A DNA stretch of 64,000 nucleotides from Hysterangium stoloniferum (lineage: Eukaryota > Basidiomycota > Agaricomycetes > Hysterangiales > Hysterangiaceae). Below, piece after piece: positions 1 to 64,000 of the stretch (the first letter of the stretch is position 1; the number at the start of each line of letters is the position of its first letter). The stretch is taken from NCBI GenBank assembly GCA_015178975.1, contig WHVD01000087.1, forward strand, positions 248,001 through 312,000, written 5' to 3'. Below the pieces are notes generated by a model. The model searched no databases, was not told the DNA's origin, and was given only the letters and a program-made list of their open reading frames with translations. The translations under genes were made by a program, and so were the position numbers.

Positions 1-3000
1 CGATTAGACCACAGCACGCAGTAGGGATCTTTTCCGGTGTTCTCTTTCGACCCAGTCAGAGGCTCACTCTCACACGTTTCATCAATCAATAGTGTCAAAC
101 ATCTTCTTTTGAATGCCATGCCGTTAGTGATACCCTGGACACCCTTTGATAGTGGTGGCAGTGACCTGCTATTATCGATGCATCATATGATCTGTGTGGT
201 ACGCTTATCATGTGTGGTTGTCCTAGTACCCATCTGGACAGGGTACAGGTCCGCTGGCTTTGTAGTCGGTTTTACTAGCTGATATTGATAGGGATCCAAG
301 CAAATGTGAGCAAACTTTTGAGCTCCGAGAAGGCGGCCATGAAGAATCGAACTCCGAAACTGACCTTCCATGCTACAATTTCTATTTTAATTCCCATATG
401 CCTCAACTCACAGTCCCAATTTTTCAACACTCTGGCTTGCGATTGTAGAGCCGACATATAATTAGCAGTTACCCCTCAAATCTGCAATTTGAAAACCAGG
501 ATTCCATTTCAGGCATCAATTAATAACACGAGGCTGTGAACCGCTCATTGATGTATCCTAATGGCCAGCTGGCCGCACACATATTATGATCTCCGGCGGC
601 TTTTCTCAGACTCATCACGATATTTACTACACTGCTGTGCTGCATCGCTGTTAGTCTTAAGCACGTAATTTCCGTGTGAGCACCACTATCCTCTGAGTGA
701 TAGGGATGGCACCGGTACCCCACCAGCCCGAAGTCGATGGGGAAGAGTTACAAGCTTGCGATATTTTACGATTTAAGTCATTTTTTCGCATATGGGCGGC
801 ACTAACAGCTCGTTATAATTTTTCTTTTTAATACTATTATTACTGTACGCTTCAGAGTGTCATATCCAAGTTAGTGCTGGCAGCTACTGGCATAAGGGTA
901 AACATTTATAAACTGTCTGGTGTGGCACCTGGTTTCTGAGTGCAGTATCCATCCGGATCCATTTCCCCTCTAGTAGTCTACACGCCCACTCAGGTACTGG
1001 CATAGTGGGGGCCTTCCTCGTGCCATTTCACCGTAGAATTAGGCTATCTACGGGCTTTCTATCTTTCCGGCATTATATAACCGTCATACGCCCAAAGTTG
1101 ACAGGTGTAAGATGGGTATTGATAGACAGAATCTCGAGTCGATTCGGTGAATGAGGAAGGCCGCGTTCTCAGATACAATATCTTCTCATAAGTCAAGTGT
1201 CACTTGGGCAAACGGTGAGTATTGTTAAATAAGGCTACCAGTACGGCAAGCCATCTGAATATCCAAACCGTTTAGGTAGGTAAACACGCCTGTCACCGTG
1301 ATTGATTTCAGTTCAATATCACCACTGGTATTGGCTGCCGAACAAAACATCAAAACGTTCGCACCCATGTCGGAATAGTTTGTAATATATCATGGTCATT
1401 CTTCATGTAAAATAGGAAGCAATCTGAAGCCTAGGATGGACATACAGAAATGACACGCATGTTTATTTCACGCGGGGCCGGGTCTGCCAGTGTTAGGACG
1501 TCTAATTTTCCATGGCTATTCCAATGCCACATTAAGAAAGGCCTAGACCAATCCTTATAAGCAACTCCATATATGAACGGCTTAATAACAAAACATTTGT
1601 CAGAGATCTTTGCCCTCTTCAGCCCGAACTCGAAGATTAATTGCGTTATTTATCCGAACATTCCTTGCCACGATCTTAAATCAGGTATGAGCAAGTAACG
1701 TTATGTCAGGAAAATTAACTATGTTCCTCATATGATTATCAGGAACACCATTTATCCTGTTAATATCTCTTGGCCATCGGCGCAAATACAATGTCAATTA
1801 TGACAATAACGAGGAGAGGGAAGCCGTGGCATTACTTCTATGTATCATTCCAACATGTGTTGGAATGAAGTTTCAGGGGCTAATCCGTTGATGCAGTTCA
1901 TATGAAGTCTCCTGTACATATATGTAGGCAGCTTCCTCGGCCCTCGTTAGCGTCGGCTTGAGAATATTTTTTAAAAAAGGGTAAAAAAAATGTATTTAGA
2001 CTTTGCCGCCGACAACATTTTCACAGGACAGCCAGAGATAGATGACAGCTCAAGAACCTTTCGTTCAAGGAGATCTCTCTTCAAAGTGTTGATTCACGGT
2101 ATAGGCATAGTCCGACGTGCGGGATGAAGGTACAGAGAATGTTGTTTGGACATGTCACGTACTCTAAAAATAAGGGTGCTGGGGAAATCTCCGCGATGGA
2201 ACAGGATGAGCGGATGTTGAGACCTCGAATTACTTGAAGCGCTGGACAACTAGCCCAGGAAGAGGTTATAGAAGCTGTGAATCTCAATCTCGAACACTTG
2301 GTAAAAAGAATCGCGAAACAGACGAATGCTGGTTGGTAAGAAATTGTGGCGGATAGATTTCAAATGAATCACTGGGATCATTCGCAGCGAAGAGAGTCTG
2401 ACATTGACTAGGGATCTAAATCCGCCTAGTGTACATTTCTTACTAGGGCCATTCGCTGAAGTTATGTGTCTCTGCCATTAATTTCCAGTGAAGTAGCTCA
2501 CATTATTGTATACCCTCAGCCAAGGCCCAACCGTTTGGAGCTCACCGCTTGAATACGACTACCTTCTGTCACGATGCCAGCGGTGAGTGACAGCTCCTTA
2601 TAAAGGGTATGGTGCTAGAGGTTAAACTTTCCCATCTGGTCCCAGTTGTATGGGGTGCTGAGCCGTTAGAATTTTCGATCTGAGAATAATTTTTTGGCCT
2701 GGGCTTAATTTGTGAGAGAATATGATTGGACATGTAGGATAATCGTTCAAATGATCCGTTACACTTTCGTCGCTGCACCAGCTTCCAACGATGGTACTGA
2801 TTGTAACCATGAGGGCATTTATGCACTCTTAAATCCAGACATTATCGATCCGGACCAATTGTAGATCGCCTATATATGTCATCAGTGAACAAACAGAAGG
2901 ATAATCTAGACTGCGCGGTTCCAGATGCGGCGGTTCTTTTGGATAAGTAGAACTCAGCTGTGCCAGAGGGATAAAGAATTTTTTCATATTATTGTCTGAC

Positions 3001-3837
3001 GGATGGTAACTACAGTTTGTAAGAACTTCTATCTGAAGGAACTATAGCTTAACTCTCACTTGATTGAGGTCCATATCCTCAATTTGCACCGCAAGCATTT
3101 GGACCATTCCTTCCAAATATGTTTGATAATGCAAGTTGAGGGCACTGGTAGGATGATATACCGTTAATAGGACTTCATCTGTTAAAACGCAGGTATGCAG
3201 AATGCGCAGTGCAATTTCCGGCGGCGTATTGATGGTGTAACTTAGCTACATGCCCGAGCATTGGATCCGGCCGTTCCCAACGCTCCACCTGAGAACCGCC
3301 AAGCCACTCTGGCTTAGAGGTTGACAACGGGAAGAGGAGGTTCAATGGGTGCATACTGTACGGTGCAATTGAGTGTGCAGCAATTACTATGCCGTCTCCA
3401 TTGCAATTCTGTGGATTGATAAAAGGAGATGATATCAGCATATCAAGCAAGCGGTAGTTTATCGTGGTTTTGCATGATGATCCCTTATGTGCACCCCTCT
3501 TAAATCACACGCATATTTGATGCACGATTGCACTTTGGGGGGTGGTGGGGGTGTGATCATATTATATTGGTAATGAGACTACTGTTACAATGTCATTGTT
3601 GTCTCTGGCATTAGAGGATAAACGAGATTCATCATTACAAAGGGTCACAAAGGACGGCATCAAGAAAGTTATGGCCCTGTAATTGCTCACATACATGGAA
3701 TAGATGCCACAGTACATTATATGCTTCGAAAGCGATTTATTAAACTCTTCTGTGATTATTCGTTGAATCACACATCTGTAGACATAAAGAAAGGGAGTCT
3801 TCGACCCAGATTGCGTATAAGGTACCATCCATTAGAA
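1..3837. other. Intergenic stretch without a recognisable gene
   Basis: About 3.8 kb with only short ORFs (the longest is 91 codons), none resembling a known protein and none with convincing splice structure. Base composition is mixed and CpG dinucleotides are present at ordinary frequency, unlike the old repeats further right. I see no LTR, terminal inverted repeat or transposase. A 22-bp near-palindrome lies at 1846-1867 and a G-rich run at about 3536-3553. It could hold a fast-evolving gene, a non-coding RNA or an eroded repeat; the sequence alone does not decide. Confidence 0.5.
1846..1867. repeat. 22-bp near-perfect palindrome
   Basis: Two 10-bp arms, CATTCCAACA and TGTTGGAATG, are exact reverse complements around a central TG. 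It lies in gene-free sequence. It could be a protein-binding site or chance; no second copy was noticed. Confidence 0.4.
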
Positions 3838-5514
3838 TCAAAAGCACTCTGAAACCAATAGGAGTAAGTGATACAGCGTGGAAAATACCACCTTGGGATC
3901 TGCTACGTACTGCGATGTACAATACCAGGCCCAGATTCGTCGTATTCTTGTTTCGAGATCCAAAGATTCTGGAATGTGCTCAGCGAACCTAGTTGAATGC
4001 AGAAGAGAGCTGGTCAGAGCGAGGCTATTTTTGAGATCTGATTGCATGTACCGAGAATTGAGCCACCAATCCACACTGAATATTTACGCTCCGGCGGTGC
4101 AACGATTTTGACCTTCGGTGTATATCTTAGTGATATGAATAGGACGATGCGTGCACAACACACCTTCATGCTAGACGGTGCGAGACTGGCGATTTCCTTA
4201 TGCAAGCGGTCCGTGATGCCGGGATACATTGTTGTTCCGCCCGAAAGTACGATGTTACCGAAGAGCTCGCGGCGTACATCCAGATCACATTTAAAGATGG
4301 AGTTGAAACTGGCAGACTCGTCAAATATTGGGCAGAATTTTCTACAAATGTGCACCTACGCAGTCTCATGAATGCCAGAGGTTTCACGGCCGAGTAAGGA
4401 GGGTTGGAAGAGTGCTTCGGTGGCGCGGAATCTGAATCTCTTTCAGCAAAATAATGGTACAATTGTATATGATGATTCACCTCTCATTACCAACGGTTAT
4501 GACCCGTCCATCCGGAAGCTCATAACTCTTTTCGATAGCTGAACTCTCTGTGGCAACCCTGATCTCTTGTTCGAAGTCAAGGGCAGCGTAGCAGAGCTTT
4601 TCTTTGATGTCCCGAACGACTTCTTTCTCGGCAGAAGTGGTAAAAGCGTATCCGCGCTCGGTGAGGAGTTTAACAAGGTATTCGGTGATGTCACGGCCGG
4701 CGAGATCCATACGCTGGATGGCGTGGGGGAGTGTATACCCTTCATAAATAGGTACCACATGGGTTACGCCATCCCCGGAATCAATTACTGTTCCTGTAGT
4801 TCTGCCCGAAGCGTAAAGAGCCAACACCGCCTGAATAGAAACATAGAATGCTGGCGTATTAAATGTTTCGAACATGATCTGAGTCATCTTCTCCCTGTTC
4901 GTTTTGGGATTTAGAGGCGCTTCTGTGAGGAGGACCGGGTGTTCTTCAGGAGCGACGCGCAGCTCATTGTAAAATGTATGGTGCCAAATCTTTTCCATAT
5001 CGTCCCAGTTGGTTACAATCCCATGGGCAATTGGATAGTTGAGCCCGAGGATCCCTCTTTTAGACTGCGCTTCGTCGCTGCGGTATGTATTAATATCAAG
5101 TCAACAGACCACACATGGTGCAGCGTACCCGACATAGGAATCTTTATTGGTCATGCCAATCATTACACCTTCGTAGCGTGGACGACCGACAATAGCACTG
5201 AGAAATTGAAAAGGGTTCAATGAGTCTTTTTACACTTGATTGAACGATGCTCACGGAAAGACAGCTCGAGGAGCCTCGTCGCCTAGAAAGCCCTAAGATT
5301 AGCTACTAAACTCGATGGGATATTTAGATGTCCTATACCTGCAACTTTTTACCACAATCATGTCAGTTAAATATTTCTATTCGAGATATTATTAGTCTTA
5401 CATCCAGCTTTACACATCCCAGATCCATTATCAATAACCTACAAGGATATCCTCAATAACGAATCTGGTAGTTAAAGCTTAGAAACTCACGACAGCGGAA
5501 ATATCTTCGTCCAT
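3838..5514 (-). CDS. act1: Actin (375 aa, 11 exons, includes a 6-nt micro-exon)
   Basis: Cytoskeletal actin, the ATP-binding monomer of microfilaments. The exons I infer on the minus strand are 5491-5514, 5402-5438, 5339-5344, 5255-5282, 5129-5197, 4481-5077, 4360-4431, 4164-4308, 4052-4112, 3911-3988 and 3838-3848. They sum to exactly 1128 nt, that is 375 residues plus stop, the family length. Visible landmarks in order: start [30 protein letters not shown], the large exon with the [14 protein letters not shown] region and [37 protein letters not shown] and the C-terminal VHRKCF. Introns are 49-62 nt with GT donors and AG acceptors. The third exon is only six bases (TTGCAG) and the last only eleven (completing KCF-stop). 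The near-invariant sequence makes this a functional housekeeping gene. It faces away from the MFS gene at 6349. Confidence 0.96.
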
Positions 5515-6348
5515 GGTAGAGTGTATGTTAATGATTTTGAAGGTCGATGATGTAAGGGAGATTCCTAAGTTTATGATAGAGCGGACGGGGGTGGCTTGTT
5601 TTATAGTCGACAGACATTCTGCGCACTGCGGCGGGGTGCCAAGGCAAATAACGATATCGTGGGCAGTGTGTGCGCTCGACGTCGAAGTTCTGTGCTACAG
5701 CAGCAATGTCTTGACTGTGCAGCGAAATGCAACATCGTACCATACGGCTCAAGTTTATCTAGAGCTAATAAGCACAAGTTATCTTATCATGGTTTCAGCA
5801 CAGTTTATGATGCGATCTCAAGCGGCCTGACTTGTTTGATCGCGGTTTGTAAGGTCGCAGCATAAGGGATGAAATGGTTCAAGCTCCGCAGCTCACGGCA
5901 AAGCTAAGTGACCATCTCGTTTGATTGCGCAGTTGAGTGTGGATCCACTTTGCATTTTAATAGGAGGCTTAGTTTGTTGAAATACGCGTGTCTCTATCAC
6001 GTACTCGAGTAGCAGAAGACCCTCACAATCGCGCAGAGGAGTGACACGAGCTTGGATGGTGCTCGAAATCTAACATAATTATTGTGCGGTATTACCGATG
6101 AATAATGCATTGCTACAGTTAAATAACCCGAAGCAAATCGCCAGCATGCAGCAGCCTGTGCCACTGAGCTTATCTGTGACAGAAGTACTATGTTATAACG
6201 GGAGTTTGGTTTTACTAAAAAGAAATTCCCTTGCGACATTCTGATGTGGCATATGCATTCTAAGATCTGGTTCAGTCTCGCGCTCCGCCGTCTCGTGCAT
6301 ATACCATGACCTCCAAATGATAAGGTTATACTCCTAACGTCTTCCTCG
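5515..6348. promoter_or_regulatory. Divergent spacer between actin and the MFS gene
   Basis: This 834-bp gap separates two genes pointing away from each other, so it should hold both promoters. I see no clear TATA box or long pyrimidine tract that would fix a start site. The small ORFs within it do not look coding. The regulatory role is inferred from gene orientation only. Confidence 0.45.
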
Positions 6349-8196
6349 ATGACTAGTGAACGACTAAGTTTGCTTTATGACGAGCGATGCAGCGAGCAAG
6401 ATATCAGCGCAGATGTCCAAGGTGTCTTCAAGAAACAGATTATTGCCTCCCCAACCCCAACCCCACTACGTTGGAAGCCGTTATTGGTTATATTTCTAAT
6501 ATCAATGATGCAGCCTCTAGCTTTTGAGATTATTTTCCCATTTGTTAATCAAATGGTTCTGGAGATTGGAGTGGTGACAGACCCTGAACGTGTGGGGTTT
6601 ACTCTGGTCTTATCGAGTCATGTTTTGCAGCTACGAGCTTTGTAACTAGTATGTCAATTCGCTTATATTACGCAGTTCCACTTTATTCTACCATATTGTG
6701 CAGTGTTACCTGCCGGTTATCTTGCAGACAGGATAGGCTGCAAGCCTGTTATACTCGCTGGAACATTGGGACTCGCTTTATCAACTGGATTATTCGGACT
6801 GAATAAATCACTTGTGGCAATGATTCTTTCGAGATGTATTGGAGGCGCCTTGGGAAGCGTCTGGTCCTGCGCAAAGGTCATGGTTGCTGAGCAGACTGAC
6901 AAAACAAACCAAGGTGGTGCTTTTCAATGGGTAGCGGCTAGTCTGTATTTGTTTCTGCATATTACCAACTATATTCATCTTAAGAAGATTTCTTATCGCA
7001 TAGGTCAAGTTATTGGTCTTCCTCTTGGAGGCCTCCTAGCGCATCCCGAACGGCATTTTCCACTTTTCCGTTCTAAATTCTGGTTTGATTATCCTTTCTC
7101 TCTGCCTTGCTTTGTGGCTTCCGCCTTTGCCATATGCACTGTCGCTGTCGGATATCTTACCCTGGAAGAGGTATCTATGAGTCATACCTAATAAGTAAGA
7201 AACCACTAATTATGCGTTAGACACTAAAACCCAAGAGGGAAAACCGTCATGGATATGGCTCGACTTTCGGCGAATCATTAAATCACACCTCACCAGATAA
7301 CTCATCCTTCAAATCAGTTCTCACCCCACCGATTATCTCTCTTTTACTTAGTAATATTGCCATGTGCCTAGCGTGCGAGATCTCATTTTCCATGTGTGTT
7401 GACCGGAAACATCAGTTTCATGACCAGCCTCATTCTCAAGTTATAGCTTCCCTCTCTTTTCCTTCACCCCCGTCAATTCGGGGGGCTTAGGATTGAGTGA
7501 GGCAGCCATTGGGATACAAATGTCTGTTCGGGCTATTTTTCATATCGCCCTTATGCCTCTATATTCAACCTTGGAGAAACTTTTCGGTAGCACCATCCGT
7601 CTATATCGCGTGGTCATGTGGCTATTCCCAATTTCAATAATATGCTTGCCATTGCTCAATGCGTTAGCAATGATAGCTGGTTCGGAGTCTTGGACGTTCA
7701 ATATTGCTATTTGGGCTTTTTTCGTTATCTGGGCAACGTGTGGATATGTATGGGGGAGGCCTCAGATAAAGCAGTCATTTTGATGGTTAATTTACTTTTT
7801 CGAAAATGATACTTAATAGTTAGCATCAGTATCCTGGTGACAGATGCAGCCCCTTCTGCAAGTGCATTATCAACTATTAATGTAACTATACTCTGCTTTT
7901 ATTCATATAGCGCACTTGAACAATTCTTCTAGGGTTTATCACAGATGACTACTGTTTTCTCCCAGGCCATCGCTCCCGCTTTTGTAACATCTTTTCTCGC
8001 GTTCTCAATCAAAAGCGGAGTCGCTGGTGGCCAGCTTGTATGGATAATATTGTTTATTCTCAGTATGTCACAGTTGTTACTCTTCATTTTCGAACCTATT
8101 TTCACTTTATTAAAACAAGCATGCTGCGGAGCTGTACATAGCATGACGCTCCACGAAACTACTTCCGACTGGCGGAAAGATAATTATACGACGTGA
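6349..8196 (+). pseudogene. Major facilitator superfamily transporter, one frameshift
   Basis: A fungal MFS membrane transporter of the drug/metabolite efflux type. Exons that restore the family sequence are 6349-6648, 6704-6940, 7004-7170, 7221-7393, 7447-7739, 7820-7881 and 7933-8196, with GT-AG introns of 50-80 nt. Visible landmarks are the first membrane segment after TPLRWKPLLVIFLISMMQP, the MFS signature PAGYLADRIGCKPV in the TM2-TM3 loop, SRCIGGALGSVW, SGGLGLSEAAIG, and the late segments after SILVTDAAPSASALSTING. Summed exon length is 1496 nt, one short of a whole number of codons. The shift lies in exon 1 near 6594-6603, where the family reads VGFYSGLIES; here one T appears missing in the ggggttta run. 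This is either recent inactivation or a sequencing error, because the other exons are clean. The substrate cannot be told from sequence. About 498 aa if intact. Confidence 0.85.
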
Positions 8197-9287
8197 ATTT
8201 GCGGAGCGGTTTTGGATTGTTTCCCATATCTGCTTACCTTCACATCGATGGCCCAGGTAAACGCACCACTGTCCTATCTCGTAAATTTGAAATAAGATCT
8301 ACAGAACATGGGCAAGAGATTATGGTGAATTCGGACGCACATGATGTAATCATACGAACATACTAAGTGGGAACTTCTTTTTGAGTCATAGTCACTAGTG
8401 GGCAGATCCGATCTAGCAGCCTCTCAGCTCGTATGGTTCAAACATCGATCGTCCCCCTCGCTAGTTTTCAGTTTCCAGATCGTAATCGGCTTTTGACACT
8501 GTTTTGGATATTTCTTCCAGAATCACCGTTCCAAATGTATCTTTTGCAACACGCACCTGATTTGCGACTGCTTTACCTGCTGTGCGTAACATTCAAATCT
8601 CCGGTTATATAGGTTATAATTGGTTGTTTGGCGGTACAGTTGACTTGCGCTCATAATGCATAGAGTTGGGTCAGAACAACTTGGCCGCCTGCCCGCTAAA
8701 GTGCCAGCTCGTAATGCATAGGAAATTGGGCCAAATTGGGCCTCCCCGACGCTATGCATTATGAGAGTCTAATTTAGAAGGTCCAAAGTTCTGGGCAACT
8801 GATGGAAAAAGTTTTCTTGGCATTCCAAGGTTTTTCAATATAGAGGCTACATATATTGAGACCGCCAATTCAGAATACACCCCCAGGCAGATGATCTTTT
8901 GAAGCAATATATATTACTGTGGGCTCAGATTCACAGCCCCCTGTATGTAATTCTCTCGAGTACCTCGGACTCAGTCTGGCAGGAAACCACATGAAACATA
9001 AAAAAAAGTGTGTTTGATGCGTATTGAAATTCAAGCCCTCAATCAGCTTGTGTTTTCCTACAGTATACAGACAATGGTAAGAGTTTAAGAAACAATGCCA
9101 TCGCCAAAACACAGGGCGTGGTTATGGGGAGAAGAGGAGTCGTTTCAAGTTCTCTCCAATAATAGATATCCGCGAGAGTACGACAAGCCGACTGAATCTT
9201 AATTTCCAAGTAGTACATGTAAATATATGGCTCCACACTTTATAGAGCGCTCTAGTAGTCACGAGTCGCCGGCAAACTGCATAACTC
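8197..9287. other. Spacer between the MFS gene and P450 copy 1
   Basis: About 1.1 kb between convergent genes. It contains a small inverted-repeat element at 8650-8765. From about 8890 it is the beginning of the segment that is also present around 35.2 kb and 41.6 kb. No coding sequence recognised. Confidence 0.5.
8650..8765. repeat. Small inverted-repeat (MITE-like) element
   Basis: The 14-bp ends CTCATAATGCATAG (8650-8663) and its exact reverse complement (8752-8765) enclose about 88 bp. A third, slightly changed copy of the same word starts near 8708. The enclosed sequence is rich in TTGGG-type words on both halves. No target-site duplication is evident. It may be a tiny non-autonomous DNA transposon or a hairpin-forming repeat; no other copy was noticed in the window. 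Confidence 0.5.
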
Positions 9288-12200
9288 TTATATATTCTTT
9301 TCATATATAAGACGCTCCATAATTTCTGAACGGGCCGTGATTTGACATTGGAAGGCCTCAGGGTGCCTGTAATACAAGTAGAAAGCAGAGTCAATTAAGG
9401 ATATACTCCATACTAATAAATCTGTGGGGCGTACGACATGAAGCCTGATGTGAACGCTTCCTTAATAGGGATTGGATTTCCATTAGTGTCTTCCGCCGGG
9501 GTAATAGTGAATGCTTTCAATATCGAAGCAATGGCAATAAAAACTGAATTATCGGCCATGTATCTTCCTGGGCAGATTCTACACGGACAGTTGTCGATAG
9601 TCGCGGTCGACTCAAGTAGTACCGACTCACCGTCTGCCGAATCCGAAGGTCACAGTTGGTTCCTTCACACCAGGCTTCAGGAAACGTTCAGGGATGAATT
9701 TATCAGTGTCTGGCCCGTACATTTTCTCATCATGAAGGATGTGCCTAGGAAATATCAGCCAAATACACAAAAGACACATTTGGTTGCGAACCAGACATTT
9801 CCTACAATCATAGCACCTTTGGGTATGAAAAACTCGCCATATATATCATCTCGTGTAACGGTGTGCGCGACACCCAATGGTGTAACCGGATGCCAACGAT
9901 AGAGCTCCTTTATAATTAACTCGATGTATGGCAAACTTTCACGGTCTCCAAAGTCGGGTAGGCGATGGGCTCCAATAACTCTATCTAGTTCCTCCTGTGC
10001 CTTCCTTTGTACCTCGGGATAACATACCATGGCGAGCATGAAAATATGCAGAGCAGACACAGTCTGTCGAAAGTACAAGTGGTAAATAAAACATACTATA
10101 TAATGATAATAAAAATGGAATATCACGGTATCTGATCCTGCGGCATACGCAGACGACCCTGCGCCTCGTATAACATCCTCCTCATTGGGGGGTTTTTCAG
10201 ACATATAAGACAATTCCTCCAGTAACGATGAAGTGAATGACGGTTGAGCATTTCCATTTGCCTGTAAATTCAAATTGTAGGAGGTTCAGTTTTGTTAGTG
10301 AATGGTTCTTCACCATTGCTTTCTTCACTGCTTCAAATGGTACTACAGACATATCGGTGGTTGCTTTCCTCCAAACAGCAGCCTTTCTCTTAAAGCTTGC
10401 GCCAGGGAACCATGAAGGAACATATTTTACTATGGTAAATATTAATTAAGATCAATGGATTATAGTGCTACTCACGGATTGGCAGACCGTCGACTAAGAA
10501 AGTTCCAAAATTCCCCGCAACGGTCATCCCGTACATGCCGGACTCTGCCGTTGTTATATAATGATCGTTCTTTGGTGCTACTTTTATCCCGTAAATAATC
10601 TGATAATCGTGAGTACACGAGTGCACCGAGAGACACGCGAATTTTGTGCTCACCTCCATTATAATTGCCCCTGCTGTATGACGGAAATGCTCTGTAAACT
10701 CCCTTGGAGTCTCATGAAGCCGCCGAAGCAATTCACTAGAAGAATTCTCTCAGTGTCGATACTTGGGGTTGTATCCTGTAAATTTACTGACCGTGTTTCT
10801 CTGAGTTGAATGGGGTGATATTCGGCTGATGCAGTGGGATGAAATTTCTGATGAAAGGCTCTGCGATGGCGCCGCCACCAATTTCCGTAATGCATAAAGC
10901 CAAAATGCCAGTCGAATCCTACCCTGTGAAGTAATATTAGAACACCAGGAATATCACGAAAATAGATCAACGGCTACTTACAAGTCGACAACCATAGGGA
11001 ATTCGCATCTGTCGGAGTATATTGACGAGGCTTTCTCAAATAGGTTGTATGCAACTTCAGCAGAGTTGATGAAAATCATGTCATATCCCAGAACATTGAC
11101 ATAAAACAGATCACCTGAGTAGCATGATGAGCCAGACACAGCTCTTTGCAGCACGCCGACATACCATAGATCTTCGCCCAGTCTGAGAATGTTCTCCATT
11201 CCTGTCCAGTCGGAATATTTACGCTATGTCCAAACACCGATTTCGATGGGGGTCCAGGTGGCAAACGCAGTCCTATAGATTATGGGTGGGCGAATAAGAA
11301 GACATTACACCCGTTTCCAAATCGACATTACCTTTTGGAATCCGCCTTTTTTTCCATACAGTCGAGTAGAGGACCAAAACCAAGAGCAGAATGGGGCTCA
11401 AGTGAAGTATATCCAGACCTAAAACATTCGTAGTAATGTAACGCATGTTGGGAGACGATTACAACGTTTGCGAACACGACCCACTCCTATTAATGAGTCT
11501 GGATAAGAGGAGCCGCTGGTAAAATTTAACTCATATGTCGATCAATAGCTCAATTAACAATTATATGGGAGAAGGTTCTTCGGTTCGGAGGCAGGATATT
11601 TAGACGATAACGATTTAATATCCGGCATAGATAATATGCCACTATGTAAGCAGCGCGGCAAAAGAATACCTATATGACGCACGCAACAAAATCATGCAGC
11701 CGGGGCGGCACAGAGCGCATGCGATAATGCAGACTTTTTGCGTAAATCATGCGGGAGAAATTAGAGGGTGTGTAGATGAATTTGAGGCTATCTATAGTCC
11801 CCAAGTGAGAAGACGCTTCGCCAATGAAGCAATTGATGACCTTCAAAGGAGCATGCCAAACGATGTTGAATGAATAACTGAGTGACGAACTGTGCATCTA
11901 AGGGCCTATCGCTCAGCTATTTACTTAGACCTTGATCAACAGTGTCAGTCATTCCCTCATGGTACGAACACACACTCCATCTGCACTTATATCTATTTAC
12001 TGCAATACCTTGGTCGTTTATTTTGGCATCCTCAGGCAGCGGCTAAGTTTGGGCACTGTCTGCCCTGCCGTAAAAATTGTCATTAACCCCATTGTACTAG
12101 TATGCATATAGAGCTTCCCAAATTGGAAGGTGGAATTGGGGATTTGCTCATTGTCGACAGGCAATCATTCTATCATGCTGCCTGATCAACAAGGAGGGTT

Positions 12201-12438
12201 GGCCGCTCGCTTTCCTGGATGTCACTCCTCAAAAAGCCAATTTAGTGCAGGTGTGAGTTCTTTTTGCATGCCTCTCAGAATTTTTTTTTTTTTTTGAGAG
12301 ACCGACTTGGGCAATTAAATACACACTCGGTTAGTGGAAAGGTTGTTGTGCTTGCAATAAATTGACACAATGTCAATTTCAATGTCTAATAAGTATCAAG
12401 TTGATATCAAATATATAAATGATACCAAATTGGATCCT
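8890..12438. repeat. P450-bearing duplicated segment, copy 1
   Basis: This segment aligns along most of its length with 35190-38799 and, for its first 2.6 kb, with 41620-44284. It carries the P450 gene, its 5' flank and a stretch to 12438, where similarity to copy 2 stops abruptly after a shared run ending in ggatcctgg. Copy 1 is the most diverged of the three; copies 2 and 3 share many variants against it, for example in the exon encoding the AGSDT motif and in the left flank. CpG content is normal. Confidence 0.85.
9288..11446 (-). CDS. Cytochrome P450 monooxygenase, copy 1 (possibly impaired)
   Basis: A membrane-anchored heme monooxygenase of the fungal type annotated as O-methylsterigmatocystin-oxidoreductase-like. 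I infer 12 exons with introns of about 45-60 nt. The start MRYITTNVLGLD is followed by a hydrophobic anchor (ILLLVLVLYSTVW), a basic stop-transfer RR and the hinge LPPGPPSKSVFGH. Further on are the C-helix region YGNWWRRHRR, the I-helix AAGSDT, the K-helix ExxR as KELYRWHP, the PERF region DKFIPERFL, and the heme-thiolate loop FGFGRRICPG with its Cys ligand. The last exon ends RLIYEKNI-stop. At the exon junction after RETR (about 10740-10755) this copy is one base shorter than copies 2 and 3. The CAG acceptor present in those copies is replaced by GAG/GAGAG, which does not restore frame. It may therefore be non-functional or differently spliced. The substrate is unknown. Confidence 0.88.
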
Positions 12439-13680
12439 GGTCAGATGATATTCCAATTCCCTATTATTATCACAGTGTGAACTTGATTCTACATTTGCTC
12501 ATAACAGTGCTGAGGCTCAAATTCTTGACCTTAGACCGTTCTCTGAACTTCATGGAAAATTCAAAGTCTTTCCAAGAACATTCCAATTTTTAAAAATGCC
12601 CTGGGAATTTCATATATCCTAAAGGTCAAAATTGGACTGTATGTATGCTTCGGTTGGAAAGTCACGGGGAATTCTTGGAATATAAAATCCTCTCCCACAA
12701 ATTTCTCGGGAGAACTTCGATTTTTTTTCAGAGGATCTTCCGATATTGAGATTTAAGCTTTAGTTTCTTTAGGGGACGAATTTGTGGCTGTGCGTCCTCG
12801 TGGGCTGCCTTCAAATGCTGCCAGACTTCTGATTCCGAAGTTTACTTTTGAGTAGGCTTCATATTTATTTTTGCCAGATGAGTCAATGTACTAAACTTCC
12901 ATAATATAAAGAAAAGAATTCAGATAATTTTCCACGAGGGTACTACGATCCACTGTACTGCTAATAACTTTCAGGAGCACGTTGGCAGCCCTACGGTTCA
13001 TTGGAAAGTTGTGTTAAATTGAACACAGCGAGAAATGGCACAACGAGGGCTGACTTATGTGAGCGGCCTTACCGAAGCTGGTCTAAGATAGCTTCACCAC
13101 TCTCTTCTCACTTAGTCTGCCCACTTCAACTACATTGTAAAATGCTTTCCGCTATAATTGAAGAATTCCTAATAATTCAATGTCAAACAATGAAGAAGGA
13201 TTGTCAATTGTAGGTCGAGGAACTCAATATATGCGGCATACTGTCGATCCTGGTAATGTGTCAGAGCAAGAACATACACTCTTTATGTGTTTATTAATCA
13301 TGATGCTCTGTTGCATTTGGAGCATATGGAATATGCTAGAAAAGGAAGAAATGAGAGAATAAGACAGCAAGGGAAATGCATAGTGGGGGGAGAAGCTAGT
13401 TTTAGGGTGGGAGAGATTTCTAAGATGGGGACCCTTACCTGTGCATACTCAACATGTTGAAATGGATTCTCCAATGTCAATGGGGTTCCTTATCACAGAA
13501 CAGGAAGCAGAACAAAATGCCATTGTGGGTCAAGATACATCCATTCCAGACCAAGTTTTCCTCCTTGTCAAATGCAGATGTTCTGGTGGATAGTGGAATA
13601 TGAGCATGATGGAAGTTGCCAATTGACTGCTCTGCAGTGTATTTACTAGCTTATACTCAGTGTACTTACTATTTCAATAC
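12439..13680. other. CpG-poor repeat debris without recognised coding
   Basis: After the duplicated segment ends, the sequence becomes AT-rich and almost free of CpG. A pyrimidine/poly-T run occurs at 12283-12295 just before it and another T run near 12720. Short ORFs (for example 13001-13362) show no recognisable domain. I read this as old transposon remains, by analogy with other CpG-poor blocks here that do contain recognisable element fragments. Confidence 0.4.
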
Positions 13681-14394
13681 ACTTGGTTAAGGTGTATTAT
13701 GAATTCAGTTCATAATACATTTATTTAAATATTTCTCAATTCTTCCTATATTTTCTTTGATATTTTTTGATTAAGATATTCTCCAAATATCTTATACTAT
13801 AGTTAGTTTGAAGTATCATGTATACTTGTGGGCACACTAGGTGCTAATACAAGAGACCTTTTACCCTGAAACCCTGACATGCAAAATAGTGCAAGTTGAG
13901 GTTTAGGGATCATCTCAGCTATTTCAGACAGCTTTAATGTGTGATCACTCCTTAGATTACTCACTGACCTCATACCTCAAGGGTTGAGGCTCAACTTTCT
14001 CCTCAAGTCTGTTCATGAACTTCAATCTCTTGTTGCATCACTCTACTCAATCCACTCATCAAATCCATCGGAAAAGAACTGTTCAACCACATAATTGAGT
14101 TGCTCACCATGCATGATGATACTTAGAAGAACCAAATCCATCCCTAAGGTAGATCATTGTTATATTTATGCCCAAACCTTAGAGCACTCTCTTCATGAGT
14201 TGGCACCTGACCTTGTTGGGATTGGAAAATACAATATCTAGTAACTACAGCACAATTTATAGGTAACTGTTATAAGTCCCAAGTTGGCATCCTTATGTGA
14301 ATCATGCCAAATAGAGAACAAATACACCTCATCATCAGATTTGACAAAATGCCTATAGTCACTGGATTATTGCTATGCATATGCTCATGCATTT

Positions 14395-15438
14395 TGTTAA
14401 GTTCCCGAACAAAGCTCCACGGATAGTCCCACGGAGGTTTCCAGTAACTATTCCGAACACACACTTGCTTCTGGGAATAGTCCCACGGAGTCCCCGGGCA
14501 ATAGGTCCTGGGAAAGTTCCGGGGATTATTAGTACAAGGAATGGTGATATCAGAATAATTACCAGAAAGTCTGGTGATACGACTGAGATGGACTTGGCTT
14601 CAGCTTATAGGCTGTGCCCTCGTACACTCATTTGGGTGTCCATATTTCGAGCTGACAGAATGCATACAGGAAGATATAGATTCCGGAGTTCCCGTGGGAG
14701 TTCCGGGAATCGAGTGTGCAGACAGACAAGAGGACTAGAGACTGTTCAAGGATCAAACTTGTTCGGGGGAAAACTAGTTTGAGATTGAAACTGGATTTTA
14801 AGTACATGAATATAGAAGACTTATATAGACTGTGAAATGTAATAATACCAAATCCGGTATTAATGAGAGGCAGAACTATTAAACATAAAATGAAACAGGT
14901 AAATACTAAACTGGGAATTAGGGACAGAACGGAATGGGAGCGGAGAACGAATCATGACAGATCATTTAACCATAACTGGAGCGGGGCTCAGTTAGAGGGG
15001 TTCCGGAAGTCCGGTCGGAGTCCGGTGACTTGGTGCACAAGATAGTGTCAGGTATAGACAGGCTTGATGTGCAGGAGCTCTGGTGGAGTCCGGTGGGTTT
15101 TCCAATGACTGGTGTGTGAGATGCAGAGACAGATAACAGGAGCGGGGTTCTATGCTCTGTTAGAGGGGTTCCAGGAGTCCGGTCGGAGTCCGGTGACTGG
15201 TACATAAGACACAGAGTGTCGGGTGTATGTAAGGTGGAGTCTGGAGTCCAAGGACTGGTGTATGAGACATGGAGGCTTAGGTGCAGACAGGTGGATGCGT
15301 ACAGAGAGTCAGGCATAAACAAGTTGACATGCAGGCTCCCGTGGGAACTCCAGTTGTTACTATACAATATAGAGGGTTGGGAGCATGTAGGACAGGGTCC
15401 GGGGGCCTGGAGGCCGGCGGGTTTTCTGGTTCCTGACA
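14395..15438 (+). repeat. Solo LTR, 1044 bp, with 5-bp target duplication
   Basis: It starts TGTTAAG and ends GACA, flanked on both sides by CATTT (14390-14394 and 15439-15443), so it is a clean insertion later reduced to one LTR. It holds the shared LTR core at about 14589-14655. An internal duplication (about 14990-15042 and 15158-15210) repeats a GGTTCC...AGTCCGGTCGGAGTCC word. CpG is retained, so it is younger than the DNA around it. A CpG-depleted relative is the solo LTR at 55350-56190. Confidence 0.85.
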
Positions 15439-15801
15439 CATTTACCTTATGACCAACATGACTTGAAGCATGAGCACTTATCCAATTTGCTCCACAATAA
15501 ACATGAGCACTGGGCACAGATAATCCTTCAGCTTGGAGGTTCAGCACATGAGGCTTGGGGAAGAGTTCCAGAAATTCTTCAAAAGTTCATATAGCATATG
15601 TCTTTGAACTGGGAAGCACGGTGAGGGAGTAGGTGTAATATTCTTTCTCTTCACACTTCTTTTCTCTGGGACATTTAATGCATTTATTTGAATATTTCTC
15701 CTTAATTTTTCCTATATTTTCTTTGATATATTTTGATTAAGATATTCTCTAAATATCTTGTCCTATAGTTAGTTCAAAGTGTCATGTATAATTGTGGGGA
15801 C

Positions 15802-17272
15802 TGTTAAGAACAGAAAACTGACTAATGTCAGTTGGCCAACAGGGACCGATCGGAAGGACTTGACTTCAGCTTATGTGCTGTGTCCTCACAAGTTACTGTC
15901 AGGTGTCCTTAAATTTTGGGTGGGCAAAAACTAGTCCTATCAAATTCCTCACAGTGAATTACTGATCAGAACCAGAGGATAAGTTGAGTGTCAGAGGCTG
16001 GGGATGGGCGAGTGCACACAGAGGTGGGGAGTGGGATATTTAGAGTAAGACTTATAGAGATGTATGTGAGGTATTCTGAGTTGATATTCTGATTGCCTGT
16101 TACGACCATGTCGCAACCCTATTGGTCCCGAGGTTATCGCCATTTTATCAACATTTCAAGTCACCATCTCGGAAACCATTGGCCCCGAAGCTGACGAATG
16201 TTTTCGCGAAGATCAAACTCCGTTTACGCCCACGTCAAAGTAACTTGTATTGTCTGGTCAAACTTTGATACGTCCCCTTTATTATGTTGATCCGTTCAAT
16301 CTTATGTTTCACATATGTCTATCTATATTGGTAGTCCTTGAACTATTTCCTTTTATCGTAATCCCGCTCTCGGTTATCATCGGCCTCTGAACTAATCATA
16401 AACTTCCCGTTCCTAGTCAAGCTTATTGTTAATACCAGTTTCCGCCCTTCTCCCCATTAGTATTTTCTAGATGCCTGTTACTTGTATATGAACCCGCTGT
16501 AGTTGTAGTTACTAGGCAATCAGAATATCGACTCAGAATACCCTCATACGCCTGTAATAGTCTCATACTAAGAATCCCCCCATCCGCCTCCGCGTGCACT
16601 CGCCCACTCCCGGCCCCGACCCCTTGGCCCGACGCTCGACTTGTCCTTTGGTTCCGATCGGTATCACGCCGAAAGGAGCTCTTTAGGATTAGTCTTTGCC
16701 CGCCCAAAATCTAAGGACACCCTATGGATATTTGCGAGGGCGCAGCACATAAGCTGAAGCCAAGTCCTTCCGATCGGTCCCTGTCGGCCACTGACATTAG
16801 TCAGTTTTCAGTTCTTAACATTGCCCAGTAACTACAACTACAGCAGATTTATATTCAAGTTATTGGCATCTAGAAAATACTAATTAAGGGAAGAGTGGAG
16901 AACATTATTGACAATAAGCTTGACTAGGAACTGGAAGGTTACGATAAGTTTGGAGGCCATAGGTTAACCGAGAGCAGATTACGAGGAAAGGAAATAGTAC
17001 ATGGGTTACAAGTATGTATATACGGGCATATGTGAAACATAGAGTAGAATGGATCATCATAATAAAAAGGGACGTATCAAAGCATAACCAGATAGTATGA
17101 GCATAACTTGACAGGGGCGTAAACGGGGTTTGATCACCATGAAGGCATATGTCAGTGTTGGGTGACTGATGGTTTCCAATGAGATGACTTGATCGATAAC
17201 TTGAAACGTCAGTCAACAGTAATATCCTCGGGGACTGTTGGGTTGCAACACAGTTACGACATGGTTGCAACA
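15802..17272 (+). repeat. Solo LTR (about 742 bp) split by a nested LTR
   Basis: It begins TGTTAAGAAC and ends TTGCAACA. The two halves (15802-16097 and 16826-17272) add to about 743 bp, matching the uninterrupted family member at 62241-62984 (744 bp). The flanks GGGAC (15797-15801) and GGCAC (17273-17277) are a target duplication with one change. The shared core lies near 15851-15925. An inverted LTR of the same family sits inside. Confidence 0.85.
16098..16820 (-). repeat. Inverted solo LTR nested in a sister LTR
   Basis: Reads TGTTACGACC...GTTCTTAACA on the plus strand, the reverse complement of the surrounding family, 723 bp. The 5-bp duplication TTGCC lies at 16093-16097 and 16821-16825. 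CpG is much better preserved here than in the LTR it interrupts, fitting the later insertion. The shared core lies at about 16700-16775 on the minus strand. Confidence 0.88.
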
Positions 17273-17639
17273 GGCACACTAGGTGCTAATGTAAGAGACT
17301 TCTACTTCATAATCCCAATGTACCAATTAACAGTGCAAGTTGAAGTGTAGGGTTGTCTCAGCTGCTCAGGGCAGCTTCAACATGCTATATCATTCTAATG
17401 TGTCTTAGCTTCATACTATTGTATTTGAAGCTTGAAACCATTAACTCAAACTTGTCATCAAAAACTACCTCTCTTTGCAACTCCTTCTAATAGCTCTAGA
17501 TTGTTGATAAACTCTCCTCCATAAATGATATGTGATTTGCTAGGGGATCAAACTATTAAGGTCAATTCCCATTTATTTCCCTAATTAACAATATTGAGCT
17601 GATCTGTAACCTCTCCTGACTACATCCTAACCTTTCCCT

Positions 17640-18060
17640 CACCACACAAGTATTGTACTTAGACAGTCAATGCATTTTCTACTGTACTTTAAGAGTCAGT
17701 ATTCTTCATGCACTGAGTGGCAATTTACATACCATATTGTGGAGTGCAAAGTGACAATAAATTGTGTCACTGTCATCAACAGAGAGTATGTGGCTGCAAC
17801 CCATGTGTCCAAAGAAGCACTTTGGCTACACTTGCTGCTCAGCCAGGTGTTTGGACCCCACAATGTGCCCACATCTTTCAGTCAGTAATTGCACTCATGA
17901 AGGATCATCAGTATCACATTTGCACAACACATATTGACATACATTTCCACTTCATTCATTGGATCATCAAAAATGGTTCAATTTGCCTCATTTACTGCCC
18001 AACTGGCAATGGTCACTGATACCCTCACTAAGCCACCCTCTTCTACATACTAAAATCAAG
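17640..18060 (+). mobile_element. Copia RNase H-end fragment (fossil)
   Basis: Fossil piece of Ty1/Copia pol. The translated region around 17770-17860 contains EYVAATHVSKEALWLHLLL, the conserved RNase H segment of Copia elements, followed by a short C-terminal tail. CpG-depleted and broken. It meets an opposite-strand Copia fragment near 18080. Confidence 0.75.
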
Positions 18061-18079
18061 CACTTCACTTCTGAATTGG

Positions 18080-18650
18080 GACTATCTACAACTTGAGAGG
18101 GAGTGTTGGTGTAAAGACTCACCACCATTTAACCTAAATGCATGGCCAGAAACAGCTTGGCAATCCTCTGCCATCCTACCATTGGCATCAGCATACCCAA
18201 TAAGTTTCCTGTTATGATTGTGCTTTGTGCTTTCTGTATGTTAACCACAGGTCATTTGTGCCCTTTAAATGGTGGAAGATTTGCATCATGGCTTCCCAGT
18301 GGGCATGGCCAGGGGTGATTGACAATCACAAGACCACCTGCATGGCAAAAGCAATGTTGGGATCCATACCTGATGAAGCATACATCAGGGAACCAACAGC
18401 CTCATGATAAGGTATGTTACCCATTTTGGCACTTTCAAGTGTCATCATGGGGCATTGTGAGGATGACAAATACATATTATGGTCCATGGTCCAGTTGGTA
18501 TTCCCTTCCCCCTCCAAGACTTCAGCAATAACACTCTTGGGGAGGTTTATAGCCAATGGGACACCAGTGGTGATTTTTTATTTGGATGGCCAGTGCATGC
18601 TTATGTGTGAAGATCCATTCCCAGAAACTCCTCAGAGTATTTCCTAGTAT
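18080..18650 (-). mobile_element. Copia reverse-transcriptase-end fragment (fossil)
   Basis: Opposite-strand Copia pol piece. The RT C-terminal landmark HEAVGSLMYASSGMDPNIAF is readable at about 18350-18410, followed downstream by the ADA(D/N)G region of RNase H. It is broken in a few places and CpG-poor. Together with the plus-strand fragment at 17640 it marks two different insertions or an inversion. Confidence 0.75.
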
Positions 18651-18905
18651 CCTTCAACTCAGTTTCCAGTCAAATATTCTGCCCACAACTAGACACCTTA
18701 TCTTATGTTCCAGAACCCATCAGACTCTGCCCTTTCCCAGCTAACTTCTCCAAGTGTCCTTGGTCATTTCCTAACCCAGACTCTGGGACTCCTGGTGTTC
18801 CTATAGATGCTTCAGTAATCCATTTCTGGACAGTATTAGATATCCTGTGGATATTCTGACTTGATTCCTTTGTCCTGCATTGAGTAATTGGCTGGTTGAC
18901 AGTTG

Positions 18906-19382
18906 TTGTGAGGAATATGCTTTTACCACAGTTTCATTGTGGTAAAACACTCCTTTTATTTTATTTATATTTTACACATTCTATTCATATTTATCTATCT
19001 TTTATATTCTTCGAATATTCCATCATTTCATTAGTTCAAAGCATTGTGTATACTTGTGGGTGCACTCAGCACCAATTAGAACTCAGACACACTTTTACCC
19101 AAGCACCACCACTCGTAAGACATAAACTAGGTCTACTATGAGTGGTGATCAGGGTAACGTGTCAGCTACCATATAGGTAGCATTATCTGAACTACTGAAC
19201 ACTTCTGGCCTCGAACTATAACAGTTGAGGCCTCCACTCGAACTATCACACTCGTTGACTCCTTCGTCATCTCGTGCTCTTTCTCTCACTTTCTCTTATA
19301 TTGCACTGAATAGGTCAATATTCTTCCTTTCTACTCATTTCTTCGTATATAGAACAGTCAGAACTTCTGCCACTCTTCACAG
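18906..19382 (+). repeat. 5' LTR of the orphan-ORF element
   Basis: About 477 bp, TG...CA ended. It contains a short perfect hairpin, TTTTACCACA...TGTGGTAAAA, near its start (18918-18945). The matching 3' copy is at 23266-23511 plus 31021-31246. The right portion (gtcagctaccatataggtag...) is present twice in the window only because of this LTR pair. Confidence 0.8.
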
Positions 19383-19466
19383 TGGTGATCCGGGCTGGAC
19401 TGTACTTTCCCTACGAAGAAAATCTTTATATATTCAAATACGAAATTCTAACTACACAGCTGCGAG

Positions 19467-20786
19467 GTGTCAACATTCACGACTTCGCAAAACACTGTCT
19501 GGAACTTCTCGCATGCTGAGCGTTGTGAATCTGGTCAAATGGAAGGTAACTCAAACTTCGAGCAGTTGAGTCCCTTGGAAAGGCAAAATGCTCGCATCTT
19601 CATGAAGGATACCCTGGTCTTCCCGCCAAGACAAGTTATGCTCGAGCATCATGGCCAACTACTTTATTTGGAGCCTGTCAATGTGAAGTGGAGCTCCTAT
19701 TACGCTTCTCGAGTTTCGAGGGATAAGGTTGTCATTGCCACAAAGGATTACAAGACAAAGTACCCATCCATGCCTACGAGAATAGCCATCTGGCTGGGAA
19801 GGTACCATGGCATCATATCGGCACAGGACTTATTCACTTGGCCTGGAACTCTCAATGAGGTAACAAAGTTAATCCCAAGGTGGTCAAATGAAGTGATGCT
19901 TTTCCGAGAAAAGAGAATAGTGGGTATCAAGATGGAATTGTTCATTCTGCTCTCCGATTTACTTTGTGTGCATGATGATTTGCTACAGATTATGCATGTA
20001 TTGCTCGGAGGGGACCACATCGTGCCAAGGGTTGATACGGATTTCATATACATTCAAACATTGAAGGAATCCATATACAGTAAACCCTCGAATGTGTGCT
20101 TCGCCTACTTTACTCTCAGGTCGAGATTGATGCACAACCTGGAGAGATGTAACAAGATGATGGTAGAATTGCTCAATGGGTTTGATGAGCCAACACGAAC
20201 ACCCTCTGGTCCCTTTCACGAAGAATGTCCTGGAATCTATGCCAGATCAACCATCAAAAAAGGACAGTTGTCTTTCTCAAATGTGTCTGCAGAAAAGATC
20301 ACAGTCAAAGTCGTCTCCAGTTCCCCATCATCCTCAGGTCGAGATTCGCAGTGTCCTGACGAATCTCACCATCCATCACCTATCCATCCTATCCCATTTA
20401 TTCCACCAAGTGGACCCTCCAATAAGTCATCCAATAGCTCGAACGATTGGGACTGTGGTAAAGGGTTGGAAACTGGGGGGCAGAAATCAGACAATGGTTC
20501 TGATAATAGAAAAGGCTCGGAACAGGACTCACCAATGGTAAAGCTATCCCATCTCACAGAGCTTGACAAAAGTCTTCCCATGGAGACACCACTGGGAATT
20601 CATCGACATAAACCCCTAATCCCAGCATGGAGGTTGCTGATGAAGTTTCTGCAAATGGAAGATGACCACGGACACACCGCACTGGATACCCCTCGACAGA
20701 CCAAGCCGAGGACAGATACATTTCCATTCGACCCGGGACGCTCCCTCAAAATTTATGTCATATGGAGGACAATTGTGATGTTGTGA
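19467..20786 (+). CDS. Unrecognised 439-residue protein of an LTR-bounded element
   Basis: The ORF lies directly downstream of the 5' LTR at 18906-19382, where gag normally sits. I do not recognise the protein. Residues about 30-240 look like a folded, mainly helical domain with conserved-looking hydrophobic and aromatic positions (for example VKWSSYYASRVSRDKVV and LRSRLMHNLERCN). Residues about 275-360 are low-complexity, rich in Ser, Pro, His and Asn, and the tail is polar. There is no CCHC knuckle, protease, RT or integrase motif, and no signal peptide or membrane segment. It could be a diverged gag-like structural protein or a captured host gene. An alternative start is possible at the Met of MEGNSNFEQL (residue 25). 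The uninterrupted length argues for relatively recent selection or youth. Confidence 0.55.
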   Translation: MSTFTTSQNTVWNFSHAERCESGQMEGNSNFEQLSPLERQNARIFMKDTLVFPPRQVMLEHHGQLLYLEPVNVKWSSYYASRVSRDKVVIATKDYKTKYPSMPTRIAIWLGRYHGIISAQDLFTWPGTLNEVTKLIPRWSNEVMLFREKRIVGIKMELFILLSDLLCVHDDLLQIMHVLLGGDHIVPRVDTDFIYIQTLKESIYSKPSNVCFAYFTLRSRLMHNLERCNKMMVELLNGFDEPTRTPSGPFHEECPGIYARSTIKKGQLSFSNVSAEKITVKVVSSSPSSSGRDSQCPDESHHPSPIHPIPFIPPSGPSNKSSNSSNDWDCGKGLETGGQKSDNGSDNRKGSEQDSPMVKLSHLTELDKSLPMETPLGIHRHKPLIPAWRLLMKFLQMEDDHGHTALDTPRQTKPRTDTFPFDPGRSLKIYVIWRTIVML

Positions 20787-20789
20787 AAT

Positions 20790-23265
20790 TGTTCTGGAAC
20801 AACAATGTCGCAACAGGGGGGCAGTATAGGGGGAACATAGGCACTATTGGCTCGAGGCTGCATGGATGCGGGTCAAGGGTGTGCTGTGTGGGTTAGAGGG
20901 TGCACTGTGCAGGTGCATAGTGCATGCTAGGGTTCAAAGGGCGACTGGGCCAACGGAAACAGAGGGTACTGCAGGGCAAGGCGATGTAAGGGCGCAGATT
21001 TGGGCCACTGGGGAGATACCCTCCAAGTGACAAGCGATTGGGGCCGTGGGCCTACTTTCAAAGGACCATCCCATGGTGCTGTGTAGAGTCAGTGCTAGAA
21101 TATCTTACCCAGTCCCTCCAACAACAAGGAGATGGTGTGAGGTCGACAGTCGAGTACAAAACAGAGTAAAGGACTGACCTCCAAAACTTGTGGACACATG
21201 TGGACACATGGCCGTGTGTGAAGAGTAGTGGAAGTTCTAACTGTTCTATATACGAAGGATATCGACCGTTTAGGTACGACACTAAGATGTATTGACTGTC
21301 GAAGTCTAATACAGAATGAACGTGTATTGACTACTTAGTTCAATACGGTAGAGGGAAGTAGCTATCTAGAATAAGGTAGAGAGCTAAAATGAATAAGTAG
21401 AATCGACTGTCAAGTGCGATTCTGAACGACTACTTGAGAGTAAAGTAGAGTACTAGAGAGTCGAATAATAGAGTAGCGTGGATGTGGTCCACGCGAGTTG
21501 AGATAAGGATTGAGTTTCGACTGGTACAGTTCGAAACTCTGATAGAGTAGATAGCTAAAGCCTGTCTGTGACAGTCGAGACGATACACCAATCACAACTT
21601 ACAGGACACTAATGGGTGTCTGGGTAAGTCGTGGTTGCGGTGTAAAAAGTGTCTGAGTTCTAAACTACGGGCACTAGAATACATAAGTCTGGCGTGTGTG
21701 CGCCCACAAGAGTTGATGTACCGCATACATAGGTTGTCGAACTAATTATAGATATAATAAAAGAGAGAAAATAGAAATAATAAAGGAGATATAGTAAGAG
21801 CTCATCCGATTATATTTCCTGAGTGTATTTTGCCATACCTCTCACACCATGTCACCTCACAATGAAGCCTTCACACTGTCTTCTACTCTTAGCCTTCCCC
21901 TCTGCTGAAGCTTTGCACTGAAATAGTCAAAGCTTTGCCTTTCTGACCTTTGCAACTTATGGGTTTGGTGCACACTGTTCAACAAGGTCCTTCCTCAGGG
22001 TTAAAGCTTCGCACTGAAATAGTTGAAGCTTTGCCTTTCTGACCTTCGCAACTTATGGGTTCAGTGCACACTGTTCAACAAGTGTGGCTAATGGTTCAGT
22101 TCAGCTTGGGTTCAGCGTGTGACATTTTTCAACAAGGTATCCATGGGTTCAGGTTTGGGTTTGGAAGAAGAGAGTCTGTGACGATAAATTCACTATCCCA
22201 GAAATTCAGCAGATCTTCGATTTCACCTCCACCTGGTGCTCTTAGCATCTTCGATGCCTACAAAATATGCTCATTGCTTGCAGTCAAATTTGCGATTCAC
22301 GTCAATGTGCTTGTCACTCCCAGTCAAATTCACGAGCATCCTTCCCACACATGTTGACACACTCAGACTCTTTCCTCTCCACCCCTCCACTTTACCTTTG
22401 TCAGTGGTCGATGAGCTACAAAAAGGTTCAATAACTCGCAGGGCAACACTTAGATCAAATCCATCTGGACAGAACTATGCAACCCAACCTCAGTGCCGTA
22501 TTTGGGTCCATCATCACAATTGTACTGAACTCAGTTAATTTCGTGATTTTTTCTTTTTCCTTCAGACTCACCCACCTACTTGAAGCATTACTGGACACTT
22601 TCTAGACCTGCCATGGGCTAGACCTTTTGGGAACACAGACTGCAACCTAACTGTGCACGATAATGGTTAATTTGCGAGATTGTGGTGGAATCACAATATC
22701 GCAAAGTGGGGGGCAGTATAGGGGGTATAGGGTATACATCCTGGCATGCTGCTAGGTCCCATAGACTAGCAGCATGGAAAGATCCTAATCCCGAGTCTTA
22801 CACTATCTCGCCACAGCAAAGCATCATAAACCTCCTCCGGTACTCATTTAAGGAGGAGGAGATTCCGATGGACTCTAATGATAGCTTACCCTCCTAACCT
22901 CAAGATGCACTGCCCAATGAGTTACATGACAGTCTGTCCGCCTACAGGACATCTACTATGAGGAATGCCTCGTGTCCTGGAAGGAGACAATGTGGCAGTG
23001 TCTAGAAGGCTATCAAGTAGTCCATTTGCTGTTCGAGGACTGAAGGAGTGCTCAACTAGGTCCTGGAAGGAAAAGAATGGATCCATTTTTTTCCCCCTTT
23101 CCACATCAATATCTTCCCTCACCGCCCCTAAACTCACCAACCTCTCTTCAAATACTGGGGTCTTGGCACCTTGCATTTTGGGGGGCTCCACACAAGACAC
23201 CTGGGGGGCATCCCTGAAGCTTTCCAGAACTTCATATAGCACATCCCTTCGAACTGGGGGGCACT
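20790..23265. other. Non-coding interior with repeats and LTR-like sequence
   Basis: No convincing ORF. A purine-rich motif with GGGGGGCAGTATAGGGGG occurs at about 20812 and again at about 22709. These may be two polypurine tracts bracketing a further nested insertion. A duplication of about 77 bp (about 21906-21985 and 22006-22082, with CTTTGCCTTTCTGACC) is clear. 21060-21840 is an LTR-like AT-rich stretch with many TAGAGT/ACTGTC words, similar in style to 33960-34330. The two overlapping ORFs at 22922-23308 on opposite strands are not recognised. Confidence 0.4.
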
Positions 23266-23511
23266 GTGAGGAGTATGCTTTTACCACAGTTTCATTGTGG
23301 TAAAACACTCCTTTTATTTTATTTATATTTTACACATTCTATTCATATTTATCTATCTTTTATATTCTTCAAATATTCCATCATTTCATTAGTTCAAAGC
23401 ATTGTGTATACTTGTGGGTGCACTCAGCACCAATTAGAACTCAGACACACTTTTACCCAAGCACCACCACTCGTAAGACATAAACTAGGTCTACTACAAG
23501 TGGTGATCAGG
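23266..23511 (+). repeat. 3' LTR of the orphan-ORF element, left part
   Basis: 246 bp nearly identical to 18906-19151. It is preceded by a purine tract with GGGGGGCAC. The LTR is cut at 23511 by the chromovirus insertion; the TCAGG target word (23507-23511) is duplicated at 31016-31020, where the LTR resumes. Confidence 0.9.
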
Positions 23512-24071
23512 TGTTAAGTGCCGTGTCAGAACTTATTCTGGAACTATCGGGAAGTCACCGGGAAGTCGGAAACTCATGGATAGGGTCAGGACGTCGGCTT
23601 TAGCTTATGTGCTGTGCCTCTACGCAAACGCTCAATGTCCTTAATTTCAGAAGTAAAGTTTACGACGGAAGATATGGATATTCAGAGTTCCGAAGAGTTC
23701 CGAATATCGAGCGTACAGAAAGACGGGAGGAGGAATAAGAAACTAAGTCAATATCAGATCTAAGGTAAAGTACAAATTCGCGGAAACTAATATAAGTCTA
23801 CTCGTTATTGTACTACAAACTAAGACCATAATAAGACGGAAACGGAAGTGTTCTTAAAACGGAAATACAATAAGACATATTAGGGAGACAATATTCCGAA
23901 ATGGGAATACAACAAACAAACGAGTGAATACTTGTCAATGGACAAATTACCAAATGCGGAACAAGGAAGAATGCGGATGATACGGTAACTATGATGTTCC
24001 GTAGTCGGAGATTGGAGGTTGGAAGTTGGAGGTTGGAAGTTGGAGGTTGGAAGTCGGATATTGAAACATCC
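23512..24071 (-). repeat. Chromovirus LTR (3' for its strand)
   Basis: Aligns to 30453-31015. It contains the shared LTR core near 23605-23660. A 14-bp minisatellite (GGAGGTTGGAAGTT, three units) at about 24010-24053 is shorter and CG-richer in the partner LTR. The boundary on the internal side is approximate. Confidence 0.85.
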
Positions 24072-24247
24072 GGGTTAGGCCGAAATCCCATAGAGGCGAT
24101 TAGGTACTGAGTGATTGAAGCGACGGTTGATCATTATGTGTCATGAATTTTACGCAATTCTGGAGGTGAGAGTTTCGGCTGATGTTCTGAGTATAAAAAC
24201 CTCCAAATATTCGAATTAACATTTTTGTTTCTTTATCCACAACTTGT

Positions 24248-25402
24248 ATGTTGATTCGTCGGCCATTATTCATCACTACCCCGGAAGATTCAGATACTGA
24301 AATTGCCATTCTACAAAAAATGTCGAAGGTCGCAGAACTTCAACAAAAACGACAGAGGATGGAGGAGTTGAAGTGACGACAGGAGGATGAGGAAAAGGCA
24401 TTGATGCAGCAGTTGAAAGATGCGGAAGAGGCGGAAAAGTGGGAATTAGAGCGAGCGAAGGCGGAAAAGGAGAAGGAGTTGGCGAGGTTGCAGAAAGTAA
24501 TGGAGGATCAGAGGTTGAAGGAAGAAGAAGTGAAGAAGCAACGAGAGACTGAGGCAGCGGAAAAAAGTAAGGAGGTAAGGGAAGGAAAGGTAAGTCCAAT
24601 TCCATAAATTTCCGTGGTTCCAACCGATAACTGTTGCGTACAGCGAAAAGCCATGGAGGTGGAGGTAGAGGGAGAAGCTGGGCCTTCGAGTCCTAAAGTA
24701 AGTGCATCTGCAAAAGATTGGTATTTGACTAATCTTCCGAAACAGAAACAAAAGGTCAAGGCTCCGGAACGGATGGAAATTGTTCATGACACTCCGTGTC
24801 ATCGATGTTCCATACGGAACATGACGTGTTGGAAGCAGAAGGTAAAATGGGGTGGAACTTGCTATCCCTGCGTGGTCCTCAAACTTCCGTACACTCTTGC
24901 TGCGAAAAGGGTTCTGAAAGGTGAGAAGGCTCAGAAAGCTAACGACGTGGAAGGTTTGGGAACAGCTAGGGCTGCGGAAACTGAGGTGCTGAAAATGGAT
25001 AGTATGGGCATTGAGCTCCTCAAGGACACCGTCGACGTGTTGGTTTTTATCGGGATGGAAGTCATGAAAATGCGGGACACAATGGATCGCCATAATGATA
25101 TCCAGGAGAAAGGTTTCCGTTCGTTGATCCGGAATTTCCGGAGGCAAAACGAATTCCTAGAGAAGATAATGGTTAGCATTGGTGTCATTGTAGTATCCGA
25201 TAGGTTTTCCGATAAGGCATGGGAAAAGCCTAATGATCCGTTGGCGGAATGTGTCGAAAAAAGGTGGGCGTCAGGAAATGGGCCGGAAGAATCAGAGAGT
25301 GAGGATGAAGAGGTGCAGGATATGGTGGAAAGTGCGGAAATTGCGGATGATATGGGAGTGGAAATGGAAGGAGGATTTGGGGTGTCAGAGACTTTAAAAT
25401 AG
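24248..25402 (+). CDS. Convergent accessory ORF of the chromovirus
   Basis: Lies inside the chromovirus on the strand opposite to gag-pol, converging on the end of pol with about 100 bp between stops. The upstream part (about 24248-24590) encodes a long charged helix rich in Glu, Lys and Arg (for example KEKELARLQKVMEDQRLKEE), a probable coiled coil. A GTAAGT...ACAG pair around 24590-24648 suggests a short intron. The downstream 262-residue part (24614-25402) has a cysteine cluster CHRCSIRNMTCW...CYPC (residues about 62-85), suggestive of metal binding, then amphipathic helices and a strongly acidic tail (ESESEDEE). I do not recognise the family. Similar acidic-tailed ORFs lie at the same place in the chromovirus pieces ending at 61313 and 63683. 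Described as part of a fossil element. Confidence 0.65.
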
Positions 25403-25502
25403 TCCTAATAATATTTTTTTTTGACTTGCAAAACCTAAAACGAGTGTGATATCGGAAATGTCAGGAGTGTCGGAAACTGAACAGAAAGAAAACAGAAAAG
25501 TG

Positions 25503-28028
25503 TTAGAGTGATGATAAAGGTCCAGGTTTACTTGGATAAGCCGTGTGGAAATCAGTGACAATTTCCATAGCATGTCCTAGTTCTGTGGCCAATATCCATG
25601 AAGTTTCCTCGTCGGTACCTTCATAGCCTGCCCATTTGACTAAATAGAGCAATTTACAAGTATGTCGGCGATTGTCGATTTTAGAATCCAAAATTTCGGA
25701 AACTTCAAATTCGGGTTCTCCGTCAATAATGACCGGAGGGGACGGAGGTTGAATACGTTCCGGGATTTTGTTAGGAACACAGGGTTCTAACATGGAAACG
25801 TGGAAAATGGGGTGAACTGCTCACATACTATTGGGAAGTCGGAGAGTCCATGAGAGTGAACCGGCTTGTGCTATAATTTCAAAAGGTCCTAAGAATTTCT
25901 CAGCAAGTTTTTTAGAAGGTTGTGTAGTATGGAAAAATTGAGCTTTTACAAAAACCTGATCACCAATTTTAAAGTTAGGAGGTGGGATCCTGTTTTTGTC
26001 CACGGAACATTGATAATATTCCTGTGCAGAAGAAATAGCTTTCCGAAGTTCTTGATGTAATTCGTCGAGGTCAGTAATAAATTCTTGAGCACGGACAGAA
26101 GCCAAATCTCGTTCAGAATGTACGGTGAGATTTGGATTATAGCCTTTGTTGGCGAAAAAAGGAGATACGCCGGTAGTTGCATTCGGGGAGTTATTGTAGG
26201 TGAATTCCGCGATCAAGAGAAGGGATTTCCAATTGTCCTGTTGATAATTGCAATAGATGCGGAGATATTGTTCCAATGTTTGATTTACATGTTCCGTTTG
26301 TCCATCACCTTCCGGGTGATATCCCAAGGTGAAGTGTAATTTCATGTCGAGGGCTTTTCCGAGAGCCTGGAAGAAGTGGGAGACGAACTTGGAGCCTTGA
26401 TCGGAGGTTACGTGAGACGGAACTCCGTGTTTGGAAAATACGTGAATAATGAAAAGTTCCGCTAATTGTAAGGATGTGATTGTATCATGAGTGGGTATGA
26501 AAATGCCTTGTTTCGAGAATTGATCCACAACAACTAGAATGGATGTAAAGCCTTCGGAAGTTGGGAGTTGTTTGATAAAATCCATGGAAATTGAATTCCA
26601 GGGTTTTTCTGGTATCGGGAGTTGCTTGAGAAGGCCGTACGGCTTATGCCTCTGGGTTTTGGAGTGTAAGCAGGTGGTGCATGACTTACAGAACTGGGTT
26701 ACGAAATCTCGGAGGTTGGGCCATGTATATTCTCTACGGATTAAACCAAGAGTATTGTTAATGCCGTAATGTCCGGAGATTGGATGATCGTGTTTATACT
26801 GAAGTACGCAGAGTCGGAGATTGTTGGAATCTGGAACGTAGATACGTCCATCGAGACGGATAAAACCTTCAGAGTCCTGTGACCATCGGGGTTGGTCCGG
26901 ATTGTCAGGAACTTCTAGGTGTGGCTTGAGAGCCGGGTCGGAAGTGAGTGCGGAAAGGATATCTTGATGTAATTGCTCAATGTCCATAATCATGACGCTA
27001 CACATAATTGGATAGTAGAGGGAAGTTGCTCGGATAGATGTGGAAAGTTGTTGCATTGTAAAAACTGGTTTCAAGTTATGCGGATTAACAATGGCATAGT
27101 TACTTTCCCCCTCTTTAGGATAGGCGTCCCATCGTCGAGTCATGGCATCTGGTTTTCCACCAAGACGTCCAGGTCGGAAACGGATAATCATGTTGAAAGC
27201 AGAAAGGAATTCGGACCAGTGGGCTTGCTGGCGGGTTAAAAGTTTAGTGGTAGAAAAATATTCGAGATTTTTGTGATCAGTAACAACGTCAACGGGAGTT
27301 GAGGAACCTTCGAGATAATGGCGCCAATGTTTAAAAGCTTCAAAAATTGCCAAAAGCTCCTTATCATGAATGTTGTAGTTAAGTTTGGACACTTTCAGTG
27401 TCCGAGAAAGAAATGCAACTGGATGAATTTCACCGTCGGAATCTTGGATGGAAAGAATCACGGCAATTGCATAATCGGAAGCATCGGTTTCCACAATAAT
27501 TGGAACATCAGGTTTCCAATGGGAAAGGATCGGGGCAGAAGTGAAAGCATTTTTTAAAGTCTGGAAGGCGGATTGGCATTTATCGTCAAAGACCCATGGT
27601 TGAGTTTTACGGGTAAGATGAGTGAGTGGTACTGTAATATCCGAGTAGTTCCGAATAAAACGACAGTAAAAGTTGGCGAAACCTAAAAATGACTGAATAT
27701 CCTTGACTTTCCGTGGTTCGGGCCAATCACGGACAACTTGAACTTTGGTTTCATCCATACGGAGACCATCAGGTCTGATAATGAAACCTAAGTATTCAAT
27801 AGAATCCATGTCAAAGTAGCATTTTTTACTGTTGGCGAAAAGACCATTTTTACAGAGTCTTCGGAAAACTTCACGGACCTGTTCATCGTGGAGAGCGGGA
27901 TCCTCGGAAAATACCAAAATGTCGTCCAAATAGACTATAACACATATGTCAAGCATGTCGGAAAATATATCATTAACAAAACATTGAAAAGCGGAAGGGG
28001 CGTTGGTAAGGCCGAACGGCATAACCAA
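25503..28028 (-). CDS. Chromovirus pol: RT-RNase H-integrase-chromodomain (fossil)
   Basis: Polyprotein portion of the element at 23512-31015. A 735-residue open stretch (25821-28028) carries the RT active-site motif YLDDILVF, an RNase H domain with DASDYA and DKELLAIF, the integrase zinc-binding H-H-C-C region (HPISGHYG to CKSCTTC) and the catalytic integrase core with MDFIKQLP and SDQGSKF. After it, at 25503-25793, comes a chromodomain (KLLYLVKWAGYEGTDEETSW), which identifies it as a chromovirus. The upstream RT half and protease lie at 28030-29130. The element as a whole is broken. Confidence 0.92.
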
Positions 28029-29590
28029 CCATTCAAAGGATCCATAGCGAGTCCGAAAAGCAGTCTTTCATTCATCGCCCTCGGCAATTCGGACCAAATG
28101 ATAGGCATGTTTGAGGTCTATTTTGGTGTAGATCCGAGCTTTCTGTGGGGCATCGAGTAAATCGGTGATGAGTGGAAGTGGATACTTATCTTTCCATGTG
28201 ATGGAATTTAATCCTCTGAAATCGACACATAGTCGAAGAGAGCCATCCTTCTTTCAGACGAAAAGGACGGGTGCTCCATATGGAGACTTTGAGGGACGGA
28301 TAAAACCTATCGACAGATGTTCATCCAGGAACTCCCGAATAGACAAAAGTTCTGATTGGGATAACGGGTAAATAGGTCCTAATGGAGGGTTTGAACCGGG
28401 CTCAATATCGATTTTTAAGTTGTAAGGCCTATGTGGTGCAAGCCTGTCAGCTTTTTGCTTACTGAAAATGTCCGCGAAATCATGGTATTTTTCGGGAACT
28501 CCTTCCAGGTCGGCTTTTAGCTCAGATAATTCTGGAGTCACAAAACGTCCAGATGCTTCATCAACTTTTAAGCTGATCGAAAAACACTGCAAACCATCCA
28601 GTTTACTCGCCCTAACAAATGCCGAAGCATTGATGAGAGAGATTTTTGGAGGCGCGGAGGTTTCCGTAGAAGCCAGAGGTGCCATAGATACCGAAAAGGC
28701 GTTGGCCGGAAGAGACGCTGCAGGAGGAACCAAAGTGTCGGGAATCCAGAAATTAATACTGCCCAATACCCAGTCAATCAACGGATTATATCAGGTGAGC
28801 CAGTTGTATCCAAGAACTACCGAACAACTAGAGTCCAACTGTGTTACGAAAAAAGTAACCGTCTGGGATGTTCCACAAGGGAACCGGATAGACATGTTGC
28901 AGGCTTGGGTAATTGCCGTATTGCTAGTGCTGTCAAATAGATGCAAGGAAATTGCGGGAACAGAATGGAGTTTCAGATTATGTTTCGTGGCAAAGGTGGT
29001 ATCTACAAAACAGTGTGTGGAGCCGGAATCTATCAGAGCTCAGAACACTAAATTTCCAAGAAAGTCAGAAACAAGTTTTACAAATAATGAATCGGGATTA
29101 GAGAGAGCGGACGCATTGAGACGGATAACCTTGGAAACACGGAGAGAGTCAACACAACCCTCTGTCCGTGCAGATTCCGGAGGGTTGCTTACTCTTTTTT
29201 CGGCTCCGTGGTGGGTTTTTCCTTAGATGTTGTAGTCGTAGTGGAAGTTGCCACGTGGGCCTTGGAAGAGTTAGATTTAACGGTACAGTTGGAAACCTTG
29301 TGTCCGCCTTTCCCACAGAAAAGGCAGAGGTCGTTGTCCATACGTCATTGTTTCTCCTTCGGGGTGAGTTTACCATTGGTACCCAACAAATGGGAAATAT
29401 CGGGTTTGTCGGAAGTTGACTGTTTTTCCTTGTTGGATTTCTTGTCTTTCTTCCGGTCGGAGTTTGATTTGCCAGTATTAGTGCCAGAGTTGCCAGTGTT
29501 ATTGCCTGAGTTGTTGCCAGAAGACTTGCTAGTCGATGCCTTGTTGTTCTGAGAACGTTCCGTCAGGTTCTCTCGAGAAACCTCGGCTTT

Positions 29591-30418
29591 TCATTCCCAA
29601 TAATGGGCATCGGATGTTTGAGCTTTCATCCACATGAGTTGGAGAGTTTTCAGCTTTCCATCTTTGCAGATTTCGTCTTTAAGGTGTGACGGAAGTCCCA
29701 TATAGAAATGGTGTCTGAGGGCGGAATCATCCCATCCACATCGTGCGGCGAGGGTATTGAACTTGACAAGATAATCGGAAACTCGTTGATTGTCCTTTAT
29801 CTTGAGCGTCATTAATTCATTTTCCGCTTCACCGGATTGATCGTAAGGTCCGAAATTGGTTTCCAATTCTTCCACAAAAGCGTCCCAGTCATCAAGCCAT
29901 ACGGGTGTCTCGTCGGATAATCCAGATAGTCCGGGTTCGAACCAATCTTGAGCGGTATCCTTGAGATACGAGAGCGCGAAATCGACTTTTCGACTGTCAG
30001 ATTTAAATGCAGAGGGTTGATCACGGAAACTGAAATGGCATTGGAGAAGGAAATTCTTCAATTTTTTCGGATCCTTGCCGGTAAATGGTTCGGGTTCTTT
30101 GACTCCGGTGCGGGATGATTCTTTACTATCCTCAGCGGATTTCAAGTAGTCAGCAAATTTCACAATGGAGTTGATAAACAACATTTCAGTCGGTTCGTCG
30201 GAAGATTTCTTTTTTGATGTCTCTGGCTGATCTTCTGCTTCGTTGTCGGAAGTGTGGGGAACATTGGTGTCCTTTGTTACCTCGGTAACCTCCTCAGTAA
30301 CTTCTTCGACTGAAGCTGATGTTGTCGGCTGAAATGGGGTTTCAGGTTGGGTGGTGTAAAGTTGCAACGGGGATTGAAGTTGGGATGGTCCTTTGGCAGC
30401 TTTGCATTTGGGACCCAT
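29591..30418 (-). CDS. Chromovirus gag (275-residue ORF, fossil)
   Basis: Starts MGPKCKAAKGPSQLQ just inside the 5' LTR (LTR edge at 30453). The first about 80 residues are Thr/Glu/Ser-rich and disordered. The rest matches the fungal retrotransposon gag fold, with EPEPFTGKDPKKLKNFLLQC, AQDWFEPGL and MTLKIKDNQRVSDYLVKFN. A nucleocapsid-type knuckle CLFCGKGGHKVSNC lies downstream at about 29300-29345. Part of a fossil element. Confidence 0.88.
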   Translation of the reverse strand: MGPKCKAAKGPSQLQSPLQLYTTQPETPFQPTTSASVEEVTEEVTEVTKDTNVPHTSDNEAEDQPETSKKKSSDEPTEMLFINSIVKFADYLKSAEDSKESSRTGVKEPEPFTGKDPKKLKNFLLQCHFSFRDQPSAFKSDSRKVDFALSYLKDTAQDWFEPGLSGLSDETPVWLDDWDAFVEELETNFGPYDQSGEAENELMTLKIKDNQRVSDYLVKFNTLAARCGWDDSALRHHFYMGLPSHLKDEICKDGKLKTLQLMWMKAQTSDAHYWE

Positions 30419-30452
30419 GATGAGTGAGTCGCAGAGTTGAGATCTGATATAC

Positions 30453-31015
30453 TGTTAAGTGCCGTGTCGGAACTTATTCTGGAACCATCAGGAAGTCACC
30501 GGGAAGTCGGAAACTCGTGGATAGGGTCAGGACATCGGCTTCAGCTTATGTGCTGCGCCTCTACGCAAACGCTCAATGTCCTTAATTTCAGAAGTAAAGT
30601 TTATGATGGAAGATATGGATATTCAGAGTTCCGAAGAGTTCCAAATATCGAGCGTACAGAAAGATGGGAGGAGGAATAAGAAACTAAGTCGATATCAGAT
30701 CTAAGGTAAAGTACAAATTCGCGGAAACTAATATAAGTCTACTCGTTATTGTACTACAAACTAAGACCATAATAAGACAGAAACGGAAGTGTTCTTAAAA
30801 CGGAAATACAATAAGACATATTAGGGAGACAATATTCCAAAATGGGAATACAACAAACAAACGAGTGAATACTTGTCAATGGACAAATTACCAAATGCGG
30901 AACAAGGAAGAATGCGGATGATACGGTAACTATGATGTTCCGTAGTCGGAGATTGGAGGTCAGAAGTCGGAGGTCGGAAGTCGGATATTGAAACATCCGG
31001 GAACGGGTCGTAACA
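30453..31015 (-). repeat. Chromovirus LTR (5' for its strand), 563 bp
   Basis: TGTTAAG...TCGTAACA on the plus strand, adjoining the target duplication TCAGG at 31016-31020. The shared LTR core is at about 30530-30590. Differences from 23512-24071 are few and many are CG versus TG/CA. Confidence 0.9.
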
Positions 31016-31252
31016 TCAGGGTAACGTGTCAGCTACCATATAGGTAGCATTATCTGAACTACTGAACACTTCTGGCCTCGAACTATAACAGTCGAGGCCT
31101 CTACTCGAACTATCACACTCGTTGACTCCTTCATCATCTCGTGCTCTTTCTCTCACTTTCTCTTATACTGCACTGAATATGTCAATATTCTTCCTTTCTA
31201 CTCATTTTTTCGTATATAGAACGGTCAGAACTTCTGCCACTCTTCACAGTTG

Positions 31253-31709
31253 TTCACTCCCTTGTCATTATTCTCCAGCAATGGAGAATACTTCCAGATA
31301 TGTTCTATTGTATTTTCAGATTAGTAGTACAATTAACAGATAATCTATATAACCTTCCATAGTCATGTACTTACTCTCCAGTTTGTATCTCAAATTAGTC
31401 TAATCTACTCCAGTTCTCTTTCTGCCTGCTCAATGTCTGGAACTCCTCAGAACTCCAGGTATCTACACCTTTCATGTAATAATCCATCACCTTGAAATAA
31501 GGACACCCAAATGTGTGTATGAGGATGCAGCACATAAGCTGAAGCCAAGTCCTTCTCATATCCTGGTAATATTCTGATACCGCCCAGACAACTTTCCAGA
31601 AACCCCATGGACTATTCTCTGGACTATCATTTGGGAAATTTCCAGACTATTTCTAGAAATCCCTGGAATATCCACTGGAAAACCTGGGTAAATTTCCTGC
31701 ACTTAACAT
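31253..31709 (-). repeat. CpG-poor LTR relic
   Basis: On the minus strand it begins TGTTAAGTGCAGG (ending at 31709) and carries the shared core (about 31490-31560). The other edge near 31253 is uncertain. Depleted in CpG, so old. It abuts a Copia integrase fragment. Confidence 0.55.
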
Positions 31710-32235
31710 TATGCTAGTGCCATGCAGAATATCTTGGATGCATTGACTGGGTTTGCAGGTACATTTGCTTTGCTCAGGCTGCTTTTGACTGCCAGCTTTG
31801 GATTCATTTACAGTGGCTGGAGGTGGTGGTTTGTTGGTAAACATATTCTTTGCATGTGCTGTCATCCCAGTAAGTTGCCAATTCTCCCCCTTGAGATGAG
31901 AGGCTGACACATCAAAGTCATCATAATACATGTTCTGCTTGACTATCACAGACTTCATATTGGGCCAATATACACAGATGTTGTTGCTTCGGATCTTTTC
32001 TCTCCATTCACACAAATTTTTAAAATATCACTTTCTTTGAAAATGGCTGCAAAAGGGATCATATCACTCACCACCTTTGTAGTGATCCTATTAAGCAGAA
32101 AAATAATGTAGTGAGCTGCCTCACCCCATAAGAATTTTGGTAATCCACTAGGATGTAACAAGGCTCAAATACACTCAAGAATGGTGCATTTCTGATGCCC
32201 TGCAATGACATTATGCTGTGAAATATCATGTACAG
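31710..32235 (-). mobile_element. Copia integrase fragment (fossil)
   Basis: The minus strand reads MLHPSGLPKFLWGEAAHYII, the end of the Copia integrase core, and then a region resembling the post-integrase segment with NMYYDDFDVSASHL. It is CpG-depleted and broken in several places. No LTR can be assigned to it with confidence. Confidence 0.8.
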
Positions 32236-33062
32236 CGATTTTTTGTTCAGTACCTTTCTGTGAAGTTCCATTCCTGGAGACCCATGGAGTATTTCCTGGA
32301 TATCATATCAGGTTCCGAAGCATCTTCCAGACTAGTATCAAGATCCAGAATCCACCAGAACCGGACCCTCATCCCTCAAGTACCCTTCAACTCAAATCCC
32401 ATTCTGGTATTACTCTTCCCTTTGACAGTTGACTTCTCTGCATATCCTGAGTCATTTCCCAGCCTGGACTTCCAGTCAGACTCCCAGTGTTTATTCTAGA
32501 AACCTTGTGTTAGGATCCATTTCCGGATAGTATTGTTACATTCCATTCCTGGAAACTTCAATCTTCCATAACTTCCTGATACAACTTCCATCCATGGAAC
32601 ATTTCTAGTTTCCAAACTTCTGAACCTCACCCTTGTTCTGTATTTGGTAACTTATCTATTGATGTTACAACTCATTCCCGGATACTTCAATCCTCCATAA
32701 TTATCCATAACTTCCAACCCAACTTCCATTCATGGAACATTTATAGTTTCCATATTTCTGAACCTCATCCTTGTTCCACATTTGGTAACTTGTCAGTTGA
32801 CAAATATTCACTTGTTTGTTTATTGTATTCCTGTTTTGGAATATTTCCTTAGTCCATCTTATTGTACTCCCATTTCAGAATCTTCATCCTAATCTGTCTT
32901 ATTTAACACAGACTCAGCATCTGCAGCAAATATACCCTTACTCTTGGAATTGGAATCCATAGCAGCATTAGCTGATCCACTGGTTCTTTTTGGTTCATCA
33001 TTCTCTTATATTCCTTGGGTCTGGGTCAGGCATCCTGTTTGTGACATTTCTTGTGGCAATTT
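32236..33062 (-). repeat. Decayed LTR of the chromovirus family
   Basis: The stretch about 32780-32890 matches the reverse complement of the LTR at 23512-24071 (CTTGTTCCACATTTGGTAAC, then an AATATTCACTTGTTTGTTTA-like run) with CG positions changed to TG or CA. A unit of about 130 bp (about 32530-32660) is repeated at about 32660-32795. Edges unclear; an old, tandemly duplicated LTR fragment. Confidence 0.6.
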
Positions 33063-33960
33063 GTTAAGATCTAAGCTGGGAAGAGGGGGAATGCTCTAGT
33101 CAGAGGGCTGATGATGGGAAACGAGTTAATCAGGGGGCCAACAATAGAGATTGTACTAGTTGGGAGGTCTGATTCTATAACCATAGTGGAGCTTGGCTTC
33201 AACTTATGTGTTGCACCCTTGCACAAACTGTCAGAATGCTCCAGTATTTCAAACAGAGCAGATAGTATGATATGAGCAAAAGTCAACACTTCGCTTAATT
33301 GACCACCACTCTTAAGGAGTATAGCAGTGAGGAAAAAGGTGAAAAACTAAGAGAGGCTAATATAAGTTGATATTCAAACCAAATAACTGTAGTGTACATG
33401 AAAAGAGCTTTATACTACATTGAGATGGGTGATTGGAAGGCTGATCAAAGAAAGTGAAGTGTAGGACAGATCACAGGGAAATGATGATGAAGTGGGGAGA
33501 TATAGAAACTAGTGCACATATGGTACTAAGAAACAATACTAGGTGGCAAATAAGAGTATACATAGAGATGGAAATGGAGGAATGGGTGGAGCAGAGATGG
33601 AATGGGGCAGGAATATACTATAAACAAGTATTGGGGGTGCTGTGAGGGGTAATGACATGGGCAGAGGTTCAGAGAATGAGAAGATGATGTTTTTCTAGTG
33701 AGAAACAAGTTGCAAGGGGCCGAAATGATGGGATTCAAACACAGTTCCAGCACATACTGTGGGGGTTTTATTTTTGCAGTTGTTAGCCTCCTTTTTTCCT
33801 GATGAACTAGCAAATAATAATTCATCCTTCTGCTTTCCTGAACATCTGGTTCACAATGTCTTCTGATGCTTGAATTCTTCAGAGATAATCATAATGAGTT
33901 TGTCTGGTAAAATTGTACCAGTAGGGCTCCACATCTGTGCCACTGCTAACTGACTTGAAG
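33063..33960 (+). repeat. LTR-like relic with the shared core
   Basis: Begins TGTTAAGATC at about 33063 and has a decayed shared core at about 33185-33255. The downstream sequence is purine-rich and CpG-poor. The right edge is unclear. No coding sequence recognised. Confidence 0.45.
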
Positions 33961-34379
33961 CAAAGTTAGATAAATTATAGGGAGAGATAAAATAATAGTA
34001 GATCAGTAATCTTCTTCTTCTATGTCTACTCCCACAGAAGGTTTGTTCGATGTCGGGATACCTGGGGGATCACAGTGCGAGGACTCTCAACACTAGGAGC
34101 GAAAGCCACTTAGGATTGAGCAGGTAGAACTAAAGATGGGTGATATAACTAGGTATCCAGATGAGGCTCTACTCCCATCTGGCTGTAACTATACACTAGA
34201 ATACATGGTCTGTGCACTGGTCTGTGCAGCGAACGTGTGTGCGCAGCATGGAACTAGGTGAACACTAAACTATATATAACAATCACATGTGAACCGGTTC
34301 ACGGAAATAGGCAGTCACAAGACGAGGTATGGTGTAATACTAATTGTATGTCACCATACTCTAATAAAGTTAACTCTTC
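33961..34379. repeat. LTR-like stretch with retained CpG
   Basis: AT-rich with a run of TATAT and GATAAAATAATAG words. It resembles part of 21060-21840 in word content (ACTAGAATACAT...GTGTGTGCGC). Adjacent to the Copia gag fragment at 34380-34816, so it may be an LTR of that element. Edges undefined. Confidence 0.35.
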
Positions 34380-34816
34380 TCATTTAACTTGCGGAGCATT
34401 GAGAAGCTCCCAAACATTAGCTTTCTCCACACACCACATCTCAAGGAATTGCATTCTCAACTCCATCTGCACATAAGCACCATTTTCTGCATATTCAGAA
34501 ACAATGGAGTCCCAGCATTCCTTCACAATTTTCTTGGAATGCACCCTCATAAAGTGGAAATGTTTGGGGTGGGCAGAGATGTGGCTGATGTCGCATTTTT
34601 GTCCCACAATGCAATTGTGGCTGACTCTTCTTCACTGTGTTTTGATGGTACAGAAGTTGGCCACAGGGTAGTGCCTTCAAAATAACCCCAGAAACCTTTC
34701 GCTTCAACAGCATCTTGAGAATGGGCCACAAATATAGCCCAGTTCACACCGCTGCTGTCAAGCTTGGGATCTGTAGATGAGAGGGAGTTGGACAAGGAAG
34801 TAGCTGTAGTGGTCAT
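34380..34816 (-). mobile_element. Copia gag fragment (fossil)
   Basis: The ORF starting at 34816 begins with a short disordered leader, followed by VNWAIFVAHSQDAVEAKGFW, typical of the N-terminal Copia gag domain. Further on, in the 34380-34607 part, it reads AYVQMELRMQFLEM and VWELLN, also typical of Copia gag. A few breaks. No polymerase is attached. Confidence 0.78.
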
Positions 34817-34869
34817 TTCGAAGTATCAACTATGTACAGTATAGCACGGGGTCCAATAACCTGCGAGAA

Positions 34870-35060
34870 ACAAGAGTGCTGGATACAAATAATAACTCAG
34901 TATTTGCATGGTAGATGCCAAAGGACTATATATTGGTTTACCTAGATACAAATAATAACTAGATAATGCAAAAAGCAAAGAAACTAAGTAAAGGTCAATA
35001 ACAAGTATCTCACTTCAGTATTTACACAGTAGATGCCAAATGACTAAGGTGAGGCTAACT
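34870..35060. repeat. Imperfect duplication at the left edge of P450 segment 2
   Basis: The word CAGTATTT..GTAGATGCCAAA..ACTA occurs twice (about 34900-34925 and 35010-35045), with an ATACAAATAATAACT word repeated between. A third version starts the corresponding segment at about 41450. It probably belongs to the duplicated segment's left boundary. Confidence 0.5.
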
Positions 35061-35640
35061 AGGATGGCTCGTTTTTAAGCTATCTGGGAACAAAAGAGGA
35101 TGTGGTAACAATAGAAAAATGCACAAAAGGGACAATGCACAGAAGAACAAGTAAGACTAAGGACCATTTGGCGGGCCATTGTTCTTGACCCTGCAATAGC
35201 TCCGAGTGTACTGACTATAACGTGCTTGATAATTCAACATATATATTGCTGTGGGGTTAGATTTAGAGCACTGTGTATGGCAAGATGTGTCTTGTAATGA
35301 GATTCTCTCGAGCACCTCCGGCCCAGCTGGCTGGAAGCCACACATAAAACAGTAAAAGAGAGTTTTATGTATATTGAAATTCAAGCCCCTTAATCAGTTT
35401 GTGGGTTCTTATAGTATACGGACAATGGCGGGAGTTATGAGAAACAATGCCATCGCCAAAAGACAAAGGTATCCTTATGGGGGGAAGACGGGTCGTTTCA
35501 AGTTCTCTCCAATAATAAATATCTGCGAGAGTACGACAAGCAGGCTGACTCTTAATTTCCAAGAAGTACATGTAAGTATATAATTCCATACTTTATAGAG
35601 CGCTCTAGTAGTCACGAGTCGCCGGCAAACTGCATAACTC

Positions 35641-37801
35641 TTATATATTCTTTTCATATATAAGACGCTCCATGATTTCTGAACGGGCCGTAATTTGACA
35701 TTGGAAGGCCTCAGGGTGCCTGGAATACAAGTGGAAAGCAGAGTCAATTAAGGATATACTCCATACTAATAAGTCTGTTGGGCGTACGACATGAAGCCTG
35801 ATGTGAACGCTTCCTTAATAGGGATTGGATTTCCATTGGTGTCTTCCGCCGGGGTAATAGTGAATGCCTTCAATATCAAAGCAATAGCGATAAAAACTGA
35901 ATTATCGGCCATGTATCTTCCTGGGCAGATTCTGCACAGACAGTTGTCGATAGTGGCGGTCGACTCAAGCAGTACCGACTCACCGTCTGCCGAATCCGAA
36001 GGTCGCAGTTGGTTCCTTCACACCAGGCTTCAGGAAACGTTCAGGGATGAATTTATCAGTGTCTGGCCCGTACATTTTCTCATCATGAAGGATGTGCCTA
36101 GGAAATATCAGCCAAATACACGAAAGACGCATTTGATTCCTCACCAGACATTTCCTACAATTATAGCGCCTTTGGGTATGAAAAATTCGCCATATATATC
36201 ATCTTGTGTAACGGCGTGCGCGACACCCAATGGTCCAACCGGATGCCAACGATAGAGCTCCTTTACAATTAACTCGATGTATGGCAAACTTTCACGGTCT
36301 CCAAAGTCGGGTAGGCGATGGGCTCCAATAACTCTGTCTAGTTCCTCCTGTGCCTTCCTTTGTACCTCGGGATAACATACCATGGCGAGCATGAAAATAT
36401 GCAGAGCAGACGCAGTCTGTCGAAAGTACAAGTGGTAAATAAAACACACTATATCATTATGATAAAATGGAATATCACGGTTTCTGATCCTGCGGCATAC
36501 GCAGACGACCCTGCGCCTCGTATAACATCCTCCTCATTGGGGGGTTTTTCAGACATATAAGACAATTCCTCCAGTAACGATGAAGTGAATGACGGTGGAG
36601 CATTTCCATTTGCCTGTAAATTCAAATTGTAGCAGTCTTAGTTTCGTTGGTGAATGGTTCTTTACCATTGCTTTCTTCACTGCTTCAAATGGTATTACAG
36701 ACATATCGGTGGTTGCTTTCTTCCAAACAGCAGCCTTTCTCTTAAAGCTTGCGCCAGGGAACCATGAAGGAACATATTTTACTGCGGTAAATAAATATTA
36801 ATCAAGATCAATGGATTATAGTGCCACTCACGGATTGGCAGACTGTCGACTAAGAAAGTTCCAAAATTCCCCGCAACGGTCATCCCGTACATGCTCGACT
36901 CTGCCGTTGTTATATAATGATCGTCCTTTGGTGCCACTTTTATCCCGTAAATAATCTGATAATCGTCAGTACATGAGTGCACCGAGAGGCACGCGAATTT
37001 TGTGCTCACCTCCATTATAATTGCCCCCGCTGTATGACGGAAATGCTCTGTAAACTCTTTTGGAGCCTCATTAAGCCGCCGAAGCAATTCACTAGAAGAG
37101 TTCCTGTGAGTATCAATATTTGGAGTTGTATCCTGTAAATTTACGGACCGTGTTTCTCTGAGTTGAATGGGATGATATTCGGCTGATGCAGTGGGATGAA
37201 ATTTCTGATGAAAGACTCTGCGATGGCGCCGCCACCAATTTCCGTAATGCATAAAGGCAAAATGCCAGTCGAACCCTATCCTGTGAAGTAATATTAGAAT
37301 GCCAGGAATATCAGAAAAATAGATCAACGGCTATTTACAAATCGACAAGCATAGGGAATTCGCATCTGTCGGAGTATATTGACGAGGTTTTCTCAAATAG
37401 GTTGTATGCGACTTCAGCAGAGTTGATGAAAATCATGTCATATCCCAGAACATTGACATAAAACAGATCACCTGAGTAGCACGATGAGCCAGACACAGCT
37501 CTTTCTTTGCAGCACGCCGACATACCATAGATCTTCGCCCAGTCTGAGAATGTTCTCCATTCCTGTCCAGTTGGCATATTTACGCTATGTCCAAACACCG
37601 ATTTCGATGGCGGTCCAGGTGGCAAACGCAGTCCTATAGATTATGGGGTTGGGGAATAAGACATTACACCCCCAAATCGACATTACCTTTTGGAATCCGC
37701 CTTTTTCTCCATACAGTCAAGCAGAGGACCAAAACCAAGAGCAGAATGGGGCTCAAGTGAAGTATATCCAGACCTAAAACATTCGTAGTAATGTAACGCA
37801 T
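35641..37801 (-). CDS. Cytochrome P450 monooxygenase, copy 2
   Basis: Same 12-exon architecture as copy 1. It starts MRYITTNVLGLD, with an N-terminal hydrophobic anchor, LPPGPPSKSVFGHSVNMP, YGNWWRRHRR, AAGSDT, ExxR in KELYRWHP, DKFIPERFL, and FGFGRRICPG across the penultimate introns, ending with RLIYEKNI. The splice acceptor after RETR is a standard CAG (near 37105) that keeps the frame. An extra few bases lie inside the second intron. I see no disabling change. Very close to copy 3; the heme-binding region is identical. Likely an ER-anchored monooxygenase of unknown substrate. There are no neighbouring pathway genes, so nothing suggests a metabolic cluster. Confidence 0.9.
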
Positions 37802-38370
37802 GTTGGGAGATGATTACAACGTTTGCGCACACGACCCACTGCTATTAATAAGTCTGGATAAGAGGTGCCGCTGGTAAAATTTAATTCCTATGTCGATTAA
37901 TAGCTCAATTAATAACTATTTGGGAGAAGGTTCTTCGGTTCGGAGGCAGGATATTTAGACGATACGGTTTAATATCCGGCATAGACAATATACCACTATG
38001 TAAGCAGCGCGGCAAAAGAATACCTAACATCTATCTACAGAGCGCATGCGATAATGCAGACTTCTTGCGTAAATTATTAGTTGCAAATACTCTCTAATGC
38101 TGGAGAAATTAGAGTGTGTGGATACATTTAAGGCCATCTATAGTCTCAAGTGAGGAGACGCTTCGCTAATGAAGCAATTGATGACCTTCAAAGGAGCATG
38201 CCAACAATGTTGAGTGAATAATTGAGTAACGAATTGTGCACCTAAGAGCCTATCGCTCAGCTATTTCCTTAGACCTTGATCAACAGCGTCAGTCATTCCC
38301 TCATGGTGCGAACACACACTCCATCTGCACTTATAATTGCCCTATCTATTTACTGCAATACCTTAGTCGT

Positions 38371-38673
38371 TTATTTTGGAATCTTCAGGCAGCGGCTAAG
38401 TTTGGGCACTGTCTGCTCTGCCGTAGAATTTGTCATTAACCCCATTGTACTAGTATGCTTATAGAGCTGCCCAAATTGGAAGGTGGGATTGGGGATTTGC
38501 TCATTGTCAACAGTCCCTGTAGGTAATCTATCATGCTGCCTGATCAACAAGAGGGGGTTGGCCGCTCGCTTTCCTGGATGCCACTCCTCAAAAAGCCAAT
38601 TTAGTGCAGGTGTGAGTTCTTTTTGCATGCCTTTCAGGAAATTTTTTTTTTTGAGAGACCAGTACTTGGGCAA
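38371..38673 (-). CDS. Possible small ORF in the duplicated segment, unrecognised
   Basis: 100 codons with a plausible amino-acid mix (PALNWLFEEWHPGKRAAN and IRQHDRLPTGTVDNEQ). The corresponding part of copy 1 (about 12110-12300) is the same sequence with a stop at the Trp of EEWHPG and a changed middle. It may be the remnant of a 3' exon of a gene caught in the duplication, or chance. No domain recognised. Confidence 0.25.
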   Translation of the reverse strand: MPKYWSLKKKNFLKGMQKELTPALNWLFEEWHPGKRAANPLLLIRQHDRLPTGTVDNEQIPNPTFQFGQLYKHTSTMGLMTNSTAEQTVPKLSRCLKIPK

Positions 38674-39027
38674 TTAAATACACACTCGGTTAGTGGAAAG
38701 GTTGTTGTGCTTGCAATAAATTGACACAATGTCAATTTCAATGTTTAATAAGTGTCAAGTTGATATGAAATATATAAATGATACCAAATTGGATCCTGGA
38801 TGCATGTTGCATCTGCTGGAATGGCCTGGTGTATGCCAACCATACAGTGGTGTTTGGTCTGGCTTTGAGTCCTGGGGTATTTGGCAGTATAGCAGACATG
38901 CTGATAGCCTTATATCAGAGAGCTGGCTTTGGACACCCACTCAAATGGGTAGACAATTTCCTGGCAGTGTGCCTGCTAGGACAGAAATGGACAGAGGATG
39001 ATTTCATTGTCCTGACAGCATAGTTTG

Positions 39028-39305
39028 GCATGTTGTAAGGGCAACCCCTACTACCTAGTATTCACTGTTGAAATAAGATCTTAAAGCTCATGAATCTCAA
39101 GCAATAACAAATATAATTTCCATTTGACCCTCTGCATCTCATAGGAAGAAATGGATAGTGTAAGTACAGGAAATCTATACTAGTTATATGTGCCTTGAGA
39201 ACAATAGATGTATGGCAACAAAGGGTTAAGCCAAACTCAAAAGAACAATAGGGTGGCAAATTGCTGGCACCTTGTGCATGTTCACACAGCCCTATATTCT
39301 AACAC
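39028..39305 (+). repeat. Probable solo LTR inside the Ngaro relic
   Basis: Starts TGTTGTAAGGGCAAC and ends TATATTCTAACA, about 278 bp, interrupting the Ngaro coding remains. The starting word recurs at about 55293 (GTAAGGGCAACTCCTACTACC), so a family relative exists. No clean target duplication seen. Confidence 0.5.
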
Positions 39306-39439
39306 ACTCCCTCGAGCAAAACAAGGTGACAACAGCAATTCCTAAAGTCGGTGGTTGAATCACTTCAACTTCTCCTCAGTCACTCTGAAAATCCTCCAAA
39401 AAACTCTCATCTTCTTCAATGCTTCCCAAATCCCTCTAA

Positions 39440-39570
39440 AATCATCAGCAGGCCCACTCAAGACACTACCTGGTCTTCTTGGAGGCTTGCTCAAGACACT
39501 CCCTGGTTTTCTGGAGACCCGCTCAAGGCACTCCCTGGTTTTCTGGAGACCCGCTCAAGGCACTCCCTTG
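39440..39570 (+). repeat. Minisatellite-like tandem repeat, about 32-bp unit
   Basis: Unit around CTCAAG(A/G)CACTCCCTGG plus TTTTCTGGAGACCCG, three to four imperfect copies. It lies within the Ngaro relic next to the solo LTR. Confidence 0.7.
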
Positions 39571-41317
39571 ACAATTCTTCTGCCCCCAGGCTCATGGAGC
39601 AGCATTGAATCAGCACCATTTGCCACACCATTACAAACATCGGCACTGAGCCAGTTGCAAGGAGCTCCATCGGTGCTTAGACCACCATGTAAGGCAAGTG
39701 AGAGACTATTCAGATGGAGAGGGACCAACATCCCACCACCATCTATGGTATAGCACCAAGTCTTGCAGGCAATCACATCCTTAGCCTCAGAGACATTGCT
39801 TAGGGAAGCAAATGGTTATGGTGCTGGCCTGTACAAGTTCCACATCTTCTGCAATGCTTTCTCCATGCCCAAATCAGACAGGCTCCCAGCATCCTTTCTA
39901 GTCTTACACTCATTTGCATTATGGGCAGCAGCAGACCTATCATTCCTGGGAGAGGAGCTAGCTGCTGGGACTGCCATTGAGACAATATCTGTCAGCAATT
40001 AGAGCCTGGCACATAGCTCAAGGTTGGCCACCACTGCTGTCAGATGATGAGTTGGCAAGAGTAGAATGGTCACTGTGGGGGCTAGATAATATACAGGGTA
40101 GTGCATGTAGATGACCTCCATGACCCCCAATGAAGCCGAACATGCTGTTCACATTAAGGACAACCTTGAATCTAGAGGACCCTTTTGATGCTTGCATTTG
40201 GGCAGTATCAGCATGTGCCTTTTGGGGAGTGATGCATTTTGGAGAAGTTACAGTACTGTCTAGGTTGCATTTTGACACTGGAAATCACCTGAAGTGAAAG
40301 GATGCCCTGATTAGTTGAGACAACAATGAAAAGCACTACACATGTTTAGACTTACCTGCAACAAAGATCACCAAAGCCGGTAACACACAATCAGTATTAT
40401 TGACACAGCAACAAGGAGCTTGCCTGATCAAAGCCCTGATTAACTTATCAAGAGTAGTGCTGGCTGGGCCCGATGACCCACTGTTCTGCTGGTGAGACAG
40501 CAGGGGTGATATCAGACCAATTATTCAGAACATCAGCACTTGAGCAGATAAATTCAATCCTTACTGAAAGGGGATGGGGAACATCCTGATTGGCAGTGCT
40601 TCCTTTTTGCTGGCACAAGGAGTTGACCACAAAATAGTAAGATTAGCTGGCAGATGGAAATCACTAGCATATCAGATGTACATTAGGGCATTTGAACAGA
40701 TCATATCATGGCATTTAAGGAATCTTTCATCCAGAACAGCAGCTGCCTAGGGTTGGGTGGGTGGCATACCCTCACCACATTTGTAGGCAGGCTTTAGTGG
40801 AGTGGCAAGTCTTCCCACACTTATGTGGAGAGCTAACACTCTCCCCTACCCAACCCTACAGCTTTCACACATATCAGTCTGAATTGGATAAGGCTGGATA
40901 GTGACAAGTGTTGCATGGTCCCTCACTTGCCAGGAAAAGTGTGACACTCAATGTCCAGCTGAGTGTAGGGATGACTCCCATGCCTTCTGCTTCCTGACGA
41001 CAACTATTGATTCACAGTCATTAGAATTTTCACTCATTACACATTGTCATTCCTTTAAACCTCTCTGAATTAGTTTACCCACCCACCCTTGCCCTCATGC
41101 CAAGGACAGTAATAATACAATAGTTGTCAATCTTAAGGATCGAAGAAATTGGATCTTTTATCGGATTAATATTGCGAATTTGGAAATGCAAAGGGATGCC
41201 TGTCCTCCCGAGGAGTGAGTCTTCCCATGCATACGTGGAAAGCTAACACTCCCCCTACCGAACCATACAGCTTTCACACATATCAGTCTGAATTGGACAA
41301 GGCTGGACCATAGATAT

Positions 41318-41447
41318 ATAGTAAGCTTTTCTACCGACAAGTAAATAGGGATCTCGCGAAGTAGTGTGTCTAGCTGAGCCAGCTAGCTCTCCTAGATGGC
41401 TCTAGACAATAAAGACAGGAGACTTACTGATCTTCCCACTTTCCTGG
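41318..41447 (-). repeat. MITE-like repeat, inverted copy left of P450 copy 3
   Basis: About 130 bp matching the reverse complement of 44499-44655 (shared words GTAGTGTGTCTAGCTGAG and CTCTCCTAGATGGCTCTAGA). The terminal inverted repeat is degraded at its P450-facing end. It directly follows the last repeat of the Ngaro relic. Confidence 0.8.
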
Positions 41448-41529
41448 TGTAGATGCCAAATAGCTGAGGTGAAGCTAACTAGGATGGCTTGTTTTTAAGC
41501 TATCTGGGAACAAAAGAGAATGTGGTAAC

Positions 41530-41612
41530 AAAAGGACAATGCACAGAAGGGACAATGCACAGAAGGGACAATGCACAGAAGGGACAATGCACAGAAGGGA
41601 CAATGCACAGAA
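41530..41612 (+). repeat. 16-bp minisatellite
   Basis: About five units of ACAATGCACAGAAGGG in tandem. The equivalent place in copy 2 (about 35120-35150) has between one and two units, so the array expanded after the segments separated. Confidence 0.9.
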
Positions 41613-42071
41613 GAACAAGTAAGACTAAGGACTATGTGGCGGGCCATTGTTCTTGAGCCTGCAATAGCTCCGAGTGTACCGAACTATACCGTGCTTGATA
41701 ATCCAACATATATATTGCTGTGGGATGTATCTTGTAATGAGATTCTCTCGAGCACCTCAGGCCCACCTGGCAGGAAACCACACAAAACATAAAAAGAGTG
41801 TTTTATGTATATTGAAATTCAAGCCCTTAATCAGTTTGTGATTTCCTACAGTATTACAGACAATGGTAAAAGTTATGAGAAATAATGCCATGGCCAAACA
41901 CAAAGGATATGCGTATGGGGGAAGACGGGTCGTCGTTTCAAGTTCTCTCTAATAATATATATCCGCGAGAGTACGACAAGCAGACAGATTCTTAATTTCC
42001 AAGAAAGTATATAATTCCATACTTTATAGAGCGCTCTAGTAGTCACGAGTCGCCGGCAAACTGCATAGCCC

Positions 42072-44224
42072 TTATATATTCTTTTCATATATAAGACGCT
42101 CCATAATTTCTGAACGGGCCGTAATTTGACATTGGAAGGCCTCAGGGTGCCTGTAATACAAGTAGAAAGCAGAGTCAGTTAAGGATATACTCCATACTAA
42201 TAAGTCTGTTGGGCGTACGACATGAAGCCTGATGTGAACGCTTCCTTAATAGGGATTGGATTTCCATTGGTGTCTTCCGCCGGGGTAATAGTGAATGCCT
42301 TCAATATCAAAGCAATAGCGATAAAAACTGAATTATCGGCCATGTATCTTCCTGGGCAGATTCTGCACAAACAGTTGTCGATAGTGGCGGTCGACTCAAG
42401 CAGTACCGACTCACCTTCTGCCGAATCCGAAGGTCGCAGTTGGTTCCTTCACACCAGGCTTCAGGAAACGTTCAGGGATGAATTTATCAGTGTCTGGCCC
42501 GTACATTTTCTCATCATGAAGGATATGCCTAGGAAATATCAGCCAAATACACGAAAGACGCATTTGATTCCTCACCAGACATTTCCTACAATTATAGCGC
42601 CTTTGGGTATGAAAAATTCGCCATATATATCATCTTGTGTAACGGCGTGCGCGACACCCAATGGTACAACCGGATGCCAACGATAGAGCTCCTTTACAAT
42701 CAACTCGATGTATGGCAAACTTTCACGGTCTCCAAAGTCGGGTAGGCGATGGGCTCCAATAACTTTATCTAGTTCCTCCTGTGCCTTCCTTTGTACCTCG
42801 GGATAACATACCATGGCGAGCATGAAAATATGCAGAGCAGACACAGTCTGTCGAAAGTACAAGTGGTAAATAAAACATACTATATAATGGTAATAAAAAT
42901 GGAATATCACGGTGTCTGATCCTGCGGCATACGCAGACGACCCTGCGCCTCGTATAACATCCTCCTCATTGGGGGGTTTTTCAGACATATAAGACAATTC
43001 CTCCAGTAACGATGAAGTGAATGACGGTGGAGCATTTCCATTTGCCTGTAAATTCAAATTGTAGCAGTCTTAGTTTCGTTGGTGAATGGTTCTTTACCAT
43101 TGCTTTCTTCACTGCTTCAAATGGTATTACAGACATATCGGTGGTTGCTTTCTTCCAAACAGCAGCCTTTCTCTTGAAGCTTGCGCCAGGGAACCATAAA
43201 GGAACATATTTTACTATGGTAAATATTAATCAAGATCAATGGATTATAGTGCCACTCACGGATTGGCAGACTGTCGACTAAGAAAGTTCCAAAATTCCCC
43301 GCAACGGTCATCCCGTACATGCCTGACTCTGCCGTTGTTATATAATGATCGTCCTTTGGTGCCACTTTTATCCCGTAAATAATCTGATAATCATCAGTAC
43401 ATGAGTGCACCGAGAGGCACGCGAATTTTGTGCTCACCTCCATTATAATTGCCCCCGCTGTATGACGGAAATGCTCTGTAAACTCTTTTGGAGTCTCATG
43501 AAGCCGCCGAAGCAATTCACTAGAAGAGTCCCTGTGAGTGTGATATTTGGAGTTGTATCCTGTAAATTTACGGACCGTGTTTGTCTGAGTTGAATGGGAT
43601 GATATTCGGCTGATGCAGTAGGATGAAATTTCTGATGAAAGACTCTGCGATGGCGCCGCCACCAATTTCCGTAATGCATAAAGGCAAAATGCCAGTCGAA
43701 CCCTATCCTGTGAAGTAATATTAGAATGCCAGGAATATCAGAAAAATAGATCAACGGCTATTTACAAATCGACAAGCATAGGGAATTCACATCTGTCGGA
43801 GTATATTGACGAGGTTTTCTCAAATAGGTTGTATGCAACATCAGCAGAGTTGATGAAAATCATGTCATATCCCAGAACATTGACATAAAACAGATCACCT
43901 GAGTAGCATGATGAGCCAGACACAGCTCTTTGCAGCACGCCGACATACCATAGATCTTCGCCCAGTCTGAGAATGTTCTCCATTCCTGTTCAGTCGGCAT
44001 ATTTACACCATGTCCAAACACCGATTTCGATGGGGGTCCAGGTGGCAAACGCAATCCTATAGATTATGGGGTGGGCGAATAAGACATCACATTTCCGAAT
44101 TGACATTACCTTTCGGAATCCGCCTTTTTCTCCATACAGTCGAGCAGAGGATCAAAACCAAGAGCAGAATGGGGCTCAAGTGAAGTATACCCAGACCTAA
44201 AACATTTGTAATAATGTAACGCAT
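42072..44224 (-). CDS. Cytochrome P450 monooxygenase, copy 3
   Basis: Twelve-exon P450 as in copy 2. It shows the hydrophobic N-terminal anchor, the proline-rich hinge LPPGPPSKSVFGHGVNMP, the YGNWWRRHRR region, AAGSDT in the I-helix, ExxR, PERF and the FGFGRRICPG heme loop, ending RLIYEKNI. The acceptor after RETR (RQTR here) is CAG and in frame. The intron before it is two bases shorter than in copy 2. I see no disabling change. The gene lies between inverted copies of a MITE-like repeat (41318-41447 and 44498-44703). Presumably an ER-bound monooxygenase; substrate unknown. Confidence 0.9.
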
Positions 44225-44287
44225 GTTGGGAGAGAGGATTGCCACGTTTGTGAACATAACCCACTCCTATTAATAGGTCTGGATAAG

Positions 44288-45540
44288 AGGAAGAAGTTTG
44301 GAAGTCGGATTTTCAATGAGGTGCGGCTGATTAATAGCGCCACTAATAACTATATGGAGAAGGTTCTCCGGTTCGGATGCAGGACATATACGATACCGTT
44401 TAATATCGGCCATAAACAATATCCCAGCCATGTAAGCAGCGCGGCAAAAAGATACCTAGTGCACCTGGTGGTCTTCAATCCCCACCCGAAGCTTAGTATC
44501 ATCAGGAAAGTAGGAAGATCAGTAAGTATGCCGTCTATATTGTCTAGAGCCATCTAGGAGAGCTAGCTAGCTCGGCTAGACTCAGCTAGACACACTACTT
44601 TCGCGAGATCCATATTTACTAGTCGGTATAAAAGCTTTCTATAGATCTAGGGAGTCTAGGGAGTCTACATAGTGAGTGTAGACATTCCCAAATCCCTGAT
44701 GATTCCTGTCTCACGCCTTCCTATTTGCCCGCCATCTCGAAGCGTCCTCTTAAGCTTTGGCCCAACCCCAAGTCAGAAATGAGGAAGAAATTTATGGAAA
44801 AAACTTGGCAGATAGCTACGTGTAGCCTTGTATTGGCGTGACGATTATTGAGCAACAATATATCCCGTTGAACATGATTCCCATGAGGAGGGCGCTTGAT
44901 TACATATACGCTCCACGAATGTCAAGAATTCGCCGGCCAATGACTTGGTCATGAGAAATCCACCCAACAGGTTATTAGTATGGAAAAAAATGTAAATTAT
45001 CCTGATCAATGAAAAGACCGTCGATTTAAGAAAAAGAAGGATAGTAATTAATAGGTTGATTAATTTATTAGCAAAGCAAAGCTACGGCTTCTCACTAAAA
45101 TGCTTTGAAATGTTACAGAGTGTAGTTTCTAATGTCTAGCCATCAAGGCATTAATACAAGGCTGGGAGGTAGGGTTTCGAAAAAACAGGGTTCAGCAGAA
45201 AACGATACAATACTCGCTTCAAACCTCTATGTTACCCGGCCACTACCCACTTCGTAGAAGTCGACACATATTGGAACGGCATGGGCACTCTAAATACATA
45301 TACCCCGCGGCGTTCCGGTGTCTTAGCGTTGGCCCCGGGCGTCTGGACTTCCCAGGGGCTCCAAGGACACCTCCCATTACTTTTGTACAGCGGGCGTTTC
45401 AGATTGTCTCCTCACGCAGTTTTTTTTTTGTTCCCATTGCAAAAATAAAGTTTTCAACCATACATATAAAGAGATTTTCAAGGAATTTTCAAAACACTCA
45501 AAACTGACTGAGATAAATTAAAAATAATTAATAATATATA
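44288..45540. repeat. Interspersed repeat, CpG-rich copy
   Basis: It begins GTTTGGAAGTCGGATTTTC and runs to an AT-rich tail of TATATA near 45530. A second copy at 53407-54546 aligns throughout but has TG or CA at most CG positions and lacks the MITE insertion at 44498-44703. No protein recognised on either strand. The plus-strand ORF at 45229-45507 is not recognisable and is not kept in the second copy. The class is unknown. Confidence 0.7.
44498..44703 (+). repeat. MITE-like insertion, 206 bp, with empty site elsewhere
   Basis: Ends ATCATCAGG and CCTGATGAT are exact inverted repeats. The copy of the surrounding repeat at about 53595-53615 lacks these bases and reads directly from GAAGCTTA into ATTCCTGTC, so it is an empty site. 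A 2-bp (AT) target duplication would fit. The interior has many CTAG words and short inverted repeats (CTAGCTAGCTCGGCTAGAC). Non-autonomous DNA transposon; superfamily not assigned. Confidence 0.82.
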
Positions 45541-45670
45541 TATATATAATATACATTAAATATTCAAAAGAATATCAGAAGCCCATATGAGTCAAAGTGA
45601 ATAGAAACAGACTTCACTATCCTTCTGTGTAAGGTATGTATACTTTCTGGAATTGAATTATTCCCAAAGG

Positions 45671-45771
45671 TCCAGCTTCGTCTATGCCAAACTGGTAATC
45701 ACGAAGAGCTGTATGGTTGGGTAGGGGAAGAGCGTTAGCTCTTCAGATATGCGTGGTAAGGCTCGCCGCTC
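45671..45771 (-). repeat. Ngaro B2 repeat (101 bp)
   Basis: Differs from B1 (46082-46182) by about two bases, for example CACGAAG versus CACAAAG. It contains a small hairpin, AAGAGCGTTAGCTCTT. Confidence 0.9.
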
Positions 45772-45898
45772 GGGAGGGCGGGTCTTCCCTATGCAATTAC
45801 AACTCTCGTTATTAATAAGTTTGGTATTATAATCGTTGTCATTAAATACAGATTGACGCTGGCGGTAATTAGAACCCAAACGAGGGCAGGCGGGTGGG

Positions 45899-46082
45899 TA
45901 AAACGATGAGAAATAGAAGTAAACGAATGTTGATATGACAGGGAGTGAAAGACCGTCGAGAAGAAAAGACGATCAAGTTGTTGTAAGAGAAAAAGAGCGT
46001 GGGCGTTCTTCATACGCTCGGCTGGACATTGAGTGCCGAACTGCTCCCGGCAAGCCAGGGATTGTGCGGCACTCTGAACTAT
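45899..46082 (-). repeat. Ngaro A2 repeat (184 bp)
   Basis: Nearly identical to A1 at 50441-50624 over exactly 184 bp. It adjoins B1 with a one-base overlap at 46082, the junction at which recombinase-mediated circle formation is expected in this family. Confidence 0.92.
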
Positions 46083-46182
46083 CCAGCTTCGTCTATGCCA
46101 AACTGGTAATCACAAAGAGCTGTATGGTTGGGTAGGGGAAGAGCGTTAGCTCTTCAGATATGCGTGGTAAGACTCGCCGCTC
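46082..46182 (-). repeat. Ngaro B1 repeat (101 bp)
   Basis: Lies just downstream (minus strand) of the recombinase ORF. Matches B2 at 45671-45771. Confidence 0.9.
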
Positions 46183-46234
46183 ACCCACCAAGGCTTGCCT
46201 ACCACCGCGGTGAGGATGCGCCACCTACCCAACC

Positions 46235-47386
46235 CTAGGCAGGCCTCGTTTGAACAGAAAGGTTTGCCATATGATGTGAGGCAATTTGCTCAAAGGCCCT
46301 GATATATGTCTCATAGGCTAAGGACTTCCATCTGCCCGCTAATCGAACAATCTCGGGATTGACTCCTTGCACTAAGAAAAAGGAAGCGCCGCCAATGCGG
46401 AACGAGTGGCCGTAGGTCGTTCCCCATCCCCAGGCTCCCAGGATCGAGTTAATCCGCTCGAGTGCCGTTTTCTTCACTAAAGGTCTGATATTGCCATTGC
46501 CGTCTCGCCAGCAGAATAGGGGATCATTGGGCCCGGCTGGGACGATTCGTGACAAGTTGATTAAGGCATCGACTGGGCAGACTCCTTGCTGGTCCATTAT
46601 GAAAACTGATTGGGAGACTCCAGGTTTGGATGTCTTTGATGATGGTAGGTCCAAACGTGTGTAGCGTTTACCATCAATGTCATGGCTGATACAAACGTCC
46701 TTTCGCGATAGGTGTATTCTGGCATCAAAACATGCATAAGCAGGGACTGTGACTTCACCAAAACGCATTAGTCCCCAGAAGGCACAAGAAGCGGCTGCCC
46801 AGATGCAAGCGTCGAAGGTGTTGTTCAGGTCTAGAGCCATCTTCAAGGCCTTTAGCATTCCAAGCATCACTGGTGGCCGTGGAGGACGCCTTCGTAATCT
46901 GCCCTGCAGGTTCTCTAGGCCCCACAGTGACCAGTTGATCCTTGAATGATCATCCTCTGACAGCGGAGGTGGCCAACCCTGTGCTACGTGCCAAGCCCTG
47001 ATTGCTGCGAGGTACTTCCTCGTCCCACTGACTGAGATTGTCTCAAAAGGTGTACCACCAGTGAAATTCTCACCCAAATATGATGGGTCTGCTGATGCCC
47101 ATAGTGCGAAGGAGTGTAGCAGCGGGAAGGATGCTGGGAGTCTCTCGGCTTCAGGAACTGAGAAAATATCGCAAAAAATATGAAATTTGCGTAAGCCAGC
47201 CCCATACCCATTGGTATCCCGCAGTGATGCCTCTGAGGCGATCCCGGTGAGTAGGTGAAGAATGGGGTGGTCCACTGTGGCTGGTGGAGGTGTGTTGACC
47301 CCTTTCCATCTGAACAGCTTCTCACCTGACTTACATGATGGCCTCAGGGTTGATGGGAGGAGGTGTAAATGGCGTGTTGCTGGCAT
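46235..47386 (-). CDS. Tyrosine recombinase of the Ngaro-type element
   Basis: 383-residue ORF of the phage-integrase fold, which would integrate the circular DNA copy by site-specific recombination. An N-terminal helical SAM-like region (residues about 40-150) is followed by the catalytic domain. Candidate active-site residues are the first Arg in FWGLMRFGEV (about 205), Lys in the SSKTSKPG hairpin, the box II motif HSFRIGGASFF with His and Arg (about 333), Trp in AGRWKS and the nucleophile Tyr in YETYIRAF (about 363). The ORF looks complete at its C-terminus; its true start may lie further upstream. A decayed homologue lies at 39570-40760. Part of a fossil element. Confidence 0.9.
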   Translation of the reverse strand: MPATRHLHLLPSTLRPSCKSGEKLFRWKGVNTPPPATVDHPILHLLTGIASEASLRDTNGYGAGLRKFHIFCDIFSVPEAERLPASFPLLHSFALWASADPSYLGENFTGGTPFETISVSGTRKYLAAIRAWHVAQGWPPPLSEDDHSRINWSLWGLENLQGRLRRRPPRPPVMLGMLKALKMALDLNNTFDACIWAAASCAFWGLMRFGEVTVPAYACFDARIHLSRKDVCISHDIDGKRYTRLDLPSSKTSKPGVSQSVFIMDQQGVCPVDALINLSRIVPAGPNDPLFCWRDGNGNIRPLVKKTALERINSILGAWGWGTTYGHSFRIGGASFFLVQGVNPEIVRLAGRWKSLAYETYIRAFEQIASHHMANLSVQTRPA

Positions 47387-47427
47387 CTGTGGGGGTGGCG
47401 CGAACGGAGCTGGGATTGTGACTGGCG

Positions 47428-48830
47428 CTACAATGATTGGATCCGTTGCTCCAGGTGTTTGGGGATAGTAATCTCGGTATGAGTGCGTGCCCTTGGAAAG
47501 CCTTCGAGGAATTGGGTGATATGCCCACGTGAGAGAGCGTCTGATATGTTGTACCTTGATGGTATGTATTCAGCTTTCAGTTGTATTCGGTTCGTAGCTA
47601 AGAGTTTGTATATCTCTTTGAGGATTCTGTTTGTTTCTGTGCTGCGTGATCTGCCTTTGTTCAGGATAGCAACAACCCCGCTGTTGTCTGACCGCACCAA
47701 AAAGGTTGAATGTGATGGGTGCTGCTGGCATAATAATCCATTTTGCAGGGCTACTCTCAAGCCCAACTCTACGACCACCGCCTCTGCCCATCCAATATCG
47801 AATTGGAGGTGTGGGCCTACTTTGAAACCCGGTGCCCACTTCCATACCGCCCACTGGTCACCAACCACCACACCTAACCCGAAGGAGGTGCTGGCATCCC
47901 CCCACCATCCTATGTCTATGACCTCCGATGAGGGGATAGGTAGCTCGTTTGGAAGATGTTGTAGAATAAAGTGAATCCATGAGAGGTCGGCCAGCACTGC
48001 TGGGCTCGGGTGTAATGATGCCCTTCGGGACTGGAAGCTGGATGCAAATGTGGTAATGGAGCGTAGAAAAGGTCGTATCCATGGGAAGATGGATGATATG
48101 TGAACTAACTTTCCATATAGCTTTTCCGCCTCGTTCGCAGAAACAAGTGCATCCTCCAATGCCCATTGGCTGATCAACTCGAGGGTGGCTCGTAGTTTCT
48201 CCGGTGGGATTGTGACTGTCCTGGAGGCCAAGTCCCACACAAAACCGATGTATTTCTGTTTGGTGGAGAATGGCCGTGTCTTGCTCTGGCTCCATGGTAC
48301 GCTGAAATGCGACATTAGGGATATGAAGTCCTCCTCGGTCCAAGATTCCCCAGGTGGGCGAATGGCGAGGAAGTCGTCTACCCATTTGAGGAGCCACCCG
48401 AAGCCAGCCTTCCTGTATAGCACTATGAGCATGTCGGCAATGCTGCCGAATACTCCAGCACTTGAGGCCAGGCCAAATGCCACTGCTCGGTCGACGTACA
48501 CCTTGCCGTCCCAGAATATGCAACATGCATTCTGTTGGTTCGGTCTTATTGGAGTGACTCAGTATGCAGCTGAAATGTCGAATGTGGCTGCTACACAGCC
48601 ATCTGGTAAGGAAAGGATCAGAGCTGCGGCATCCAAGAAGGTACCCCATTCTGTGGGGAAGTCGTCTGGGTTTATGCTGCTGTTTATGGAGGGGTGTTCT
48701 GTGTCTCCCCATGGCAAGGAAAGGTCTTGGATTAGGCGGTAAGTGTTTGAATGCGGTTTGGGGATCAGGCCCAAGGGTGATGTCTGGAATGGGCCAATGA
48801 GCCGCTCCAGCTCTTCTGGTGTGTAGCCTT
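47428..48830 (-). CDS. Ngaro-type reverse transcriptase / RNase H (fossil)
   Basis: The RT N-terminal part (up to about 48830) shows GLIPKPHSNTYRLIQDLSLP and the first catalytic aspartate in ATFDISAAY. The long following ORF shows the RT active site LKWVDDFLAIR, the thumb, then RNase H with IGWWGDASTSFG, WAEAVVVELGL, VRSDNSGVVAILN and the closing YNISDALSRG. This arrangement, RT and RNase H followed by a tyrosine recombinase instead of a DDE integrase, is diagnostic of the DIRS/Ngaro order. The coding region is interrupted, so the element is not intact. Confidence 0.88.
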
Positions 48831-48999
48831 TGGAGTAGCATCCTGCCTCTTGCTCGCTCGCTATGTATCTGTAAATAAAGTCTGTGTCTAGTAGTGAAGA
48901 TTTGTGATTTTCGAAAAATGAGGGTGCGAGATAAGGCAGAACTGCTTGCCGTCAGGGGCAGCCAGGGTGTGCTTGTTTCTGGCATTCTGGACAATGGGG

Positions 49000-50431
49000 G
49001 CGGCGTTCTTTCCTGCCGTGGTGAGCCTGGCACTGCAATCTGCTGGAAAGTGTCCTTGTGAACCACACCGAAAGCAGTGAGACCTCTCCCCCTCAGGGTG
49101 TGGTTTCTTTCAAGAAGCCGACAGATGGGCTGGGGGTCCTGCAGAGCGAGGGCGCTTTGGAGGGGTGACTGAAGGGCCACTAGTCCTCGATGCCTGAAGT
49201 GCTGCTCGTGTCGAAATTACAGTGAGTGCATTGGTGTCCAAGCAGCCCAAGTCGTGGGTGAGGTTGTGGGCTGCTGCCTCCCGTTGCTGGGTGTCATAGT
49301 CCATCGCAACCTCCCAACTATGCGACTTCGCATGGTCGTTACGATTGAGTGGTGTGCCATGAGTGCATTGGCTTGGGCGTCCCCACCATGAGCCCTTGTG
49401 CAGTCGACTGCCGCTGCTGCAGCAGCTAGCCAGTCAATGATGCTAATCCCTTTCTCGTTCTCACGATCTAGCCCTTTAGCCGTAATGCTGCCAGATGGTG
49501 AGAAGGTAAATTCTTCTGTGCCTCGTTCCACCTTCCAGCGAGCTTCTGTTCTGAGCGCTGTGTAAGGGACATAGTGCAAGTTCCGAAAGGCTTCCTCCAC
49601 TTTCCGTGGTATAGCTGAAAGGAGCGAAGGGGGGGGGGGGGTTGTAAGTGCCAGGTCATTGCGAAAAAAAAAAGGGAAAAATGAAAACCCTCAGCAGGAG
49701 GGGGGGGGGGGGGGTATGTGACCCATGCCTGGCCAGGTTGGCTGCATGCCCTGCATCCTTCAGATGGCAGTATGGCCATGTGGGCTGCACCCTCCAGATT
49801 GCAATGCAATCCTTCTGGGAGCCAGCGGCACCCCAGGTCAGAATGATTGGGCTGAAATGCCTGCTTACTGCAAGGCACCCCAGATGGGTAAGGTGCTGCA
49901 TGCCGCAAGCACCACAGATGGAAATGACCACCATCACTGAATGGAGAGGGGGGGGGGAAGGCACTCACGGATCTCTAAAGCGTCGGCCTTGAACCCTGGG
50001 ATGATATCTGGGACTAGGGTCCTCCTGCTGACCTTGGAACTGTCAGCATTCAGTGCTGTAGCGTTGGCCCACTGCACTGTGTCAGGGTCTGAGAACAATC
50101 TCATAATGCCTGGGGGACCTTCCGGTGCTGCCATGCCCACCCGCTCACTGGGGGTGCAACTGCTTGCCAGTGTGCTCCACTGGGCCATCAGTAGTGCAAT
50201 TTGGTTGTCTAGGTGTTCAATTTCACTTGCCAGCAGTGGAGGGCTTGCAAGTTGGTTCTGCTCATTGCCATCAGGGCTGTCGGCCTGTGGTATGGCTGAG
50301 GAATCGGCTGCCACCGCTGCTGCCGATGGTGGTAATTCTGTCCTCGTGTTGTCATGGTGTGCAGTGTTCTGCTCACATAAGTTGATGCCTAGGTGTGCAA
50401 ACACCCCTTGAGGTGCAGGTCCAGATGTCAT
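49000..50431 (-). CDS. Ngaro-type gag-like region (fossil)
   Basis: Upstream coding region of the element, just inside A1. The first ORF begins MTSGPAPQGVFAHLGINLCE, is Ala/Ser-rich, and includes a helical stretch with SEIEHLDNQIALLMAQW. A second ORF (49217-49600) contains RNLHYVPYTALRTEARWKVE. The end of the region has one zinc knuckle, CFRCGSQGHFPADC, at about 49030-49075, as in nucleocapsid proteins. The two ORFs are separated by about 330 bp of C-tract-rich sequence (minus strand) that may be an intron. Function is inferred from position and the knuckle. Confidence 0.72.
49630..49958. repeat. Three G homopolymer tracts
   Basis: Runs of 10-15 G occur at about 49629-49640, 49701-49714 and 49949-49957 (C tracts on the element's coding strand). 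They are slippage-prone and capable of G-quadruplex formation. They fall in the gap between the two gag-like ORFs. Confidence 0.8.
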
Positions 50432-50440
50432 CCTGTAAGA

Positions 50441-50624
50441 TAAAACGATGAGAAATAGAAGTAAACGAATGTTGATATGACAGGGAGTGAAAGACCGTCG
50501 AGAAGAAAAGACGATCAAGTCATTGTAAGAGAAAAAGAGCGTGGGCGTTCTTCATACGCTCGGCTGGACGTTGAGTGCCGAACTGCTCCCGGCAAGCCAG
50601 GGATTGTGCGGCACTCTGAACTAT
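50441..50624 (-). repeat. Ngaro A1 repeat (184 bp)
   Basis: The 5' terminal repeat of the element, matching A2 at 45899-46082. It ends exactly at the boundary with the Tc1 relic. Confidence 0.92.
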
Positions 50625-51560
50625 GTTCAATGGGATTTAGATCAAGGGACTGGGCAGGCCAGGATAGTACTTGAATGTCATTGTCTTCAAACCACTGTGT
50701 GGCCTTCCTAGATGTGTTTTTTGGATCATTGTTGTATTGAAAGTATCATTTGCCCTCCTCCATTTCCAACATTTCAAAGCTTTCTACCACTCCATTTCCC
50801 AAAATCTCCACATACTGACCAGCATCCATTCTCCCCTGAGCCTCCACTAACTGTCCCATATCATTCCACCCTATACAGCCCCATACCATGAGATTATTTC
50901 CTCCTCCATACTTGAAAGTTGGTGTTGTTGTTCAGTCAGATATTGGTTCCCCCCATTCTTTCCAAATATACACCTTTCCAACAAATCCAATTTGGTTAAT
51001 CTTAGTCTCATCTGTCCACAACATCCTTTTGAAGTCCTCCACAGTCCAGTTTTCATGGTACTGAGCAAACTCAAGTCACTTCTGACAATGAGTCTTTTTC
51101 AACATGGGTACTTTTGTCTTTGTTGCAGAATAAAAACCATTTTTCTTGAGTACATTCCTGACTGTTTGGGGAGTGACAGAGTTGGGGTGGCAGAATTAAT
51201 GAATTGGGTAGCTTAAACAGCATTGTTAAGTTTTCCAGATCTAATTTGAAGGACAATTGACTGTTTGTCATGAGTAGTAAGCTTGGAAGGATGGCCAGCT
51301 GGGTTGTTTTCTTTATCTGCAAGTACTTCAGCCTTGATTCTGCTAATTGTAGTCTCCCTAAACCAGTTTTAGTCTGGATTTGAGTGTAGGAATTATCCCT
51401 CTTGAAGAAGAGTGATAATAGTAAAGTATTGACTAGCAGAAATAGCTTTCATAGGGGTGGTAAAGACTAAGAAGTGGTTGAGCCACAAGTGGTTTAGACT
51501 TATATTTTTATTGAAATAGTAGCTTTTCTGTCAAAATAATAGAGGGTCAAAAAATCATTC
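50625..51560 (-). mobile_element. Tc1-like transposase relic A, CpG-depleted
   Basis: The minus strand carries decayed Tc1-family transposase. From N to C: VRNVLKKNGFYSATKTKVPM, WTVEDFKRMLWTDETKINQ with the first catalytic Asp, a GGGNNLMVWGC region, then NNDPKNTSRKATQWF with the second Asp and DLNPIEH with the catalytic Glu, cut at the Ngaro A1 edge. It contains several stops and frame changes, for example after HCQK and in EPISD. An inverted-repeat-like word CATTCCAATGA at about 51571 may mark its upstream end. Not functional. It is related to, but distinct from, relic B. Confidence 0.85.
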
Positions 51561-51599
51561 CAATGAGTGATTATTTTGTTTTATTTATTATTCCACCAA

Positions 51600-53400
51600 T
51601 TTGGATTCAAATTACATAAGCCAAGTGTTCAGTTCAAGCTAAGATGCTGTACTATATTGGGTAATCTTTTAAGAATTGTCTGATGTCTGGTATTTGTATT
51701 GTGAATCAATCTTTGGAGGATAACCCAAAACTTTAAAAGTTATTTATCCACTAAAGTATATATATTTATCTTACAATCTGATAAAAGATAGTCAAACAAT
51801 CATATGTATATAGATTATCCTTTTGGGGATAAATTCCACAGTATGGAATGGTGATAGTTCTGGTTAAGTTTCTAAATCAAATAAATATGAACTATATTTG
51901 AAAGTTTGCATGTATACAAGAGAATGCATCTTATCTCAAATATTAAGTCATAACCCAAATAATCTTGTTTAACCATGATATTTGTGGATATTTTAAAAGT
52001 CACAGAGATACTAGAGAATGCATCTTATCCCAAAGATTAGGTAACAACCCAGATAATCTTGTTTAACCATGACATTGTGCATACAAGGCTGTGACCCATG
52101 GGGGGCAAGATCCCATGCTACCACCCCACAACTTTACTCAGTCACTTCATGACCTGTGGATCAATAATAATGTCTTTAAATACTACATCAGCAGTCATAT
52201 CTGTCTTGGAATAATATTTTCAAATGCTTGATCATATGTATAACTTTTGTATTACCTTCTGTGACCATGTCATACTGAGGGCTTCTGTACATTCCAGCTT
52301 CCCATTTATTCTCATTCAGAGATTTATTTTTTAAAGTGATTAAAGTTTGCAATCAATAATAACATCCTTAAACACTAAATATTTGGCTTGGAATAGTATT
52401 TTCATTCTTCCTCAATTTGTTTCTCTTGAAGTGTCAGGTGTTTTCTTCCACATTGGACTACCAACTTCCCATATGGCTGTGATTGCCCTTCCCATGTCAT
52501 ATTGGGGACTTCTACAGATTCTAGATCACCATTTATTCTCTTTCATACTCATACCCCACTTTCCTTCCATTCCACTCATCTCTCTGTCATTGAATCTTTT
52601 AGTATACATAAATTATTGTCTTGTGTTCTACTAATCTCCAGTTCAAATATTGATTTACATAAAATTTTTCTGTTAAAAACCACATTGTTCAGGCCCCTAT
52701 GTGTATTTTCAACCTATGTACATATACTGTCCTCTGGCATTGTGATACCCAACAACATGCCCACTTAATGACTTCCTTTTTTCAACAATTCAATTCATCT
52801 TCCACAATTCAATTCATCTTCCACAATTCAATTTATCTTCCACAATTCAATTCATCTTCAACACATCTTTGACACATCTTTGGAGGATAACCCAAAACTT
52901 TTAAAATGATTTATTCAATAAAGTATATACATTCATATTGTTTGCTGTAGAATTAATATTTAATCAAATTCAGTTGATTAGGTATCACTCTGAAGAATGC
53001 AAAAATATTAATATTTATCCTATATCTGACAAAATTTAGTCAAACAATCATCTGTAGATTATTCTTTTGGAATAAATTGCACAATGGGGATTGGTACCCC
53101 AGATAGTTCTGGTTGACTCTCTAAACCAACTACATTTAAATTATATGAAATATATTTGAAAGTTTGCTTGTATACAAGAGAATACATCATAACCCCAAGA
53201 TTAAGTCATAACCCAAATAATCTTGTGTAACTATGTCATTTGTGTGTACTTTAAAAGGGCATGCATATTTTAAAGATGAAATTTCAGGTGATTAAATATA
53301 AACTCAAAGAATAAGTTGTTATGGCCAGAAGGAATAGTCTCACTTGAAAAATATAAGGGATTATTCAGTAAGATTTTGTATATTCAATAAAGTGTGACCA
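51600..53400. repeat. CpG-poor repeat block with internal duplication
   Basis: Two stretches, about 51711-52075 and 52868-53260, are diverged copies (CTTTGGAGGATAACCCAAAA, then GATAGTTCTGGTTGA/AG, ATACAAGAGAATGCATC). Between them, 52150-52340 and 52356-52560 are also similar to each other. A 19-bp minisatellite sits at 52786-52860. No coding sequence recognised. Reads as an old, internally duplicated repeat of unknown class. Confidence 0.6.
52786..52860 (+). repeat. 19-bp minisatellite
   Basis: Four near-identical units of TTCCACAATTCAATTCATC in tandem, in an AT-rich CpG-free block. Confidence 0.88.
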
Positions 53401-53406
53401 TCCTCC

Positions 53407-54546
53407 ATGTTTGGAAGTCAGATTTTCAATGAAGTGAATAATAGTGCCACTAATAACTATATGGAGAAGGTTCTCTGGTTTGGATGCAGGACATACATAT
53501 ATGATACTGTTTAATATCAGCCATAAACATATCCCAGCTATGTAAGCAGTGTAGCAAAGGACACCTAGTGCACCTGGTGGTCTTAAATCCCCACCCGAAG
53601 CTTAATATTCCTGTCCCATGCCCTACTATTTGCCCACCATCTCGAAGTGTCCTCTTAAGCTTTGGCCTAACCCCTCAGGAAATGAGGAAAAAATTTATGG
53701 AAAACATTTGGCAAGGATAACTATGGCAATTATTGAGCCACAATATATCCATGAAGAAGGCCGCCTGATTACATATACACATTCCCACAAATGTCAAGAA
53801 TTCACTGGCCAATGACTTGGCCACCCAACAAGTTACTAGTATGGAAAAAATAAAATGTGATATATGAGAACTGAAATAAAGAATGGGCTGTATTTGTCCT
53901 GTAGTATGGATGACTGTGTATTTTGGAAAAAATGTAAATTATCCTGATCAATGAAAAAGACCATTGATATAAGAAAAAGAAAGATAGTAATTAATGCATG
54001 AATTAGTTATCAGTAAAGCAAAGCTTCGGCTTCTTTATAAAAGTGCTTTGAAATATTACAGAGTGTAATTTCTACTGTCTGCCCTTTAAGGCATTAATAC
54101 AAAGCTGGAGGGAGGGAATAGGGTTTCGGGAGAGACAAGGATAAGGAGGGCCAATGGTTGAGCAGAAAACGATACAATACTCCCTGAAAACTTCTATGCT
54201 ATTCACCACTACCCACTTTGTAAAAGTTACCCATATATTGGGAACGGCACGGACACCATAAATACATAACCCGGTGGTGTTCTGGTGTCTTAGCATTAGC
54301 CGCAGGGGTCTGGACTTTCCCCAGGGTCTCCAAGAACACCACAATGGGCACTTCAGCTTCTCTCCTCAGGCTATTTTTTTTTCCTGTTGCAAAAATGAAT
54401 TTTTCAATTATACATATAAAGACTTTCAAGGAATTTTCAAAACTCTCAAAACTGACTGAGATAGAACTTTTGACCAGCACCTCAGTTAAAAATAGTGAAA
54501 TAACTTGAAAATAATTAATATAATATATATATACATTATGTATAAT
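53407..54546. repeat. Interspersed repeat, CpG-depleted copy
   Basis: Full-length relative of 44288-45540 without the MITE. Nearly every CG of the other copy is TG or CA here (CTCCGGTTCGG versus CTCTGGTTTGG). Its right end runs into an inverted LTR fragment at 54547. Confidence 0.75.
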
Positions 54547-55349
54547 TGTTAGGACCGGAAAACCTACCAGGCTCCAGACCCCATTCCTATAGGCACCCAA
54601 TTCTCTAGAAGCAAGTTACACTGTATATCAGATTATTTGTATGTATAACTAGATGTCCTAAATAAAGGAACTCACCTCAGCTGTTGTTGAAATTTTCATG
54701 GATACTATTCCCAGATCAAATATTGTTCCATTTGTCTGAGTAGGTGATGGTTAACTCATTGTAAATGGATGAGGACTATAATACAAGTCTCATCTATATT
54801 GTGCACTGTTATCTGTGACAACATCTGTGAATATACATTTGTGATGATATCACATGAATGTTTGTGTATGGTGTCATTAAGTGAATGCCTGCACACAGCA
54901 TTGCATGAATGATTGTTCATGGTCATGCATCGAAAGACACATGAAACACATGTGACAATAATATGAGGTTTAAACCTTATTTTAGTTTTCCTTTCAGTAT
55001 AAATACCCTAGAATGTCCATAGTTAGACCTCAGTTTCAATCACTTAGGATTTCACTAAATATATGTAAGTGTGATATTCTTGAGTTATTAGAACTTCTAT
55101 CCCTTTCCTTTATCCTTCATCCTTGTCTTATCTTCCTTTCCTTCTTTGTGTTTTGGTAGCCTTGTTAGTGTTGCCCTAACATAGTTCCAGTTTGTTCCCT
55201 ACTTCTTCCCATACTTCCTTTGACCTGTCACCACAGTTCACTTCCTGATTGGCCTTCTGATCATGTATAATACTTTTGTATAAAGTTCCTACTGTAAGGG
55301 CAACTCCTACTACCTACATAATATTCACACTAGACTAGCAGGAGGGAAT
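54547..55349. repeat. LTR fragments, including a TATA-box LTR relic
   Basis: 54547-54620 is the reverse complement of the end of the LTR at 55350-56190. Further right, TATAAATACCC at about 54999 is followed by pyrimidine-rich sequence, typical of an LTR promoter region. The word GTAAGGGCAACTCCTACTACC at about 55296 recurs at the solo LTR 39028. No coding sequence. Confidence 0.5.
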
Positions 55350-56190
55350 TGTTAAGTGGATGGTTTGGGCTTAGCAGAGAAACCTGCAGGTAATCCTGTA
55401 GGACTTGGCTTCAGCTTATAGGCTGCATCTTTGCTAGATTGTGGTGTCCAATTTCAGATGGGCAGATGGGAAACCCAGGGAGTCCAGGTGGATGATAGGT
55501 CAGTGTATCGAACAGTCATTGAGTCGGATAGTCAAATAGTCATGGTGGGAAAGCCATGGATGTTGACAGGTTGTATGATGAGTCAGGATGAAAATCAGGT
55601 GGCCCATGGGCCCTGAGATGACAAGGAGGGGGTTATGGTTCACAGATGAGAGGTGGGTATGAACTGAGGGGAATCTTAGTCAAGAATCTAAGTTGATTTT
55701 CTGACTGGATTGTATGTACAACATTTGCTAGCTTATATGTATAGACAATGGAATGTATGCAATACCAAATCCAGTAATAATTACAGACAGAACAAGAAAG
55801 CCTGAAACAGGAAAGGTAAACACCAAACTAGATGTTAGGGACAGAACAGGATGGGAGTGGGGTCTAAAAACATGACAGGTTGGGGGTGGGGTCTGAAAGC
55901 ATGACAGGTAATTTGACCATAATGGGAATGGGGCTCAGTTAGAGAGCTGATGGGTTGTCCAGGCAGAGTCCAGAGACTAATGTGTGGAATAGAGTTGGAC
56001 ATAGACAGGGTTGATGTGTGTGGGTCCCGGTAGTTTGTCTGATGGCTGGTGCATGAGACACAGAGAGTCAGGTGTAGTGTGATGTCTGGGTCCCAGGGGT
56101 TGTCTGGTTAGCTGTAACTTGCTTCTAGAGAGTTGGGTGCCTATAGGATGGGGTCTGAAGCCTGGCAGGTTTTCCAGTCATACAGTAACA
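55350..56190 (+). repeat. Solo LTR, 841 bp, CpG-depleted, with 5-bp target duplication
   Basis: TGTTAAGTGG...CAGTAACA, flanked by GGAAT at 55345-55349 and 56191-56195. It carries the shared core at about 55398-55460. It is related to the CpG-rich solo LTR 14395-15438 (shared words GGGACAGAAC and AAACATGACAGG-like). Older than that copy by its CpG loss. Confidence 0.85.
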
Positions 56191-56718
56191 GGAATCCAAA
56201 GTTATATTAGAACTAACATATATACAAACAACTATCTAACTCACCTAGCAGGAGGGAATCTGAAGAGAAACAGTCTAAGGAATTCCCCTTGCAAGGTGTG
56301 ACCCATAGGCACCCAGTAGTCTAAAAATAACTCTACCTAATACAAAACAGGGGCCTTTCCCACAATGGAACACTAATGCTATGAGCTTCTGAAGTTAATC
56401 ACATACTTCTCAGAAGCATATATTAGCCACAGTAGTTGATATCTACAAGGAAAGGGAAAGTGATGAAAGGCATGGAGTTGGACTGTGGACTCAGGGACTG
56501 CAATAAGGTGAGAAAATAGTGCTTCCTGGGGCCTACCACAATGAGTACTTGACCAATTGAACTGAAGTTTTTAATTTAGGTAGTCATATATGTTGGCTAT
56601 ATACCCTAAGAATTTATGACATAAGCATTATTTGTCATCAAACTATAAATCAAATACTAATGCAATCTCATTGGAACAGTTTTGTCCCTGGTATATAATC
56701 CAATATAAATCATATAAT

Positions 56719-58485
56719 CTAGTACTTGGTGTAACCCCCCCTTGGCATCAAAACAGCTGCAATCCTTCTAGGCATACTCTCTATCAAATTCTGACAGATA
56801 AAAGCAGGAATCCTGACCCATTCCATCTGGACCCTTACCCATAACTTGTTACGGCTGTGTCGCAACCCTATCGGTCCCCGAGGTTATCACCACCTATCGA
56901 CGATTTGAAGTTACTGTTCAAGTCACCACATCAGAAACCATCGGCCTCCCGAAGCTGATGTATGCTTTCGCAGTGATCAAACCCCATTTATGCCCACGTC
57001 AAAACATACTTGAACTATCTGGTTAAACTCTGATACATCCCCTTTATTATGATGATCCGCTCTATCCTATGTGTCACATATGTCTATATATATTTGTAAC
57101 CCTTGAACTATTTCCTTTTACCATAATTCTGCTCTCGGTTATCATCGGCCTCTGAACTAATCATAAACTTCCCGTTCCTAGTCAAGTTTATTTGTCAATA
57201 CCATGTTCCACTCTTCTCTTAGTTAGTATTTCCTAGACACCTGTTACTTGTATATGAACCCACTGTAGTTGTAGTTACCAGGCAATCAGAATATCGACTC
57301 AGAATACCCTCTTATGCCTCCAGAAGTCTCATACTAAAAATCCCACCTTCCACCTTCACGTGCGCTCACCCCCCTTCAGTCCCCGACCCCTTGGCCTGAC
57401 ACTCAACTCATCCCTCAGTTCCAATCGGTAGTTTTCACTGAGAGGTATTCGTTGGGACTAGTCTTTGTCCACCCGAAATTTAAAAACACCTGACAGACAA
57501 CTGCGAGGGTGCAGCACATAAGCTGAAGGCAAGTCCTTCCGATCGGTCCCCATCGGTCCACCAACATTAGTCAGTTTCCAGTTCTTAACAGTACTCCTGA
57601 ATACTCCTAGGCTCCACTTCATACTCTAGTAGCCTCTTCTTGAGGTAATGCCACAGGTGTTCAATTGGATTAAGATCAGCAGATTGAGGGGGCCATATCA
57701 TTCATGACATCAAAATCACTGCCATTAAGCCAATTGGTGGCCTTCTTGCTCTTGTGTTTGGGATCATTGTCTTGCTGAAAGACAATATCCCTAGTCTTCT
57801 TCTTGTAATGCTGAGAGATCCTTGAGGTTCATCCTCCAAAATGCTAACATAAAGTTCAGTATCCATCCTCCCATCAATCTTGGTAGCATATCCTGGTCCT
57901 TCCCAGAACATACAACCTCACAACATCAGATTCCCCCCTCCAAACTTGACCGTGCCCTCAACCAGCCTATCACTGAGCCCCTCTCCTGCTTTTTTCCACA
58001 CCCACTTCCTCCCATATGACCCCAAATGATTGATTTTAGTCTCATCTGACCAAACAACCCTCTTCCAGTCCTCCAGAGACCAGTTCTTGTGTGCCAATGC
58101 AAAGTCCAGCCTCTCCCATCTATGCCTTTTTGTGAGTTTAGGCCTTTTCCTCTTCACCACAGCCTTCATTCCAGCTTTCTCGAGTTCCCTATGAATTTTT
58201 CTTGCAGAGATAGACTCCCCTTTATATCTTGTTGGACTTTAGAGGCCTGAGTGGCATGGTCAATCTTCTGGGAAGTGATTTGTTGGATGATGTAATGGGT
58301 ATCAGAGGGGGAATGTTTGTGTGGATAACCTCCAGCTGCTTTGGAGAGGGAGGAAGAATGTTTAGAGTGAATTCTGGATATAGCAGAGACAGAACAACCA
58401 GTGGTAGCAGCTACTTTATGTGCAGACTTGCCCTTGTCAAGTAGAGTAAGAAATGATCAAGTTGAGCAGGAGTGAGAGCTCTCAT
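56719..58485 (-). pseudogene. Tc1-like transposase, frameshifted and LTR-interrupted
   Basis: DDE transposase relic. It starts MRALTPAQLDH (58485), then a frame change, followed by the helix-turn-helix region LDKGKSAHKVAATTGCSVSA. Next come KRPKLTKRHRWERLDFALAH and the first catalytic Asp in VVWSDETKINHLG, then KFGGGNLMLWGCMFWEG. After another frame change come the second Asp in FQQDNDPKHKSKKATNWL and the Glu in ADLNPIEHLWHYLKKRL. The last part, beyond the LTR (56719-56846), reads SMPRRIAAVLMPRGGYTKY-stop, the usual family C-terminus. So the protein is complete in extent (about 340 aa) but has at least three frame changes. Not functional. Confidence 0.88.
56847..57590 (-). repeat. Solo LTR (744 bp) inside the Tc1-like relic
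   Basis: TGTTACGGCT...GTTCTTAACA, the same family as 62241-62984 and the nested pair at 15.8-17.3 kb. The shared core lies at about 57470-57545 (minus strand). The flanks TAACT and GTACT are only partly alike, so the target duplication has decayed or was altered. Confidence 0.85.
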
Positions 58486-58844
58486 GATGTAAACTGATGG
58501 GTTGTTGGGATGCTATCACTTGGAGAAGTGAACAGTTGTATATATACACAATTTGAACAGGTCATATGATTTTATTTGCATTTATTTGTGGATAATCAAT
58601 AAGGTTATGTGCTAATCATGTGACAGGGACAAAACTGTTCCAATGAGATTGCATTAGTATGTGATTTATAGTTTGATGACAAATAATGCTTATGTCATAG
58701 AATTCTTAGGGTATATAGCCAACATATATGACTACCTAAATTAAAAAATTCAGGTCAGTTGGTCAATACCCATTGAGTTATTCAACATTCTTTGACATAT
58801 AAAAAATCATTGGAATGGTTTTGTCCCCCACTGTATTAGTTCCA

Positions 58845-58990
58845 TTGTTGTCTACATCCCAGTGTTGTCCACATCCCAATATTGTCCAAATCCCAATGTT
58901 GTCCATATCCCATTGTTGTCCACATCCCATTATTGTCCACATCTTATTATTGTCCACATCCCATTGTTGCTCACATCTCATTGTTCTCCA
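58845..58990 (+). repeat. 18-bp minisatellite
   Basis: About eight imperfect units of CCCATTGTTGTCCACATC immediately outside the right terminus of the Tc1-like relic. The minus-strand translation is a meaningless repeat (CGQHWDVDNN). Confidence 0.88.
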
Positions 58991-59099
58991 CTAGTATGTA
59001 TATATTATGTACAAATGGATTTCAATACAGTAGTAGCTTCATTCCCCATCACTCATACTAGTGTCTATCTGCACCCACAGCATATACTAATTTTACCAA

Positions 59100-59278
59100 G
59101 TATCAGAATATTTCCAGGGTACAAGAAGGATTTGGCTTCTGCCTATGTACTGCACCCTCATACATACTGTACATTTAGGTGTCCCTATTTCAAGCCAACA
59201 GATCATTATATAAAAGGTATAGATACCTGAGTTCTGAGAAGTTCCAGATATTGAGTATACAGAAAGAATAAAGTGTCA
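59100..59278 (+). repeat. LTR fragment with the shared core
   Basis: A decayed shared core at about 59125-59190 (TTTGGCTTCTGCCTATGTACTG) precedes sequence resembling the end part of the chromovirus LTR (AGTTCTGAGAAGTTCCAGATAT). It passes directly into RNase H coding sequence at about 59280, so most of the element in between is missing. Confidence 0.6.
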
Positions 59279-61313
59279 AAAAGCTTTCAATCTTTTAAAA
59301 AATTCTTTTTCTTCAGCTCCTATTCTGTCGCATTGGAAACTGGACTTCCCGCTCATTGTTGAAATGGATGCCTCAGATTATGCACTTAAAGCCATTCTGT
59401 CTATCCAGGACTCTGATGGAGAAGTCCATCCCATGGCTTTTCTATCCCAGATTTTTACCGGAGCAGAGCTCAACTACGATGTTCATGATAAGGAACTCCT
59501 GGCAATTTTCTCAGCTTTCAAAGCATGGCGACACTATTTGGAGGGCTCGGGAACTCCAATTGACATTGTAACAGATCACAAAAACCTGGAATACTTTTCT
59601 ACCACAAACCATTTGACCCACCGGCAGGCCTGCTGGTCTGAATATCTATCTGCCTTGAACATGATTATCCATTTTTGACCTGGCCATCTCGGCGGCAAAT
59701 CCGACACTTTAACTAGACAATGGGATGTCTATCCTAAAGAGGGGAGCAACGAGTATGCCACGGTAAACCCGCACAACCTGAAACCTATTTTCACGAATCA
59801 ACAACTTACCACATCAGTCTGCGCAACTTTCCTCATCAATCCCATTGTCCGTGGAATTATCATTATGGATATTGAGAAGTTACATCAAGATATTCTATCG
59901 GCATTTCCACTAGACCTGATTACTAAAGCTCACCTTGACAATCCCGTGGACCCCAATCAACCTCGGTGGTCTCTTGATCAGCATGGTTTCATTAGACTTG
60001 ACGATCAGATCTATGTACCAGACTCCGCTGCCCTCCACCTCAGGATCCTTCAATACAAACATGATCATCCACTCCCAGGACATTTTGGGTACAACAAACC
60101 TCTATCATTAATAAGAAGAGAATATACTTGGCCCAGACTCCATAGATTCATTAACCACTATTGTAAATCTTGCACTACTTGTCCCCACTTGAAATCTCAG
60201 TGACACGGAACACCCGTGGAATTCTATCTCCATGGATTTCATTCAACATCTACTGGACTCTGAAGGCTTTTCTGCCATTCTAGTTGTTGTTGACATATTC
60301 TCAAAACAAGGTATATTCATCCCTACATATGACACAATTACGTCCATGCAGTTAGCAGAACTTTTTATTATCCATGTATTTTCCAAGCATGGAGTTCCAT
60401 CCCACATAACTTCCGATTGAGGATCAGAGTTTATATCTCACTTCTTTAGATCCCTTGGGAAATCCTTGGACATGGAATTACATTTCACATCTGGACATCA
60501 TCCAGAAGGCAATGGACAAACCAAACATGTCAACCAGACATTGGAACAATATCTCCGTGTATATTGCAATTATCAACAGGACAATTGGAAATCCTTGTTA
60601 CCACTTGCAGAATTTGCTTACAACAATGCACCCTCAGCCACTACTGGTGTTTCCCCATTCTTTGCAAACAAAGGATATAATCCAAATATTACAGTACATC
60701 CAGAATGAAATGTCACCTCTGCTCACACTCAAGAGTTCACCACGGACCTCCACAAGCTCCACAAGAAACTCTGGACTGCAATAAAGTCCGCCCAAGAGCA
60801 ATATCAACATTCAGTGGACAAACACCAGATCCCACCACCCAACTTCAAAATTGGTGACTGTGTTTTTGTCAAAGCCCAATTCTTCTGGACTACCCATCCA
60901 TCAAAAAAGCTTGCTGAAAAATATTCAGGTCCTTTTGAAATTATCGCACAAGTAGGTTCAGTTTCTTGGACCCTACGGCTTCCGGAGAGCATGCGCACAG
61001 TACACCCAGTATTTCATGTTTCTATGCTAGAACCTTGTACTGCTAACACTATCCTGGATCGTGTGCAATCTCCACCTCTTCGGTCATTATTGACGGAGAA
61101 CCTGAGTTTGAAATCTTGCAAATTTTAGATTTGAAAATTGACAAGCGTCGACACACTTGTAAACTGCTTTACTTGGTCAAGTGGGCGGGTTATGAGGGCA
61201 CCAATGAAGAAACTTCATGGATTTTGGCCATGGAACTCAGTAATGCCATGGAAATCGTTACTGACTTTCATACAGCTTACCCACTCAAACCTGGACCACT
61301 ATCTTCTCTCTGA
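59279..61313 (+). mobile_element. Chromovirus pol fragment 2 (fossil)
   Basis: Ty3/Gypsy pieces in order: RNase H (DASDYALKAILS, DKELLAIFSAF, TDHKNLEYF), integrase zinc-binding and core (HPLPGHFGYN, CKSCTTC, MDFIQHLLD), and a chromodomain at about 61140-61220 ending at 61313 (YLVKWAGYEGTNEETSW). Closely related to pol of the element at 23512-31015. A few breaks. Followed by a convergent minus-strand ORF at 61506-61835. Confidence 0.9.
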
Positions 61314-61505
61314 CCGCACCCCATGGACCCCGTGTTACATTTGGACTCATTTTCATTATTCCCTGTCACCCTATGTCTCTCTTTGCTTTTACAGGTTCTG
61401 ACATGTTTTCAAGTCCCTAAGCGGATTTTCCACGGACTTTGATCCTTATGTTTTTCACGCTTTACTTTTATGCTCAAAATTATTATCAAGTTTTATTTTT
61501 ACTTT

Positions 61506-61835
61506 TCAGTCTACATTTATGGGGCTATCTTTTTTCCCCACCTTGGTTTTCCCCACCTCAGCCATCTCCTCGGGTAGCTCCGCTATCTCCACGGGCACCC
61601 CTTCCTCATCTGACCCAGCATCCTCAGAACTCCCAGCCTCCGCCTCCTCATATACAAAACTGGCATATTCCACTAGGAATTTGTAATGTTCCAAGTGGAG
61701 TGCATGGAGATCAATGGCCATCACCACATGCACCTTGTTGCTCTTCTTAAGCAACTCGTTCTGGGCTTCTATGCCATCAGCGATCCATCCCAAAACCTCC
61801 TCCAGGCCGGAATACCCATCCGACCCACCTGTGGA
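61506..61835 (-). CDS. Convergent accessory ORF beside chromovirus fragment 2 (partial)
   Basis: Minus-strand ORF whose stop lies 193 bp past the end of the chromodomain ORF. The readable part begins near the junction at about 61835 and includes EVLGWIADGIEAQNELLKKS and LEHYKFLVEYASFVYEEAEA. It ends with an acidic stretch SSEDAGSDEEG and KKDSPINVD. Cut at its N-terminus by the next chromovirus piece. Same position, orientation and acidic-tail design as the ORF at 24248-25402, and nearly the same C-terminus as 63881-64000. Function unknown. Confidence 0.62.
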   Translation of the reverse strand, partial: STGGSDGYSGLEEVLGWIADGIEAQNELLKKSNKVHVVMAIDLHALHLEHYKFLVEYASFVYEEAEAGSSEDAGSDEEGVPVEIAELPEEMAEVGKTKVGKKDSPINVD

Positions 61836-63683
61836 ATTCTATCTTTATGGATTTCATTGAACACCTACCAGATTCTGAAGGCTTTTCTGCCATTCTAGTC
61901 GTTGTTGACAGATTCTCAAAACAAGGTATATTCATCCCTAATTATGATACAATTACATCCATGCAGTTAGCGGAACTTTTCATTATCCACGTATTTTCCA
62001 AGCACGGAGTTCCATCCCATGTGACTTCCGATCGAGGATCAGAGTTTGTATCTCACTTCTTTAGATCCCTTGGGAAATCCTTGGACATGACATTACATTT
62101 CACATCCGGACATCACCTGGAAGGCGACGGACAAAGCGAACGCATCAATCAGACATTGGAACAATTATTGATCTCTGCATATATTGCAATTACCAACATG
62201 ACAATTGGAAATTCTTGTTACCACTTGCAGAGTTTGCTTATGTTAAGAACTGAAACCTGACTAAAGTTGGTTGGCTGACAGGGACCGATCGGAAGGACTT
62301 GGCTTCAGCTTATGTGCTGCACCCTCGCAGTTATCCATCGGGTGTCCTTAAATTTCGGGCGGGCGAAGACTAGTCCCAATGAACACCTCTTGGTGAAAAC
62401 TACCAATTGGAATCTAGGGATAAGTCGAGTGTCGGGCCAAGGGGTCGGGGACCAAAAGGGGGCGAGCGCACGTGAAGGTGGATAGTGGAATTCTTAGTAT
62501 GAGATTACTCTAGACGTAAGAGGGTGTTCTGAGTCAATATTCTGATTGCCTAGTAACTACAACTACAGCGGGTTCATATACAAGTATCAGATGTCTAGAA
62601 AATACTAACTAGGAGAAGGGCGGAAAACGGTATTAACAATAAGCTTGACTAGGAACGGGAAGTTTATGATTAGTTCGGAGGCCGTGAGATAACCGAGAGC
62701 AGAATTATGGTAAAAGGAAATAGTTCGAGGGTTACAAGTATATATAGACATATGTGAAACATAGGATAAAATGGATCATCATAATAAAAAGGGATGTATC
62801 AAAGTTTAACCAGATAGTACAAGTATATTTTGACATGGGTGTAAACGGAGTTTGATCACCACGAAAGCATACATCAGCTTCGGGAGGCCAATGGTTTCTG
62901 ATGTGGTGACTTGAACAGTAACTTGAATCGTCGATAGGTGGCAATAACCTCGGGGACCAATAGGGTTGCGACATGGTCGTAACAGCTTACAACAATGCAC
63001 CTTCAGCCACTACTGGTGTTTCCCCATTCTTTGCAAATAAACGATATAATCCAAATATTACAGTACATCCAGAATGAAATCTCACCTCTGCTCACACTCA
63101 AGAGTTCACTGCAGACCTCCACGAGCTCCACGAAGAACTCCAGACTGCAATAATGTCCGCCCAAGAGCAATATCAACATTCAGCAGACAAACACTGGATC
63201 CCACCACCAAACTTCAAGATTGGCGATCGTGTTTTTGTCAAAGCTCAATTCTTCCGGACTACTCATCCATCAAAAAAGCTTGCTGAAAAATATTTAGGTC
63301 CTTTTGAAATTATTGCACAAGTAGGTTCAGTCTCTTGGACTCTATGGCTTCTGGATAGCATGTGCACGGTACACCCAGTATTTCATGTTTCTATGTTAGA
63401 ACCTTGTACTGCTAACACTATCCCAGATCGCGTGCAATCTCCGCCTCCTCCGGTCATTATTGACAGAGAACCCAAGTTTGAAATCTCGCAAATTTTAGAT
63501 TCGAAAATTGACAAGCGTCGACACACTTGTAAACTGCTTTACTTGGTCAAGTGGGCGGGTTACGAGGGCACCAATGAAGAAACCTCATGGATTTTGGCCA
63601 CAGAACTCGGTAATGCCATGGAAATCGTTACTGACTTTCATATAGCTTACCCACTCAAACCTGGACCACTATCGTCTCTCTGA
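61836..63683 (+). mobile_element. Chromovirus pol fragment 3 with nested solo LTR (fossil)
   Basis: The integrase core (VVDRFSKQGIFIP, VTSDRGSEF) is interrupted at 62241-62984 by a solo LTR. It continues with the integrase C-terminal region (IPPPNFKIGDRVFVKAQFF) and a chromodomain ending at 63683. Slightly better preserved than fragment 2; few breaks. The join to fragment 2 at about 61835 shows rearrangement or nested insertion. Confidence 0.9.
62241..62984 (+). repeat. Solo LTR, 744 bp, with 5-bp target duplication
   Basis: TGTTAAGAAC...GGTCGTAACA, flanked by GCTTA at 62236-62240 and 62985-62989. The reference uninterrupted copy of the 744-bp family. It contains the shared core at 62296-62360. 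Confidence 0.93.
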
Positions 63684-63880
63684 CCGCACTCCACAGACCC
63701 CGTGTTACATTTGGACTCATTTACATTATTCCCTGTCGCCCTATGTCTCTCTTTGCTTTTACAGGTTCTGACATGTTTTCAAGTCCTTAAGTGGAATTTC
63801 CGCGGACTTTGATTTTTATGTTTTTCACACCTTACTTTCATTTTCAAAAAAAATTATTATCAAGTTTTATATTACTTTTC

Positions 63881-64000
63881 TCAGTCTACATTTATGGGAC
63901 TGTGTTTTTTCCCTGCCTCCTCAGCCACCTCCTCAGGGAGCTCCACTACCTCCGTGGGCACCTCATCCTCATCTGACCCAGCGTCCTTGGAACTCTTGGC
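63881..64000 (-). CDS. Convergent accessory ORF beside chromovirus fragment 3 (runs off the window)
   Basis: The last 39 codons of a minus-strand ORF entering from beyond the window end. The C-terminus has the acidic run DAGSDEDEVPTEVVELPEE and ends KKHSPINVD, almost the same as the ORF ending at 61506. The stop is 198 bp past the chromodomain stop at 63683. Unknown function. Confidence 0.6.
   Translation of the reverse strand, partial: AKSSKDAGSDEDEVPTEVVELPEEVAEEAGKKHSPINVD

What the first reader, a model, noticed from the sequence alone, without database searches (positions are those of the whole stretch)
24248..25402. Chromoviruses carry a convergent opposite-strand accessory gene
Seen: in all three chromovirus copies the sequence just past the chromodomain stop encodes, on the other strand, an ORF with an acidic C-terminus that converges on pol (gaps about 100, 193 and 198 bp at 25402/25503, 61313/61506 and 63683/63881). 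The most complete one has a long coiled coil, a possible intron and a Cys-rich CxxC cluster. The two at 61.5 and 63.9 kb share the ending SPINVD. Inference: a conserved third gene of this lineage, possibly regulatory or chromatin-binding. Ambisense coding is unusual for Ty3/Gypsy elements.
Basis: partly seen in the sequence, partly recalled or inferred. Interest (0 to 1): 0.78.

Follow-up and report, generated by a model that had tools for sequence, protein, structure and literature searches.

The report
Spliced antisense gene in fungal retrotransposons
A fungal jumping gene of the Ty3/Gypsy type carries, on its other strand, a real spliced gene for a small, probably DNA-binding protein that selection has preserved across many copies, much as some retroviruses carry an antisense regulator.

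Summary
The window element (LTRs 23512-24068 and 30453-30995, gag-pol on the minus strand) has a convergent gene at 24248-25402. Forty genomic copies give three exons and two introns (52-54 and 48 nt), donors GT and acceptors AG in 40 of 40 for both. Pooled pN/pS is 0.32 against 0.66 in a neutral simulation. Of 150 pol tails, 122 have the gene converging on them within 600 bp. A second family, that of the 61.5 and 63.9 kb copies, has the same plan although its pol is 64-84% and its antisense exon 3 only 28-36% identical. The protein has a charged coiled coil, an NLS-like stretch, six conserved cysteines spaced like a Zn2Cys6 cluster, a long helix and an acidic tail. Best reading: an element-encoded nuclear DNA-binding regulator, working like HTLV-1 HBZ; transcription and binding are untested. 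[quoted passage not shown]

The parts
23512..24068 (-). 3' LTR (element lies on the minus strand; ends TG..CA)
   Evidence: direct repeat with 30453-30995; 34 of 40 copies continue with CCCCCTG, i.e. a polypurine tract on the element strand; the window copy does not
24192..24199 (+). TATA box (TATAAAAA) of the antisense gene, between LTR and start codon
   Evidence: TATAAAAA in 38 of 40 copies; promoter activity inferred
24248..24589 (+). exon 1: ATG, charged coiled coil; window copy has TGA at 24374-24376
   Evidence: ATG in 39 of 40 copies, the 40th (L024) cut off by a contig end
24590..24643 (+). intron 1 (54 nt)
   Evidence: donor GTAAGT or GTGAGT 40 of 40, acceptor ACAG 40 of 40
24644..24697 (+). 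exon 2: NLS-like basic/acidic stretch
   Evidence: 54 nt in 40 of 40
24698..24745 (+). intron 2 (48 nt), with an in-frame stop in 39 of 40 copies but not in the window copy
   Evidence: donor GT 40 of 40, acceptor ACAG 39 and AAAG 1 of 40
24746..25402 (+). exon 3: six-cysteine cluster, long helix, acidic C-terminus, stop
25503..25820 (-). pol C-terminus with chromodomain
   Evidence: Pfam Chromo E 3.2e-7, 30.6 bits, over its cut-off
25821..28067 (-). pol: RT end, RNase H, integrase
29591..30418 (-). gag ORF
   Evidence: Retrotrans_gag E 6e-14
30440..30450 (-). candidate self-priming site: 11 nt complementary to a stretch inside the LTR, Tf1-like (recalled)
   Evidence: not tested against chance
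30453..30995 (-). 5' LTR
61506..61829 (-). 3' piece of the family-B antisense gene, ending where another element fragment begins
63078..63683 (+). family-B pol C-terminus with chromodomain
63881..64000 (-). 3' end of a second family-B antisense gene, runs off the window

Best explanation
It is a protein-coding accessory gene of one chromovirus lineage, on the strand opposite to gag-pol, between pol and the 3' LTR, with its own TATA box just inside the 3' LTR and two spliceosomal introns. Because the genomic RNA is made from the other strand, the introns are not removed from the transposing copy and survive (inferred). The protein probably enters the nucleus, dimerises through its coiled coils, binds DNA through a Zn2Cys6-like cluster and regulates transcription from the element's own LTR, most likely as a brake or latency switch, as HBZ does in HTLV-1. 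Shown: gene, splicing signals, selection, prevalence, six-cysteine spacing, two families. Inferred: transcription, nuclear location, zinc and DNA binding, target and direction of regulation.
For: Splice sites, ATG and frame conserved in 40 copies. Pooled pN/pS 0.318 (23 copies, median dN/dS 0.288) against 0.66 in a simulation with the same base changes at random places, and medians of 1.03 and 1.16 in the two other same-strand frames; family B exon 3 (11 copies) 0.28 against 0.59. pol of 12 and 17 of the same copies: medians 0.19 and 0.17. Lowest values in the cysteine/NLS part, the helical part and the acidic tail (medians 0.19-0.20), 0.24 in the coiled coil, about 1.0 in the linker. Each cysteine kept in 39 or 40 of 40 copies and invariant in 13 aligned exon-3 sequences of families A and B. 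Pfam Zn_clus is the best match of the isolated stretch in both families though below cut-off. Exon 3 is modelled with one long helix behind the cluster, the order of Gal4-type proteins (recalled). CGG-type sites: CGGAA 11 seen against 1.7 expected in the 3' LTR, 4-23 sites in 36 related LTRs, also in excess within the main pol ORF and the gene when synonymous codons are shuffled (z 4.6 and 2.4-3.8), but 41 against 39.4 in 20 loci without the gene.
Against: No RNA or protein data. Zn_clus score is below the curated cut-off of 21 bits (10.9 in A; 18.2, 16.9 and 11.7 in three B sequences); the full-length A protein and an A exon 3 (typed with one residue amiss) gave no Zn_clus match up to E 5, and none of the 42 Zn_clus hits of the genome search coincides, by eye, with a listed copy of this gene. 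The basic residue usual between the second and third cysteine (recalled signature) is absent. CGGAA is not clearly in excess in five family-B LTRs (6 against about 3) nor in gag and a short pol ORF (z 1.9 and 1.0). Conservation of the sites among copies is mixed: outside CpG, change is clearly lower in the sites with 5 of 8 reference LTRs, nearly equal with one and slightly higher with two; CpGs inside sites change about as often as other CpGs. The model of exon 3 is poor (mean pLDDT 51), so there is no fold evidence.
Confidence: 0.55

Rival explanations
1. The protein works in the transposition machinery rather than on transcription: it binds element DNA or chromatin and helps nuclear import or choice of the integration site, alongside the chromodomain.
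For: NLS-like exon 2, DNA-binding-like cluster, coiled coils; the CGGAA excess is not limited to the LTR.
Against: A separate antisense promoter would uncouple it from gag-pol expression, which suits a regulator better than a particle component (inference).
Confidence: 0.2
2. The protein counters host silencing (RNAi or DNA methylation) of the element.
For: The antisense protein differs much more between families (exon 3 28-36% identity) than pol (64-84%), as counter-defence proteins often do (recalled).
Against: Within family A most of the protein is under strong constraint; no significant match in Pfam or NCBIfam.
Confidence: 0.12
3. Only the antisense RNA matters: convergent transcription makes double-stranded RNA and the reading frame is incidental.
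For: Convergent layout with gaps near 96 bp.
Against: Low pN/pS in two families, conserved introns, mostly in-frame length changes, six conserved cysteines.
Confidence: 0.03
4. A recently captured host gene hitch-hiking in a few copies.
For: Introns and promoter like those of a host gene.
Against: Present in two families with introns at matching places and at 122 of 150 pol tails. No host parent was seen, but it was looked for only through Zn_clus, so an ancient capture remains possible.
Confidence: 0.05
5. A chance open frame on the strand opposite to a coding or GC-skewed region.
For: Minus-strand ORFs overlap it and one minus frame shows low values too (median 0.35).
Against: That minus frame shares its third positions with the gene, so its value is a mirror (reasoning), and it holds 3-6 stops in each of 23 intact copies. 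Splice sites and cysteines would not be conserved by chance.
Confidence: 0.01

Closest known systems
Antisense additional ORFs between pol and 3' LTR (aORF-3R) of plant Ty3/Gypsy elements: Grande gene23, RIRE2, Retand (TRP28 domain)
   Same: Position, orientation, presence in most copies, own promoter (Grande) and nuclear location (Grande) as reported in PMC7264820; DNA binding suspected for TRP28 (PMC11963269); passages read
   Different: Plant elements (Retand: non-chromovirus); no Pfam TRP28 match listed here; the word intron does not occur in either paper; sequences not compared
brtn of Boty (Ty3/Gypsy, Botrytis cinerea)
   Same: A fungal antisense gene of the same class (Zhao et al. 2011, known here only through passages of PMC7264820, PMC8365987 and PMC5987419)
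   Different: Other host; protein features unknown to me because the paper is not held; not comparable here
HBZ and APH-2/3/4 of HTLV retroviruses
   Same: Antisense, spliced transcripts from the 3' LTR; HBZ is a nuclear bZIP protein that lowers transcription from the 5' LTR, APH-3 and APH-4 do so without a bZIP (PMC10186651, passages read)
   Different: Animal retroviruses; here no bZIP match listed but a six-cysteine cluster; the TATA box lies in the internal region, not in the LTR; common descent is very unlikely (inference)
Zn2Cys6 (Gal4-type) fungal transcription factors, Pfam PF00172
   Same: Cysteine spacing, following helix, acidic tail; best Pfam match of the isolated stretch in both families
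   Different: Below the curated cut-off; lacks the usual basic residue (recalled); coiled coil also in front; encoded by a transposon

Membership tests
Antisense additional ORF between pol and 3' LTR (aORF-3R) | lies between pol and 3' LTR, opposite strand | tested here: met
   (window); 39 of 40 loci have the pol tail on the opposite strand
Antisense additional ORF between pol and 3' LTR (aORF-3R) | in most copies of the family | tested here: met
   122 of 150 pol tails; the other 28 unresolved
Antisense additional ORF between pol and 3' LTR (aORF-3R) | conservation comparable with gag-pol proteins | tested here: met
   median dN/dS 0.27-0.30 against 0.17-0.19 for pol of the same copies; between families A and B, however, far less alike than pol
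Antisense additional ORF between pol and 3' LTR (aORF-3R) | transcribed from its own promoter | not testable with these tools
   only a conserved TATA box
Chromovirus (Ty3/Gypsy with chromodomain) | chromodomain at the pol C-terminus | tested here: met
   over the cut-off in families A and B
Zn2Cys6 cluster (PF00172) | CX2CX6CX5-12CX2CX6-8C (spacing recalled) | tested here: met
Zn2Cys6 cluster (PF00172) | Pfam score over the curated cut-off | tested here: not met
   10.9 bits (A), 18.2, 16.9 and 11.7 bits (B), cut-off 21
Zn2Cys6 cluster (PF00172) | two zinc ions bound, DNA binding | not testable with these tools
   none
HTLV HBZ | bZIP domain | tested here: not met
   no bZIP family among the matches listed up to E 5
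Retand TRP28 proteins | Pfam PF04195 domain | tested here: not met
   not among the matches listed up to E 5
Boty BRTN | sequence similarity | not testable with these tools
   BRTN paper and sequence not held

The most novel reading that the evidence does not exclude
Each family of this chromovirus lineage encodes, in a spliced antisense gene, its own self-specific DNA-binding protein, and the element itself has been shaped to carry that protein's sites (CGGAA in family A, in LTR, pol and the gene); regulator and sites co-diverge between families faster than pol, so that each family controls only itself: an autoregulatory or self-immunity system like HBZ, arisen independently in a fungal transposon.
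Probability: 0.25. Interest if true: 0.85.

Novelty: new variant of a known kind. Interest (0 to 1): 0.62.

Why it matters
Antisense accessory genes of LTR retrotransposons have long been described without an agreed function (PMC7264820). Here one is shown to be a spliced gene under protein-level selection with a recognisable DNA-binding-like module and candidate sites in its own LTR, which makes 'what are these genes for' directly testable. If it regulates its own element, retroviral antisense regulators (HBZ, APH) would have an independent counterpart in fungi.

Tried and rejected
Chance ORF: rejected by splice sites, pN/pS and cysteines. Real gene on the minus strand: rejected, that frame has 3-6 stops in each of 23 intact copies. 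A gene of every chromovirus: not supported; 0 of 20 loci (rows 1, 3... 39 of the 150 chromodomain hits listed) show the six-cysteine motif on either strand. These best-scoring rows are mainly other lineages, decayed copies would be missed, L075 also holds a chromodomain of the window's lineage on its other strand, and L076 holds what looks by eye like a family-B gene piece in the other direction, not followed. Structure: AlphaFold2 on exon 3 gave mean pLDDT 51 with only one long helix, so no fold search was run. PDB by sequence, with the 83-residue cluster stretch only: 0 matches. NCBIfam: nothing below E 0.5. IMG/VR: no confirmed relative. The CGGAA idea was post hoc; it stays exploratory because site conservation and family B do not clearly support it. 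Literature: the listings of searches showed no paper on an antisense gene of a basidiomycete chromovirus; the library lacks most subscription journals, and PMC2864245 (passages) mentions an undescribed 'add. ORF' of some fungal elements in a figure legend, so earlier sight of it cannot be excluded. I also recall, untested, hypothetical proteins of mushroom genomes with a charged N-terminus and a CxxC cluster that may be relatives.

Full report
What is there. The window lies in an unnamed 111 Mb genome of 554 contigs. Hydrophobin (18 matches) and Zn_clus (42 matches) point to a fungus; the numbers would suit a mushroom-forming basidiomycete, but that is my inference and the host is not identified. 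A Ty3/Gypsy element lies on the minus strand: LTRs 23512-24068 and 30453-30995, 96% alike over the 300 nt compared without gaps, gag, RT, RNase H, integrase and a chromodomain at the pol end. Between pol and the 3' LTR, on the plus strand, lies the reported ORF.

Gene model. Forty genomic copies (the 40 scored of 361 candidates, the window's own included, 83-100% alike, so a sample of the most similar ones) were aligned. Reading the frame across copies shows a three-exon gene. Intron 1 is 52-54 nt with donor GTGAGT (27) or GTAAGT (13) and acceptor ACAG in all 40. A start codon is present in 39 of 40, the 40th being cut by a contig end. TATAAAAA lies about 50 nt before it in 38 of 40. By this model 24 of 40 copies run from start to a stop beyond codon 320; one of them (L002) has an out-of-frame stretch in exon 1 and was left out of the selection tests. 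The window copy is broken at codon 43.

Selection. Among 23 copies the NG86 dN/dS has median 0.288 (243 pairs); the two other frames of the same strand give 1.03 and 1.16. A simulation that puts the same base changes at random positions gives pooled pN/pS 0.66 (0.65-0.68) against 0.318 observed. One minus-strand frame gives 0.35, but it shares third positions with the gene and has 3-6 stops in each copy. By region, medians: N-terminal coiled coil 0.24, NLS plus cysteine region 0.19, linker 0.99, helical region 0.20, acidic tail 0.19. Two pol stretches, in 12 and 17 of the same copies, give 0.19 and 0.17, the gene in those copies 0.27 and 0.30. Each of the six cysteines is kept in 39 or 40 of 40 copies, other residues of that 60-residue stretch in 35.5 on average; 38 of 40 keep all six.

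Prevalence. A protein search scores 116 of 1,221 candidate places, and a search with the C-terminal part scores 150 of 393. Of the 150 matches to the pol tail (150 scored of 2,585 candidates), 97 have a gene converging on them at a median gap of 96 bp (83-261), and no gene lies on the same strand within 3 kb; 25 more pair with loci, 122 of 150 in all. The 28 others are unresolved: the searches score only part of their candidates. One of the first 53 unpaired ones was fetched and holds the 3' half of the gene, cut by another insertion (it is among the 25). In the 40 aligned loci the pol tail is on the opposite strand in 39. Outside this lineage the gene is not general: 0 of 20 other chromodomain loci show the motif.

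A second family. The copies at 61.5 and 63.9 kb belong to family B (40 scored of 1,869 candidates, with the 61.5 kb piece as query; the 63.9 kb piece by its matching end). In 19 fetched loci (L043-L061) the same plan is seen: CCTATATAAAA before the start (exact in 10 of 19), a start codon at the matching place in 13 of 19, coiled coil, intron 1 (donor GT in 15 of 19, acceptor TCAG 18 of 19), NLS-like exon 2, intron 2 (donor GT and acceptor ACAG 18 of 19), six cysteines, acidic end with SPINVD. L057 does not fit and L060 and L056 only in part; none of the 19 is open from start to stop by this model, the family being old. Exon 3 of 11 B copies still gives pooled pN/pS 0.28 (median 0.21) against 0.59 simulated. 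A and B are 64-84% identical in four pol segments but 28-36% in the local exon-3 alignments of three B copies (score 66 for L047 against at most 55 in 200 shuffles), 36% in the coiled-coil exon, where composition alone helps, and 61% in the 18 residues of exon 2. So the gene is probably older than the split of the families and its protein changes faster than pol.

The protein. 343-350 residues: a charged coiled coil (31 K/R and 31 D/E in the first 114 residues of L012), a stretch KRKAV...PKKxKVK that looks like a nuclear localisation signal (recalled motif), CX2CX6CX10CX2CX6C (A) or CX9 in the middle (B), a long helix (modelled) and an acidic tail. The spacing is that of fungal Zn2Cys6 clusters (recalled). 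Pfam Zn_clus is the best match for the isolated stretch in A (E 0.53) and for three B sequences (E 0.0028, 0.0068, 0.29, the last nearly tied with an unrelated family), all under the cut-off of 21 bits; the full-length A protein gives no Zn_clus match up to E 5. I therefore call it Zn2Cys6-like and do not file it in that family.

How it may work. Shown is a convergent, spliced-looking, selected gene with its own TATA box. Since the RNA that is reverse-transcribed comes from the other strand, the introns are not spliced out of it and persist (inference). The likely role is a nuclear DNA-binding regulator of the element. Zn2Cys6 proteins bind CGG triplets (recalled), and CGGAA is the most over-represented 5-mer of the window's 3' LTR (11 against 1.7 in dinucleotide shuffles, z 7). 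The excess extends to the main pol ORF (20 against 8.8 with synonymous codons shuffled) and the gene (12-17 against 7-9 in five copies) but is weak or absent in gag (7 against 3.9) and a short pol ORF (2 against 1.1), and absent in 20 loci without the gene (41 against 39.4). Against it: five family-B LTRs show no clear excess (6 against about 3), and non-CpG positions of the sites are clearly better conserved than their surroundings with only 5 of 8 reference LTRs. This is a lead, not a result.

Known relatives in kind. [quoted passage not shown] PMC11963269, passages). HTLV HBZ and APH proteins come from spliced antisense transcripts driven from the 3' LTR (PMC10186651, passages). What is new here, as far as the searches listed under Tried and rejected show, is a two-intron antisense gene with a six-cysteine cluster in a chromovirus of a probable basidiomycete, with many-copy evidence of selection and of faster divergence than pol.

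Noticed in passing
30440-30450 and LTR: The start of the internal region holds 11 nt (ATATCAGATCT) complementary to a stretch inside the LTR that follows a TATA-like sequence by about 33 nt (counted by eye), suggesting Tf1-like self-priming.
   Followed up: partly
23512-30995: The motif CGGAA/TTCCG is in excess over much of the family-A element on both strands, and CpG is not depleted (o/e 0.95-1.39 in this copy) although other parts of the window and 20 other loci are CpG-poor (0.32-0.70).
   Followed up: partly
24018-24060: A GTTGGAGGTTGGAA-type 14-nt tandem repeat in the 3' LTR differs in number between the two LTRs of the window copy.
   Followed up: no
G000:C56, C115, C209, C113: Zn_clus matches come in close groups on a few contigs (for example C56:27459-45410), as if another repeat or tandem family carried this domain.
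   Followed up: no
57918-58456: Minus-strand ORFs at 57918-58456 read like a Tc1/mariner-type transposase; similar ones lie in L068, L070 and L073 (by eye).
   Followed up: no
61751-62260: Right behind the cut family-B gene piece starts an integrase fragment of another chromovirus copy (by eye), so the 59-64 kb region is nested or rearranged.
   Followed up: no
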